Positions 1-64,000 of a DNA stretch of 64,000 nucleotides are shown in pieces. A program made the translations under genes and the position numbers. Every line of letters starts with the position of its first letter. Position 1 is the stretch's first letter. The notes beneath the pieces are model-generated. The model made no database searches. It had not been told where the DNA came from and was given only the letters and a program-made list of their open reading frames with translations. Origin of the DNA: Petrolisthes cinctipes (lineage: Eukaryota > Arthropoda > Malacostraca > Decapoda > Porcellanidae); assembly GCA_033782935.1 (NCBI GenBank), contig JAWQEG010000622.1, forward strand, positions 124,001-188,000, given 5' to 3'.

Positions 1-1195
1 CAGGGAAGCAGATTCTGATATATCGGGAAATATTCCGACCTTCACAGTTATAATAGAGATACCAGTGAACCTCCAGTTATACTAGAAATGCCAGATAATC
101 TGATCATTACCTCCGTAAACAAGGTTAAGTAATAAATTCGGTGAGCGTCTGTTTATTAATGTAGTATATTGTTACGTTAAATTATTTTACTTTATTTTAT
201 TTTGCATGAGAAAGCCAACAAGAAGAATAATTGAGACCAAATCACTACTTCATGTCCAATTTATGTCAATACACAAACCCCTTGTTAGTAGGACGTAAGT
301 CAGAGAGAATACAGAGGACGGTAGATTTGTTTGCTTGTTGACCTGTCTGACAGTGTCTGTCTGTTTACCAGGTTTCGGTTGGCAAGTATATGCAAAAGAC
401 TAAGTGCAAATATTCATTAAATTTTGTACTAAAGGTGAACTTCGTGACTGACAATAATTGATTTAATTGTGGGAAGGATTATCTGGATAGATGATTATTT
501 TTTACGTTTATCTACCTTGCCTTACAGTCTTCCAGGTTACCAAGTTTTGTTTTATTCTGATCCTCTCCGGGATCAGTGACGTTGTGGGAATGCTTCTACC
601 TCCTCTTGTATGTAATCGTTTTAACTGTAATGTTCATATACTCTATTTCAATGTGTTCTAGCAAGCAAAAGCCAAAGGAGTTAAGAAATTAAGAATAATT
701 ATGCTACTGTTTCTGATTTTGAAGATTCCTTAGACTATATGTGGATACAATGCGCCAATGCCATATTATCATCCTCCAAGAATAATCATATGAATCACAA
801 TTATATACACATCTTCTACAATAGCTTATGACATTTGATAGACTCGAACATGACATTTGAAAGGCAAGAAATTATTAAGAACATCCGCCCTTTAAGTGAT
901 ATTTGGATTAGAAACTGGAAACCCGAAAATGGATGGACAGTAGTAATTTTCACAATCTAGTTCATTAACATATATAATGAGCTTCGCTTTGAAATTGTTC
1001 CCCAATTAATAAGGCATCGATGCCCTTATAAGCTGCTCTCAATGCTTCACTAGAAGAAAAAGACTACATTACATCTGTACACGCACGCGCCCACACACAC
1101 CAGGAAACACACGCCCACACACATGCGACGCATTTTTACTGAAATTTCAAACTTTCACGCACTTTTGTACTCATTTTCACGTTCACTTTCGCACC

Positions 1196-1226
1196 ATGTG
1201 TGTGTGTGTGTATGTGTGTGTGTGTG
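1196..1226. repeat. (TG)n microsatellite
   Basis: Interrupted TG dinucleotide run. An AC-rich stretch lies about 100 nt upstream (1080-1125), so the two could pair in single-stranded form. Confidence 0.85.
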
Positions 1227-1843
1227 ATAAACGAAAGTGCGAGTGAGTTTAGAAATAGAGGGTGAGAGTTTGTGCTGTTCCTGGCCTTCAGTTCTAAGAC
1301 CGTTATTGCGGCTGCCAGGTGGCTTCCCTGGCCCGTGTCAATTATAAATATTCAGTTATCTAGGTTTGAATATATAGAATTCTCGTTCGTGTCCTTTCGG
1401 AATGAGTTGATTGTGAATCCCTATTTAGTGCAACCGTCGCATAAATGAGGAGAGATATTTTACATACATATATTACTATACCCACTCAGTAGACAGGGAA
1501 ATTAAAATATTTGGGGTTTTACTTGAGATTTTATGTTAAAAAAGAATGTGCAATATAGACTTTTAGGGTCTTATCATTTGAATAACTTCTAGGAGCAGCC
1601 AGATTCAAGCTCTTTACCCTGGTTTTAGGGTGTGATTCAAGGTTACTTTCTTAGGGTGTTAGATACTGACATCACTTGAAATCTGTGCTGTATGAGATAA
1701 GCAAAATAAAAAATCTGAGAGGCGAAATGATCCAAGGAGGCGTGAACAGTACTGTAGATGATTTAACACCTGATCCAATAAATTTCAGCCAGGAACTGCC
1801 TTAGCACCATTAACAAATGCTTGGGGGAGATATTGGTAAGGAT

Positions 1844-1872
1844 CTGGAGTAGCATATGGCCATATGCTCCAG
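1844..1872. repeat. Short near-perfect palindrome
   Basis: CTGGAG, a TA bulge and GCATATG are followed by the complementary CATATGC and TCCAG, giving a tight hairpin centred on GGCC. No function is evident. Confidence 0.6.
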
Positions 1873-2200
1873 TGGTTTTAAAAGGAACTGCGTTAGGCAG
1901 ATCACTGCCAGCCTCTTATTAGAAACAGTACTTAGACAGGGTTCCTTGGACATTTTCATAAACTATCTACGTATCTGTTAAACTTTTATGCAAGGTTTTT
2001 ACCTACATGTAATTCCAAGTACACATTGGAGTTCCTATATTGTATTACAATTATTAATATAATTATAAAGATTAGTTTTAGCCACTGATACAATGTATAC
2101 TATGATGTGAGGAATAGCTACATTTTAAAAGTTTCAGATTTTCGATTTCAAATGATTGCCAATATCTGACAATAACAGTAGAATCATATATTGATGTATG

Positions 2201-2367
2201 TACAGTCGGCGGCAGAAGTCCTGTCGCCTCACCTGCTTCACAGAGACACGCAGTGGTCATGGATTCTAGAAATACGCATGTTTTCTACACCTAATAATCT
2301 CGAGTCTATGAACATCGCGTGCCTCGGTGAGGCAAGTGAGGCGACAGGACTTTTGCCGCCGACTGTA
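2201..2367. mobile_element. MITE-1 copy A (167 bp, TA target duplication)
   Basis: The element starts with TA then CAGTCGGCGGCA and ends with the inverse, TGCCGCCGACTG then TA. The outer 30 nt of the two ends match with one mismatch, and weaker complementarity continues to about 60 nt. It is too short to encode a transposase. The TA duplication and TIR layout fit a Tc1/mariner-type non-autonomous element. A copy of identical length lies at 4246-4412. Confidence 0.88.
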
Positions 2368-4245
2368 CACTCGCGATCCAGATATGTATCAAGGCTTGCT
2401 TCGAATAGCCTGGTCGAGCATTAAGCAAATGTGAAACAGGATAAGCGTTGTAATTGGTTCACTAGTATGTCAAATGATTCGAAACTTCAACAAAACCTGG
2501 ATACAAATTTTGGATTGCGAGTGTACAACATAGGCCGGAAAATGAGCTCCAGTGACAATGTTTTTAAATTTGAAAGAAATGTGAAATAATTACTAATAAG
2601 ATGACCTACCAGACACAGGAATCAGGATGAGGAAGAAGGCAAAGCAGACCACTTTATTCAGCCGGAAATTACGTCCGCACATCATCATTACCGTCGTCCT
2701 GTCGTGTATTTTCCGAAAAGGTATACATATATCATATTACACTCAGAACGGCTATAAAGGTTATGATCAACACAAAATATCCTCTTTTCCTCTCCCCACA
2801 ATGAATACTAAAATATAGTGGAAAGCACAAAAAAATTCCACATGTATTTACTTATATTTCATGTATATTTAGTTTTTTCAGGGTGTTATAATAATTTGAA
2901 TGACCTGACCCGCCAGGTCACATTGAAGATTCTCTCCTCGCTATGATTTGGTAAAAAATAAGAAATATGCTTGGAAGACTAAATTTTTTTGGAGAAATAA
3001 CGAATTAAAATTGAGGTAGGCCAGAGAGAACTTGTCTCAAGTGAGGAGACTGAAGGGGAAAGTTTCAGGTCCGAAAGGGAGACAACATTACCGCAGGTAA
3101 TGCTTCCCATACCGGGCCCAAATGAAAGAAACATCAATTGATGTTGCATTGTAAGTTCCGCCTTCTTTAAACCCGAAGCTCATGTGTATACGGCAGCAGA
3201 AACAGGATTTCTCAGCAAGTACATGACAGTATAGTTAATAAATAATGATTGATAAACACATTGGACAGATTGGACAGATACATGAACTCAAAGAGATGGG
3301 TCTAAATCAAGAGCTGCCAGGAACTGGGCCGACAGGCCTTCTGCAGTTTCCTAAATTCTCATGTTCTTATGAATTAGTTTCCAGCAATTACAATACCTTG
3401 GCGAACCAAATCCTCTCTATACATGAATCTTGAACACATAAATATGAGGAACATGAACATACAGATATGTATAATAATGACATATATAAAATGTGTAGTT
3501 ATGTGTTTGGTATACTTGATATGATAGGAGATTAGATAGGTTTGGGTGTAATTAAGAGAAAGAGAGGTTGAGTAATAGACAGATGAATGTAGGGACTACA
3601 AAACTAACCTGATAATTATTATATCTACTGGTCACGGAACTATTTATTTCATAGAATTTGCTTTGGCTTCAGTGATCGAGCAGCTTTATAATCTCTTAGG
3701 TTTAATATATATTGCCAAATGTGAACGTGATATACGTAATAAAATTCATTAAACAATCTGACACTGCATTTCAAAAAGATTATTTAGTGAAAAAAATAAC
3801 ATAAGGATGTGACTTATGGCCTCGTGATAGAGGAATAAGAGTGAGGACAGAACATGTCACTTGAGTAAGGGAGAAAGGAATGGGGCGTGACTTAGGGGGA
3901 GGAGGAGGGCAGCAATGTCACCAACACAATTTAAGAGACTTTATCAGGTGGGAGTTCAGAACTTATATCCACAATAGTACTTATCCATTTGTAAATGTGA
4001 ACATGAATGATATATAGGGAAAAAAAAAAAAACAGAATGAATACCAATTCCAAGGACGTTCCACATGTCGCTCAGATTAGAATGATCCTCAGGACAAGCT
4101 AGTGGTACCAACCTGACTCTGCCTGTCCGTGTGTGATGTAGGCGGCTGTGGGACTAGCGAACAAACGAAACTACGCATCTCTTTAAGACAGTGGACTGGC
4201 AGGTGGCGGAGGTATGGCTGCTCAGGTCCAGGAATGGCACGGGAG
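2368..4245. other. No gene recognised
   Basis: AT-rich sequence without convincing coding potential. The short open frames at 2627-2818 and 3245-3433 have no recognisable domain and typical random composition. Confidence 0.55.
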
Positions 4246-4412
4246 TACAGTCGGCGGCAGAAGTCCTGCCGCCTCACCTGCTTCACTGAGACACGCAGTG
4301 TTCATGAACTAGAGAAGTATGCACGTTTTCTACACTTAATAATCTCGAGTCTATGAACATCGCGTGCCTCGGTGAAGCAAGTGAGGCGACAGGACTTTTG
4401 CCGCCGACTGTA
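4246..4412. mobile_element. MITE-1 copy B (167 bp, TA target duplication)
   Basis: Same length and TIRs as the copy at 2201-2367, with only scattered substitutions, again bounded by TA. Two equal-length copies 2 kb apart confirm both element boundaries. Confidence 0.88.
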
Positions 4413-4849
4413 CATAAGAACGTAGGTTATGGATGAAAGACGTAAACAGTAATGCGAAAAACTGGAAAGTCTTTATATATACCGTAAGATATCCTACAGT
4501 AGGGTGATAAACCATCAATTTTAATAAAATTATCCTTATTTCCGTCTCCCTACTCAGCAGTTCAAATAATATGTTTTCACTTCGTGATGCTACTTTCCAA
4601 AATTTAAAGGCAATACATCCAGCACCTTTGCAAAATATATGAGTAGTACCACTGGCTCCAGTCATAGTCTAGCATTTCCTTTCCTAGTGAGTGGAGACTC
4701 TTGTTGAACAAACTGACCTAGTAACTGAAATGTCGTGCTGGAGGCAAAGAGAGGTAGGAGACAGTACTTTTATTCCCTTAGTGGGAATACTTGAGAGTTG
4801 ATATGAGTATGAAAGGAGAACGCCCTGGGCATATATATGGAAGACCCTG

Positions 4850-4980
4850 TGGGATGTGGGAAAATGCGATAAAGAGGTGTGACATCAATCAGGAAGGATA
4901 ATGAAAAAAAGAAGCAATTGTAGAATTGACAGGGAGTAGATTCGTCGAAGGGGCGCCAAAACCGTTAAAGTATCTGAGTG
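4850..4980 (-). mobile_element. Diverged SINE-1 fragment
   Basis: On the minus strand this matches, with many differences, the ~200-bp SINE described at 57154-57353. Shared blocks are the GGGGCGCCAAAACC/TTAAAGTAT region at the 5' end and the GATAAAGAGGTGTGACA block. The 3' tail is not clear. Confidence 0.5.
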
Positions 4981-5224
4981 AAAAGAATGTTAAGCGTGAC
5001 CACTTGTTTTAAAGTCCAGATCTCTAGCCTTCCCCCCCCCCTCCCCATCTGGCCTCATTCCTCACATAAACTAAAAAATGAAAAATAAATTTTGTTACCG
5101 TACTTATATATCATTGTGAGAGAGATTCGTATGACAAACCCTACATATTTTTCCTGCAAGAATAGATAATGTTTAATTTGTTTGTGCAGGAGTGTATTCG
5201 AAGGCATTATAATTCGTGTCACCC

Positions 5225-5274
5225 CTCTCATTATTATTATTTATTTTTTATTATTATTATTTTTTTTTTTTTTT

Positions 5275-5316
<42 letters not shown>
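5225..5316. repeat. ATT/poly-T tract followed by (GA)n
   Basis: Short ATT repeats lead into an 18-nt T run and then about 38 nt of perfect GA repeat. Open frames across it (5216-5677, both strands) are low-complexity artefacts. Confidence 0.85.
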
Positions 5317-5317
<1 letters not shown>

Positions 5318-5645
5318 TTGGGTTTGCTGGTGTGGGAGTGCACTAGAAGGCATGTAATTCATCTCTCCCACTTTCATTTTATTTCTAGAGAGAGGGAGAG
5401 AGAGTTTAACTATTTTATAATTATCGTTGTTGATGAACATTTGTTTCCGTGATATTCCCATGCATTCTGGATGTATTGTGTAAAATTGTGACATATTAGC
5501 GAAATAATAAGTGTAACAATGTAGTGTAATGAATAATGATATGTATAGTTTCCTACCCCCAAGAAGAACCTGTGTGTGGTACGTACAGTGGAGGAATAGG
5601 CTACTGCTTCGTCCAAACATTCTTACTAAACACATTACCACAATG

Positions 5646-6037
5646 TTACTATAATCCTTGCGCTTGAAGAAGTCCATTCTGGGTGTGGCAGAAGTCGTGA
5701 TTTAATTGTAGCCTTGTTGCCAAATCAACCTTAGTACATGCCTCTCTCTGGTATTTCCCATCAATGTGCTATTTGAAATTGTTTAGTTTATATATATATA
5801 GTAAAGGAAGCTGTTCGTATAGTAAAATTACTCTCACTTTTTAGGATTATAACAACAATTTAAATAAATTCCATGACACCTGGCAGCGCCACGAACGAGG
5901 CGATACTAGGTTACTGACTCATTTCCTGCCTAACCACCACCTGATAATTGGTGGTCAAATAAGCAACGTTGCAGTCAGGGGAATTCCAACTTCTGCCCCA
6001 CCCAGAATGGACTCCTTGAAGCGGAATGACTATAGTA
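5646..6037. mobile_element. Inverted-repeat (foldback/MITE-like) element, ~390 bp
   Basis: The left arm 5646-5697 and right arm 5989-6037 are inverted copies with several mismatches, centred on AGTCCATTCTGGGTG. Weaker pairing continues inward (GTTGCnnATTTGACC-like blocks). No coding capacity and no certain target duplication. Confidence 0.65.
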
Positions 6038-6097
6038 GTTTATTTGTTTCATGACATCATTTATGATCAGGAGTTTCTCCCCTTAATTTAATGGTAG

Positions 6098-6244
6098 ATT
6101 CTTTTGTTGGCAAATTGGAAGGATACTGATTTCTCCTAACAATGCCACGAAACAGATGATCTCCTATTAGTATCACTGAGGGTATCTGTTTCCTAGCCTA
6201 ATATAGAGCAGTCCCAGACCTTCCAATTTACCAACAAGAAAGCA
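6098..6244. mobile_element. Small foldback element, ~147 bp
   Basis: Arms 6099-6131 and 6207-6243 are inverted copies (core GTTGGCAAATTGGAAGG against CCTTCCAATTTACCAAC). GAAACAGAT pairs with ATCTGTTTC nearer the centre, so most of the unit folds back. It lies 60 nt from the preceding inverted-repeat element. Confidence 0.65.
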
Positions 6245-6994
6245 GATGGAATTAGTTTCTAAGTTCAAATTAATTGACTTTTTCATAACTTCCTAGTGAA
6301 CAGTAAACAACTTGAAAACCTTAAACTGTATAGGAGAATAAAGCGGTAGTTGGTGATATATTCCCAAGTAGTTGTGTTGGCGATACATACGGTGTTAAGA
6401 CTAAGTAACCGCAAGTTGATTCTTTGGAGGCATGAACTGATATACTGTACTACCTTATCCTGATATATTAATTACAATACCCATTGATAATTTGTTACCT
6501 TCTGAGATACAGGTGGAATTTTCTTAGATTTTACCTGACTTAAAAATGCTGTCGCAAGTAGAATATTCACAGACTTTTCCTTAAAGGAGACTCCATAGTT
6601 TACTTTACGAACTAAACCATTGAATTATCCGAAAAAAATCTGCTGGTAGAAGTGTTGTTTTAACTCGAGAACCATCGTCAGTAGATTAGAGTAGGGATAC
6701 CCTCTGAATGTTTACAATTTTCCCAGTCCCCTATGTCCCTGTTCACCTAGCAGTAAGTAGGCCTAGGTACCCGGTTATAAGAGCGAGGATTGCAACCTTG
6801 TAGGCTGGAGGAAGATGTGTTGATGTAACAAGACTGACTGCCTTAATGACCAACATCATGAGTCGATAGGTATAAAGCCCATAATTTTCTTCTGAGTGTT
6901 CCTCTGAGTGAACCAGTAAACAAGGCACTTGCGAGAGAATCTGGTTTAGCATGTCTCCTTATGAACATATTTTTTCCGTATCAACATCACAGCG

Positions 6995-7076
6995 GCAGTA
7001 TTGCTTGGGGTGATGTGGGCAGTACATTAAGGGTTTGGAACCCCTTCGGCCACAACACCTCTTTTATTTATTCAAC
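6995..7076 (+). mobile_element. SINE-1 5'-end remnant
   Basis: Contains GATGTGGGCAGTAC, then AAGGGTTT, CCCCTTCGGCC and a TTCAAC-like end, in the same order as the 5' half of the SINE at 57154-57353. The 3' half is absent. Confidence 0.6.
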
Positions 7077-7369
7077 AGCGTGAGAATAATACCCACAGTC
7101 ATTTATAACTGAATCATTCCTTGACTAGCATATGCCATTAATAAAAAGTTATAGTCCTTACCAGACGTAAAATAATATATATTATTTTAAATAAGCAGCT
7201 TGCATCACTCAGGAATTTCACACGGTTATAACATAAAGAATAATCACGGAATAATTCACCATACAGAATTACAATATCAAGGGACGTATTCATAAACTTG
7301 TTTGGGATTCCAGTTTACGAGCCTGTGAAACTTATATTTCCATACTTACTTTATGATTCGTCGATGTGG

Positions 7370-7396
7370 CTACAGGACTTTTGTCGCCGACACTAC
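7370..7396 (-). mobile_element. Isolated MITE-1 terminus
   Basis: ACAGGACTTTTGTCGCCGAC matches the right TIR of MITE-1 (2201-2367). No partner terminus was found nearby, so it is a relic or a diverged relative. Confidence 0.5.
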
Positions 7397-9390
7397 ATCT
7401 CCTGATCACGATCAAGCTGGTTGCAATGCTGCCACCTGCTGATGCTTATATTGTGAAGGCAGCCGTCTCTTGATCGCACAATCGGCCATTCCTAATAGGA
7501 GGCCAAACGCGAGGCATGCAAATTTGAATTTATCACTTGCTAATCATGTGCTTATGCTCACAAAACACAAATGTTTCTTATTGAGGAGACTGACAACTTT
7601 TCGGCCAGGCTGGGACACTCTTTTAGTATCATGTCATACCTAACGAAGGACCGAGAAGGGCCAAAATGTTGTAAGAATTTTATGCCTCTTACTATTCAGG
7701 GTGGTTCAAACCTTTACCGATAAAATTACAGGGTAAATTCCTGACATGAAATTAACATATTACCACAATGATTATATTTTTTCCGAAACACAATAGATAA
7801 ATAGTAACGCCATTCCTCTCATATTATGGCTGATAGAGAACACTTCAACCCTTGAAGTTTCGGGAACAGTTCATTGCGCTACAGATCTTTTCGAATCCCA
7901 ACAGTCTCATAATTGTGATATTGGTTAAGGGTTCGGAGACTTGGTTAAGGTGTTGACTGCATCACAGCCTGTAATATCTCTCTTTTTCTTTTCATAACAG
8001 CAAGTTGAGTTTAGAATAAATAATAATTTGCTAAGCTTCACTGGACAATCGTATTCAGTCAACTATGCGTTCTATAATATTATTTTTAACTTGAACTTGA
8101 TATTCAGTGCTATGTTAGAAACTTTGCAAATCTTGGTAATTTAAGTGCGTTTTTGTTAATCACTTATTTAAATATTTATACTTACAATATGTTCATCTAT
8201 TAGCTCACAAAGCTAGAGTTTTGAATCAATGAATATTACCCGTGGTGTGTGTGATCTTCTTTGAATTACTTTTGTATTATCAAGATCATGTCTTCTTACT
8301 GACAGTCAAAAAGTAATATGTATAAGCACCTCAAACATGTGTTGGTTTGTGTCGAAATATTTGCGTCTTCAACCTAGGTTGTGTTATGTTTTGGTTTTAG
8401 TCAGTAACTTTATAAGCAGCAAACAAACCTGTGACATCAAAGCTGGGAAGGATGGTAAGGTCAGTATGAAATGTCAGACGTAACCACACACATTAGTAAA
8501 TACGTGATGGCTGGACACACGAAGATGATCACTGTAAAGAGAATAACAAAATATGTAACTTGTAAAGTCTTGTATAGCCGGTACAGAAATCCCTAGAAAA
8601 TACAATACAGCAAAGCATTTCACTGAAACAGTCTCTTTATCTCGAAAAAATAATCAAGGTAATCCTAGTTTTACATTACGAATTCACGACAGTTTCAGTT
8701 CCTCCCAGCAAATTTTCTGCTCTTATCCTTCTACATAAATTATATTGTGCTCGGTTTACCTTTTATCGGCCACTGTTATTTTAATTGTCCGTCCACTGTC
8801 TCTGTTTCCCAAGTGAAAGAAGACCTGCCCACGACCACTTACCTCACTCATTGCTGCAATCCCGTAATTCAATTTTGATTGTTCCCTTCACTATCTGTCT
8901 AAATGATACCCAAAATAATCATTATCATATTTACATTTTTCTCTTTATTTCAAAAATCAAGAATTATAATTATTTTGTTGGATTAAATTTTGTTAGTACC
9001 GAGAGAGCTCATCCATGTTATAATGTTCACTTTAGGAGATTCAACTACTTTATTGTTTCTTAAAATCCCTATGTCCATCTCCCTTCTACATTTAATTTCG
9101 TTTCCGTGAGTGATTTATGTCTGAATTAGAAAATAAAACTATTTTTATCCGGTAAAAATATATATATGTATATAGCATGTGCCAATTATGCAGAGTTATG
9201 TATGTGTATATGTATAGTAACAAGGATTGCATTATTCATAATAGTGTAACACATAACACAGATGAATGTAGAGTAACATTAAATGCAAGAGATCAAGTGA
9301 ATAATAGACGTGCAAATACAGGTGACTATAAAAAAAAAAAGCCAATGTAATCACGCCTAAACAAATAAATATACAAATAAATATAAGAAA
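7397..9390. other. No gene recognised
   Basis: AT-rich. A region near 7575-7675 has an inverted pair (ACAACTTTTCGGCC / GGCCAAAATGTTGT) that may be an old repeat. The frame at 8785-9063 has no domain I can recognise. Confidence 0.5.
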
Positions 9391-10695
9391 ACAGGTGATT
9401 TTCGCCCTGTTATTGATTTTAGGAAGATAATTGAGAAAACTGTCAAGGATAGATACCCATTACCTGTACTTAAGGATATCCTCATGGATATTGGGGAAAA
9501 TAACTGAGTCTTTAGTAGTCTTGACCTAATTAGTGGTTATTGGCAAGTAGATTTAGATGACTAATCCAAACCTATTACTGCTTTTAGCATCCCTGATGGT
9601 CATTGGCAATCTGTAAGAATGCCCTTTGGATTATCCAATGCTCCCCTAACTTTCCAAAGGATGATAAATACTATATTCAGTGACATGACTCATGATGTTG
9701 TTGCTTACTTAGATGACTTAATTATTGTCAGCCCTGATGTAACTACACACCAGCAAAAATTAGGAAGAGTCTTACACCGACTGCAGAATGTTGGATTAAA
9801 GGTCAAAATGTATTCTCAATAAAGCTGAAATAGAATTCTTTGGTCATAAAGTTAACAGCAAAGGAATTCACACTTTGGATATTAAGATTAAAGCAGTAAA
9901 GGAATTTCCTCAATCTACTACAGTAAAACAAATAAGGAGTTTCCTTGGATTATGTTCATACTACAGGTCATTCGTAAAGAATTTTGCTAAAATTGCCAGC
10001 CAACGAACAAGACTCCTAAGGTAAAATATAGAATTTAAGTTGTCACAAACAGAACAAAATAGCTTTGATCAGTTAAAACTCAAGCTCACAACTGCTTCAA
10101 TTCTCAGTTATCCAAATTATAACTTCCCTTTCACTCTCTGTACGGATGCATCAACAGATGGTCTAGGCGCAGTACTTATGCAACACACCACTGAAGGTCG
10201 TTGCAAGGTATTTGCTTACGCCAGTCGTGTTCTTAATGACGTAGGGAACAGATACAGTGTCACTCATTTGGAGGCAATGGCGGTTGTGTGGGCATTAAAA
10301 ACCTTCAGGGAAATAATTCTGGGGTATCCTATCACCGTATATACGGATCATCAACCTGTTTGTGGTCTCTTTCAAGGTAAATAAATTACAGGACAATTAG
10401 CTAGGTGGTATCAAACTATCTCGGAATTTCATCCTACTATTAAATATCTTCCTGGGCTTTTTAATAGAGTTGCAGATGCCTTATCACGCAATGTATCAGC
10501 TGCTGCTGTCATTCCCACTATTAGTGAAATAGACTTTAATGTGGAGGTTGCTAAAATTGAACAGAAACAAGACAAATTTTGGTCAAGGGTAATTTATGCT
10601 TTGGTTTCAGGTGACGAGAGTAACCTACCAGAATTACCCATTCCACTAACACAGTTTGAGGTAGAAGATGACATTTTGTTCTGGAAATTTGACTA
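9391..10695 (+). pseudogene. Gypsy-type pol fragment: reverse transcriptase + RNase H, decayed
   Basis: Remnant of an LTR-retrotransposon polyprotein that would copy element RNA into DNA. The RT part begins mid-domain at about 9391, after AAATA-type repeats. A YLDD catalytic box lies at 9706-9717, preceded by the MPFGLSNAP-type palm motif at 9619-9645. The RNase H part follows (10040-10384), with the TDAS aspartate near 10143 and a TDHQP-type box near 10345. Breaks: in-frame TGA at 9505 and TAA at 9562, a frameshift near 9815, and further stops near 10022 and 10382. Protease, gag and integrase are absent on this strand. An H/LP..N.ADALSR motif ends the RNase H region near 10490. Orientation is opposite to the integrase/env fragment at 12-15 kb, so it may be a separate copy. 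Confidence 0.88.
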
Positions 10696-11956
10696 ACAAA
10701 CTAATATTTGTTGGGTAGAGTGTGATCCATTATTTGGCAACACATGAAAGTGGGGATTATTCTATGATAAGATAGTGTATAATGCCTCAAATCTGATGTC
10801 AGTTGATTTTAACCCATCCACTGCAATAACTGCATTGGACAGGGGAAAATATTCATGCTTTAGTAAAAATAAATTGATCATAGTATGTACTCGTGGGGTC
10901 ATCCAACTCAGCCTCAGCTACTGGGAAATACCTGCTGGAAACTCTAACTTATCCTTTTGGGCTGGTTTCACTTACCACCCTGTGTAGACCTATGGCTTCA
11001 GTCAACTTACCACCGTTGTCTGAATTACCACTCTAGTCTTCCTGGGGAATTAAGTTAATTACTCAAGGTTTAGAGTAAACTCGTGGACTTGTCTCAATTT
11101 ACTGAAGTATATCATGTACAGGTTACAGGTTATACTAGACAATTTGTGTCTCTCTAAGATATATGTAGGAAGGCAGGGCTTCAATTGCGCCTCTCTCCTG
11201 TCACAGTGCATGCACGTACCACACAGTGCCACACCCTTCCCAAGATGATAGATTGCAATGATGGTATTTACAATGCTAAGCTTACATATGAAATATAGAC
11301 AAGTTAGATACAAGCTTATATAAGAATAATGTGAGTAAATATATATTGTCCCCTTCTCTACATACAAGATGACAATATGGAGTTGATTATAGCATAGAGA
11401 TTAACATACAGATAATAACAGAGTGAAATCTAGCAATCAGTAGCTCAGCATGGAAGATTCCCTCACGCTACCACTCAGCACTTTTCGAAAGGATGTTGTG
11501 TCTAATGAAACTTGGTTTGAGCTGCTTTCAGTCCTAACGGTATGTTCCACCACCCATGGGTGTATCATGTATCGCAAACGTGACTACAGGCGCGGATACA
11601 TTGCTCTGCCACACTGAAACAACTGCGTCCCTGCAGTTCACAATAGCATTAAATTTACTTCAAAACAATGCTTAGCCTTCCTGATTATTAGATTGACTTT
11701 TGACATGGTAACACATATATACAATATATACAAGATGAAATATATATACAATTAATGAATTACCATAAAAATAAAAATATATTGTTGAGCTCGTGAATGA
11801 TACAATGGATAATTAATGATACTTCCTTAAATTAAGTATTTATACTTGGAAATAAAATATAATACACATTCATACAATTCCTTCATTCTAAATCCCTACA
11901 ACTAACCGTGTAGTGTACTACCTAGTTGTTGGGGTGTACTTAAAATAACATTTACA
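10696..11956. other. Non-coding, possibly 3' flank/LTR of the env-bearing element
   Basis: No gene seen. It lies downstream (on -) of the env remnant, where a 3' LTR would be expected. I could not define an LTR because no second copy exists in the window to compare with. The frames at 10775-10987 and 11059-11367 have no recognisable domain. Confidence 0.4.
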
Positions 11957-13721
11957 ATTCATCTTCCCTAGGTTGAGTATGGTGGACCTCTATATGTCTC
12001 GATCTTCTATTTTTCTTCTTTTTAATCTCACCATTCAAAACCCTCAAACGTATGAGCAGGTAACAAGAGAACATGAAATACAATATGAATAATAAACTAG
12101 TCACTCATGACCAAGGGTACACAGCTACCCGTTGCAGATGGAAAAGAAGAGCAGATTCGATTACAGGATGAACATCAGATTTGTTTAACAATTCCATAAA
12201 TCTTATTTTCTCAGAATCAATATTAACAGTAGAAAAGTTTGCAGGGAGCGGAGGATGGACTTTCACAAATTCCACAGACTTATTTAGGACCAATCCAAGA
12301 TGATGCTTCGTGGCCAGAACGGTCTTAGTGTTACTTAAAAATGAACACGCAGGTGGAATTACAAACGTACCCACCTCAGACACATGTTTTGCTCCTGAAG
12401 GGCCATCTTCACAAATAATAGTTGCTCTTGCGGGCTTAGTGAAGGTATAATATGCAATGCCCTGAAAGTACGTTACATAAACATCTGAATTCCCTTTCGG
12501 TCTCCTGTACTCACAATGTATAACGGAGCTTGAAGCATCAGCCTGGATTAACGACAATTCACACTGGGATTCCTCGGGTCCTGTAAAAATAAAATTTAGA
12601 GCTCGGCACACCTTCAAATGATAATATGCTGTATGACAACCTTCTAGTTGATCCTTGGTTACTGCAACCACCAGTGAGCGATCCTGAGATGCAATAATAT
12701 AGTCATAGTCCACATTTAACATCATAATCTCCGCCCCCAACCTCATAGGAAATGGCTTCACCGACCATATGTTAAAGTGGACCTGATGTTTTGTTGGAAT
12801 GTGAATAAGAATGGTTTTGGTCGTTAAGCATGATTACAAAAGTGGATAGTAATAAGATACAGATTCCCCTTCAATGAATGGATTCAAACCATGCTTAATC
12901 CTAGCCACATCAACCACACCCTGAAGATCAACCACTGACAGAAGGTCAGCGTCTGCCTTACCCAGCGCTGCATTTCTTAGGTTATGGAGTAGTTTCCTGG
13001 TTTGAGTATTCAGTCCACTGATGTAATTTTCAACTATATTTAAATACTGATCTAGGTTCAAAACAAAAGTTGTTAAATCCAAATGTTTAGCCAACCTGTC
13101 TAATTCCTTAATGACCTCATTTGTCTTTTCAATAACTCCATTTACCTTTTTAGCCACATCAGATACCAGAGAAAACGTACTGTCTATTACCCGATTTTGT
13201 TCTTCAATAACCTGGTTTAAAATCTCCAGTCTACATCCCAGATATTCTACATCGTCACTAGTAGCTGTACCAAATAAAGTTTTAGCAATTATTCCTCCAA
13301 TGTGAAATAATCCCCTTTTTGACCTGCTATTTGTAATCTATTCATGAGCTAATTTCCCGACTTCACTTGAAAAATTGGGTAGATTCTGTTCTGAATAATT
13401 CATCATATCCCGTATTTGAAGATATGTATCTTCCAACTGTACCTTAATCTGCCGTTCCAGAGGGTAGCTCGAATTCATCAATTTACCTAGTTTAGCAAAA
13501 GACACTTCTATATCGTTATGAAATCTCAACTGGAAATCATCAACCCTTGTCCTTATATCCATCATAGTGCGAAGGTTGAGTCTTACTGTTATCACGTCCG
13601 TTACCACTTCGAGTCTCCTATCTGTACCCACTAAGGCACCCGGTTTTATATAGTCAGCCGAACCCTGGGAACTCACGAACGCCGCGACCAACACCACGCA
13701 GAACACTCCCAATGTCCTCAT
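11957..13721 (-). pseudogene. env: Errantivirus-like env (fusion glycoprotein) remnant
   Basis: A single reading frame starts at the ATG at 13721 with a hydrophobic signal peptide. It is interrupted only by three in-frame stops: TAG at 13338-13340, TAA at 12834-12836 and TGA at 12105-12107. Visible features are a dibasic furin-like cleavage motif around 13311-13328, followed directly by a Gly-rich hydrophobic fusion-peptide-like segment, then heptad-like helical sequence at 12834-13230. A Cys-containing ectodomain spans 12105-12761. A hydrophobic transmembrane-like stretch lies just past the TGA (about 12045-12104), before a basic tail ending near 11957. This order matches the F-like Env of insect and crustacean errantiviruses, which would mediate membrane fusion. 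The ATG lies 30 nt after the integrase stop. With three stops the copy is defective as written. Confidence 0.8.
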
Positions 13722-13750
13722 GATTGTCTGTGAACAAATTCAATATTAGT

Positions 13751-14935
13751 TTATTTTGCAAGATATTTTTCTGATCTTAGTTGCATTCTTGGCTCATGTT
13801 CAGACTCCGTTTCTATTCCCACTTGGATCATTTCTTTTGGAACCTTCTTTATCCGATCTATGTGTACCTGATGATCAGTATCTGTTATATTATCATGAAC
13901 TATTAACTTGTTTCCCAGTACCTTGTTTACAATGCATGGACCCTTGAATTTAGGAGATAGTTTACCCTGCCTCTCTGGAGTTTTTACCATTACCACATCT
14001 CCTTCCTTAATATCTACTTCCCTAGCAATCTTATGTTGCTTTGCAATATGTTCTGCCCGTGAGGCCTCCAAATGCTTTCTTACTTCCTGGTGAATAGTTG
14101 CAAATGCGTGTCCCTGGACACTCACATAGTCATCTACATTGTACACAGGGCCTTGTCTCCCAACCAATATATCATATGGTAGAACCTTATCCTCACCATA
14201 TATAATATAATGTGGTGTCTTGCCCAGTGAAGAATGTATGGAACTATTAATACAGGCGATTACCTGGCATAACCAATCTTCCCAGCCTGTTTGAATTGAT
14301 CCTGCCAGATGTCTAAGTACCTTCAAAATTTTCCTATTTACTCTCTCCACCATACCATTACTTTGAGGATGGTATGCAACCGTGAACACCTGCTTAATAT
14401 TGTAGAGCTTACAGATTTCTTCTAGGACACTATTTCTAAATTCCGTCCCATTGTCTGACAAGAGCACACGGGGTATAGTGTATGTACGAAACAATAAGTT
14501 TACTAATGCATGAACAATGGATTGAGCTGATTTATCTTGCAGAGGGACTAACACAACAAACCTACAGAAGTGATCCACACATGTCAACAAATACTTTGAT
14601 CCTTGATGACTAGTAGGTAGCTGCAACACATCTATGGCTACCACATCCCAAGGTTTAGCAGGACTTGGAAATGTTTGCAGAGGAGCGGGTGGTCGCGTAG
14701 TTCCTTTATTTCTCGCAGACGACACACATTTCTTAATATGGTTTTCTATGTCCTTCCGCATTTTCAACCAGAAATACCGCGATCTAGCTTCTCCTAGACA
14801 AGCGTCCCTCCCTTTATGACAAACAAAAATAACTCGTGTGTATTCCAGCACATAGAGTATAATATCGTATCTACAGTATGATACCCCGTTTGTTTCTGAA
14901 GGCTTGGCTGGCCCTGATAACTGTGGACTTCTCAA
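13751..14935 (-). CDS. Gypsy-type integrase (3' end of pol), 5' truncated
   Basis: Open for 394 codons, with no ATG needed because the frame is the tail of a polyprotein. It would insert element cDNA into chromosomes. The N-terminal zinc-binding region is damaged: in the C-x2-C position near residues 70-74 the second Cys is Ala. The catalytic core is complete in pattern, with D102, D161 and E197 (D-D-35-E spacing) and the expected DNGTEF and HPQSNG boxes. The C-terminal part (about 310-394) has the GDVVMVKTP / KFKGP chromobarrel-like region of the GPY/F type. It is followed 30 nt later by env on the same strand. Upstream of 14935 no RT was found on this strand, so the element is truncated or was rearranged. 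Confidence 0.88.
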   Translation of the reverse strand: MRSPQLSGPAKPSETNGVSYCRYDIILYVLEYTRVIFVCHKGRDACLGEARSRYFWLKMRKDIENHIKKCVSSARNKGTTRPPAPLQTFPSPAKPWDVVAIDVLQLPTSHQGSKYLLTCVDHFCRFVVLVPLQDKSAQSIVHALVNLLFRTYTIPRVLLSDNGTEFRNSVLEEICKLYNIKQVFTVAYHPQSNGMVERVNRKILKVLRHLAGSIQTGWEDWLCQVIACINSSIHSSLGKTPHYIIYGEDKVLPYDILVGRQGPVYNVDDYVSVQGHAFATIHQEVRKHLEASRAEHIAKQHKIAREVDIKEGDVVMVKTPERQGKLSPKFKGPCIVNKVLGNKLIVHDNITDTDHQVHIDRIKKVPKEMIQVGIETESEHEPRMQLRSEKYLAK

Positions 14936-15317
14936 ATACTTGACATGGAGTAAACCTCACATTCCTCTTTGACGTGATGAAGCAACAGCTGTATAAACTT
15001 TATTATCTCCCAGTATTTTATTTCTTATATTTGATTTTTTTCATTTTAGAACACATGTAGGCCACAGGGTATTGATTATAATTTGATATTATTAAACATT
15101 TATTATTCAAATAATTGTCAACTACCACATAACTGCAAGGACCACAACCAGTCTCTCCGATTATATGCTGCTGGCTCGTTGTTTTATTTGTAGGTTGAGG
15201 ATTCGAAAAACTGAATCTACCCACGCCCCTCCACTAATCCCAATTCCCAATGTGTTAGTGAATTAATGTTATTGAGGCCCAGGGGGGCTGGACAAAATAT
15301 TAGACCCATATTGTAAT
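14936..15317. other. No gene recognised
   Basis: Spacer between the integrase fragment and the 3' end of LINE-A. It contains only a small frame (15018-15224) without domain features. Confidence 0.5.
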
Positions 15318-18020
15318 ATATTTTTATTTTTATTTTTTTTTTATTCATTGTGCCGTAGCGTCAGTCAACAGTATGGATCTGTGATGGAGGAAGTCGCTGT
15401 TTCTATGTGTTCTAAACCAACTGCCGCTGTAGAGAAGGCAGCTCCGACTTGGAAGTAGGTGTAAAGCTCACATTAGGTGTTGGTAGCATCCATGGAGGGG
15501 GCCCTGGGGGGACGTCTGCAACCACTATATCTATATTAAGACCACGGAGCATAGAGGAAACAGACCTTATAAGAGTACGTCCAGCAGGCAGTATGGGAGG
15601 GACAGGGAAGTTTGGTCTAAGAGAAGTCCTGACTAACTGAGATTAATGGGGTGAAAGATGTGGGAAATGGAGGCACTTGACAGTGAAGCAAGTAACATTA
15701 CAATAAATTCTCTCGATTAATGGGGGAAGACGCAACTCACGCTGCATGTTCAATATCCTGGTCGACATTGGACAGCCAAGAATTATTCTCATTGCTCTAT
15801 TCTGAAATTTGTCTAAAGTTTCCAGAGTAGCCCTAGGAAGTTGAATCAAAGCAGGGGAGAGGTAATCAACAACTGAACGGATAAAAGTAATATAGATGGT
15901 CCTGGCTACTGGGATGGAGATGCCCGAGGAGTTGTTAGAGAGCCATTGAAGTGGTGTAAGTTGGCGCTCCAGACGACCCAATAAGTCCTGGACAATGGGA
16001 TGGTCTTGAGGTCTGGCAGGGACAATCGGCCAAATATTGACTAGCGAGCCCAGGTAGCAGTACTGGGAACACATGGGAATGACAGTCCCTCCAATGGTGA
16101 ACACTGGCCGAGCTTGAGGAAGGCGGCAGGTGAATATTCTGCTCTTATCTGGGGAGACAATAATGCCACAATGAGAGGAGGCCACAGAGAAGGAGTCTAG
16201 AAACCGCTGGAGATCCCTTGGTGAGGTAGAATGAACACAGATATCATCAGCATAGCACGTAATTGTAGTTCCAGGAATATCAAGGAGAGAAGTGAGCAAC
16301 CGATGCATCAGAATATTAAATAACAATGGGCTGAGAACACCCCCTTGAGGCGTACCAAGATGAAAACTGCGCAAAGGACTTACCGCACCACTGAAAAATT
16401 CACGGGAGGTCCTGTTACTCAGGTAGCCCCGAATCCACCGTTGTAGACTACCCTTTATCCCAAAGTCAACCAGTTGATCCAAAATTACATCTCTATTAGC
16501 AACATCGAAGGCACTTCGAAAGTCAATGAAGGCCACCACACTGTCCTTGGAAAGGCGAGAGTACAGGTCGACTAGGCAGTGGTGTGTGCTCCGCTGGGGA
16601 AGGAAACCAAACAGCCATGGAGTAAGGCGATCCTGCAGTCTGTACATGAGACGATTGAGTAAGATTCTCTCCATAACCTTACAAAAACAGGAAGTGAGGG
16701 AAATATGCCTGAACTTAGCAGTGCCAGGCTTAGGGATGGGTATTATTGTGCTGCTGGTCCAGGTCCGGGGTACATAACTGTCACGAAGACAAAGATTGTA
16801 CAATCGAAGTAGAGGGTTCCTAGGAACTTGTTGAAGTAGGCGCAGCACAGCATAAGTAATACCATCATCACCAGGGGAAGAAGCTCTACCCTGAGAGAGA
16901 GCATGGCGCAACTCCTCCCCAGTTATCTCCTCTGCATCATCGTCATCATCTTGCAACAGAGCAGACATTAGACGAAGCCGATGGCCAGCAGCACGGGAAG
17001 CGAGTGGATCTTGTATGTGGATGGGTAGACTGGCTGGGGTAGATTGTTCTGACCAGGCATCGACAAGTTGTTGGGCATAGTCGGCGGGAGTGTGATGACG
17101 AGCAGTGGATGGTGTCTTTTTAACAACCCGACGGATAATGTGCCACATAGAAGCCACACTTGTTTGCTGGTTGGTGCTGTCTGTGAACTGCTGCCAAGAC
17201 TCAGTGTGAGCACACTCCTGCAAGGCGACTAAAGCGTCTCTAGACATCTGGTAACGATGGAGGAGGTCAGGGGTTGGGTTTGCTTGAAACAATAGGCCAT
17301 CACGTTCAGCCTCCTCCTTTGCCTCCTGTATACGTGCATCCAGCGTCCAGGAGTGGGCAGTATGGCGATGCTGGAGATGTGGCCGCGAGACGTATAGCCT
17401 ATAAAGGTCAGAGTACAACTGTTCAGCTGACGATATGTCAAATGTAGAAAATACATGGGCCATAAATAAGATGTAAGTCGGGCAATATTTAGGGGGCACA
17501 GCAATACGCAAACGAGTGACTGAAGTACTTGACCCAGTAGATAGAGAATAATGAAACTGAAGAGTGATGTGATCAGAGAATAAGTCTGGCACGGAGGAGC
17601 ACTGGACCTGAAATGCTATCAGGCCAGAAGAGAGGATGTAATCCAGAGTACCTCCCCGGCAATGAGTGGCACCGCCAGTGTCCTAGTGTGTCAGATGATG
17701 CTTGCGGATGTATGAAAGGAGACGAACACCATTACGATTAATAGAGCCAGAACCATCACCCAAATCAGAATGCCGAGCATTAAAATCTCCCATATACACC
17801 ATACCACGCACTGTTGGAGAAGGAAGAGCATCAAGAGGGAGTCTAGCTGGGGCAGAATAGACATTGCATAATTGGAGTGCTCCATTCCCAGGTAGAACCT
17901 CAAATAGCTGAAAGGTCATGTCAGGATCAGTGGAGGTACGGAGAAGGCGATGTGGCAATGAGCTATGTATGTAAGTCAGGAGACCATTCCTTACCAGATG
18001 AACATATGGCACATAACCTT
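15318..18020 (-). pseudogene. LINE-A ORF2 (endonuclease + reverse transcriptase), nearly open
   Basis: Non-LTR retrotransposon ORF2 read on the minus strand. The endonuclease part (17603-18012) has a GDFNARH box, GGTLDYIL, and the SDH motif near 17575. A TAG at 17683-17685 is the only break before 590+ codons of reverse transcriptase. The RT shows FIDFRSAFD, TPQGGVLSP and CYADDI. A TAA at 15643 is followed in frame by about 75 more codons of the usual Pro-rich linker to near 15415. A T-rich block at 15318-15342 (A-rich on the sense strand) marks the likely 3' end. No RNase H was found. The 5' end, including the first part of the endonuclease, is missing at 18020, where a TIR element begins. 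The clade is probably I/Jockey-like. Only two stops in 800 codons suggests fairly recent inactivation. Confidence 0.88.
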
Positions 18021-18607
18021 GTACCGGTTATAACTACATATATCTACATATAATATACCTACATATACCTAGTGAGTCATATACCATGTACCCTCACATG
18101 ATCTCTCAAACTAGCTGACCTAGACTAGATCTGATCATGGGAACCAAGCTTCCTCAGCAATAAGTGACGTCACAAGTCACGGGGTACAACACAGAGAGCT
18201 CCTACTGTGTACCTCCTATACGGTAGTAAGCTAGAGATAACCGATCGCTACACAGGGGTCTCATAACCATCTCTCTCTCTTTAAAGTTAGCTCCTAAGCC
18301 TAACTTAACCCTTTTGTGAAATCTGTACTACCACTTGGGTTATTAATAAAATCTTGTTAAACCAAGACAAGGTGTGCTAACTCTCCTTACCATAATAAAC
18401 ACCTAACCTATTCTAAAAATATACTCCGAAGAGACAAAAGCCTACCACACTACAACAACAACAACAACAACGACATCAACTAGACTGATTTGTGTAGTGA
18501 CCGCTCCACTAGCACATATTTAGAGATCATGTGAGGGTACATGGTATATGACTCACTAGGTACATGTAGGTATATTATATGTAGATATATGTAGTTATGA
18601 CTGGTAC
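18021..18607. mobile_element. TIR element, 587 bp with ~86-nt inverted repeats
   Basis: 18021-18106 and 18522-18607 are inverted copies with only a few mismatches. Both ends begin GTACC and contain ATAACTACATATATC and ACCATGTACCCTCAC. The interior has no transposase. A CAA run lies near 18454-18470. It abuts the truncated 5' end of LINE-A. A target duplication is not clear. Superfamily unassigned. Confidence 0.82.
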
Positions 18608-19061
18608 TTTAATAAGAAAAGAACCAAAAGAAAAAAGAGAAGATAGGAGAAGTGAAGTGAAGGAGTGATAGAAGAAGGAAGTGAAGGACAGTCGAGTCAG
18701 CACAGCAAGCTAGCCTCGCTAACCGTCCTTCGCTACCACACACTGGTTGCATCATCCTACCACTCGTCATCACTATCACACTACCAGCACTATACTACTA
18801 CTCTACCACACGAGCAGTACTACCACTACTACTATACTTACACTACAGTATAGCCTAGTGAGGTGAATACTTCAACTTCTACTACAGTGAGAGACTATAT
18901 TAGCAGCTCAAATAAACTACAGCGATTTTTTTTTTCTGGCCTATCGACCGTGGTGTTGGTCATTAAGGCCTTTTATTTTAATTTTTATTTATTTATTTAT
19001 TTTTTTAATTTTATTTATTATTATTTTAATTTTAACTTTTAGCATATTATTTTTATGCATA

Positions 19062-19115
<54 letters not shown>

Positions 19116-19419
19116 ATTGAAACTTAAAACTAAACATATATAATAATTTTTCTATTTTGTACTTTTATACAAATAAAATATTTCTTAATTTAACATCCTA
19201 GCTAATAAACTAATCTATGTACCTACTCAACCAATAGCTAACTAGACTAATACCTATTCCAGCCAATCGCTAAACCTGGACAGACAAATCGCTAAACCTA
19301 TATTAGACAATCGCTAAACCTAGCTAATACATCATAATTTACAATATATACAAAACATAATTTATAACATTCATAATTGAAAAATATACATACAAAATGG
19401 TAACAATAGTAATAAAAAG
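18608..19419. repeat. Low-complexity stretch with ATT array and short tandem repeat
   Basis: TAC/CACT-rich sequence at 18765-18850 is followed by a T/AT-rich region. A near-perfect ATT microsatellite spans 19063-19114. Three spaced copies of AATCGCTAAACCT occur between about 19264 and 19320. No gene seen. Confidence 0.7.
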
Positions 19420-19716
19420 TCACATCACTCTGATCAGTTCGGTCTCCCTCAAGAAAGTCATCAATTTATCAGTCACATCACCACCCCCATCACATAAGAG
19501 AGCTGAGAGTGTGAAGGGGACTTTTACTGCATCACAGTAACTTATGAGGGAAGCACGTTCCCCCACAAATCGCCGATAATGCAGGATGATATGACTGATA
19601 GATAACACCGCATTGCAGGTGTTACAATGCGGTGGAAAACGTTTGTCTATATATGGTTCTATGTGTGTTATCCTGGTGCAGTTGGTTCTTAATCTTGCGA
19701 GGATTCTTTCTTCCAA
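19420..19716 (-). pseudogene. LINE C-terminal fragment (Cys/His knuckle region)
   Basis: 98 codons resembling the end of RNase H-containing LINE ORF2 proteins: an RLRTnCTRITH segment, then C-x2-C and a downstream ISHIIL segment of a degenerate zinc knuckle. It is head-to-head with LINE-B (19722 on +), so it belongs to another copy. RT and RNase H parts are missing. Confidence 0.72.
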
Positions 19717-19721
19717 ACAGT

Positions 19722-20124
19722 TCCCTCTCCCTCTATTTTATTGGGTGAATTTAATGGTTGTCATCCTCATTGGGGAGACAGTTCGGTCATCCCCAGGGGT
19801 GTTTTATTAGCTTCTTTTATTGAGGATGAGGGATTAAGGGTTTTAAATATGGGAGATGTTACATATAATAATAGCCTTACTGGGACTTTTACCCCCATTG
19901 ACATTTCCCTCTGGTCACCCAGTGCTCTGGTGGATTTTACTTGGAGTGTGTTGCCCGATTTTTATGGTAGTGACCACTTCCCTATTCTCTTGGAAAATAA
20001 CAGGTATGAACCGCAGTCTCATCTTCCTAGGTGGAGATTAGAGAAGGTTGACTGGCAGTGTTTTAGAAAGCTAAATTCTTTAGTCTCTTCTGTAGCAGAT
20101 TTTGTAGCTCTGACGAGGCTGTAA
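19722..20124 (+). pseudogene. LINE-B endonuclease fragment
   Basis: Second half of an apurinic-like endonuclease (the enzyme that nicks target DNA). It has GEFNGCHPHWGDS, where Glu replaces the usual Asp of GDFN, and ends with the YGSDHFPI box that carries the catalytic His. The N-terminal half is missing and the frame is lost after about 20124 through stops and shifts. Confidence 0.82.
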
Positions 20125-20138
20125 CATATTTCACTGAT

Positions 20139-21540
20139 ATGCTCCACTCTGCTGCTTTCAACTCTATCCCTAAAATTTCTGGAAACTTTCCCAAACATCC
20201 TGTCCCTTGGTGGTCACCAGTCTGCACCACTGCTGTGTTGGAGAAGCACACTGCTTTCTCTCACCTTCATCACAATTGTGGGGACCCAACTCTTTCCGAG
20301 GTGTTCCAACGGGCAAGAGCTCGGGCTAGATGAGTTTTAAAATAGGCACGACATGCATCTTGGAAGGCCTATGTGTCTTCAATCAATACTTAAACCCCAC
20401 TCACCCAAGTGTTCAGGAGAGTCCGTAAGATGGCGGGGAAGTTTTCTCCTAGTTCTCCACCTGTTCTTAAGGTCAATGGAATTAAGATCATGGATGGTTT
20501 TACAGTGGCCAACACCATGGCAGAGGCTTTTGCTAGAGTCTCCAGCCGTGACTCTGGACCTCTGTCTGGCTGTCAAGCATGAGTTGGGAGCCCAGGAGCA
20601 CACTGTCCTGGATTTCTTGGGGAAGGAGAATGAATGTTATAACCATGCATTCACCATGAGAGACCTGCACTCTGCTTTCTCTCTCTGCGGCGACACTTCT
20701 CCTGGGCCAGACAACATCCCAGATGCAATGTTGCGACACTTGGGTGAGGAGGCGGTCTCATTTCTTTTAGCTTTATATAACAGAATATGGCTGGAGGGTG
20801 TCTTCCCTTCTGAGTGGAGGGTTGCTACCATCCTTCCTTTCCCCAAGCCAGGCAAGGACTCTAGTGTTGCCCTCAATTACCGACCAATTTCCTTGACCTC
20901 CTGGCTCTGTAACCTGTTTGAGAAGATGGTGAATGTCAGACTGGTATACTTCTTGGAACGGGGTGATTTTTTGTCTTCGTCCCAGTCTGGTTTTCGTAAA
21001 CATCTTTCCACTACAGACGCTCTGGTCAGGTTGGAAGCTGCTGCATGTGAGGATTTTGCACGACATCAACACCTTGTCTGTGTATTCTTTGATTTAGAGA
21101 AAGCCTATGACACTACTTGGTAATATGGCATCTTGCAGCAACTCCATGTAAATGGCCTGAGGGGTCGCGTTCCACGCTTTCTTAAGGAGTTTCTCAGTGG
21201 TCGCAGTTTTTCTGTGAGAGTTGGTACAGCCCTCTCAGCATCTGTTGCACAGGAGGAGGGCATCCCCCAGGGAAGCGTCTGCAGAGTCACATTGTTTGCA
21301 GTGGCAATTAATGCCATTGCCTCATCCCTTCCGGACAGTATAGCCAACTCGATGTACATTGATGACCTCCATCTGGTTTGCTGCTTCCCATATGTCAGTG
21401 GTGGAGCGGCGCATGTAGCTTGCCCTTGACAGGGTGTCACGTTGGACTGGTTCACATGGGTTTCGATTTTCTCCTTCCAAGACAGTTGCTATGCACTTCT
21501 GCCGCATCCGAGGCGTCCACCCCGATTCGGACCTATTTAT
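20139..21540 (+). pseudogene. LINE-B reverse transcriptase, N-terminal and palm
   Basis: The RT is recognisable over several frames. A linker at 20139-20600 has multiple stops. The fingers/palm lie at 20640-21120, with PGPDNIPDAML, NYRPISLTSW, SQSGFRKHLST and FFDLEKAYDTTW. A TAA at 21121 interrupts it. The palm resumes at 21133-21429 with IPQGSVCRVTLF and a YIDDL catalytic box. LINE-C begins just after an HPDSDLFM-type segment. Confidence 0.85.
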
Positions 21541-23059
21541 GTTTTTTTTTTTTATATATATCAAAAAGATGAGGACCAAAGGGCATGGAAGGCCATGGGC
21601 CCCCTCACCGTCCTCATCTGCATAGTAGTTAGTGGGAGTGTCCAAAATCATGTCCAATTTCGTTTGAGATACCTAGACACATTGCGTTTGAAGGAACATA
21701 AGTCGTAGTAAGGTGGAAAGATGGATGAAGGTAGAGTGTTCCAGAGTTGACCAGTTGTGTATATGAAAGACTGAGAGTACCGGTTAACTCTTGCATTTGG
21801 GAGTTGGATAGAAAAGGGGTGAGAACGAGAAGCTTGACGAGCGATGCATGCTCTCCTGGGGGGAGGAAGCATACATTGAGAGAGTTCAGAAGAGCAATGT
21901 CCAGTGTAATAGCGATAGAAGAAAGTGATGCAACATTGCGGCGAAGAGCGAAGAGGTTGTAGTGAATCAGTAAGAGGAGGAGATTTTATGAGACGAAAGG
22001 CCTTTGACTCCACCTTGTCCAGGAGTGTTGTAAATGTTGATCCACCCCACACATGAGAGCCATACTCCATACAGGGGTGGATGAGACCCCTGTACAGAGA
22101 CAGTAACTGTGCGGGAGTGAAGTATTCACGGAATCTGCGCAGCACACCTAACTTCTTTCAGGTGGTTTTAGCTAGAGAGGTAATGTGATCTCTCCAAGAG
22201 AGATTGTGAGAGAAAGATACTCCAAGAATATTAAGGGAGGGCGAAAGGTCAAGTTGTGTATCGTTGAAGGAGCGGGGATAGTCATCAGGAAGATTATTAC
22301 AAGTTGAAAGATGAAGGAACTGTGTTTTAGAGGCATTAAAAACAACAAGGTTCTTTCTGCCCCAGTTAGAAATGAGGGAAAGATCAGAAGTCAGGCGTGC
22401 TACTGCATTTTCACGTGATGTGGAGAGGAGCTGCTGGGATGGACGGTTGTCGAATTGAGTAGAGTAGTGTAGGATGGAATCATCGGCATAGGAGTGAATA
22501 GGGGAAGAGGTACAGGTAAGAAGATCATTAATAAAGAGGAGAAAGAGGGTGGGTGATAGAACAGAACCCTGAGGAACACCACTATTAATAGACATGGAAG
22601 AAGAACAGTGACCATCTACAACAGCAGCTATAGAACGGCCAGAAAGGAAATCCGAGATAAAGGTGCAGAGAGAGGGATTAAAGCTTTGTGCCAGACTCTA
22701 TGAAAAGCTTTGGATATGTCGAGGGCAACAGTAAAAGTTTCACCAAAGTTCCGAAAAGAGGATGACCATGAGTCAGAAAGGAGGGATAGAAGATCGCCAG
22801 TAGAGCGTCCCTGACGGAAACCATACTGACGATCTGAAAGAAGGTCGTGACAAGTAAGGTGCTTATGAATTTTGGAGTTAAGAATAGATTCGAAGACTTT
22901 AGATAGACATGAGGTCAAAGCAATGGGGCGATAGTTGGAGGGTTGGGAGTGGTCTCCTTTCTTCAGAACAGGTTGGATCAGAGCAAACTTCCAACTAGAA
23001 GGAAAAGTGTTAGATGATAGACATAGACAGAACAGTTTGCCTAGGCAGGGTGTCAGCAC
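21541..23059 (-). pseudogene. LINE-C (Jockey/CR1-like RT), inserted in LINE-B
   Basis: Antisense to its host. RT starts within NYRPIALTSCLSKVFE (22940-22900), continues through QYGFRQGRSTGDLL and VALDISKAFHRVWH, shifts frame near 22640-22700, then shows INSGVPQGSVLSP and HSYADDSI (22590-22460). A stop at 22158 separates the thumb (GLIHPCMEYGSHVWGG, 22085-22040). The C-terminus ends near 21648, with an A-rich tail on the sense strand (T run at 21541-21552). The 5' end is truncated, and no RNase H is present. I found no clear target duplication. LINE-B sequence resumes at about 23060 with VEETCFFGLLFDK. Confidence 0.86.
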
Positions 23060-23261
23060 GGAAGCACTGTATTGTCATCGGATACATTGTGTCGAGGAGA
23101 CTTGCTTTTTTGGTCTCCTTTTTGACAAACGTTTGACTTGGATTCCCCACTTACGTTCACTTAAGGTCTCTTGCCTCAAGGCTCTTAACCTGTTGAGGGT
23201 CCTGGGCCATATGTCCTGGGGGGCTAATCAGGCCACCCTCCTCCGTCTATACCATGTTCTT
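23060..23261 (+). pseudogene. LINE-B RT thumb segment
   Basis: Short host segment between the two nested LINEs. It reads ETCFFGLLFDKRLTWIPH and continues to LRLYHVL, where LINE-D was inserted. Its frame joins directly to the sequence after 23979. Confidence 0.85.
23245..23261 (+). repeat. 17-bp target-site duplication, left copy
   Basis: GTCTATACCATGTTCTT, repeated exactly at 23963-23979, flanks LINE-D. Confidence 0.93.
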
Positions 23262-23962
23262 CTTCTTCTTCTTCAGCTTGTTCCCATTTCTATATGGGGT
23301 CGCTGTTCCTTGCTAGCATTTTCCATCTTGTTTTATCTCTTGCATGTTCCTCTCTAAGTCCCTTAGCCTCCAAATCCTCCCTCAGCTTGTCCCTCCACCT
23401 AAGCTTCGGTCTTCCTCTTCTTCTCCGTCTCTCAACTTGCGCTGTCATAACTCTCTTCCCAAAATACTCATCTCCTCTTCTGATCACATGCCCATACCAA
23501 TTTATTCTTCTTTCTTGCATCTTGGCACTTACTTCTGTAACTTTCACAGTTCCTCTGATGTAATCATTTCTGATCTTATCCTTTCTCGGAACACCACACA
23601 TCCATCTCAGCATTCTCATTTCAGCTACATTTACCTTCTTTTCCTGCACTTTCTTCAGAGGCCACGTTTCACTTCCATAGAGTAAGGATGGTCTCAAAGC
23701 TGACTTATAGACCTTTCCCTTAAGTCTCGCGCTGATTTTCCTGTCACAGAGCACTCCTGAAAGCCCTCTCCAGGCATTCCACCCCGACCGGATGCGGTGA
23801 TTTATTTCCACGTCCGGTTCTCCATCCTCAGCGACATGCGAGCCTAGATATTTGAATGCCGGTACTCTCTTAATAATCTCGTCATCCATTTTCATTTCCC
23901 TTCCCTCTCCAAAATCATTAAATAAGAGATACTCTGTCTTGGTTCTGCTAATTTTTAAACCT
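23262..23962 (-). pseudogene. LINE-D (RTE-like), 5'-truncated, with target duplication
   Basis: About 200 codons of the RT C-terminal region on the minus strand (23290-23895): AFKYLGSHVAEDG, SLLYGSETWPLKK, MRMLRWMCGV, RINWYGHVIRR and RRRRRGRPKLRW, the pattern of RTE-type LINEs. The sense strand ends in a GAA repeat (CTTCTTCTT at 23262-23273), a typical RTE tail. It is 5'-truncated just after the palm. Exact 17-bp flanking repeats make this a clear target-primed insertion. Confidence 0.93.
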
Positions 23963-25289
23963 GTCTATACCATGTTCTTATTAGGTCAAAACTCGACTGT
24001 GGGTGTGAGGTATACTCTCCTGTAACGGATGCACATCTCAGAGTCTTAGACCCTGTTCATCATGCTGAAATACGTTTGGTGACCGGAGCCTTTTGGTCAT
24101 CCCCAATCCCCAGTGTCCTGGTGGATGCTGATGAGCCACCTCATGATCTCCGTCGCCAGTCCTTGGTGGTTCATTGTTGACATCAATTGCATCGACTTCC
24201 TGACTTCCTTCCCTGCTTGGCGGTGTCATCTGATATCATGTCTCAGTACTACCTTTCACATCCTCGCACACCATGGCCCTTTGGCTTCCGGTTCAGGAAG
24301 GCTATGGAGGAGATGGGCATTAATGACTTCCAAATTTGTCCTGTGTGGGTCCCCAGGGTGGCTCCATGGCTTTTTCCTGAAGTTTTCCCCTGCACCTGCT
24401 TTTCAGGCAAGAAGGAATCTCTTCATCAACCAGTGGCTCGCTCCCTCTTTTTAGAACATGCCTCCTCCCACAGGGAGTCCCTCCCTGTGTACACTGATGG
24501 GTCAAAGTCTAATGCTGGAGTTGGTTTTGGAGTTGTCTTTCCTGACTTTTGTCGTAGCAGCAGGCGCCCTTCTGTTATGTCAATTTTTACTACCGAGCTT
24601 TTGGTCATTTTATATGCCCTCCAAGTGATTTTTACTCTCCCTCAGCCTTCTTTTACTATTTTTAACGATTCCTGTAGTGCATTGCAGGCCTTCTGCAATT
24701 TTAACTCTTCCCATCCCCTGGTGTTGGCCATTCTTGAGTGGCTTGTCCTCCTGGGTCGTCGTGGCCACAAAGTAACTTTTTGTTGGGTCCCGGCCCATGT
24801 GGGTGTCGATGGGAATGAGTGGGCTGACGCCCTGGCTAAGTCTCCAGTTCTCGGCCTCCTGCCAGGCATCATCCCGTTCCTGCAGTTGACCTACGACCAT
24901 ACATGGATGCTGCCGTTCGTTCCTGCTAGCAGGACAGATGAGATGCTGTCGGGGCTAACAAGCTCCGCGACATCCGCCATCGCCTTGGTTTATGGAGTTA
25001 CAGTGGCCTGTTCCACCGGTGGGAGACGGCTCTTGTCCGTCTCTGCATTGGCCACACACTATTGACTCATGGCTTCTTAATGGAGAGGGCTCCCCCACCA
25101 TACTGTGATGATTGTCTGGTCCCTCTGACAGTGCGGCATCTTCTTGCCAAGTGTCCTAGTTTTGGGGACCTTCGTCGTATGCACCTTTCCGACTACCGGG
25201 TGGGTGACGGTTCTTACAGTCTCTCCCAGGTGCTTGGGGAGGAGGCATGTAGTGTGGGAGGGAACACCATCTCCTATGACAAATTGTGA
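23963..25289 (+). pseudogene. LINE-B RNase H and C-terminal knuckle
   Basis: After the second copy of the duplication the host frame continues to a TGA at 24178-24180. RNase H lies at 24480-24850: YTDGSKSNAGVGFG (first Asp), TTELLVILYAL (Glu), FNDSCSAL (third position, Asn-Asp for the usual Ser-Asp), WVPAHVGVDGNEWADALAK (final Asp). A shift near 25060 leads to the C-terminal knuckle C-x2-C-x7-H-x4-C (25095-25155). Presence of RNase H places LINE-B in the I/Jockey supergroup. Confidence 0.9.
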
Positions 25290-25588
25290 TTTTATGATAT
25301 TTATGGTTTATAGAGTTTGATGGTTTTAGTTTTGATTCTTTTATACATTTTACTTAAGTCGATGGGTTCTTTTATTAAAAATGTGCTTTTTAGTTTGTGT
25401 GTCCTTTTAATTATGCTGCTTATCCCTTTCGGGGTAATGAAGTTTATTTAATGTATGTACAAAATATTGTACATATTTTATTAATAATGTAGATGACCAT
25501 TTTATGTTGGGGGGTATATGACCCTAGCTGTTGCGCCGCCAGATGCTTAGTTGCATAAAAAAAATCAATTAATCAATCAATCTTGTGG
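25290..25588 (+). other. LINE-B 3' UTR and tail
   Basis: AT-rich 3' UTR. It ends in CTAGCTGTTGCGCCGCCAGA and an AATCAATCAATC-type tail. The same terminal words occur at the end of SINE-1. Confidence 0.78.
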
Positions 25589-25596
25589 AATATTTC

Positions 25597-25990
25597 AGCG
25601 TTGTGGACCTACGTCGTAGGTAGTACCTCTCCGAGTACCGGGTGGGGGACGGTTCTTACAGTATCTCCCAGGTGCTCGGGGGGGAGGCTTGTACTGTGGG
25701 AGGGAGCACCCTCTCCTTCGTAGAGGAGGCTAGCCTCCTCCACAAGTTGTGATTTTTTTTTTTTCTTATATATATATTTTACTTAAGTTAATCAGATTAT
25801 TTTAGTGAAATGTGAGTTTTAGCTGATATGTCCTTTTCCCTTTTGAGGTAGTGAAACCTGTATTTAATGTGTAAATATTTTATACAGTAAATTATACAAA
25901 TGACCATAATTTGAAATCCTTGAAATTAAATTATGTTGGGTGGTATATTACCATAGCTGTTGCGCCGCCACAATCAATCAGTCAATCTAG
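25597..25990 (+). mobile_element. Second, heavily 5'-truncated LINE-B 3' end
   Basis: Starts in the region equivalent to 25165 of LINE-B (CGTTGTGGACCTACGTCGTA, then TACCGGGTGGGGGACGGTTC) and runs to the same 3' UTR and tail (GCTGTTGCGCCGCCAC, AATCAATCAGTCAATC). It lies directly after the tail of the first copy, as a tandem insertion. Confidence 0.85.
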
Positions 25991-26318
25991 TATAGTACTG
26001 TTTAATTGATATTCACGACACTCAAAATCCTGAAAATCATGTGAAATTAAATACCTAAACAGTAGACCTATAAAAGCCTGTGATGTTTTATATGCAACAC
26101 TTTAATTCAACTCACAATTTCTCTTACATGCTGCATAAAAGAAACACATTTATTTTAATGCTAAAGATATCTTAAGTTAGTAGAGTATTTAAATCTTCCA
26201 AAGAATTCTTGATTTAACTTATGTTCTGATAACATTTGTTTACATCTTATATTCCTTCAATATCCCTGAAATATTGATTAAAGGAAGGTGAATTATGTGT
26301 TACCATATAACAAGTGTG
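25991..26318. other. No gene recognised
   Basis: Unique AT-rich sequence between LINE-B 3' ends and a MITE. Confidence 0.5.
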
Positions 26319-26688
26319 TAAGGCCTGGGACACTCGGGCGCTTTGGTGGTCGCCACGCAAAAACCACAGGAGTGGTCCTTCCGTTGCTGATAACGGTGAT
26401 TTGTGGTTTAACTGAGGGACATCGCAGAGTGGCCCATGTGTCTGGTTGGAAGCGACACAGAAACAACAGGCAAACCATCGAGTAACCACACGTGGTCCGT
26501 GTGTCCCGGGCCTAAAATTCAATCGCCGCCACACGTGGGGGGGATCAGCGTCTCCTCGCCACAGACGCTGATGCACACGCTCGTGTGTTTGCTTCAAAAC
26601 AATGGAAACCTATTGGCAGCCTCGTCCCCGCTACTGCGTGTGGTTTTCGAACGGCGACCACAAAGCGACCGTGTGTCCCGGGCCTAAG
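26319..26688. mobile_element. hAT-like MITE with an extra internal terminus
   Basis: Outer ends TAAGGCCTGGGACACTCGG and (inverted) CCGTGTGTCCCGGGCCTA pair over about 36 nt, including CTTTGGTGGTCGCC. A second right-type terminus (CCGTGTGTCCCGGGCCTA) ends at 26514, so the unit may be a shorter 195-bp element plus a partial one. GC content and CpG are higher than the surroundings. No coding capacity. hAT assignment rests only on end sequence style. Confidence 0.65.
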
Positions 26689-26947
26689 GCAGCGAATAAT
26701 TCAACAAGAATGTCATTTTATCTCTCTCAATCGCAAGAAGGAGCAGGATTCTAACATTAGGTTCTTCTATATTTAGGATTTCAGTTTTGTATTTCTATGT
26801 GAATCAAAATCTATGTGAATCAATTGATTCACATAGAAATACGAATACTGAAAACCTAAACATAGAAGGACCTAAAGCTAAAATCCTGTTACTTCTTGCA
26901 ATTGATATAGATAAAATGACATTCTTGTTGAATTATCCCAGCCTTAC
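26684..26947. repeat. 264-bp imperfect palindrome
   Basis: Arms 26684-26806 and 26823-26947 are inverted copies at roughly 85% identity by eye (for example ATTCAACAAGAATGTCATTT against AAATGACATTCTTGTTGAAT). The centre contains the perfect palindrome CTATGTGAATCAATTGATTC continuing to CACATAG. It begins inside the MITE terminus and ends where LINE-E begins. Confidence 0.85.
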
Positions 26948-26948
26948 T

Positions 26949-29291
26949 ATCTATCTATCTGTAGTTCTGATGCCTCGTTCCCTCCGAGAACTCCACCCAA
27001 GGGGTTGGCCACAGCAGAAGTGTCTCCAGCTTTCCCTGTTCCAACACTCCCTCCTTACTTGGTCAAGCCCTACTCTTTCTTTCCCTTGCATACTCTTCCA
27101 CTCTGTTCTACCATCTAACCGGAGATCTGCCTCTCACACCAGGTCCCACAACTTCACTTCCATACATTTTCTTTACAAACTTTTCACTTTGCATTCTCTT
27201 CAAATGTCCAAACCACCTCAATGTATTACGCTTCACACTCTCAGCCACCCCACACTCAATACCAATTGCCTTCTCAGTCATACCACATCTTTCATACACA
27301 CTCTCATTACTTTCTCAATCCCACCTAGTAAGTTCACATACTCCTCTCAATTAACTCATTTCCACTGCACCTATTCTAGACTGATGAGTCCTACTCCATG
27401 TCCCTGTCTCTGATGCAAATGTCAGTGTTGGCAGGATTATACTATTTTTTAGTCCCATTTTCACTTCCATACTCACACTTCTACCCTTCATAATTCTCCC
27501 CTGTGATCCTATGACCTGTCTATCCCTCACTGCTCTCTCCCTAATTTCTCCATCCATACTTCCATATTTACACAGAACTGTTCCCAAGTACTTAAACTCC
27601 TTCACTTCCTCCATCCTCTCACCCACTAGACTCTAGAGTTATCTCACATTTAGTCCCAGCTGATACTCCCACTCTGTAAGGTGTGGCAAAGTCAATCACT
27701 TCAGTTTCTGCTCTCTCAAATACCATCACTTTACTTTTACCCACATTCACCTTCAGTTTCCTTCGTTTACACACGGGCTGAAATTTATCTACCACCCTCT
27801 GCAACTCCCTTTCACTCTCGGCCATCAACACAGAGTCATCCGCAAATAAACTTGCCACCAAGGACCAGCTTCGCCCCCAGGCCATTCACTTTGGCCTTCA
27901 TCTCTCATACAACCACCCATACATATATTGAACAGCCATGGTGACATAACACACTCCTGTCTCAGCCCTACACTAATATTATAACTCTTACTTAGATCAC
28001 CCTCTACCCGCACACATGGTTTTGCCTCTGCATAAAAGGCCTCAATGCCTTTCAGCAAAGACCCCTCCCAACACCATAAATCCTCAACACCTCTGTCATA
28101 GTTCTCCTATCAACCCTATCGTATGCCTTCTCCAAATTCATGAAGGCAGCATAGAACTTCCTACCCTTCCTAATATATTTCTCCACTGTTGATTTTAATG
28201 CAAATATCTGGTCCATACAACCTCTACCCTTTCTGAACCCTCCCTGCTTTTCACTAACTTTATTCCCTGTTACTTTAATCAGTCTCTCAGTAAGAACCTT
28301 CCCATACACCTTCCCCGGTACACTAAGAAGACTTATTCCCCTATAGCTACCACTCATCCTTACTCCCCTTCCCCTTATACAAAAGCACAATTATGGCTGT
28401 CCTCCAATCCTCTGTCATCTCTCCCTGCCTCCAAGCCAATGTGCATATGAGCAACATCCACTCCACCACTACCTCCCCCCCCCCACACACACACACTTTA
28501 ACATTTCAGCAGTTATCCCATGCACCCCCAGTGCCTTTCCCATCTTCAACTTTCATATTGTTTTCCTAACCTCTTCCTTCCTAATTCTCCCTGTAAACCG
28601 GTCTACCACCTGCCTCCATCCCCGTGCATGTCACCATCCGCCCGCCCCCTCAACCATCAAACGATCAAAATGCCTCTTCCACACTTCTTTCACTTCCTCA
28701 CTTCCACTCAAAGTAACTCCATCCTCTCTCTTCATGCTCACGCTACCAGACTTTCCTTCTCATCTTTCTCTTTTAATTAACCTCCCAGAATAATTTCTTG
28801 TTTTTTCTAAGTTTCTCACTCACTTTCCTACCAAACTGCTCATCCACTCTCCTTTTACTCTCACTCACTATCCTCTTCACTTGCCTCCTACATACATTAT
28901 ATTCTCTCTTCCACGTCTCTTTCACCTCCTCTGACACATTCCTCGGTCATGTTCTCCTATATGCCTTCCTTTTCTTCTCTACTGCATCTTTCACTCCTGA
29001 CCACCAAGCACTCCCTTTCTTGCCCCTCTTCTGTGTCTTGTATCTCACTACCTCTGCTGCTGTCCTCATTACTAGTGTCTTAAATATTTCATACACATCA
29101 TTCACTCCCAGTCCCTCCCTTATACCCAGCCTTGCATCCTCCAGCACCTCACCTACCCTCCTCTTATATACCTCTCTATACTCAATGTCATTCAATCTTC
29201 CATTTGCCACTTCCCTCTTTTTCCCTCCTGCAACCCTCCTACTGAACTCCCACTTAAGGGAATAGTGCAGGTTTGGTAAATATTGGAGCAA
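26949..29291 (-). pseudogene. LINE-E (RTE/RTEX-like ORF2), decayed
   Basis: RT parts are spread over shifted frames on the minus strand. The N-terminal linker lies at 28947-29291. The fingers are at 28052-28390 (GISLLSVPGKVYGKVL, KQGGFRKGRGCMDQIF, FMNLEKAYDRVD). The palm is at 27825-28058 and 27619-27885 (FADDSVLMAES, with FADD as the catalytic box). The thumb and C-terminus lie at 27108-27626 (FKYLGTVL, TLRWFGHLKRM). At least five frame breaks occur. The sense strand appears to end in GATA repeats (26949-26961). The endonuclease is missing. WFGHLKRM-type C-termini are typical of RTE-related LINEs. Confidence 0.85.
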
Positions 29292-29412
29292 CCGATTCCT
29301 TCAAACTATTCCAAGCAACAGAACACCATTATTTTTGTGCAGTTTTGGTAAATTTTGGAGCAACTGATCCCTTCAAACTATTCCAAGCAACAGAACACCA
29401 TTATTATTGTTG
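29270..29412. repeat. Two-copy ~71-bp tandem repeat
   Basis: TTTGGTAAATATTGGAGCAA through CCAAGCAACAGAACACCATT is repeated nearly exactly (about 29272-29340 and 29343-29411). A third, diverged copy with the same word order lies at about 29782-29850. Confidence 0.8.
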
Positions 29413-30476
29413 ATTTAATCCTATTCCCTTGGCATACTTTGGAGGAATCGAGTCTTTCCAATGAACCAAAAGGATAATACCTCCCCTCAAGGGCACCCTG
29501 TGATGTAGTCAGAAAATTGGAGGTAAATGAGTAATTCATATATGGGTACGAAACAGCACCTATATTAAAGGACCATGTTTTGTGGCATAGTCAGGAGGAA
29601 TAAAAAACCTCTAATTCTCATATAGGATCACAAGGTTCTTAATCAAAAGTGATAGAAATATATCACGGGGGGGAGGGGGGAAGGGAGGGATTATCTTTTG
29701 GTATAGTAAAGAGTAGCTTCAAAATTTTTGACGTAAAGAGTCTACAATCAGAGTGTTGAAATTACTTAAGGAGATAGTATAGTGTTGGTAAATCTGCATG
29801 GAGCAAGTGATTCCCCCATACATACTATTCCATGCAACAGGCCACCATTATTTTTATTAATCTGGTCCTGTTTCTTCTTGGCATACTCTGGAGGATTCAG
29901 GGCACTCCAATGTACCCAATGTATACTATTCCCATAAGAAAAGAAATAAAAATCTTCAACTATTAAACTCTGGTATAAAGAAATGGAGACCAGATTTCTA
30001 GGCAACACAAAGGGAGATCAGAAAAGAGAGCATCATGAATTAAGGAACAGGTGGAGGTTGATGCTACTGTACCTATCCTATCTTATCCTGACAACAACAG
30101 AAAATAACACATTGACTTTGGGCATACGGTACCTCATCATTATGCGTGGAACTTACAATAGGGAGATAATATTTAGAGTACGACATTGGACATGATTTTG
30201 GACCTATCACACTGGTTTTTTTCTTCATTTTGCAGGCTACTAAAAAATATCAATAATAATAATAATAATATGTAAAATGTATACACAAATAAAATTATAC
30301 TTAAAAAAACTTAGATTGATAGAATGGGAACCCAGGGTTACAAAGACGATATTAAAAAGAGATAGAGTAGTATACTATGATAAATGTGATGATATGGATG
30401 AGGTGTGAGGATTAGAAGCGCGGGCATCAACAGAGTGACAACAAAAGGGGAGCAATGAGGAATGTTGGGAGAAGCG

Positions 30477-30477
<1 letters not shown>
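29413..30477. other. No gene; diverged repeat copy and G-rich run
   Basis: Holds the diverged third copy of the preceding repeat (29782-29910, including the GGCATACTCTGGAGGA flank also seen at 29431) and a G-rich tract at 29668-29690. No coding signal. Confidence 0.5.
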
Positions 30478-30513
<36 letters not shown>

Positions 30514-30882
30514 GGCGCCTAATATCAATCAATCACCACACACACACACACACTCTTACTTACTGTACTCACGCATGCACTAACCACACACACACACACA
30601 CGCAGGCAAACAAAGGCATACTTAAGCGTAGCTGGAGGACACAAAGCACGCTCCAGCAATCTCAAAAAGTATACACGTACACATATACACACGCTCACAC
30701 ACACACACACACACGTTGTACATACACCCAGAACACGCACAGTACTATACATGAACGTCAAAAATACGCTGATGTATTTTTGAAGGTTTTAGAAACACGG
30801 TTTTTCATGGTTGTTGTATTGGATTTGGTTTTGTTGTTGTTATTGTTGCTTTGTTGTTGTTTTGTTGTTGTTGATTTTCTTC

Positions 30883-30932
<50 letters not shown>
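30478..30932. repeat. CA/GT microsatellite cluster
   Basis: CA runs at 30480-30511, 30536-30552, 30585-30601 and 30692-30714, then TTG/TTGTT repeats and a 48-nt GT run at 30884-30931. The CA and GT runs are mutually complementary. Open frames across them are artefacts. Confidence 0.9.
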
Positions 30933-31124
30933 TTGACTTTCCTGTTGATTCCTCCTCGGACTCAAAACAGTTTATTATATTTGCCTCATCCACTGCCTTT
31001 GGTCAATAGTTGATAATATTACAATATAACTTTTCACCCGTTCCGCGTTTCCTGTATTTGTTCTCTATATATTTATCACGATATTCTCTCTCCTCAGTTA
31101 TATTTTGGTATGTCTGTGTTTTTT

Positions 31125-31128
31125 TATT

Positions 31129-31191
<63 letters not shown>

Positions 31192-31379
31192 ATTATTATT
31201 ATTATTATTATTAATAATAATACTATTATTATTATTATTATTATTAATATTATTATTATTATTAATAATATTACTATTATTATTATTATTAATAATAATA
31301 ATATAACTATTATTATTATTATTATTATTAATAATATTAATATTATTATTATTATTATTAATATTATTAATAATATTAC

Positions 31380-31413
<34 letters not shown>

Positions 31414-31627
31414 AATATTACTATTATTATTATTATTAATAATAATAATATTACTATTACTATTATTATTAATAATAATAATATTACTATTATTATTATT
31501 ATTATTATTATCAATAATAATATTAATATTATTATTATTATCAATAATAATATTAATATTATTATTATTATTATTCATAATAATATTAATATTATTATTA
31601 TTATTTTCATTATTAATATTATTATTA

Positions 31628-31697
<70 letters not shown>
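31125..31697. repeat. ~570-bp ATT/AAT compound microsatellite
   Basis: Almost pure ATT trinucleotide with frequent switches to AAT orientation (ATTAATAAT), so the tract is locally self-complementary. The final segment 31630-31697 is uninterrupted ATT. It yields long but meaningless Ile/Asn/Leu frames on both strands. Confidence 0.95.
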
Positions 31698-32330
31698 GTG
31701 TGTTCCTCTCTGTTATTTTAGACGTGTTGACTCACTATACTATACACATTTCCTTCCCAAGTCATCTGTCTGTCATTTTTCCATGCATCAGTTTTTGGTA
31801 TCATGACTGTCTGCCTGTCTCAGTGTGTTTATTTTCTTTGTTTGCTTTTCAGCCTATCTCTATGAATCTGTGTACACTGTATTCCCTGTGCTTTCCCAGT
31901 TGCCTCATCCTTATCTCATATTTCCTTCTTTCCTCTTTGCTTCCGTTGTCTCTTTCCATCAATTATCTGCTATCTCTGCCCATGTCTCTGACTCTCCTGT
32001 CTTTGCCTATCTGCTTCTCTTACCTGCCTACCTGTTGTACTGTCTAAACCTACTTGCCTGTCTGCCTGCCTACCTGCTTTCTAGCTTGTCTGCCTGCCTG
32101 CCGTCTTCTCGTTTGTCTACTCGTCCTTTATTTTCTTCTGTCTTCCACATATTATATCTTTGGATCTGCCTTTTTGCATGCCTGTCTGCCTGTCTTCCTA
32201 TTCACCCACCTTCTTGCTTGCCCCTGCCTGCCTGCCTGCCTGCCTCGCTCCTTCAAGCAGTTTATGTTAAGATATTCATGAAAAACGAATTGTCCTGCCT
32301 CACTCACGGTGCAGGGAAGGTAGGGAGGCA
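31698..32330. repeat. Pyrimidine-rich and CCTG-rich low-complexity DNA
   Basis: CTGCCTGCC-type tetranucleotide repeats between about 32050 and 32250, in a C/T-rich context. No domain in the translated frames. Confidence 0.65.
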
Positions 32331-32812
32331 ACCCATGAAGGAAGGAAGGAAGGAAAGAGGGAGGGAGGGGGAGGCAGTGAACAGGGAGACAGGGAGGAAG
32401 AAAAGAAAAAGGGAGGGAGGTTGGGAAGGGGAGGGGGGAGGCAGTGAACAGGGAGGAAGAAAAGAAAGGAGGGAAAGAGGGGGTAAATTGGGAGATAGGG
32501 AGGGGGAGGCAGTGGACAGGGAGACAGGGAGAAAGAAAGGAAAGGAGGGAAACATTGTAAGAAGGATAGATAGATGGTTGAAATGAAGGAAGAAAGGAAA
32601 GATAGAATGAAGGAATGAGGATGATAGGACGGAAGGTAGAAAGAAAAGGAAGGAAAGACGAAATTAACACTAGCCAAGAGTATGAGAAAGAGGTGTATTG
32701 AAGGAAATAGAGTAAAGAATAAGGGTAAAAAAGGAGGGAAATTTTGAGGAGTAAGAGATAGGATGAAGGAAGAGTAGAGTAAAAAAGGGGAAGAAGAGGG
32801 AGGTAGAGGCAT

Positions 32813-32872
<60 letters not shown>
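32331..32872. repeat. Purine tract: GGA minisatellite ending in (GA)n
   Basis: GGGAGG/GAAAGGAA repeats at 32331-32815, including three copies of a GGAGGCAGTGxACAGGGAG word. It is followed by a 58-nt GA run (32815-32872). Nearly all purine on the + strand for 540 nt. Confidence 0.88.
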
Positions 32873-32875
<3 letters not shown>

Positions 32876-32942
32876 TCTCCTTCCTTTCATCACGTCTGTC
32901 TCTCTTCCTTATTTAGCTTCCATTATCCTTCTTATCGCTCTC

Positions 32943-33330
32943 TTCTGTTTGTTCATTTATCCTTTTCTTTCTCTCTCTGCCATTTTCGTTCTACCTTTCA
33001 TCTCTCTCTCTCTTCCAGTTTCGTTCCTCCTTTTATCTCTCTTTCTCTCTCCCATTTTCGTTCTTCCTTTTTTATTTATCTTCCATTTTTGTTCTGCCTT
33101 TCTTTTTTCTTTTCCATTTACGTTCTTCCTTTTCTATCTCTCTTCCATTTTTGTTCATCCTTTTTTTTCTCTCTTCCATTTTTGTTCATCCTTTTCTTTC
33201 TCTCTCTCCTATAATCGTTCTACCTTTCTTCTCTCTCTTCCATTTCCGTTCTTCCTTTTCTTTCTCTCTTCCATACTTCGTTTTTCCATTTCTCTCTCTT
33301 CCATTTTCGTGTTGGTGCTGAATTTATCCC
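32943..33330. repeat. ~40-bp pyrimidine-rich tandem repeat, about 9 copies
   Basis: Units built as TCTCTCTTCCATTTTCGTTC followed by TTCCTTTTCTTT with variation. It follows the GA tract and gives a purine-to-pyrimidine strand switch at about 32873. Confidence 0.85.
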
Positions 33331-33382
33331 TATTCTCTGCTGTTTCTTATTTTGTGTTGCATTTTATCTATTCTAATTACTA

Positions 33383-34469
33383 GTTGTTGTTGTTGTTGAA
33401 GTTCCTCAAGCTGTCTGACCGAGCAGCCCCGAGCTCTTGAGGAAGGCTATGGCTTGAACCGTGCTTTCCCACAGTGCCCTCAGTGAGTGTATTTTGTGTT
33501 GTTGGCGAGTGTGGTTGTGTGCATTGCAGTCTTTCATAATGTGTTTAATAGAATGGGGTGCTGTGTTGCATCCTGGACAGGTATCTGCGATGGCTCCATC
33601 TAGTTTCTTTTGATATGTCGAGGGCCGGATGATGGCCGCTTCTCAGCCTGGCCAGGTGGACTCTGTCCTCATGGGGAAGGGAGGGGGTCGTGCATGCAGC
33701 AGGGTGTTGTTCTTAATTTTTTTGATGGATTGGTTGGTGATTTGAGTATGGATGTGTTTTTGGAGACTGGTTTAGGGTGCGCAGGGTGTAAGAGATAATA
33801 GAATTTGTGTATAGTATCGTGTACTGGGTGTTGTTTTGATGTTTCTTGGTATCCTTGGGTGTTTTGCCATGTAGTGTAGTGGGTGGCGTAGGTTTCTGGA
33901 GGCTGCAGCAAGTGTTTGTGTGCCTCTCACGTCAAGGTGGTCCTTAATCTTGAGGATTTTGGTTTCGTGGTGTAAGTGGTCTGTAGGTGTGGTAGCTGTG
34001 GAGGTCGTGATTGTCCTTAGGGCTCTGTTTTGTATGGTTTGTAGGGTGTTGAGATGAGTCTCAGTGAGGTTTGAGGTCCAGGCGGGGCTTCCTTAATCCA
34101 TCACTAATCGGATGTATTGTTTGTACACTGTGGTTGTGGTTTCATTGTTGTGTCCAAATGTTGTGCTGGCGAGTGATCTGAGGGCCTTAGGTCTTTGCAT
34201 GCATTTGTTTTTGATGGTTGTGATGTGTTGTTTGAATTTCACAGATGTGTTGTATGTTATGCTTAGTATCTTGGGTGTGTGTGTGTGTGGTATAGGTGTG
34301 TTGTTTATGGTGGGGTGTGGTGTGTAACGGTGTTTGGTGTTGTGGTTGGTGAGAAGGGTGACTGTTGACTTGGTGGGTGCTATTATAAGTCTGTTTGTGA
34401 TGAACCAGGCATTGAGTGTGTTGAGGTAGGGTTGGAGAATGTGAGTGGCTGTGTCTGCATTTCTGTGTG
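33383..34469 (-). pseudogene. LINE-F piece 3: RT thumb and C-terminus
   Basis: Coding remnant from just after the catalytic box to the 3' end. The open part at 34093-34469 reads ILQPYLNTLNAWF and the ...LRSLASTTFG thumb. The rest is frameshifted but recognisable (WTSNLTETHLNTLQTIQNRA near 34080-34020; a final zinc-knuckle-like His/Cys stretch near 33480-33600). Confidence 0.82.
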
Positions 34470-35618
34470 TACAGTCACTCATAAAAATTAAGACCCCCAC
34501 AGGCCAGTCATCTTCTTATACTTGTGATATCGGTTCTGGCAACAGTGTACGTGACGTCAGTGATGGCGCTTGAGAGATGAAGTTGATTTGCTCGACACAT
34601 TTGTAACTAATGGTAGATAAGACGAAGCATGAGTTGGGATAATGTTTCGAGCAAACCAACCTTCCTCCAAACACAACCCACACCACACCACCTCTGACGT
34701 TCACACTCCCGTGAGGGCCACCCAGAGTTGTCAATGTTGGCCGAGATAACCCCGAAACACTAGTTGTGAGCTCTGATAGCTCGAACAATTCACTGGTGGG
34801 AGGGAGAAGTAAGGAGGGATTTGAGGAGGGTAGGGGGGATGTCTATACAAGAGAGGTGAGAAATTATTCTTGGGGAGGTGAAAAATGAGTGGAAGCTTTA
34901 ATAAAAGTACGAAAATACACCCGGTTATCAATTATTTATATACCGATATTCGTGTCAATTATTAACATCATTAAAGGTAAGATTAACTTTTTCATATTAT
35001 GATGTAACACAAAAACAACCGAGGTAATATTTTTGTATACTTTTTCGTATAATATTTAATGGTTATTATCATGCACTAAACGCTGAAAAATACTTACACA
35101 ATAACTGAATAAGAATCATGAACCAGAATGCTATTTATTAAATGAAGCAAATGTGAATATCTTTATATTACATGTGTCAAGTGTTGATACCACTAACACA
35201 CACTTCCATTTCCCCCGTATCCACCTAACAGTTTATAATCGTGTCAAATATCAAGGCTCTCATTATCCCTCACGTGATAGCAACCTTGTAATATTCTGAA
35301 TACTTTTAATAATAGCTCGTTGTATTGAATATAGTGAACACGTGCTGTTTGATAATTTACTATAAATCCCTCAGTATTTCATCTGTTTCTAGGTAGCAAA
35401 TTTTTTTTATTTTGGCAGATAATACATGTGAGCAGAGGCCAGGCAGGGAGATTGCGTCTGGCACCCACAGGCTTGTCAACTGTATTTTTTTTTTTTTTTG
35501 CATTAATTAGACATTGACGTTGACTCTAGTCTCGTTAGCCCAAATTAGTTTTGATACTCCAAGAGGATTATGAGTTGGTTGAAAACCACTAAACTGGTAA
35601 GGGTATTGAAGACTGAGG

Positions 35619-36044
35619 GTGGAAATATTCCCTCTCCAACATGTTGGCAGTCCTGATGACTTGAAGATGTGTAAGGTGGTGCAGTCAGTCAGTTCACAAG
35701 GCAAGGTGTATATGGAAATTCACACTAATATCAACCTTGTAGCAGAAGACAGTAAAGACCAATACGGCATCAAATATAACGGTGTGAGTAGTGGTAGAGT
35801 GTATATGGAAATTCACAATAATATCAACCTTGTAGCAGAAGACAGTAAAGACCAATACGGCATCAAATACAACGGTGTGAGTATTGGTAGAGTGTATATG
35901 GAAATTCACACTAATATCAACCTTGTAGCAGAAGACAGTAAAGACCAAAACGGCATCAAATATAACGGTGTGAGTAGTGGTAGAGTGTATATGGAAATTC
36001 ACACTAATATCAACCTTGTAGCAGAAGACAGTAAAGACCAATAA
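35619..36044 (+). CDS. Open frame with 31-residue tandem repeats, unknown function
   Basis: Frame of 141 codons in the foldback spacer. Its start is a GTG or lies upstream, so no convincing initiator is seen. After about 30 residues it consists of 3.6 copies of a 31-residue unit (93 bp) containing MEIHTNINLVAEDSKDQ and YGIKYNGVSSGR. It has no signal peptide and no known domain. The opposite strand is also open across the repeat. I cannot say that it is expressed. A part of the unit recurs once more at 36168-36205, outside the array. Confidence 0.35.
   Translation: MEIFPLQHVGSPDDLKMCKVVQSVSSQGKVYMEIHTNINLVAEDSKDQYGIKYNGVSSGRVYMEIHNNINLVAEDSKDQYGIKYNGVSIGRVYMEIHTNINLVAEDSKDQNGIKYNGVSSGRVYMEIHTNINLVAEDSKDQ
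35706..36043. repeat. 93-bp minisatellite, 3.6 copies
   Basis: Units begin at 35706, 35799, 35892 and 35985 (the last partial) and differ at only a few positions. The period is a multiple of three, so the frame is preserved. Confidence 0.95.
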
Positions 36045-37229
36045 AGGTTAAAGGTCCGCCAATGAGTGGCAGTCAATGGGACAGAGTGTATCACACACTA
36101 TGTGTATGAAACACAACTATAGCACGCATCACAAGGATGATGAGTGGCCCAAAGACCTCTCCACCCACGGCATCAAATACAACGGTGTGAGTATTGGGAA
36201 GGTGTTGTATGATGAGAAACACAGGATTTCAGACCTTAACACGCCTTCAATATCGTTTAATTTTAAGAAATGTTGAAAATAGTTGCCAGCTTCTTTATTA
36301 ACATGTCCGATGAAACCTCAACTGTGCATCCCATGCATTACCAATAGAACCTATGTCACCAACATCATTATGTTATGTGTGTGTGTACTGGCTTATATAA
36401 TTATATAAGTATATTACATGCACACAGAAAAGAGAGATACACGCGGAGAAGAGAGATACAGACCAATTAATAATTTTTGCTACCAAGAGACAAATGACAA
36501 AAAAAGGGTTTCATAGTCAAATTCCAATATTTCAATACAACATGCTATTATTAAAAGTATTCAGAATATTACAAGGTTGCTATCACGTGAGGGATGATGA
36601 GAGCCTTGATATTTGACATGATTTTAAACTGTTAGGTAGATACGGGGGAAATGGAAGTGTGTTAGTGGTATCAACACTTGACACATGTAATATAAAGGTA
36701 TTCACATTTGCTTCATTTAATAAAGAGCACTCTGGTTCATGATTCTTTTTCAGTTATTGTGTAAGTATTTTTCAGCGTTTAGTGCTTGATGATAACCATT
36801 GAATATTATACGAAAAAATACCGTATACAATAATATTACCTCAGTTGTTTTTGTGTTACATCATAATATGAAAAAGTTAATCTTACATTTAATTATGTTA
36901 ATAATTGACACGAATGTCGGTATATAAATAATTGATAACTGGGCTTCCACACATTTTTCACCTCCCCAAGAATAATTTCTCACCTCTCTTGTATAGACAC
37001 CCCCCCTACCCTCCTCAAATCCCTCCTTACTTCTCCCTCCCACCAGTGAATGGTTCGAGCGAGCAGAGCTCACAACTAGTGTTTCGGGGTTATCTCGGCC
37101 AACATTGACAACGCTGGGTGGGTGGGCCTTACGGGAGTGTGACCAGCTGTACAATGTTACCAGAACCGATATCACACCACTTAAAAGGTGTCTTGCCTGA
37201 GGGGGTCTTTACTTTTATGAGTGACTGTA

Positions 37230-37383
37230 CATGTGAGTGTTATGTCGTCTGCATAGGAGGCCACACGTATTTGTGGTGTCTGGGGTGTTGGTAGGTCATG
37301 CATGTATAAGTTGAAAAAGCTGGGGGACAGTACTGAGCCTTGCGGGATGCCGTTGGTAAAACTTTTTATGTTAGACTCTGGAG
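37230..37383 (-). pseudogene. LINE-F piece 2: RT palm
   Basis: Minus strand reads SFTNGIPQGSVLSPSFF, then NLYMHDLP and ASYADDIT, ending at the foldback insertion point. It begins where the 9.4-kb block starts. Confidence 0.85.
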
Positions 37384-37822
37384 TTTAGAAATAGTCAATA
37401 TTAACTTTATAATATGTGAAAGCATTTCAGTCTTGTTGCGTTAGTTAAAAATATTCCGCGATCTCAGGCCGCTTGCCAGTTGCCATTAGTACATAAACAC
37501 GAATTAGTACAGCCATGGCTGATAGTGCTGGACCAGGGTCTGAGGAGTGTTGGAAAGCAACTGAACAGAGTTCGAAAAAGTGAGTATTCTAAACATCTCT
37601 CAACGTTGAGAATGGTTTGGAAAATTCACTTGTTCGAACTTTGTCTAGTTGCTCTCCAACACTCCTTGGACCCTGGTCCAGCACTATCAGCCATGGCTGT
37701 ACTGTACATTTGGCGCGCGTTTTTAGCGGCTCGAACGTAATAAATCTGTTCGAGCTTCTGTTCGAGCGAAACATTTGGTGCGCGATTTTAGCAGCTCGAC
37801 TTTATGGTTTTAACCGATAAAT
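37384..37822. mobile_element. Left part of composite repeat E (host of the DIRS)
   Basis: Repeat sequence between LINE-F and the DIRS left end. It contains a 194-bp palindromic MITE. Its last bases (CTTTATGGTTTTAA) and the bases right of the DIRS (AGAATATTTGACATTTTAAC) are found joined at 60993-61022, which is an unoccupied relative of this site. Confidence 0.65.
37508..37701. mobile_element. Palindromic MITE-2, 194 bp, TA target duplication
   Basis: TA, then CAGCCATGGCTGATAGTGCT, with the inverse at the other end followed by TA. Arms of about 75 nt match with few differences (GGACCAGGGTC ... GGAGTGTTGG). One arm alone is present at 60872-60985. Confidence 0.85.
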
Positions 37823-37871
37823 TAGTGCATTTGTCGCGGCTTCTAGCCGCTTAAATTGTATTTATTGGTTT

Positions 37872-38082
37872 GTGAAACCAGTACAGCTGGTTGCTATAGA
37901 ATATGCCCCTTCACAAGCCCAGGCCCCGTGTAGGCATAATCTGGGTTGGAAGGGTCAATTCCGTGACGTTCATCAGAAGTAAATAAAAATTCAAATCTGG
38001 CGCTGTACTGATAGTGGAGCCACCTGGAGGTGGTGAGGTGAGGTATTAAGCCCCTCCTCCGCTGAATACCGCTCGTCCACTC
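37872..38082 (+). repeat. DIRS left inverted terminal repeat (211 nt)
   Basis: Inverse copy of 45062-45272, indistinguishable by eye. Both begin at the outer end GTGAAACCAGTACAGCTGGT. The left element end has about 49 extra outer bases (37823-37871) not shared with the right repeat, as in DIRS1, where the two repeats are unequal. Confidence 0.94.
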
Positions 38083-38135
38083 AAATGAGAAAGAAGTGAG
38101 TGTCTGCCGCATCGGGAGGTGGGTGGGACAGTAAA

Positions 38136-38236
38136 AGCTGTACTGGTTTCACAAACCAATAAATACAATTTAAGCGGCTAGAAGCCGCGACAAATGCACT
38201 ATTATTGGTATAGTGAAACCAGTACAGCTGGTTGCT
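38136..38236 (+). repeat. DIRS internal complementary region (ICR)
   Basis: 38136-38201 is the exact complement of 37823-37888 (left extremity), and 38202-38236 is the exact complement of 45249-45283 (right extremity). In the DIRS replication model this region templates or aligns the joined ends during circle formation. The join at 38201/38202 defines the element boundaries to the base. Confidence 0.94.
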
Positions 38237-38517
38237 AAGCATGCGATGCGGTAGGTGGGAGGTGAGGTGGAGGCAATCACGTGCTAGTTAAGAGTGGTTG
38301 AGAGCGGAGGGCAGGAAAGGTAACCGAGCCCGGTGAGGCAGCAGCTAACGCCCCTCCCGACACTGGCTAGGTGAAAAGCCGTGGTGGGGGAGAAGTAGCG
38401 TATACCATAAAACCGTAGACCATTCTGTTATAGACCAGAATTGTTACACATAAAGTCTTTATAGGTAGACTCAAGGGTTCGGGTCTAGGAGAGGAGGGGG
38501 GAGGTTCCCATGGATAC

Positions 38518-38564
38518 TCCCCCCCCCCCCCTTTCCTTCCCCCCCCATCCCCCCCCCCCCCCCC
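38518..38564 (-). other. Interrupted C runs (G runs on the coding strand)
   Basis: Runs of 14 or more C at 38518-38531 and about 18 at 38547-38564, between the ICR and the recombinase gene. On the transcript strand these are long G runs that could form a G-quadruplex near the 3' end. Confidence 0.6.
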
Positions 38565-38835
38565 TTATTCAAGTCTTCTGAGTTAGGGCTATGGCCCTCG
38601 CTCAGGTAATGTAATCCCGAGGGGATGAAGGAGGACACTAGGATCCAGATATCCTGTGTAATAATATCTCCTGTCACTCATCTTAGTTAATAATTGTTTG
38701 GAAAATGAATACACAAGAATTCCGTAACAATGTAAATTATTATATATTCTCTTTCACCATATGTACACGTGAAGAATGGGGATGAGTATGAAGCTGTACA
38801 AGATGTGGATGAGGTCTGGGATGATGTGACGGGAC

Positions 38836-39920
38836 TTAAATCACCCGACCTTTTCTCTTCGGGCGGCCCCTCCCCCCCATGTGTCTCCCGCGGGGACCCT
38901 GGGGAATAGGAGGTGGAGTACCCATAGCCACACAGGGGGTAGGGGAGAGCGAGTGGAACAGGTACCTCGTCCTGAAGGAAGAAGTGGACGCCCAGCCCCC
39001 TAAATCCCTGACCCTCTCCACCGAGTGAGTCCTGAGGAAGGCGAGGGAGGCGGCCACGCCCCTAACGCTGTGAGCCCTCGGGGCGTGTCCGGGATCCCCG
39101 TTCTCTATCACTCGGCAGAGAAGGCGAGCGATTGACCTAGGGAAGAGAGGGTTACCGGACCTAGAGTTGTAGAAGAGGTGGTCCGGAGAAGCCCCTCTCG
39201 TCGCCTCCACGTATGCAACAAAGGCGTGGACTGGGCAGAGGGGGTGGAAATTTCCATCCCTCAGGAACGAGGGTACTGCGAGAGGGCCAATTCTGTCGTC
39301 AGCCTGCTCGTTCTTAGCTAGAAAAGCAGGGGAGGGGGAAATGGTTAAGAAAGTAAGGTTAGGGGTTACTGAAGAAAAGGCTGTGTGACGGGTCAGGGCT
39401 GCCAACTGAGAAGCCCTGTAACCTGTAGCTAAGGCGAGCAGGAAGAGAGCTTTCTGGAGGAGGTGACAAACCTCCAGAGGGACCCCCTCGAAGGTCAGGT
39501 AGGAAAGGACACGATGAAGGGACCAGGAGGGTGCCTGGGCCCGGTGAGGTGCGGTCCCCGCCCGAATCCCCATCCTCAGGAGAGAGAGAGGCCTCTCCGA
39601 AACCTTAATGTTAAAACCCAGGAGGAGGGGATCAGACAGGGCTGCGTGATGCGCAAGCACCGTCGCCGGGGCCCTGTTGGTGGAATCGGCGAGCCACGTG
39701 AGGAATTCCAGGACTGTGTCCTCCGAGATGACCCTGGAGGGGTGTCTTCGCAAGAAGTCCTGGAATCTTTTCCAGCACGATTCGTATTGTCGCACCGAAG
39801 ACTGACGATGAGCCCTCAACATCTTGTCCACTGTCTCCTTAGTGAACCTTTTGCTGAGGACTCCCCGTAGAAACTCCAAGCGTGTAGTTTCAGTGACGCT
39901 TGGAGTGGTGCAGACAGGGT
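38836..39920 (-). CDS. DIRS tyrosine recombinase
   Basis: The frame is open from 41115 to 38836, but the family domain covers only the last ~360 codons, starting near TTRLEFLRGVLSKRF. The upstream part is read in the shadow of RT. The enzyme would insert the circular DNA intermediate. The SAM-like core-binding part (SSVRQYESCWKRFQDFL) precedes the catalytic domain, whose residues are in order: Arg in TGYRASQLAAL (R567 of the full frame), HSVRG (H682 and R685), and Tyr in FRTRYLF (Y718, codon 38962-38964). It ends in a basic tail, RGRPKRKGR. The first ~35 codons overlap the 3' end of the RT frame in another phase, a normal DIRS arrangement. The translation start is uncertain; ATG 39823 (MLRAHRQSS) would shorten the protein. 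Confidence 0.9.
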
Positions 39921-42118
39921 GCTGGAGAGGCACGCCGATCCCAACTGAAGGGGGTGCGGGCACCACCGGGACAACTCTCCGAACCACGGCTGTGCTGGCC
40001 AGCGGGGGGCTATGAGGAGAACCCTCCCCCTGAAAGTGCGCAGCTTGAGGATCGCCTTCAGGAGGACTGAAGTGGCTGGGGGTGGGAAGAGGTAGAGATG
40101 ACCCCACCTGTTCCAGTCCTCCGTGAAGGCGTCCGGGCCTCCCGCCTCTGTTCTGGATGAGAAAGTCAGGAACAGAGGGAGTAGGGCCGTGGATGGGGAG
40201 GCGAATAGGTCCACCTCCGGTGTCCCGTAGCGAAGGCAGAGAGACTCGAACACAAGGGGACGCAGTTGCCACTCGACTGACGTCCCCCTGAACCTGGATA
40301 GGGCGTCCGCCCAATCGTTCTCCCGCCCTGGCACGTAGCGGGCCGAGAGGTGAATGTCCCTCTTGGCCGCTATTGCGAAAATCTGTTCTGACAGGGACAG
40401 GAGAATTTCCGACCGTACGGTGCCCTGTTTCTGTAGGCACTGCACGGCCGCAACGTTGTCCATATCGAAGCGGACGCCTATCCTGGCAAACTGAGGGTGT
40501 CTGTTGAGCCATTCCTTCGCTACCATCAACTCCCGGGCGTTGATGTGCAGTAGCCTTTCCCCTTCCTTCCATCCCCCGCACCGTTGATGTCCCAGGCAAG
40601 ACTGGTATCCCCAGCCTACGTCCGATGCGTCTGTCGCCACCGTAATCCCCGGGGGAGGGAACACCCAGGGGACCCGCTGACGCAGGGCACCGGGACGTAG
40701 CCAGGGGCGAAGGAGGCGGTGGAGAGAGGGGGACACTTGCCTGGGAAGGTCCCTGTGTGTGGGGGACAGGTGGAGGTTTACCTCCCGCGTCAGCCTCCTG
40801 TGTTTCAGTCGTCCCAGGGGCATTGCAGGGGCCGCGAAATTTAGGGACCCGAGCAATGATTCCCACTGGCGGCGAGAGAAAGTACGGGAAAAATGCGCCC
40901 GGCGGACGTGGCGGAGGGTCCGGCGGGCGTTGTCTGGAGCGAGAGAGAGGGTGGCCGAAAGAGAGTCCCACTCTATTCCTAGCCAACACAGCTTGCGAGT
41001 GGGGGTGAGAGAGGACTTGGGGATGTTCAACAGAAACCCCATTTCCTCTAGCACTCCCCTCGCTACCCGGACGTTGTTTGCTACCTGCTCCTTGGAAGGG
41101 GCGTGAAGCAACCAATCGTCCAGGTACATGAGGGTGGGGACACCCGCCTCTGCCAGACGGGATGCTACCACCCTCACGAGTTTTGTGAAGACTCGCGGAG
41201 CTAGAGAAAGACCGAAAGGGAGCCTGGTAAACTGGAACGTCTCGGTCCCCACCTGGAAGGCCAGAAAGCGGCGAAACCTGGGGTGGATCGGGACGTGCCA
41301 GTAAGCATCCTTGAGATCCAGGGATGCTAACCAGTCTCCCTTCCTCAGAACTGTGCGGACCTGAGCAACCGAAACCATCCTGAAATGTAAAGTTTTCACG
41401 AATTTGTTTAGCTTGCTCAGGTCCATCACCAATCTCGTTTTTCCCTGATCCTTTTTGGGGACCGTGAATAAACGAGAAAGAAAGACCCTTCCCGTCGCCC
41501 GCTCCACTACCCCTTTTTCCCGCATTTCCCGCACATGCGGGACGACCGAAAGTGACACTTTGGTTGAGGCAGGAGGTAGACGTAGTGGCTGTAACGGGAG
41601 AAGACAGGTGTCAGTGAGAGTACCGTTAATCCTAATCCCCCGGGGCCCGAGGGACCCGGGGTGGTTGGGGGGAGAATGACAGGAGAGGCAGAGATTTTGA
41701 CCGCAAGGGAAAATCTGATTTTGACCTAACGGTAGCCCAAGGACGGGATTAGGCATAATTCATATGTCAGACAGTAAGGATGACAGTTACTCACCGGAAC
41801 AGTAATCCAGGGCCATGACAGGCCCTGGCGAATTATCCTTGCTGCCCAGCCGTGGGTGGGCCAGGCTGCTGACCACCCTGTGAGGCAGCCCAGAGTGGGA
41901 CCCTCAAGTGGCGCGGTCCTTCTGGGAGGGGTGGTTGAAGGACTTGGGCTTCGCGAAGGGCTTGGCGACCTGTCCCCTTCCTCGAAAAGGCTGCTGGCCC
42001 CTCTGGGAGGGCCTGTTGTGTGCTCTCGGGGGAGTGGGATAGGAGGGCCTCGGTAGCCTGGAGGGCTGGGAGGGCCTCCGGGGCTGGTAGGCTGGTCTGG
42101 CTGGCTGTGGGGCACGTG
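39816..42118 (-). CDS. DIRS pol: reverse transcriptase, RNase H, methyltransferase-like
   Basis: Main exon 41588-39816, preceded by a short exon at 42118-41795 read in the +1 frame relative to gag. The exon junction joins an RIIRQG / WITVP segment to the P-rich start of RT, matching the usual beginning of DIRS RT. RT motifs are SLDLKDAYW (first Asp), RLPFGLSLAP and YLDDWLL (codons 41126-41115). RNase H follows with TDASDVGWG, INARELMVA, FDMDN and RENDWADALSR. The C-terminus (PEVDLFAS..., LYLFPPPATS..., LIAPRWPAQPWF) resembles the Dam-like methyltransferase module found in DIRS elements. Without splicing, an ATG at 41756 opens the RT frame but lacks the N-terminal segment. Translation of pol would need +1 frameshifting, reinitiation or alternative splicing. 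The last codons overlap the recombinase frame. Confidence 0.88.
41589..41794 (-). other. Predicted intron 3 of the DIRS (206 bp)
   Basis: Donor GTGAGT at 41794-41789, after the codon-phase-0 end of exon 3 in the pol frame. The acceptor is TGTCTTCTCCCGTTACAG, ending at 41589. Removal brings the two pol frames (different phases before splicing) into register. Confidence 0.78.
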
Positions 42119-44297
42119 GCCTACGGACAAACAGAACGATTAGGACCCAAAATAGACCCGAAAAATCCTTTCAATTCACCCCGTGACAACTCGGGTAAGA
42201 CGAACACGAGAGGTACTTACTTGGAGGTGGAAGGTTTTGGTAAATTAATTACCGTTGGGAGGGAGGCGAAGATCGTGTCTGTCGCCGGTTGGTCAAAGAG
42301 GGCGGGGGACAAGGGGACAGCTCGTACCACTCCCCTCTGTGCCATTTCTGGCGCAGATTTAGCTGCCGCTTGGCGGGCTGCCAGTCTCGCCTCGGCGAAC
42401 GCCTTCGCCTCCTCCCGCATGAAGTGGGTAGCCATTGCCGCCACGCCCTCCATCACGGTGGCCATGGAAGAGAGGGTGTCACTGTAAGGGGTAAACAAAG
42501 AAAGAACCGAGCGAACCCGGGGATAAGTACCCGGGAGTAACAGGGAGACCCTTCACCCAGCATCCCTACAAACATGATACACGAGAAAGGTACTCACGCT
42601 AGCTGTACACCCGACATCTCGTGGTAGGAGTTTGTTAGGGCGTTGAGGCAGTCCCTAATCAAAGAGGCGGCTGCTCCCGTGGAGATGGTGTGGGCCAGCT
42701 CCAGACGGGTAGCAGACTCCGCCTGCCTCAATTTACCATCGGGCTCCTTCAGCTGATAGGGGACCGGGGGCTCCTTCTCCGTCTTCCACAGGCACTCCCT
42801 CAAGCCCGGGGGAGCCCGGGAATGAGGGAGGATGACGGGGAAAGACGGAGGAGGGGGCTTCCTGGGCGCGTTGTTCCTCTGGTGGTCCAGGGACTTAAGG
42901 AGAAGGGCTGGAATATCCAGGTCCCCTTCACCCTTATCCCCCGGGAAGTACGCGTCCGGGGAAAGGAGGAGAGCCGTGTTACCGTGTGAGCGGTCAATCC
43001 TCCAAGCCCCGGACAAGTGTAGCTGGCTGTACTCCACCAGGAAACCCATCGCGTCCAGGGTAGCCGCAGAGGACACCCTAGCTGAAGTGGGTAAGGGCGC
43101 TGAGATAGGACGGACCTTGTAGAAGGGAATAGCCTCGCCCTTCTCATCCGCCCCCCACTTCACCACGACGTCATCCCTCCGTATCCACACGTCTGGTTGA
43201 GCTGTGTCCGGAGACCAGGCCACCAGTCTGCCCTCCTCCGAAGAGTGGGTCCAAGCAGGAGGAAGGAGAGACCAAGAGTAGGGAAGGTATCCGTCTCCTG
43301 AAGGAGGGGGTGACGGGGACGGGGGTGCGGAGGTAACCAACTCCTCAGCTACGTCCCCCGACGGAGACTCGAGCCCTGGGGAAACGGGAGGCACGAAAAG
43401 GACTCCCACATCCCCGGGAGGACTCGAGCCCTCGACGGGAGCAGCAGCGGGAGGCGGGGGAACAGGAGCGGGTTCCGTAGCGACAGCCTGAGGTTGCGCG
43501 ACGGAAGCCCCAGGAAAAGCGTGAGGAATAAGGGTGTGGAAGATTTTAACTATCTTCCTCGACGAGGGGCTGTCCCCCCCCCGCTTACCCCTGCGGGAAT
43601 TGCGGGCGGGCGAAGGAGAGCTCCCCGACGACGAAGAAGAGGAAGAGGACGACGAAGACGAGGAGGAAGGAGAACGGCGACGAGCACGGGACTTCCTGGA
43701 GTGGCGGGACCTTTTAGCCGAACGCTTGCGTCCTCTAGAGAGGCCTGAGGAGCCAGCTCTAGCAGGAGGCGAAGCTGGGGGTTCCCTGCTGGGCCCTTGT
43801 ACCGGTGAGGCAGTCGGGGGAACCAGCGCGACAGACTCGCTCGCTTCCCGGGGGGATAAGCCCCGAGAAGGAGTCGTAGTACCGTCTAGGGAAGCAGGCT
43901 CAATCTCTCGGGCCTCAGGAGGTTCTAGCCCCTGAGACTCCGAGAGACAGGAAGAAGGGTAACGGGTCCTGAATAAACCCAGGTCCGCTCCCAAAATCGG
44001 GTCCACCCACGCCAAAGAAGAACCGTCTCGTTTGTGGGCCATTCTCCTAGCCCTCGTCCACGCCATACGAAGAGAAGCAAGGGCAGGGAGTTTGGAGCGG
44101 GCAGAAGGGGAGGTAACCCGACACAACTCAGCCCAGGGGCGGCACACACCACACGCCAAAGGGTCGTAACCCAAGGGAGTGAAGCAGGGTGCGTGAGGAG
44201 AACAGTGCAGGTGTCCGTCAGGCGAGACCCGCACGGTACATCCTGAGGCAGCACAAAGGGCACGAGTAGGCTGGGGGAGAAAAGAATACACAAACAT
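41904..44297 (-). CDS. DIRS gag-like protein, three predicted exons
   Basis: Predicted exons 44297-42598, 42481-42221 and 42120-41904 join in phase to 725 codons ending in TGA 41906-41904. A Cys/His-rich N-terminus (C15, C20, C32, H35, C38 from the ATG at 44297) resembles a zinc finger. A Pro/Ser/Arg-rich centre follows, with an SR-like stretch (RKRSAKRSRHSRKSRA) and poly-Ser, then a more ordered region and a C-terminus rich in Pro, Arg and Gln. Such a protein would bind element RNA, by analogy with other DIRS gag proteins; I cannot align it here. The start is uncertain: a good acceptor ends at 44271, and a short upstream exon (ATG 44650-44648, donor GTAAGG at 44635) would give an alternative start in phase. 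Confidence 0.8.
42121..42220 (-). other. Predicted intron 2 of the DIRS gag (100 bp)
   Basis: Donor GTAAGT at 42220-42215 and acceptor CTGTTTGTCCGTAG ending at 42121. Splicing completes a Lys codon (AA+G) and keeps the gag frame open. Confidence 0.78.
42482..42597 (-). other. Predicted intron 1 of the DIRS gag (116 bp)
   Basis: Donor GTGAGT at 42597-42592 and acceptor TTTGTTTACCCCTTACAG ending at 42482. Splicing completes an Ala codon (GC+T) and links the two largest gag frames. Without it, gag ends at a stop at 42594. Confidence 0.8.
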
Positions 44298-44635
44298 GGG
44301 TTAACACGTGCAAACACTGGAACACAAACCCATCCTCCCCGAAGGAAAGAAGCGCGGGACACGCCCGCTGAACCTGGGGACCAGAACACAATCCCCCACA
44401 CTCGCGCAGCCGCCCAGGGAAAAAAACCCCGTAAAACCAAAATCGTCCGCCACATGGAGCGGGTAAAAAAGGAGGCCCCCCCGGACCGAAGAACCAGAAG
44501 GAGGGGTAGGAGGGGACCCGATAGCCTGAGAAGAAACACTCCAGGCTGAAATTGGAAAAAACCCCAAAATAAAATAAAAAACCCCCGCTCGGGAGAGGAA
44601 GGGAGAACCAGGGCACAATTCTCCCTCCCCCTTAC
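44271..44635 (-). other. Possible 5' intron of the DIRS (365 bp)
   Basis: Donor GTAAGG at 44635 follows a 15-nt mini-exon starting at ATG 44650. The acceptor TTCTTTTCTCCCCCAG ends at 44271, and the phase agrees with gag. Weaker evidence than for the other introns, because the ATG at 44297 also opens the frame without splicing. Confidence 0.5.
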
Positions 44636-45061
44636 CGAGAGGGGACACATAATAATCGGGGGAGGTAAGAGGAAGGTCTGCAAAGACCCCATGTGGTCAC
44701 CACGTGGAGTGGGGAAGTCCCACGTGGAACCCACTAATCTCGCTAAAAACCCCAGAAAACCCCGATAAAATACACATGAAGAATGTACTAGTGGCAGGAG
44801 GGACAGTGAAATAGGGGACAGACGGAGAAAAACTCCGAAAACAGGGGCTGAAAAGCCCCCTTCGCTTAAGGAAAGAACTAAGTCCTAACGAAGAAAAAAA
44901 CCCCATAAACACATAAAAACCCTCCTAGAAAACACACAATATACATCTGCAAAGCAGGCCAGCCACTAGAACACAAAAGAAAAATTAGCAGGAACACGCG
45001 ACACAATACCATAGCGTAGCAGCGAGGAGCGTAGATGTTGACAGGCGTGTGTTCCGCGACA

Positions 45062-45272
45062 GAGTGGACGAGCGGTATTCAGCGGAGGAGGGGCTTAATA
45101 CCTCACCTCACCACCTCCAGGTGGCTCCACTATCAGTACAGCGCCAGATTTGAATTTTTATTTACTTCTGATGAACGTCACGGAATTGACCCTTCCAACC
45201 CAGATTATGCCTACACGGGGCCTGGGCTTGTGAAGGGGCATATTCTATAGCAACCAGCTGTACTGGTTTCAC
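45062..45272 (-). repeat. DIRS right inverted terminal repeat (211 nt)
   Basis: Inverse of 37872-38082. It lies upstream of gag on the coding strand and is therefore the expected place of the element promoter, though no specific promoter motif was identified. The element ends about 11 nt further on, at 45283. Confidence 0.92.
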
Positions 45273-45514
45273 TATACCAATAAAGAATATTTGACATTTT
45301 AACGTAATTCTTACGTCACGTTACGTCATGTTACGTTATACCAAAACCTGCGCCTGGTGATGATGATTCAGAATATATATGGGTTTTGGATGTAGGTGTA
45401 ACCGTTTTCGAGTTATAAGAGGACAAACAGAGACGGTTTGTCATTTATTGTATAGATCATAGATGTGCAGCAGATGTGGTTCCACCGTGTATGGGGGCCT
45501 TAATTAAGATGAAA

Positions 45515-45910
45515 CACACACACACGTTAGATTGAAACACACACGTAAGATTGAAACACACACACACGTAAGATTGAAACACAAACATGTAAGATTAAAA
45601 CACACACGTAAGATTTATACACACACACACACGTAAGATTAAAACACACACACACACATACATGTGAAATTAAAACACGCACACGCACGTAAGATTAACA
45701 CACACACATGTAAGATTAAAACACCCACACACAAAAGATTAAAACACACACACCCACACACACACACGTAAGATTAAAACGCACACACACACACGTAAGA
45801 TTAAACCACACACACAAAAACACACACGTAAGATTGAAACACACACACACACACACACACGTAAGATTGAAATATACACACACACGTAAGATGCAAGGCA
45901 CACACACACT
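45515..45910. repeat. (CA)n array punctuated by GTAAGATTAAAA
   Basis: About 14 blocks of ACACACAC separated by GTAAGATTgAAA-type spacers, a higher-order minisatellite of 20-35 bp. The minus-strand Cys/Val frames are artefacts. Confidence 0.9.
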
Positions 45911-45960
45911 TAATGTATTTTTGGTTATTGAATACTAAAATAAATAAATAATAATAGTGA

Positions 45961-46030
45961 GTATCGGCCGGGAATCGGACCCGGGCCTCATGCGTGGCAG
46001 GCGAAAATCCGACCACTGAACCACCGATGC
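45961..46030 (-). pseudogene. tRNA-Gly(GCC)-like pseudogene 1
   Basis: 70 nt on the minus strand following the tRNA-Gly order: GCATCGG acceptor side, GGTTCAGTGGT D arm, CTGCCAC anticodon loop (anticodon GCC), GGTCCGATTCC T arm and CCGATAC 3' side. The acceptor stem has one mismatch, the anticodon stem has two, and the B box has one change (GGTCC for GGTTC). No CCA. Probably tRNA-derived repeat sequence rather than a working gene. Confidence 0.75.
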
Positions 46031-46194
46031 TTGTTAGACTGAGAGAGATTTTAGTGAAACCGGCTTTTTTAAGCGGATTCATAGTAGATGACGTAATTTT
46101 TACGTCGAGTTACGTCATATTACGTCATACCGAAACCTGCACCTGGTGATGGTGATTCAGAATATATATGGGTTTTGGATGTAGGTGTAAGATT

Positions 46195-46445
46195 AAAACA
46201 CACACACACACATACATAAGATTAAAACGCACACACACACACACTTAAGATTAAAACACACACACACTTAATTAAGATTAAAACACACACACACACACAC
46301 ATAAGATTAAAACACACACACACACGTAAGATTAAAACACACACACACACACACGTAAGATTAAAACACAAACACACACATAAGATTGAAACACACACAT
46401 ACACACACGTAAGATTAAAATATACCTACACACGTAAGATGAAAG
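46195..46445. repeat. Second (CA)n array with GTAAGATTAAAA spacers
   Basis: Same structure as 45515-45910 and in the same position relative to the following tRNA-like sequence, so the array plus tRNA unit is duplicated in tandem. Confidence 0.9.
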
Positions 46446-46508
46446 GCACACACACACTTAATGTATTTTTGGTTAGTGAATAATAAAATAAATAAATAGT
46501 AATAGAGT

Positions 46509-46577
46509 GTTTCGGCTGGGAATCGAACCCGGGCATCACGCGTGGCAGGCGAGAATCTACCACTAAACCACCGATGC
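46509..46577 (-). pseudogene. tRNA-Gly(GCC)-like pseudogene 2
   Basis: 69 nt with a canonical B box (GGTTCGATTCC) and CTGCCAC anticodon loop. One base is missing between the D arm and anticodon stem, and the acceptor stem has two mismatches (3' side CCGAAAC). Sister of 45961-46030. Confidence 0.75.
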
Positions 46578-46786
46578 ATGTACATATAATAGTGAAACCA
46601 GTTGTTTTAACCAGATTCATAGTAGATGACGTAATTTTTACGTCAAGTTACGTCATGCTACGTTATACCAAAACCTGCGCCTGCTGATGGTCATTCAGAA
46701 TATGTATGGGTTTTGAATGTAGGTGTATCCGTTTTCGAGTTATAAGAGGACAAAAAGAGACGGATTGCCATGTATAGTATAGATGA

Positions 46787-47705
46787 CTGATCTCATGTGT
46801 AACATGGGTTATTCTTCCTCCCAAGAAACTGGCTAGCCATCTTTTTGTATTGTTGTGCATATTTGTGTTGTATATTTTGTTTGTGAGGTTGTTGCGGGGG
46901 ATAGCATCAAATGCTTTACTAATGTCCAGTGTGACTAGGAGTGTTCTGTGTGGGGGTCTATCTGAGTTGATGACATAAATTCTTGTGTGAGGTCTGTAAG
47001 AAGAGTGTTTGTTGAGTGTAGTGGTCTGAAACCATGTTGTGAGGATGCAAGGGGAATGTGTGGTGTGATTTGGCTGATGATGAAGCGTTCAGTAACCTTG
47101 GAGGGGGTGCAAAGGAGGGTAATGGGGCGGTGTGATGAGGGTAGTATGGGATCTTTGTTGGGTTTGGAGATAGTGATGATGTTTCCGTAATTCCAGGCAT
47201 TGGGTATTGCTTTGTGTGAGTAGCTGTAGTTTTCTTTGTTAGTGAGTGCCTGTATGCCTTGTGGTCCGAGGTGTTTAAGGTGAATGTTGCTGATCTTATC
47301 TAGACCACAGGCAGGTGAGTGTTTGAGGTTGTGGATGATGTGGTTTGTTTGATGGTTTGTGAATGGTGTATGGACTGAATCGGTGGGGAAGCGTCTTCTG
47401 CGTCTGATGACTCGTCGGTCTTCAGGGTGCGGATGAAGGTGGCTGATGTGAGAAAAGTGCTGGATGAGGGTGTTTGCTTGTTGTTTATTATAGGGTATAG
47501 TGTCTGCTGTTGTGATGGCTGCATGTGATTGTGTAGTGTTGCTGTTGGACAGTGTGATGCTGTTTACTGTTTTGTAAAGTTTTCTGATGTTTGCTTTGTG
47601 ATCAAGTGTGTTGACAAACCTTTGCCAATTTAGTGTTTTATGTTCTCTAATTTTGTTGTTTATTTGTGTGTTTAGTGTTTGTATTTGGTGTACTGTGTGA
47701 TGTGT
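46787..47705 (-). pseudogene. LINE-F piece 1: RT fingers
   Basis: Minus strand reads a linker (47520-47300), CGLDKISNIHLKHLGP, IPNAWNYGNIITISKPNKD, SSHRPITLLCTPSKVTER, SQHGFRPLHSTNTLL, and ends at RWLASFLGGRITHVTHE where the 9.4-kb block starts. Some frame breaks (for example near 46940). It continues in piece 2 at 37383. Confidence 0.85.
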
Positions 47706-48150
47706 GAGTGGAGTTAGGGATGAGTGTTTGAGTGTGTCTTCCTTTCCTTCCTCCCTTTATCTCTTTCTTTCCTGTCTCCCTCCCTTCATTTTCTGTATCT
47801 TTCCCTTTTCCTTTTTTCGTCCTTCTTTCATTCCTTTCCCATTTTCTTCTCCCCTTCTGTCTATGTTTCTTTCCTGCCATTCTCTAATACCTATTTTTTT
47901 CTTTTTCCTAGTTATCTCTTTATTCCCGTATTTTCTTCCTCTCTTCTCGTATATTTGTCCTCCTTTCATTCTTCCCGTATTTTCAACTTCCTCTCTTTAT
48001 TTCCGTATTATCAACCTCTTCTCTATCTTTTTCCTCTCTTTATTCCCGTATTTTCTACCTTCTCTTTATTTATTCCCATACTCTTTCCACCTCTCTTTAT
48101 TCCCGTATTTTCTTCCTCCGTCACAACAATCCCACATTTCACCCCGAAAC
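47706..48150. repeat. Pyrimidine-rich minisatellite (TTTATTCCCGTATTTTC units)
   Basis: CTCTCTTTATTCCCGTATTTT-like units recur at least six times from about 47915 to 48115, preceded by CTTTCCT-rich sequence. Confidence 0.82.
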
Positions 48151-48340
48151 CCCGGATGTAAACAAAACAATTAAGACCGAATCAAGATCAAGCCAAGGAG
48201 AGGGAAAATAAAACAGTGCTGAAATGAAGAGGGGGGAAAAGTTCAAGATAAAATTAATAAAAATATATTTATAGGATTATGACAGGAAGCGTGCCATGGT
48301 GAAAAGTGAGCATAAGACAAAAAAGAAAAAAACAAGAAAA
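48151..48340. other. A-rich spacer, no gene
   Basis: A-rich sequence leading into the GTCAACGTAAG tandem repeat. Confidence 0.5.
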
Positions 48341-48550
48341 AATGGGTCAACTCAAGAAAAAAAGATTAAAAAGGTCAACGTAAGAAAAAAAGATTAAAAA
48401 GGTCAACGTAAGAAAAAAAGAAAAACGTCAACGTAAGAAAAAAAGGTCAACATAAGAAAAATAAAGAAAAAAGGTCAACGTAAGAAAATGAACGAAAAAA
48501 AAGTCAAAGTAAGAAAACGGTCAAAGAAAAAAAAAAAAAAAGTCAAGACA
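48341..48550. repeat. GTCAACGTAAGAAAAAA tandem repeat
   Basis: About eight degenerate copies of AAGGTCAACGTAAGAAAAAA with variable A-tract length. Confidence 0.88.
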
Positions 48551-48599
48551 AGAAGCCAGAGGGATGAGGAGTAAACAATTAGGCTCCAAACTAAAACAA

Positions 48600-49078
48600 G
48601 TCCAGGAGAGACAGAGACAGAGATAGACAGGCAGGCAGGCAATGACAAACATACATACAGGCAGAGACAAACATACATACAGGCAGAGACAAACATACAT
48701 ACAGAGACAATCATTCATACAAACAGGTTGAGACAATCAATCATACAGACAGACAGAGACAATCATTCATACAGACAGACAGAGACAAACATACATACAG
48801 GCAGAGACAAGCATACATACAGGCAGAGACAATCATTCATACAGACAGACAGAGACAATCAATCATACAGACAGACAGAGACAATCATTCATACAGACAG
48901 ACAGAGACAATCATTCATACAGACAGACGGAGACAATCATTCATACAGACAGACAGAGACAATCAATCATACAGACAGTCAGAGACAATCAATCATACAG
49001 ACAGACAGAGACAAGCATTCATACAGACAGACAGACAGACAGAGACAAACATACAGACAGACAGACAGATGACAAGTA
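48600..49078. repeat. CAGACAGAGACAAtCAtTCATA minisatellite
   Basis: About 18 copies of a 24-34 bp unit (ATACAGACAGACAGAGACAA plus TCATTC or ACATAC). Unit length varies, and there are no unique spacers, so this is not a CRISPR. Confidence 0.93.
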
Positions 49079-49139
49079 AATAACTAAAACATGGATGCAA
49101 GAGTGGGAAGCGAAGGATATGAAGACGTACTGGCTGTAA

Positions 49140-49715
49140 ATGAAAGAGGAAAGAAGGAGGAAGTGGGATGGGAAGGAATGGAGATGAGGAGGAGAGAGGG
49201 AAGGGGAGGAGGAGGGCGTGGTGTAGGAGGAGGAGGAGTGAGGAAAGGAGAGAAGGGGAAGGGGAGGACGTGGAGGAGGAGGAGGGAGAGAAGGGGAAGG
49301 AGATGAGGAGGGCGTGGTGTAGGAGGAGGAGTGAGAGAGAGATGGGAAAGGGAGGAAGGGGATTGGGAGGGAGAGAAGGGGAAGGGGAAGAAGGACGTGG
49401 TGTAGGAGGAGGAATGAAGGAAGGAGAGAAGGGGAAGGGGAGTAGGAGAAGGAGTGGGGGAGGGAGAGAAAGGAAAGGGAGGAAGGGGATGGAAGGATGG
49501 AGAGGAGTAGGAGGGAAGAGGATGAGAGGGTGAGGAAGGGAAAAGGAGGAGTGGGGAGGGAGAGAAGGGGGAGGGGAAGGGGAGGACGTGGAGTAGGGGG
49601 GAAGGGGAAGGAGAGGACGTGGAGTTGGAGGAAAGAGGAGTGGAGGAGGACGTGGTGTTGGAGGAGAAGGGAGGAGAGGGGAAGAAGAGTGGGGGGAGGG
49701 AGAGAAGCCGTATTT
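49140..49715. repeat. GGA-rich purine minisatellite, ~570 bp
   Basis: GGAGGAGG/GGGAAGGGGA units with the recurring word GGACGTGG or GGCGTGGTGTAGGAGGAGG. Almost all purine on +. The Pro/Ser frames on the minus strand are artefacts. Confidence 0.9.
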
Positions 49716-49744
49716 TCGTATCACTAGCTCTGAATGGAAGACGA

Positions 49745-49862
49745 AATGGACACACACACACACAGCCTTTTTCTATCTGTCTGTGTGTGTGTGCATGTTT
49801 GTGTGTGTGCATATTTGTGTGCCTAATTGTCTGTTCTTTTACTTGTCTCTCTCTCTCTCTCT
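49745..49862. repeat. CA / TG / CT microsatellites
   Basis: CA run 49751-49764, TG-rich 49782-49820, and CT run 49845-49862. Confidence 0.8.
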
Positions 49863-50189
49863 GTTTGAAACGTTAAAGATTATCAAATAAATATACGTAT
49901 ATGAAAACTACCGTACTTTGAACGATGCGCAAAAATTTTACATGAAAAACACAAGAATAAAAATGAGTGACAGGAATGTGAAAGGATCATTTTTTTTTCT
50001 TGGTGTGGATCCGAACAACAACAACAACAACAACAACATGATTTATGGGTTCCGGACCAAGTCAAATTATATTAAAGTTTGTTAGGGAGAAATAATTTGA
50101 TAAGGTTCGAAGAAATTTATTGCTTTTGGTGGTATAGGTGGGGTGAGGAAAGGGTGGTGGTGGGGTGTCGAGAGGTGGAAGGCAGGTTT

Positions 50190-50340
50190 GGAGTAATTGT
50201 AATTTAATTAAAATGTAATTAATTGCAGTAATGTATGTAATTGCAATTATAATTGTAATTGGATGTAGAACTTAATGAAGTAATTGTAATTATAATTAAT
50301 TACATTATAAAGTAATTGTAATTTAATTGTAATTGTGAAA
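50190..50340. repeat. TAATTG-type AT-rich repeat, copy 1
   Basis: GTAATTGTAATTTAATT-like words repeated about 12 times. The same word family is found at 51793-51940. Confidence 0.8.
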
Positions 50341-51169
50341 AAAGTAAGTTGTACTAAAATTCTGATATTCCTTGTATATACTGGTATGATGGCAAATATG
50401 TGTATACTGTATATTATGAAGTATGGCAACCCTTACTGGACAACCTACGTATTATACAAGAATCAGACACGTCCACTTTTCCCTGTTTGGTGGATTGGAT
50501 CATTGGAACATGATATTTTATTGCCTCCTAGACTTTCATACGGCGAGGTCCTTCCTCACTTCTCACCTCTTCACTTTGTATTCTAAAGATACGGTAAGAA
50601 TGACATTGTATAGTTATCCGTTCCCTGATGATGATGATTGTGTTAGTGCTAGACGTTATCACTTTGAGTATGACTGTACTGTAGTAGCTGAGATGGTGAT
50701 GATAGTTCATTTAGTAATGACCCTAATGAATGTAATGGTGATAATGTGACAATGAAATTACGTAATAGTGATTAGTGATGATGGTGAGTGGCCGATGTCA
50801 TAGTTAATAGGCTAATTTGTTGGAAAGTTGACCGCTGTACTCGTAGGTGTAGGCAAGTGCTGATAGTAAAATAGTAGTCTAGTAGTACTGTATAGTGGTA
50901 GTACTGGTGGTGAAAGTAATAGCAAGATGGTAATGGTTACAAAACTTGTGATGACGATCATATAACAGTAAGTTTGTAACAGAGATATAATTATGAAACA
51001 TTATAATTATGATGAATTGGTGATGTTCATGTTTGCAACTTAGCATTAGTGATGCTGGTGATAATAATATTAAAAATAATGGTGTCATGTATTATGATTG
51101 TGATAGTAGAAGGCATATAAGTGATAATGGTGAGTAGTACTTATGATACTACAATGCTACTATACTTCT
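50341..51169. other. No gene recognised
   Basis: GAT/GTGAT-rich sequence (TGATGATGATG near 50620). The frames at 50335-50749 show no domain. Confidence 0.5.
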
Positions 51170-51520
51170 CTGTCTATTTGCCTCTCTCTTTGCCTGTCTG
51201 TCTGTCATTCTGTCTCCTACCTACCCTCCTCCCTTCTTTGACCTTCCCTCTGTCTGTCTGTCTGTCTCTGTGGCATTCTGTCTCTCCCGACCTTCTCCCT
51301 CTCCCCCTCTCTCCTCCTTCGATCCTCACCCTCTCTCCTTTTCTCTCTCTTCATCCTTTACCCTCCCCTTTTCCTCCTCCCTTTCCCCTCTCTCCCTTTC
51401 CCTTCCCACCCTTCCTGTTTCTCTGTCTGTATGTATAGCACCACTACCCCAGTAACCCCACCACCTACTGTACCACTCCCTCTCCCTACCCGTTTACATC
51501 CACATCTCTCTCTCTCGGTT
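51170..51520. repeat. Pyrimidine-rich low-complexity tract
   Basis: CTGTCTGTCTGT and CTCTCCC/CCTTTCC repeats, strongly C/T on +. Confidence 0.75.
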
Positions 51521-51792
51521 AATTATCACCGTCATACTCTTTCTTCCTTTCCACTCCTCGACCATGAAAGCAACCATGTGCCAAAGGTTTTCAAAACTAC
51601 AAAAATGAAATCTTAAATTATATAACCTTTTTTCCAATTTACATAACTAGTTGCACCACTGGCTTTAATCATAGGACATTCTTAATTTAGTTATTTTACA
51701 AAGTATATTATAGTGTTGTAAATTTTCAATAAATGACAACTGCTCGATACTAGCGTTTTTCTTTTTAACCAAAGCTTATTGATCGAAGCTGG

Positions 51793-51940
51793 GTAATTGT
51801 AATTGTAATTATAATTGGCTGTCTCTTGTAGTAATTGTAATTGTAATTGAACTTCACGTAAGTAATTGTAATTATAATTGCAACTAAAAATTTTAATAAC
51901 GTAATTGTAATTAAGAATTTGAATTGTAATTACTCCAACC
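51793..51940. repeat. TAATTG-type AT-rich repeat, copy 2
   Basis: GTAATTGTAATTGTAATTAT arrays interrupted by short unique words. Same family as 50190-50340. Between the two copies lie about 1.45 kb of low-complexity DNA. Confidence 0.8.
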
Positions 51941-52953
51941 TTGGTGGAAGGGGTGGTGGTGGATAGGGGTGATGGTGGAAGAAGGGTGGAAGGGGTGGAG
52001 AGGTGGAAGGGGTTGTGGTGTGGGGTGGAGTAGTGGGAGGGAAGCAGGATGGAGGAAAAGGTGGTAGGGTGTAGAAAGGGGTTGTGGTGTGGGTGGAGTG
52101 GATTGAGTAGGGGGGTCATGGTGGAGGTTTAGGAATGGGTGGTGATGTGTGATGGTGGAGGGAGTGGCGAAGATGAAGGTACAGAGAGTAAGGAAGAGGG
52201 AAATAAGAGGTGCATGGAGAGAGAGAGATGGAGTAGGGGAAGAGAGTAAAAAGTGGTGTGTGTGTGTTATTGTATGCGTCAGTGCTCTATTGCGTGTGTG
52301 CGAATAGGATTGCTGTGTGAGTTATTAAGTGCGTTATTGCCAGAATCGTGAGTGTGTGTGTCTGTCTGTGTGCTTGTTTGTGTATGTGTGTTGTTCATTT
52401 CAACATGTACAATACAATCGTCGACAATAATAATAATAATAAATAATAATCGACTAAGGGGTAACACAGGTACACGTTTAATAGTTTCCCTCTGTTCGTA
52501 GCTGGGAAACTTTATAATAAGTAGGTTAGGCAGTATTTTCTAATTCAATACAAGCAGCTACTGACTCAAAAATAATAACATCATAGGAGAACGTGAAAAT
52601 TATTATTAGTTAGCAATTTGCTTTATTTACCCATATCTGTATTGAATCTCATGCCCGCGACTGTACGTGTCACCTAATGTGTCTTTGTTGCAGTTGCGTG
52701 TGCGTGCGTAAGATGAGTATAATTTTGTGCACTTTACGAATTCTTTGTTGCATGCCAATAACACAAGTTAGTGATAATTTTAGGGTTTTGACGTTTGTAC
52801 TTTCAGTCAAAATATTTTTACAGTTTATAAAGGTGGAGTTCTAGGTGTGTCTTCATATACAGTTAGGGTGAAAAGTCCTGCTTCATTGTCGAATGAACCG
52901 ATCCCGAAAATTGATAAGCAACTATTGGTTCATAAGAAACATTCAGTAAAGTT
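51941..52953. repeat. GGTGG-rich tract, TG microsatellite, then unique DNA
   Basis: GGTGGAAGGGGTGG-type repeats at 51945-52150, TG-rich 52254-52400, and an AAT run at 52427-52448. From 52450 to 52953 nothing is recognised. Confidence 0.65.
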
Positions 52954-53153
52954 GAGCAAGTAGATAGTGCAAGAAAATTGTGGCTGTATATGGCAACATC
53001 TTCACCACAACTCAAAGTTCAGCCAATCACGTTCCACCTTACATTGGCTGTGGGTTCCCAGTGATTCATTAATAAAGATACGAAGAAAAATTACAAAGAA
53101 CTGCCAGATGTTGCCATATACAGCTATATTTTTCTTGCACTTTCTATTTGTTC
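52954..53153. mobile_element. MITE-3, 200 bp
   Basis: Ends pair as inverted repeats of about 45 nt: GTGCAAGAAAA, GCTGTATATGGCAACATCT on the left, and the complement on the right (AGATGTTGCCATATACAGC ... TTTTTCTTGCAC). No coding capacity. The target duplication is not evident. Confidence 0.82.
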
Positions 53154-53907
53154 AATTGTGTCTCACTCTCATTAACCTGCTGCAGTACTTTTAGCTCCAC
53201 AGTATTTCTAAACTGTTCGACTGTTCTTATTGAATCTCAACTGTGATTCATTCATTTTTATCACACAACTAAACAATCCCCCATCTAAAAAATACCATTT
53301 TACCATTATATTTTAGTTAGTATACTTTCTTTGATAGGTTTCATTGATTGTATCGGCACTGTGATAAGAAAGCAGTGAAAATATTATCCAGTACAATATA
53401 TAATTTTATATTGAAATTTAATCAACCTTATCCCTTTTGCACGCGAGCTTCCCTTGTGTTCTTTTGACTGAGCAAAGTGATGAGGTAAGTATAGTTTTGT
53501 TTTTGTAAGCAAATTTTTTTATGTACAATTTTAAAAGCCACTTAAAACAGTATACGTCAGCTTTGTGGAAATGATTGGTCTTATAAGCTCCTTTGCAGTT
53601 TAAAATAACTGTCTTATAGCCTGGGACGAGTAAATTCTTTTATGAGTTGACATCACATTTCGTATAGTTTTTTACTCACTTCAATTCTTGTGGGATTCCA
53701 GACTCTCTTTCGACAAAACATGACCAGAAATTTGTCTTAGATATGCTTTGATAAACATATGACCTTTCTGGAACTTAAGTCCATCGATCACATAAAAATG
53801 TATACATACATATATGCATCCAAGAATAAATTATATAAGAGACTCATAATAATATGGACTAAGATATGGCGTTAAAGGCATTGTCATTTATAATTGTTTC
53901 CATATTC

Positions 53908-53940
<33 letters not shown>

Positions 53941-54173
53941 GCCATGAAAAGACCAACCCAAAATATAATAGCAAAGTCAAGTCAGTACACAAACTTGACG
54001 ACCATACTGCATGATTATGAAAATTTTCATAGCCCCATTTTGTCTCTCTCATATTCAACTTTCAATTCCTTCCCACCACGCCCTTCACACTTTGTCCGTC
54101 TCCCTCCCTCCACTCTTCCCATTTCATCTCTTCCATTTTCTTTCCCTGACGTTCCTTTTTTTCGTTCTCCCTG
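53154..54173. other. No gene; (CT)n at 53906-53941
   Basis: AT-rich unique sequence. One CT microsatellite lies near 53906-53941. The frame at 53866-54210 crosses the CT run and has no domain. Confidence 0.5.
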
Positions 54174-54388
54174 TACAGCCGAGCCCGAAAATTCGCGACC
54201 ACGTACTTAGATATTTATGCCATTTGAGCTGGTAATATTTATTTGGGGAGAAATCAGAGTAGGTGGAACATAGTAGAGGGACATGATACAATCTTTCACC
54301 TACAATGACACCTTCCCCACACAGTGTTACCAGCTCAGATGACATAAACATCTAAGTACGTGGTCGCGAATTTTCGGGCTCGGCTGTA
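54174..54388. mobile_element. MITE-4, 215 bp, TA target duplication
   Basis: TA then CAGCCGAGCCCGAAAATTCG; the other end is its inverse, followed by TA. The outer 39 nt of the arms are perfect and the pairing extends to about 62 nt with four mismatches (to GAGCTGGTAA). Long, clean TIRs imply a young Tc1/mariner-type non-autonomous insertion. Confidence 0.92.
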
Positions 54389-54719
54389 CCTCCCTTGACA
54401 CACTCACATACACATACACAACTTTTCATAGAGGGCAGACGTACTGTCCCACAGCTCCTCCTCATAGAAGTCATCTACCTATTTGTATAAGCATGGATTT
54501 GAGTCAAGCTTGTGTTTAATTGGTCACATAAAAGTAAAGGAAGATAATGAGTGAAAAAGTGCAGTGTTTATAAAGTAACAAAAAGTGTAAATACTAAGAG
54601 AAGAGAAGGAAGAATCTAGCAACTGTACTGGGAGGGTTAGAGCTAGACATAACATGCCGAGGTCAGCAGATTCCACTAGGGTGAGGCAACCAGCAGCAAA
54701 AAAACAAACATGAGTTCGT
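54389..54719. other. No gene recognised
   Basis: Spacer, with an ACACAC-like short run near 54398-54420. Confidence 0.5.
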
Positions 54720-55765
54720 TCGACATGTCAAGAGAAGGAAAAAAGAAAAAAAAAGGACAATGATTATTGTGATTTAGTAGAGTTTGATGATTTAAACAAG
54801 GTAATAAGAGAGTTAAAAAACTGGAGGATGAAGTAACAGAAATGAAAAAAGCATTAATAGAAGCTAAAAAGAGAAATGAGGAATTACAAAAGGAAATTAA
54901 TAGGAAAGATATAGCATTGGATGAGATGTCAACTGAACTAAAAACGGTAAAATCCAAAACTAATGAAATAGGAAATTTAGTACAGCAGGAGAAAGATATA
55001 AACAAAATGAAACAAAAATCAAATGTGTTGGTCAAGGCCAGTTACATAGTATTGAAAAATGAAGAAATTGAAGAGAAAATAGAACAAGCAAATGAAATAG
55101 TAAATGCATGCAAGGAAGAAGTGGTTAAAACATATTCACAGATTCCAAAAGAAAAAGAAGAGATAAAAACAAACATGAAGCAAGATAAAGGAATAATGGA
55201 CATAAAGAAAGAAGTCAAAGAAGTAATAAGGAAAAATGTAAAGTTTGTCAGAGATATAATTGATATGAATGAATAAATAATAATATATGGAGTAAAAGAA
55301 GAGGAAATGAGGAATAAAATAGCTAGGGATTAAGAAGAAATGAACAAAATCACAGGTATAATGAAAACCATAATGGAAGAAGAGGAAGAAGAAGTAAAGA
55401 TAGAAGAATTCCACAGAATGAGGAAATATGAAAAAGATGAAATGAGACCACTAAAGATAATTGTACAAAATAGTAACATGGTAGAAATTGTATTGAAAAA
55501 GCCATGAATTTTAAGGACTCTGAAGAATGGAATAATATTCAGGTAGTCAGATGCTTAACCAAGGAAGATAGAGAAATACTTAGAGAAAAAGTGGAAGAAG
55601 CAAAATGGAAGAACAGTGAAAAAACTGAAGAAGAGGAAAGACATTTTTTCTACAGAGTAGTGGGAATGCAAGTAAAAAAAATGATGGAAAAAAAAGAGAT
55701 GTCAACTAAGAAAGATATACAGAAAAAAAAAATGAAAAAAAAAAATATATATATAAATAAATAAA
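54720..55765 (+). pseudogene. LINE ORF1-like protein remnant (coiled coil + RRM-like)
   Basis: Lys/Glu-rich coiled coil (54842-55276) is followed, after stops, by a degenerate domain in the next codons (IIYGVKEEEM, FHRMRKYEKDEMRPLKIIV). After a 1-nt frameshift near 55500 it continues with VRCLTKEDREILREKVEEAK and RHFFYRVVGMQVKK. The order (coiled coil, VxGVxE, RP(L)KI, LT..+R..L...AK) is that of LINE-type ORF1 nucleic-acid-binding proteins, which coat the element RNA. Stops at 55277 and near 55332 and the frameshift show that it is dead. It ends in A-rich sequence. Confidence 0.68.
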
Positions 55766-56060
55766 AGGATATACTCAAATGTAAATAGTATGTATTGTTA
55801 ATAAATTAGCTGAAATTAAAGAAGTCGTACAAAAAGAAAACACATAATATGCTTCACAAAAAAAAAAAAAAAAAAAAAATAGAATAATGAGAGGACACAG
55901 TAAGAAATTAATTAAAAAGGAGACAAAGATGTACAGAAATATAGTTTTTCAAGTAGAATAATATAAAAATGGAACAAATTACCAGAAGAAGTGTGTGTCA
56001 AACATACATAACTTTAAAGAAAAATTTTGATAATTGTGATTTAATATACGGGACATTACG
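55766..56060 (+). pseudogene. Possible LINE C-terminal remnant and A tracts
   Basis: A 22-nt A run at 55858-55880. Then a weak match to the usual end of Jockey/CR1 ORF2 products (GTNYQKKCVSNIHNFKEKF-like, 55965-56030) in the same orientation as the preceding ORF1 remnant. Short and interrupted, so tentative. Confidence 0.4.
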
Positions 56061-56270
56061 AGCTTGACTCAATCCTGTAAAGATACAAATAGGTAAGAAT
56101 ATCAGTTGCATTAGCTTGATGAACATTTAGGAGCGACAGGCGTGTTAAGCTCCAATAACAGTATAAATTATTTCTGTGTTTCATGAGTAGAAGATTGCAA
56201 TGTTTACCACTCATATACCGAGACTTTATGCCAACTCGTGCCAGTCAGAAACTATTAAGGGATTAATATG

Positions 56271-56480
56271 TACAGTTGCCTCCACTAGTAACGAGCACAG
56301 CTTCTGGTGGTTTTGGTGAAATGTGCCACCATTGTGTTTACTCATTAATAGTAAATGAAGGGATATGACATCTTCCTGCTACAGTATCCACTATAAGGAC
56401 ACTATGTAAACAAAAACAGTGGTGCCACATTTCATCAAACCCACTTTACGCTGTGCTCGTTACTAATGGAGGAAACTGTA
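56271..56480. mobile_element. MITE-5, 210 bp, TA target duplication
   Basis: TA, then CAGTTGCCTCCACTAGTAAC and GAGCACAGC. The right end is the inverse (GCTGTGCTCGTTACTAATGG ... ACTG, TA). Arms of about 70 nt with moderate mismatches. It lies four bases from the start of the large palindrome. Confidence 0.85.
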
Positions 56481-57153
56481 ATAGACCCAGTTTTTACTAT
56501 GACATCATTCTTTCGACCCATACAGAAAGATATTTTACAAATGATCAGAATTATCAACCTAAGAAAATACAAGGCCAGACGCTGAAACAAAATATTTATG
56601 ATTAAAAGGCATTCTAACCAGAATTATAAACACTGCCTCACCTACCCTCCCTCTCTCTCTCTCACACTCATTCAAGAAGGCTAATATTTGTGCAATGATT
56701 TTGTTTTATTTATAATTAAATATATGAAAATTATGAAAATATGTTAGGTGGATTCATGTATGAACTTCATATTTATTTTATTGTCACAAATATTATTTTA
56801 TTTTATTCATGTATTTATTTTTGTGAGCCTGCGACGCAGTTTGGAGGAATTCGGGACCCGTAATTTGAGGAACCCTGGTTTAAAGAAGTGCATACTGCAT
56901 TAACGTAAGTGGATATAGAAGAGAAGAAATGTGATGATTTGAGGCGAGGGTGAGGGGGAAGAGGGTAAGAAAAATGAAGGTGATTAGTTGAAAAGTAATA
57001 ACAAACAAATATAATTAGAATATCTGTTACATTATGTCCTTTAAATAATGGCACTCTCTTTTGTTCACCATCGTAGTGGGATAGACTACTGAATATATAT
57101 TATCCTTTGGATATTAGACAGCTATCCCTGTATTCCTTTTATCCCTCGTGTTT

Positions 57154-57353
57154 ACCCCGTAGGGGAGTATTGCCTGTAATGATGTGGGCAATACTTTAAG
57201 GGTTTTGGCGCCCCTTCGGCCCCAGCCACTAGCTTACATTTCTTCAACTGTCCCTCCTATCTTCCTATTTCCTTCTTGCTTGCTGTCACACCTCTCTATC
57301 ACCTTTTCCTGGTGCTATTTGACCTCGCTGTTGCGCCACCTAATATCAATCAA
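57154..57353 (+). mobile_element. SINE-1 copy A with target duplication
   Basis: About 200 bp from ACCCCGTAGGGGAGTATTGC to the tail CTAATATCAATCAA. The flanks ATCCCTCGTGttt (left) and ATCCCTCGTGctt (right) are a target duplication of at least 10 bp. The 3' end GACCTCGCTGTTGCGCCACC resembles the LINE-B 3' end. No clear tRNA-type A and B boxes were recognised, so its origin is unresolved. Confidence 0.85.
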
Positions 57354-57880
57354 ATCCCTCGTGCTTGTAGTCCACCCTATTTATCACCTTCTCCCAAGCC
57401 CAGCTGCTTTTTTTTTTTTCTTTTTTTTTTTCTTTTTTTTTTTTGCAGAAGACGGTTTAATTTTCTAACTTTTTTAATAATCATATTTGTCAACAAATTC
57501 ATTAAGCTATTTACCAGGATTTTTTCTTCTAAACATGCATTTAAGAATAATCGATGTTAAACCTGAATAGGCGCCGCTATATGGCGTTTTCATTAAACTT
57601 GGTCTAATTTTATGCATAGGCTATATATATTACAGTATCTCTCAAGTAACTGGCAACCTTACACATCCTCCCTACTGTCTTATCCCTCTCTCGCTTGTCC
57701 TTCCCTCCTTTCTTACCGTTTAACTTTTCTTTCTCATATTTTTAACCTTCTCATTCGTTCTTAAAAAGTTTTAATGACATAGGCCTTTCTCCCTTATCAC
57801 TTATAGTCCAATTATATTATTCGAAAAACTGCGGCTGAGATTATGTTGTTGATCGCATTTTGGTTCTCAATATGTAGACG

Positions 57881-58091
57881 TTGATTAATTGATTGATATT
57901 AGGCGCCGCAACAGCGAGGTCATATAGCGCCAGAAAACGGTGATAGAGAGGTGAGACAGCAAGCAGGAAGGAAATAGAAAGAAAAGAGGGATAGTTGAAG
58001 AACTAAAAGCTAGTGGCTGGGGCCGAAGGTGCGCCAAAACCCTTAAAGTATTGCCCACATCACTAATGCAGGCAATACCCCCCTACGGGGT
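57881..58091 (-). mobile_element. SINE-1 copy B
   Basis: Same family, opposite orientation. The 5' end (GACCCCGTAGG) is at 58091 and the tail is at 57881. Flanks share TATGTAGA. The right-arm counterpart is 58999-59210. Confidence 0.85.
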
Positions 58092-58100
58092 CATTATGTA

Positions 58101-58608
58101 GAGAATTTAGAAAACAACTAGTGATTTATGGGGAAAGATATATAAATTATTTAGAATGAAAGTGTTTTTCCCAGCCACAGCATTCCGCCTTCATAAAACT
58201 GACGGACTGTAAGGTTTCATGAATTGCCATTTGCCAGTCTGTTGCTAGTCTGAATGTTAACTTGTTAAACCCATTTGCAGGAAAGAGAAATATATTATAT
58301 CTTTCTTTTTAATTAAGTTACTTATAGGTATTTTTTATTAAAATCTGTTTCGATATACATTACCTTACTTTTATTTAGTTCCAGCATTACTGCGCAGAAC
58401 ACCATATGACACAATAAGGACCACAAGGACAGTAATGGTGATCAACGTGATGATTATGTATCTCTCTATAGGTTACTGAACACAGTGTTTTATGCTCAAC
58501 TTCAGAATTATGTTCTCAGCATCACAATGATAGGCAAAAATAATGAAAACAATATAAAGAAATTACCTTTTATTATACGACAAATATTCAACTGCCTCGG
58601 TGCTACTG

Positions 58609-58660
<52 letters not shown>

Positions 58661-58989
58661 CAGAGGACACTGCCTGCTAGTATGGCAACCTATCACGCGG
58701 AAGACCACCACGTTGCACTACACACCGCAGAAGCCAATGCACAGACCTTGATGTCAGCGAGAGGACTATCAGAAGAATGTTTCACGAAGCTGGGGTGCAT
58801 CACAGGACCCCAGCAAACAAGGAATTTCTAACTGACCAACATCGCGAAAGAAGGCTACGGTTTGCCCAACAATATGTTGACAAGCAAGAGGATTTTTGGA
58901 AGAGAGTGATCTGGACGGATAAGAAAACCTCACATTCGTGTAACGGAAGGCGTCACTACTGGAGGAGGAATAATAATGTTTTTTCTGAT
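58101..58989. other. Spacer of the palindrome
   Basis: Unique DNA to about 58610, then a TA microsatellite and a Tc1 transposase fragment. The exact inner limits of the arms are blurred over about 15 nt. Confidence 0.7.
58612..58659. repeat. (TA)n microsatellite
   Basis: Uninterrupted AT dinucleotide of about 48 nt directly before the Tc1 fragment. Confidence 0.95.
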
Positions 58990-58998
58990 CTACATATT
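58690..58998 (+). pseudogene. Tc1-like transposase fragment
   Basis: The + strand reads a paired-like second helix (DVSERTIRRMFHEAG), HRTPANKEFLT, QHRERRLRFAQQYV, DFWKRVIWTDKK (first catalytic Asp of DDE) and a following GRRHYWRRNN box. The upstream part is short and the rest of the catalytic domain is cut off by SINE copy B'. It carried out cut-and-paste transposition in its family; here it is a remnant. Confidence 0.85.
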
Positions 58999-59210
58999 GA
59001 CCCCGTAGGGAGGTATTGCCTGCATTAGTGATGTGGGCAATACTTTAAGGGTTTTGGCGCACCTTCGGCCCCAGCCACTAGCTTTTAGTTCTTCAACTAT
59101 CCCTCTTTTCTTTCTATTTCCTTCCTGCTTGCTGTTTCACCTCTCTATCACAGTTTTCTGGCGCTATGTGACCTCGCTGTTGCGGCGCCTAATATCAATC
59201 AATTAATCAA
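58999..59210 (+). mobile_element. SINE-1 copy B'
   Basis: Right-arm counterpart of copy B. It is flanked by TACATATT on both sides (58990s and 59216-59223), a target duplication matching the TATGTAGA words around copy B. Confidence 0.85.
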
Positions 59211-59736
59211 CGTTTACATATTGAGAACCAAAATGCGATCAACAACATAATCTCAGCCGCAGTTTTTCGAATAATATAATTGGACTATAAATGATAAGGG
59301 AGAAAGGCCTATGTCATTAAAACTTTTTAAGAACGAATGAGAAGGTTAAAAATATGAGAAAGAAAAAATAAACGGTAAGAAAGGAGGGAAGGTCAAGCAA
59401 GAGAGGGATTAGACAGTAGGGAGGATGTGTAAGGTTGCCAGTTACTTAAAAGATACTGTAATATATATAGCCTATGCATAAAATTAGACCAAGTTTATTG
59501 AAAACGCCATATAGCGGCGCCTATTCAAGTTTAACATTGATTATTTTTAAGGAAATGCATGTTTAGAAGAAAAAATCCTGGTAAATAGCTTAATGAATTT
59601 GTTGACAAATATGATTATTAAAAAAGTTAGAAAATTAAACCGTCTTCTGCCCCCCCCCCCAAAAAAAAAAGAAAAAAGAAAAAAAGCAGCTGGGCTTGGG
59701 AGGCGATAAACAGGGTGGACTACAAGCACGAGGGAT

Positions 59737-59938
59737 TTGATTGATATTAGGTGGCGCAACAGCGAGGTCAAATAGCACCAGGAAAAGGTGATAAAGAGGT
59801 GTGACAGCAAGCAAGAAGGAAATAGGAAGATAGGAGGGACAGTTGAAGAAATGTAAGCTAGTGGCTGGGGCCGAAGGGGCGCCAAAACCCTTAAAGTATT
59901 GCCCACATCATTACAGGCAATACTCCCCTACGGGGTAA
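59737..59938 (-). mobile_element. SINE-1 copy A'
   Basis: Right-arm counterpart of copy A in inverse orientation, including the CACGAGGGAT target duplication on each side. Confidence 0.85.
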
Positions 59939-60613
59939 ACACGAGGGATAAAAGGAATACAGGGATAGCTGTCTAATATCCAAAGGATAATATATATTCA
60001 GTAGTCTATCCCACTACGATGGTGAACAAAAGACAGTGCCATTATTTAAAGGACATAATGTAACAGATATTCTAATTATATTTGTTTGTTATTACTTTTC
60101 AACTAATCACCTTCATTTTTCTTACCCTCTTCCCCCTCACCCTCGCCTCAAATCATCACATTTCTTCTCTTCTATATCCACTTACGTTAATGCAGTATGC
60201 ACTTCTTTAAACCAGGGTTCTTCAAATTACGGGTCCCGAATTCCTCCAAACTGCGTCGCAGGCTCACAAAAATAAATACATGAATAAAATAGAATAATAA
60301 TATTCGTGACAATAAAATAAATATGAAGTTCATACATGAAGCCACCTAACATATTTTTATAATCGAATATTCATATATTTAATTATAAATAAAACAAAAT
60401 CATTGCACAAATATTAGCCTTCTTGAATGAGTGTGAGAGAGAGAGGGAGGGTAGGTGAGGCAGTGTTTATAATTCTGGTTAGAATGCCTTTTAATCATAA
60501 ATATTATGTTTCAGCGTCTGGCCTTGTATTTTCTTAGGTTGATAATTCTGATAATTTGTAAAATATCTTTCTGTATGGGTCGCGAGAATGATGTCTTAGT
60601 AAAAACTGGATCA

Positions 60614-60871
60614 CGACTGAAAAAGATTGAAGAACCCTGCTTTAAACTGTTGGTGATTCGATACCGTTCACAGTGTATGCTTCATTCATTCCTCCTGACA
60701 CACGTCTCTCTACCTGATCATTCGTTACCCTCTTATATAGCTCCGCCCACATTTCTCTCCTCTCCCACTAACATCCCCCCCTCCCTCCACCTGCAACTGT
60801 TACCAGATCAGATGAGGCCCAAACCAAATCGCTGATGGATGGGGTGTGGACCATTGATCTGTCCGGAGCTG
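60614..60871. other. No gene recognised
   Basis: Short spacer between the palindrome and the next repeat. It is C/T-rich near 60770-60795. Confidence 0.5.
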
Positions 60872-61302
60872 TACAGCCATGGATGATAGTGGTGGACCAG
60901 GGTCCAAGGAGTGTTGGAGAGCAACTGAACAGAGTTCGAAAAAGTGAGTCTTCTAAACCTCTCAACGTTGAGAACGGTTTGGAAAATTAATTCTTTATAG
61001 TTTTAATAGAATATTTGACATTTTAACGTAATTTGTACGTCAGGTTACGTCATGTTACGTCATAAAAACCTTTGCCGGTGGTGCTGATTCAGAATATATA
61101 GTTCTGGGAGTGAAACAGTTTTTTTTACCGGATTTATAGTAGATGACGTAATTTTTACGTCGAGTTACGTCATGTTACGTCATACCAAAACCTGCGCCTG
61201 GTGATGGTGATTCAGAATATATATGGGTTTTGGATGTAGGTGTAACCATATTGAGTTATAAGAGGACAAACGGAGATGGATTGCCATTTATAGTATAGAT
61301 GA
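60872..61302 (+). mobile_element. Second copy of composite repeat E, without the DIRS
   Basis: Begins with one arm of MITE-2 (60872-60985). It continues with TTTATAGTTTTAATAGAATA, corresponding to the two DIRS flanks joined, then two ACGT-rich modules (61022-61105, 61140-61302) with CCAAAACCTGCGCCTGGTGA and the terminal GTTATAAGAGGACAAA and ATAGTATAGATGA words. CA arrays and tRNA-like units are absent. Confidence 0.78.
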
Positions 61303-62563
61303 ATGCAAGAGATCCTCAACAAAGAAGTGATAATTATTGATTTAGGTTACATTAGGTTTGGTTATGTTAAGTTAGATGAGTTTATGGTAAATATAAAAGG
61401 TCATGGATAAGATTTTATTGATTAGGTGAGGTTACATTAGGTTAGTTTGCTTCGCTTGGTTAAATTAAGGAAAATATATGATGTATTTAATATAATATAT
61501 ATGACAAGGATGTTATAATATAGTTATTGGGTGATGTTGTATTTGGTTAAGTAATTAATTAAATACATGACAACTGTATAGTAGTATATAACATGAATGT
61601 TATTTGTTCACATAATATCTTAAAAGAACTTTACGTAATCTTGTTGGCTTCGTGTGTCCATTGTGAAAGTTTGTAGAAATTAGAAAAGACTCAGATTGAC
61701 TTGTTAGAATGGTACGGTACACAAAAACAACACAGCAAATCTATTCTAGAACACAACAGATGTATTCGACAATACAAGAAATTGATTCCATGTATATCTT
61801 AGTTAATGTCCTCAACGTAAATGGAATCACAGTACATCAAGAGAATATTCTAACAGTTCCTATATAATGGTGTGCGAAAAACATTACAGTCCATTGTGTT
61901 AACCTGATTTTGTTGAAACCAAACAAGTTATAGGAATGGAATAATGTTCATATGTCAATAGTGAAGTCAACACTGCCATGTTGTATATGACAATACGTGA
62001 ATGTTGTCGGCTGACACAATGTCCAAAGAATTATATATAAGTGGTAAGCAACTCAATATATTATAGCAATTAAAATTCAAATAATTCACTCGCTTTATAC
62101 ACCATTCTTATTCATACATCTTGAACGGTAATATATACATGTATGTACACTCTCCCAAAAAAGTATAGGCATTAAAACGAATGAACGAAAACGACAGTAA
62201 ACGTAGCATTATGGTACATTGCTTTGAAACCTTATCCCATTACCTCCTGAATTTTTTTTGAAATTTTGTGTTACCAAATGTGTTAATTTTTTGTGTACTG
62301 CTTATGCATGAACATATAAAAGGTTTCTGAGAATTGTTGAGTTTGAATCATTATAGTTCTTGAGATATTATGCGTTTCCATATGACAACGCTAGGAGAAT
62401 GTGTGTACAAACTAAAACTTTATTTATTTTCCTGTGTACAATTGAAATGAAACTAGATTATTTACCCATAAATAATAGTTAATTGATGTTATAATAGTAA
62501 TGTAACATATTTCCATCACCAGGGCTGCCACTAAGCTCAATCCTTGCAAATGGGGTTCCCTCT
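61303..62563. other. No gene recognised
   Basis: AT-rich. It includes two degenerate GGTTACATTAGGTT words (61345 and 61429) and sequence that may be the flank of the piggyBac-like element. Confidence 0.5.
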
Positions 62564-63240
62564 TTACTTTGAGTGGTAAGCAATGAAACACTTCACACAC
62601 AACCCAACATTACACTTTGAGCACTGAGTTCGGCCAATGGATGTACAACCAGTTTTTGCACATCTTTTCTTGTTGTCTTGGACAGGCTCAACAAGATGTC
62701 CTATGTTGTCATATCTTACAGCATGCTGTCCTGGAACACTGGATGACTTCCTTCCTTTTCCTTTGGGTGGATTTCCAAACTGTTGAAGGTAGCAAACAGC
62801 AATTTCCCGACGAAACTGCAGCTGTGTCAGTGCACTACCTTGTCCCTTTGCTAGTTGCCAAGCATTATGCACTGATGCATCCAGCATCCATGTAAACAAA
62901 GACCACCACCATTTCTTGCTTCTGATTGACATTCTGTATTTATTTATGTTCTGGTCCATTCTGTCATTCCCTTCCATACATTTATTGTACATTTCCAATG
63001 CATGAGGAAAACTAACTTGTATTTTCTTTTTGTCAACTCTACTCCATCTATTCACAGAACTGAGTGGTTCACTACCATAGAGAGAAGATGCAATAGTTAC
63101 AACTGCATTATCTTTCCACCTTGATTACACAACTGATTTGTTCTCGACAGATGCTGAAACAGTCATGAAGTATCCTCTCTCTTTCTTGTCCATTGCTGTT
63201 GTTGTCATTCGGGGACAGTCTCTTCCTAAATAGTTGGAAT
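62564..63240 (-). pseudogene. piggyBac-like transposase, C-terminal part
   Basis: The minus-strand frame begins near 63235 with a DCPRMTTTAMDKKERG segment. It has one in-frame TAA (about 63126) before SRWKDNAVVTIAS and then runs open to the natural stop at 62564. It contains the final catalytic-Asp region (GNDRMDQNINKYR), the KKWWWSLFTWMLDASVHNAW helix, and LQFRREIAVCYL. A C-terminal cysteine-rich zinc domain follows (C..GC, QCSKC, LCVKCF, H). piggyBac transposases cut and paste at TTAA. The N-terminal two-thirds and the element ends were not found. The intact zinc domain argues for fairly recent decay. Confidence 0.88.
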
Positions 63241-64000
63241 AGTTGGAGAGAATGGGTTATAGATAGTGGTATTCCTGCCGATCAGTTGCCAATTATGCAT
63301 ATTCGTATTGCTTCATGAGTCAGAGAAACTATAGTGGATGCAAATCGAAAAATATTCGCATTTCTTCACCTATTAGAGAAATTTATAATATTATCATAAG
63401 ATTTGCCACTTTCTAATGCTGAAAACTCAGCTAATCCACACCGTAATTACTGAATGGTATATAACGTTATCTTTCTTTTTATTTATTTTATATTATTTTT
63501 ACTTTTTTTTATATATAAACCTTTACCTCGGGACAGGAGGCCGTCAGTCGTGGCCTGAGACTGAGGTCCCGAGATTATCGAGTGAAGTTTTGAGGTTTTG
63601 GTTGCTTCACATGTTTGTTTATACACGTCACTTTCTGGAGAGGGCAATGTTTGTTTGTGTTATTTTACAAAACCTTAATTCGATGTATGAGAAGAAAAAG
63701 CATAATTCTACTTAATCCTACCCTATGCTATAACTGCATTATATTTAAGACGAAATACTACAGTTACAGCGAATCTACTCAAAGATTCCTTTTTTGTTAA
63801 AATCCGATTTGGTAACTTTATTCTCTGGGTTATCATTCTCATTATATTCAATAATTCAGTAAATTCCCCCTCCCCCAAAACCATCAATCATTATAATCAC
63901 ATAACATATATCTGTAAAAATGAAGTCACAACTCTTACTCCACGACTTGCCTAATGCATGAATTATGTATGCTAGAGGATCAATGCCGATACTTTCTTGG
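63241..64000. other. No gene recognised; small hairpin at 63527-63573
   Basis: AT-rich. CTCGGGAC and AGGCC at 63527-63541 pair with GGCCT and GTCCCGAG at 63552-63573, the only GC-rich structure here. The frames at 63416-63800 have no domain. Confidence 0.5.

Follow-up and report, generated by a model that had tools for sequence, protein, structure and literature searches.

An intact DIRS-type retrotransposon of Petrolisthes cinctipes with three probable spliceosomal introns in gag and pol

A retrotransposon on the minus strand of a Petrolisthes cinctipes contig is, on the evidence of its sequence, probably a young and intact DIRS-type element in which three spliceosomal introns interrupt the sense transcript, with proteins made from spliced RNAs and copying from RNA which keeps the introns. 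The window referred to below is the whole 64,000-nt stretch analyzed (contig JAWQEG010000622.1, positions 124,001 to 188,000 of the forward strand), and all coordinates are counted from its first letter. Splicing out introns 1 and 2 would produce Gag, and splicing out intron 3 would complete the conserved part of Pol ahead of the reverse transcriptase (RT). Gag-Pol would be reached either through a shifted intron 2 acceptor or through a frameshift, and RNA retaining the introns, sense or antisense, would be reverse transcribed into the next insertion.

The ends of the element were defined by terminal and internal repeats:

37823..45283, minus strand: DIRS-type retrotransposon of 7,461 bp with its 5' end at 45283, based on inverted repeats and internal complementary region
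45062..45283, no strand: 5' inverted terminal repeat, based on repeat matching, outer 36 nt matched by the internal complementary region
37823..38082, no strand: 3' inverted terminal repeat, with the longer outer end
38136..38237, no strand: internal complementary region (ICR)

The repeat arm at 45062-45272 (211 nt) is 100% complementary to 37872-38082, and in the ICR a 66-nt complement of the left end abuts a 36-nt complement of the right end, both halves again matching at 100%. Inverted terminal repeats (ITRs) with an ICR matching both outer ends are characteristic of DIRS1-like elements, and this ITR-plus-ICR anatomy is described for DIRS elements in the accessible text of PMC3266345. The element thus files under DIRS by its anatomy, with its tyrosine recombinase (YR) and methyltransferase (MT) matches below the Pfam cut-offs. 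With respect to a Penelope-like alternative (Penelope-type RT, GIY-YIG endonuclease), the anatomy likewise points to DIRS. Because the repeat arms match perfectly the copy is young, and since an ORF survey of the element showed the gag, pol and YR frames to be otherwise open, the retention of introns by this recent copy is no old relic. Sequence scans found no DNA relatives of the element among viral contigs.

The coding parts and introns, in order of the sense transcript, are as follows:

42598..44297, minus strand: gag exon 1, ATG at 44297
42482..42597, minus strand: intron 1, 116 nt, phase 2, GTGAGT to ACAG
42221..42481, minus strand: gag exon 2, 261 nt, 87 codons
42121..42220, minus strand: intron 2, 100 nt, phase 2, GTAAGT to GTAG, with a branch-like CTAAT 23 nt upstream of its 3' end
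41795..42120, minus strand: exon 3, with two reading frames, the gag tail (stop at 41904) and the start of pol
about 41795-41890, minus strand: pre-RT motif, within exon 3 in the pol frame
41589..41794, minus strand: intron 3, 206 nt, phase 0 (pol frame), GTGAGT to ACAG, with a branch-like CTGAC 26 nt upstream of its 3' end
39816..41588, minus strand: pol exon 4, RT (YLDDW), RNase H and methyltransferase-like region
38836..39898, minus strand: YR, a separate frame overlapping the end of pol, both Pfam matches weak

The three introns of the original prediction are present in the letters, with the donors and acceptors it described. Removal of introns 1 and 2, both in phase 2, completes the split codons and yields a single 725-codon gag from the ATG at 44297, as had been proposed; unspliced, gag stops right behind donor 1 or donor 2, at 567 or 654 aa. 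The earlier claim that gag is split at three places was borne out for these two introns and fails for the third, gag ending at 41904 within exon 3. Removal of intron 3, in phase 0, connects the RT frame to the other reading frame of exon 3, that of pol, and the predicted joining of pol frames is thereby recovered. Neither the two-frame reading of exon 3 nor the nearby alternative acceptor able to switch Gag to Gag-Pol had been part of that prediction.

The RT was matched by RVT_1 in Pfam (E 4e-23), and RNase H was recognized by eye alone, with no Pfam match within the window; RT and RNase H are both as in DIRS1-like elements. A Dam-like methyltransferase gave only a weak match in the window (E 0.066), and its match in the relative P0007 (E 0.001) is also below the cut-off. 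Both YR matches, Phage_int_SAM_4 (E 4e-4) and Phage_integrase (E 0.003), fall below the curated Pfam cut-off; R, HxxR and Y, which we take to be the residues of the YR motif, are visible by eye. In total 306 proteins were related to pol, 120 of them among the matches listed, and the P. cinctipes protein P0008 was 100% identical over 58% of the searched part of pol. The three best matches to gag were hypothetical proteins of P. cinctipes, and a further gag search returned no relatives beyond three host models. The predicted structure of gag had a mean pLDDT of 38.9, too low to be useful, and searching the PDB by sequence with an alignment of gag gave no match. The gag tail behind intron 2 is rich in proline and arginine and poorly conserved in alignments, including that with P0077 of Scylla.

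To compare the introns with related proteins, every nearby GT-AG pair which leaves the frame open was ranked, giving 35 pairs for intron 1 and 68 for intron 3. The intron 1 pair ranked first of 35 by similarity to the mantis shrimp (Oratosquilla oratoria) gag P0004, which shows 49% identity across 80% of the part searched, belongs to a cluster of 41 sequences and is continuous across junction 1; the score was 777 versus 761 for a runner-up sharing the same acceptor. The intron 3 pair ranked first of 68 by similarity to three non-host relatives (P0007, P0012, P0014), with a summed score of 2379 versus 2328 for the runner-up, again with the same acceptor. A splice-signal score which is blind to the relatives placed the same pairs at the top of their lists of 35 and 68. 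Removal of introns 1 and 3 thus restores proteins continuous with those of relatives, and for these two the claim of spliceosomal introns in a DIRS element is upheld along two separately computed lines. Intron 2 is more weakly supported, since continuity with relatives can be followed there only through the poorly conserved gag tail. Its case is a strong donor, an ordinary acceptor, the CTAAT site and two mantis shrimp models, P0004 and P0006, whose common stretch, aligned by eye at this end, has PSQPSET as its last residues, about two codons from the position homologous to intron 2; beyond it the models diverge, much as they would at a splice donor.

No ATG occurs in spliced pol until the pre-RT motif is over, so that pol has to be reached from gag, through a splice junction or by frameshifting. 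One further feature bears on the choice:

42105, minus strand: last base of an alternative intron 2 acceptor, 16 nt further on (CCCCACAG), giving an open Gag-Pol fusion

Moving the acceptor by these 16 nt would bring ribosomes into the pol frame and so produce Gag-Pol, replacing ribosomal frameshifting. Host models P0002 and P0003, which also carry junctions 1 and 3, have a junction directly after PKPSTSN that corresponds to this +16 acceptor; in host model P0001 the gag-to-pol join lies at another place. Among the 26 AGs between 42121 and 41903, 12 would yield an open Gag-Pol fusion, and the +16 site stands out as the first such AG and through the two host models, not by uniqueness. The gene models are themselves predictions in which GT-AG pairs may be chosen just to join frames. 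The P. cinctipes annotation was made, according to the accessible text of PMC10849366, with BRAKER, for which mapped RNA-seq reads from gill served as training data, and the host models are therefore no direct RNA evidence.

We tentatively suggest that intron 2 may be a built-in switch, in which two acceptors 16 nt apart direct exon 3 into either the gag or the pol frame, the proportion of Gag to Gag-Pol is set through the spliceosome, and the intron cannot be lost. If so, copying either of the spliced RNAs gives an insertion able to make only one of the two proteins, and therefore only copies of unspliced RNA would stay autonomous, which would explain how a retroelement keeps an intron. It is also possible, at somewhat less than an even chance, that the introns are spliced while Gag-Pol arises by +1 ribosomal frameshifting in exon 3. 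The gag and pol frames do overlap there, between 42120 and the end of gag at 41904, with pol in the +1 frame relative to gag, and translational frameshifting is given as a common retroelement strategy in the accessible part of PMC3735527; on the other side, two host models put the switch at the +16 acceptor. By either route to Gag-Pol, the element would produce its proteins from spliced RNAs.

The preferred reading of a spliced, intron-keeping element also bears on the template. Passage through spliced RNA should erase introns from a copied element, and since the new copy has introns, the RNA which is reverse transcribed must keep them. The originally proposed division, in which unspliced RNA is the template and spliced RNAs make protein, we infer from the presence of introns in a young, intact copy. 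DIRS-1 makes antisense RNA, and the template could instead be an antisense RNA in which the sense introns are unrecognizable, rather than unspliced sense RNA. An antisense template has been proposed for intron retention in Penelope (accessible text of PMC3846280); we regard it as unlikely here. An intact DIRS copy with introns would in any case inform which RNA these elements copy.

Across junction 3, spliced pol reads GCLTGWSAAWPTHGWAARIIRQGLSWPWITVP up to the junction and PLRLPPASTK after it. When the pol piece was compared with 124 related proteins, 120 matched, and 67 of these 120 alignments span the junction, including those of three host gene models (P0001-P0003). The nearest non-host relatives (P0007, P0012, P0028 and P0014, about 56-79% identical) align without gaps at junction 3. 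Many more distant relatives have gaps at or near it, and in P0118, P0101 and P0113, from contigs of 39 kb and more, the gap lies a few residues behind it. Because the pre-RT motif is continuous across the junction, intron 3 can be said to interrupt a conserved stretch which the proteins of relatives carry without the insert. Read-through coding of the intron stretches in relatives, named beforehand as counter-evidence, was not seen at the protein level, the proteins being without these stretches. The missing insert reflects either intronless DNA or a sequence taken from spliced RNA or a spliced model, and continuity of a protein at a junction is by itself no proof of an intron in that gene.

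Among the observations which run against the model, intron 3 contains an ATG-started open RT frame, and Pol could thus arise unspliced, minus the pre-RT motif. From 41759 onward the remainder of the intron is open in this frame, whose second codon is the ATG, and intron 3 would then be optional or no intron at all. We consider this improbable. The pre-RT motif is continuous across the junction in relatives, and Pol started within intron 3 scored 689, 624 and 594 against the three non-host relatives compared, versus 845, 799 and 735 for the spliced form. Splicing of all three introns is retained as the preferred reading.

The introns have GT-AG ends with a donor, a pyrimidine tract and a branch-like site, as spliceosomal introns do; in intron 1 the branch-like site is a weak CTTAT at -46, the sole one not close to the intron end. 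Their G+C content is 46-52% versus 59-67% in the exons. Ranked singly with a donor matrix and ad hoc acceptor weights, donors 3, 2 and 1 were 1st, 3rd and only 14th among the 408 GTs of the element, and the acceptors of introns 1, 2 and 3 were 2nd, 30th and 4th among its 394 AGs. The element carries 3 GTRAGT motifs on its minus strand versus a mean of 2.1 in 200 shuffles (range 0-6), and 2 on the plus strand, so that the number of these sites is at chance level and it is their positions which are unusual. The alternative of a dead copy, with the stretches explained by insertion or frame-breaking decay and their likeness to splice sites by coincidence, draws on this chance-level count and is highly improbable given that the ends and ICR match at 100%, the reading frames of gag, pol and YR are open apart from these stretches, and the homology-best and signal-best pairs coincide.

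Some Ngaro elements may have been reported with introns, which would lower the novelty of the present element. Intron-bearing Penelope-like elements were reportedly described by Arkhipova in 2003, and to our knowledge these elements have no gag and no YR. Their RT lineage and endonuclease are also unlike those of the present element, although they too have spliceosomal introns in an ORF and are able to move intron-bearing sequence, according to the accessible text of PMC3846280. DIRS1-like retrotransposons, including decapod ones, share the RT/RNase H, MT-like region, YR, ITRs, ICR and a crustacean host with the present element but differ in that the three introns are a feature of the latter (PMC3266345, PMC2685390, as far as their accessible texts go); no word beginning with "splic" and no "intron" was counted in the main text of either. 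In the accessible parts of these two papers and of PMC3783388, PMC6681497, PMC5633606, PMC4157794 and PMC12477816 no DIRS introns were found, nor among the places listed in the accessible parts of PMC5718144, PMC5890265, PMC3212892 and PMC8547959. A search made mostly outside subscription papers gave no report of introns in DIRS elements among the matches listed.

Splicing also sets Gag versus Pol in BARE1 and copia, where unspliced RNA is packaged, and BARE1 has a 104-nt intron at the gag/pol border (accessible text of PMC3735527). These are single-frame LTR elements whose spliced message has lost Pol, whereas Pol of the present element would itself need splicing; plant Ogre likewise splices between open frames but is a Gypsy LTR element (same source, accessible text). 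With intron-bearing Penelope-like elements and Gag/Pol splicing in copia and BARE1 already known, a DIRS element with introns is an addition, a variant on these systems. If an intact YR retrotransposon does carry several introns, one more lineage would be added to those which retain them, and it would offer a testable splicing-based Gag/Pol switch.

Three further candidates were considered. Homology between introns 1 and 2, hinted at by a common GTRAGTACCTYTC donor, was not significant over their interiors, where 44 of 500 shuffles were as good globally and 227 of 500 locally. An intron between pol and YR, placed between WPAQP and C in models P0009 and P0017, has a poor donor in the window (score -3.1) and would cut off the end of pol which is kept in relatives; it was taken as a model artefact. 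A candidate 5' intron at 44271-44635, with an ATG at 44692, was unsupported, its N-terminus resembling that of the mantis shrimp protein no better than shuffles did (441 of 1000). It had been considered for its acceptor at 44271, which is the best-scoring one in the element.

The donor string GTRAGTACCTYTC is common to introns 1 and 2 of gag, where it occupies 42585-42597 and 42208-42220 (minus strand), and when up to one mismatch was allowed only these two sites were found in the whole window, against an expected 0.27. Beyond this shared donor string, sequence comparison of intron 1 with intron 2 revealed no significant likeness. The top-scoring acceptor of the DIRS element lies at 44271 (minus strand), 26 nt past the gag ATG, and an interval from 44635 to this acceptor is a possible candidate for a 5' intron.

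A fusion of pol with the tyrosine recombinase (YR) occurs in gene models from both P. cinctipes (P0009, 32 members) and Portunus (P0017). The two share the junction WPAQP|C, for which the donor in the window is weak.

39899-39984, minus strand: pol-YR junction of the gene models, WPAQP|C in P0009 and P0017

On both sides of the element lie remains that resemble a different kind of retroelement.

46663-47756 and 37181-37384, minus strand: non-LTR-like reverse transcriptase pieces, RVT_1 matches

On one flank RVT_1 profile positions 4-60 and 60-117 were matched, both below the Pfam cut-off, while positions 113-162 were matched above it on the other. Because such pieces lie on both sides, an older LINE was probably the host site of the DIRS element together with its adjoining repeats. 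Near the left end of the element is an inverted repeat (37506-37703) of two abutting 99-nt arms, 87% complementary. AAGATTAAAACACACAC-type repeat arrays are present at 45.5-46.4 kb, and a 163-nt stretch (45302-45464) recurs at 46629-46791 with 90% identity.

Other retroelement pieces were also observed in the window.

12105-14956, minus strand: LTR-element integrase frame followed by an envelope-like frame, rve and Baculo_F matches

The integrase frame matched rve (E 2e-14), and the envelope-like frame, which carries two in-frame stops, gave a weak Baculo_F match below cut-off (E 0.004). At 9364-9810 (plus strand) an RT-like stretch has about 24-35% identity to DIRS-type RTs among the best 40 matches listed.
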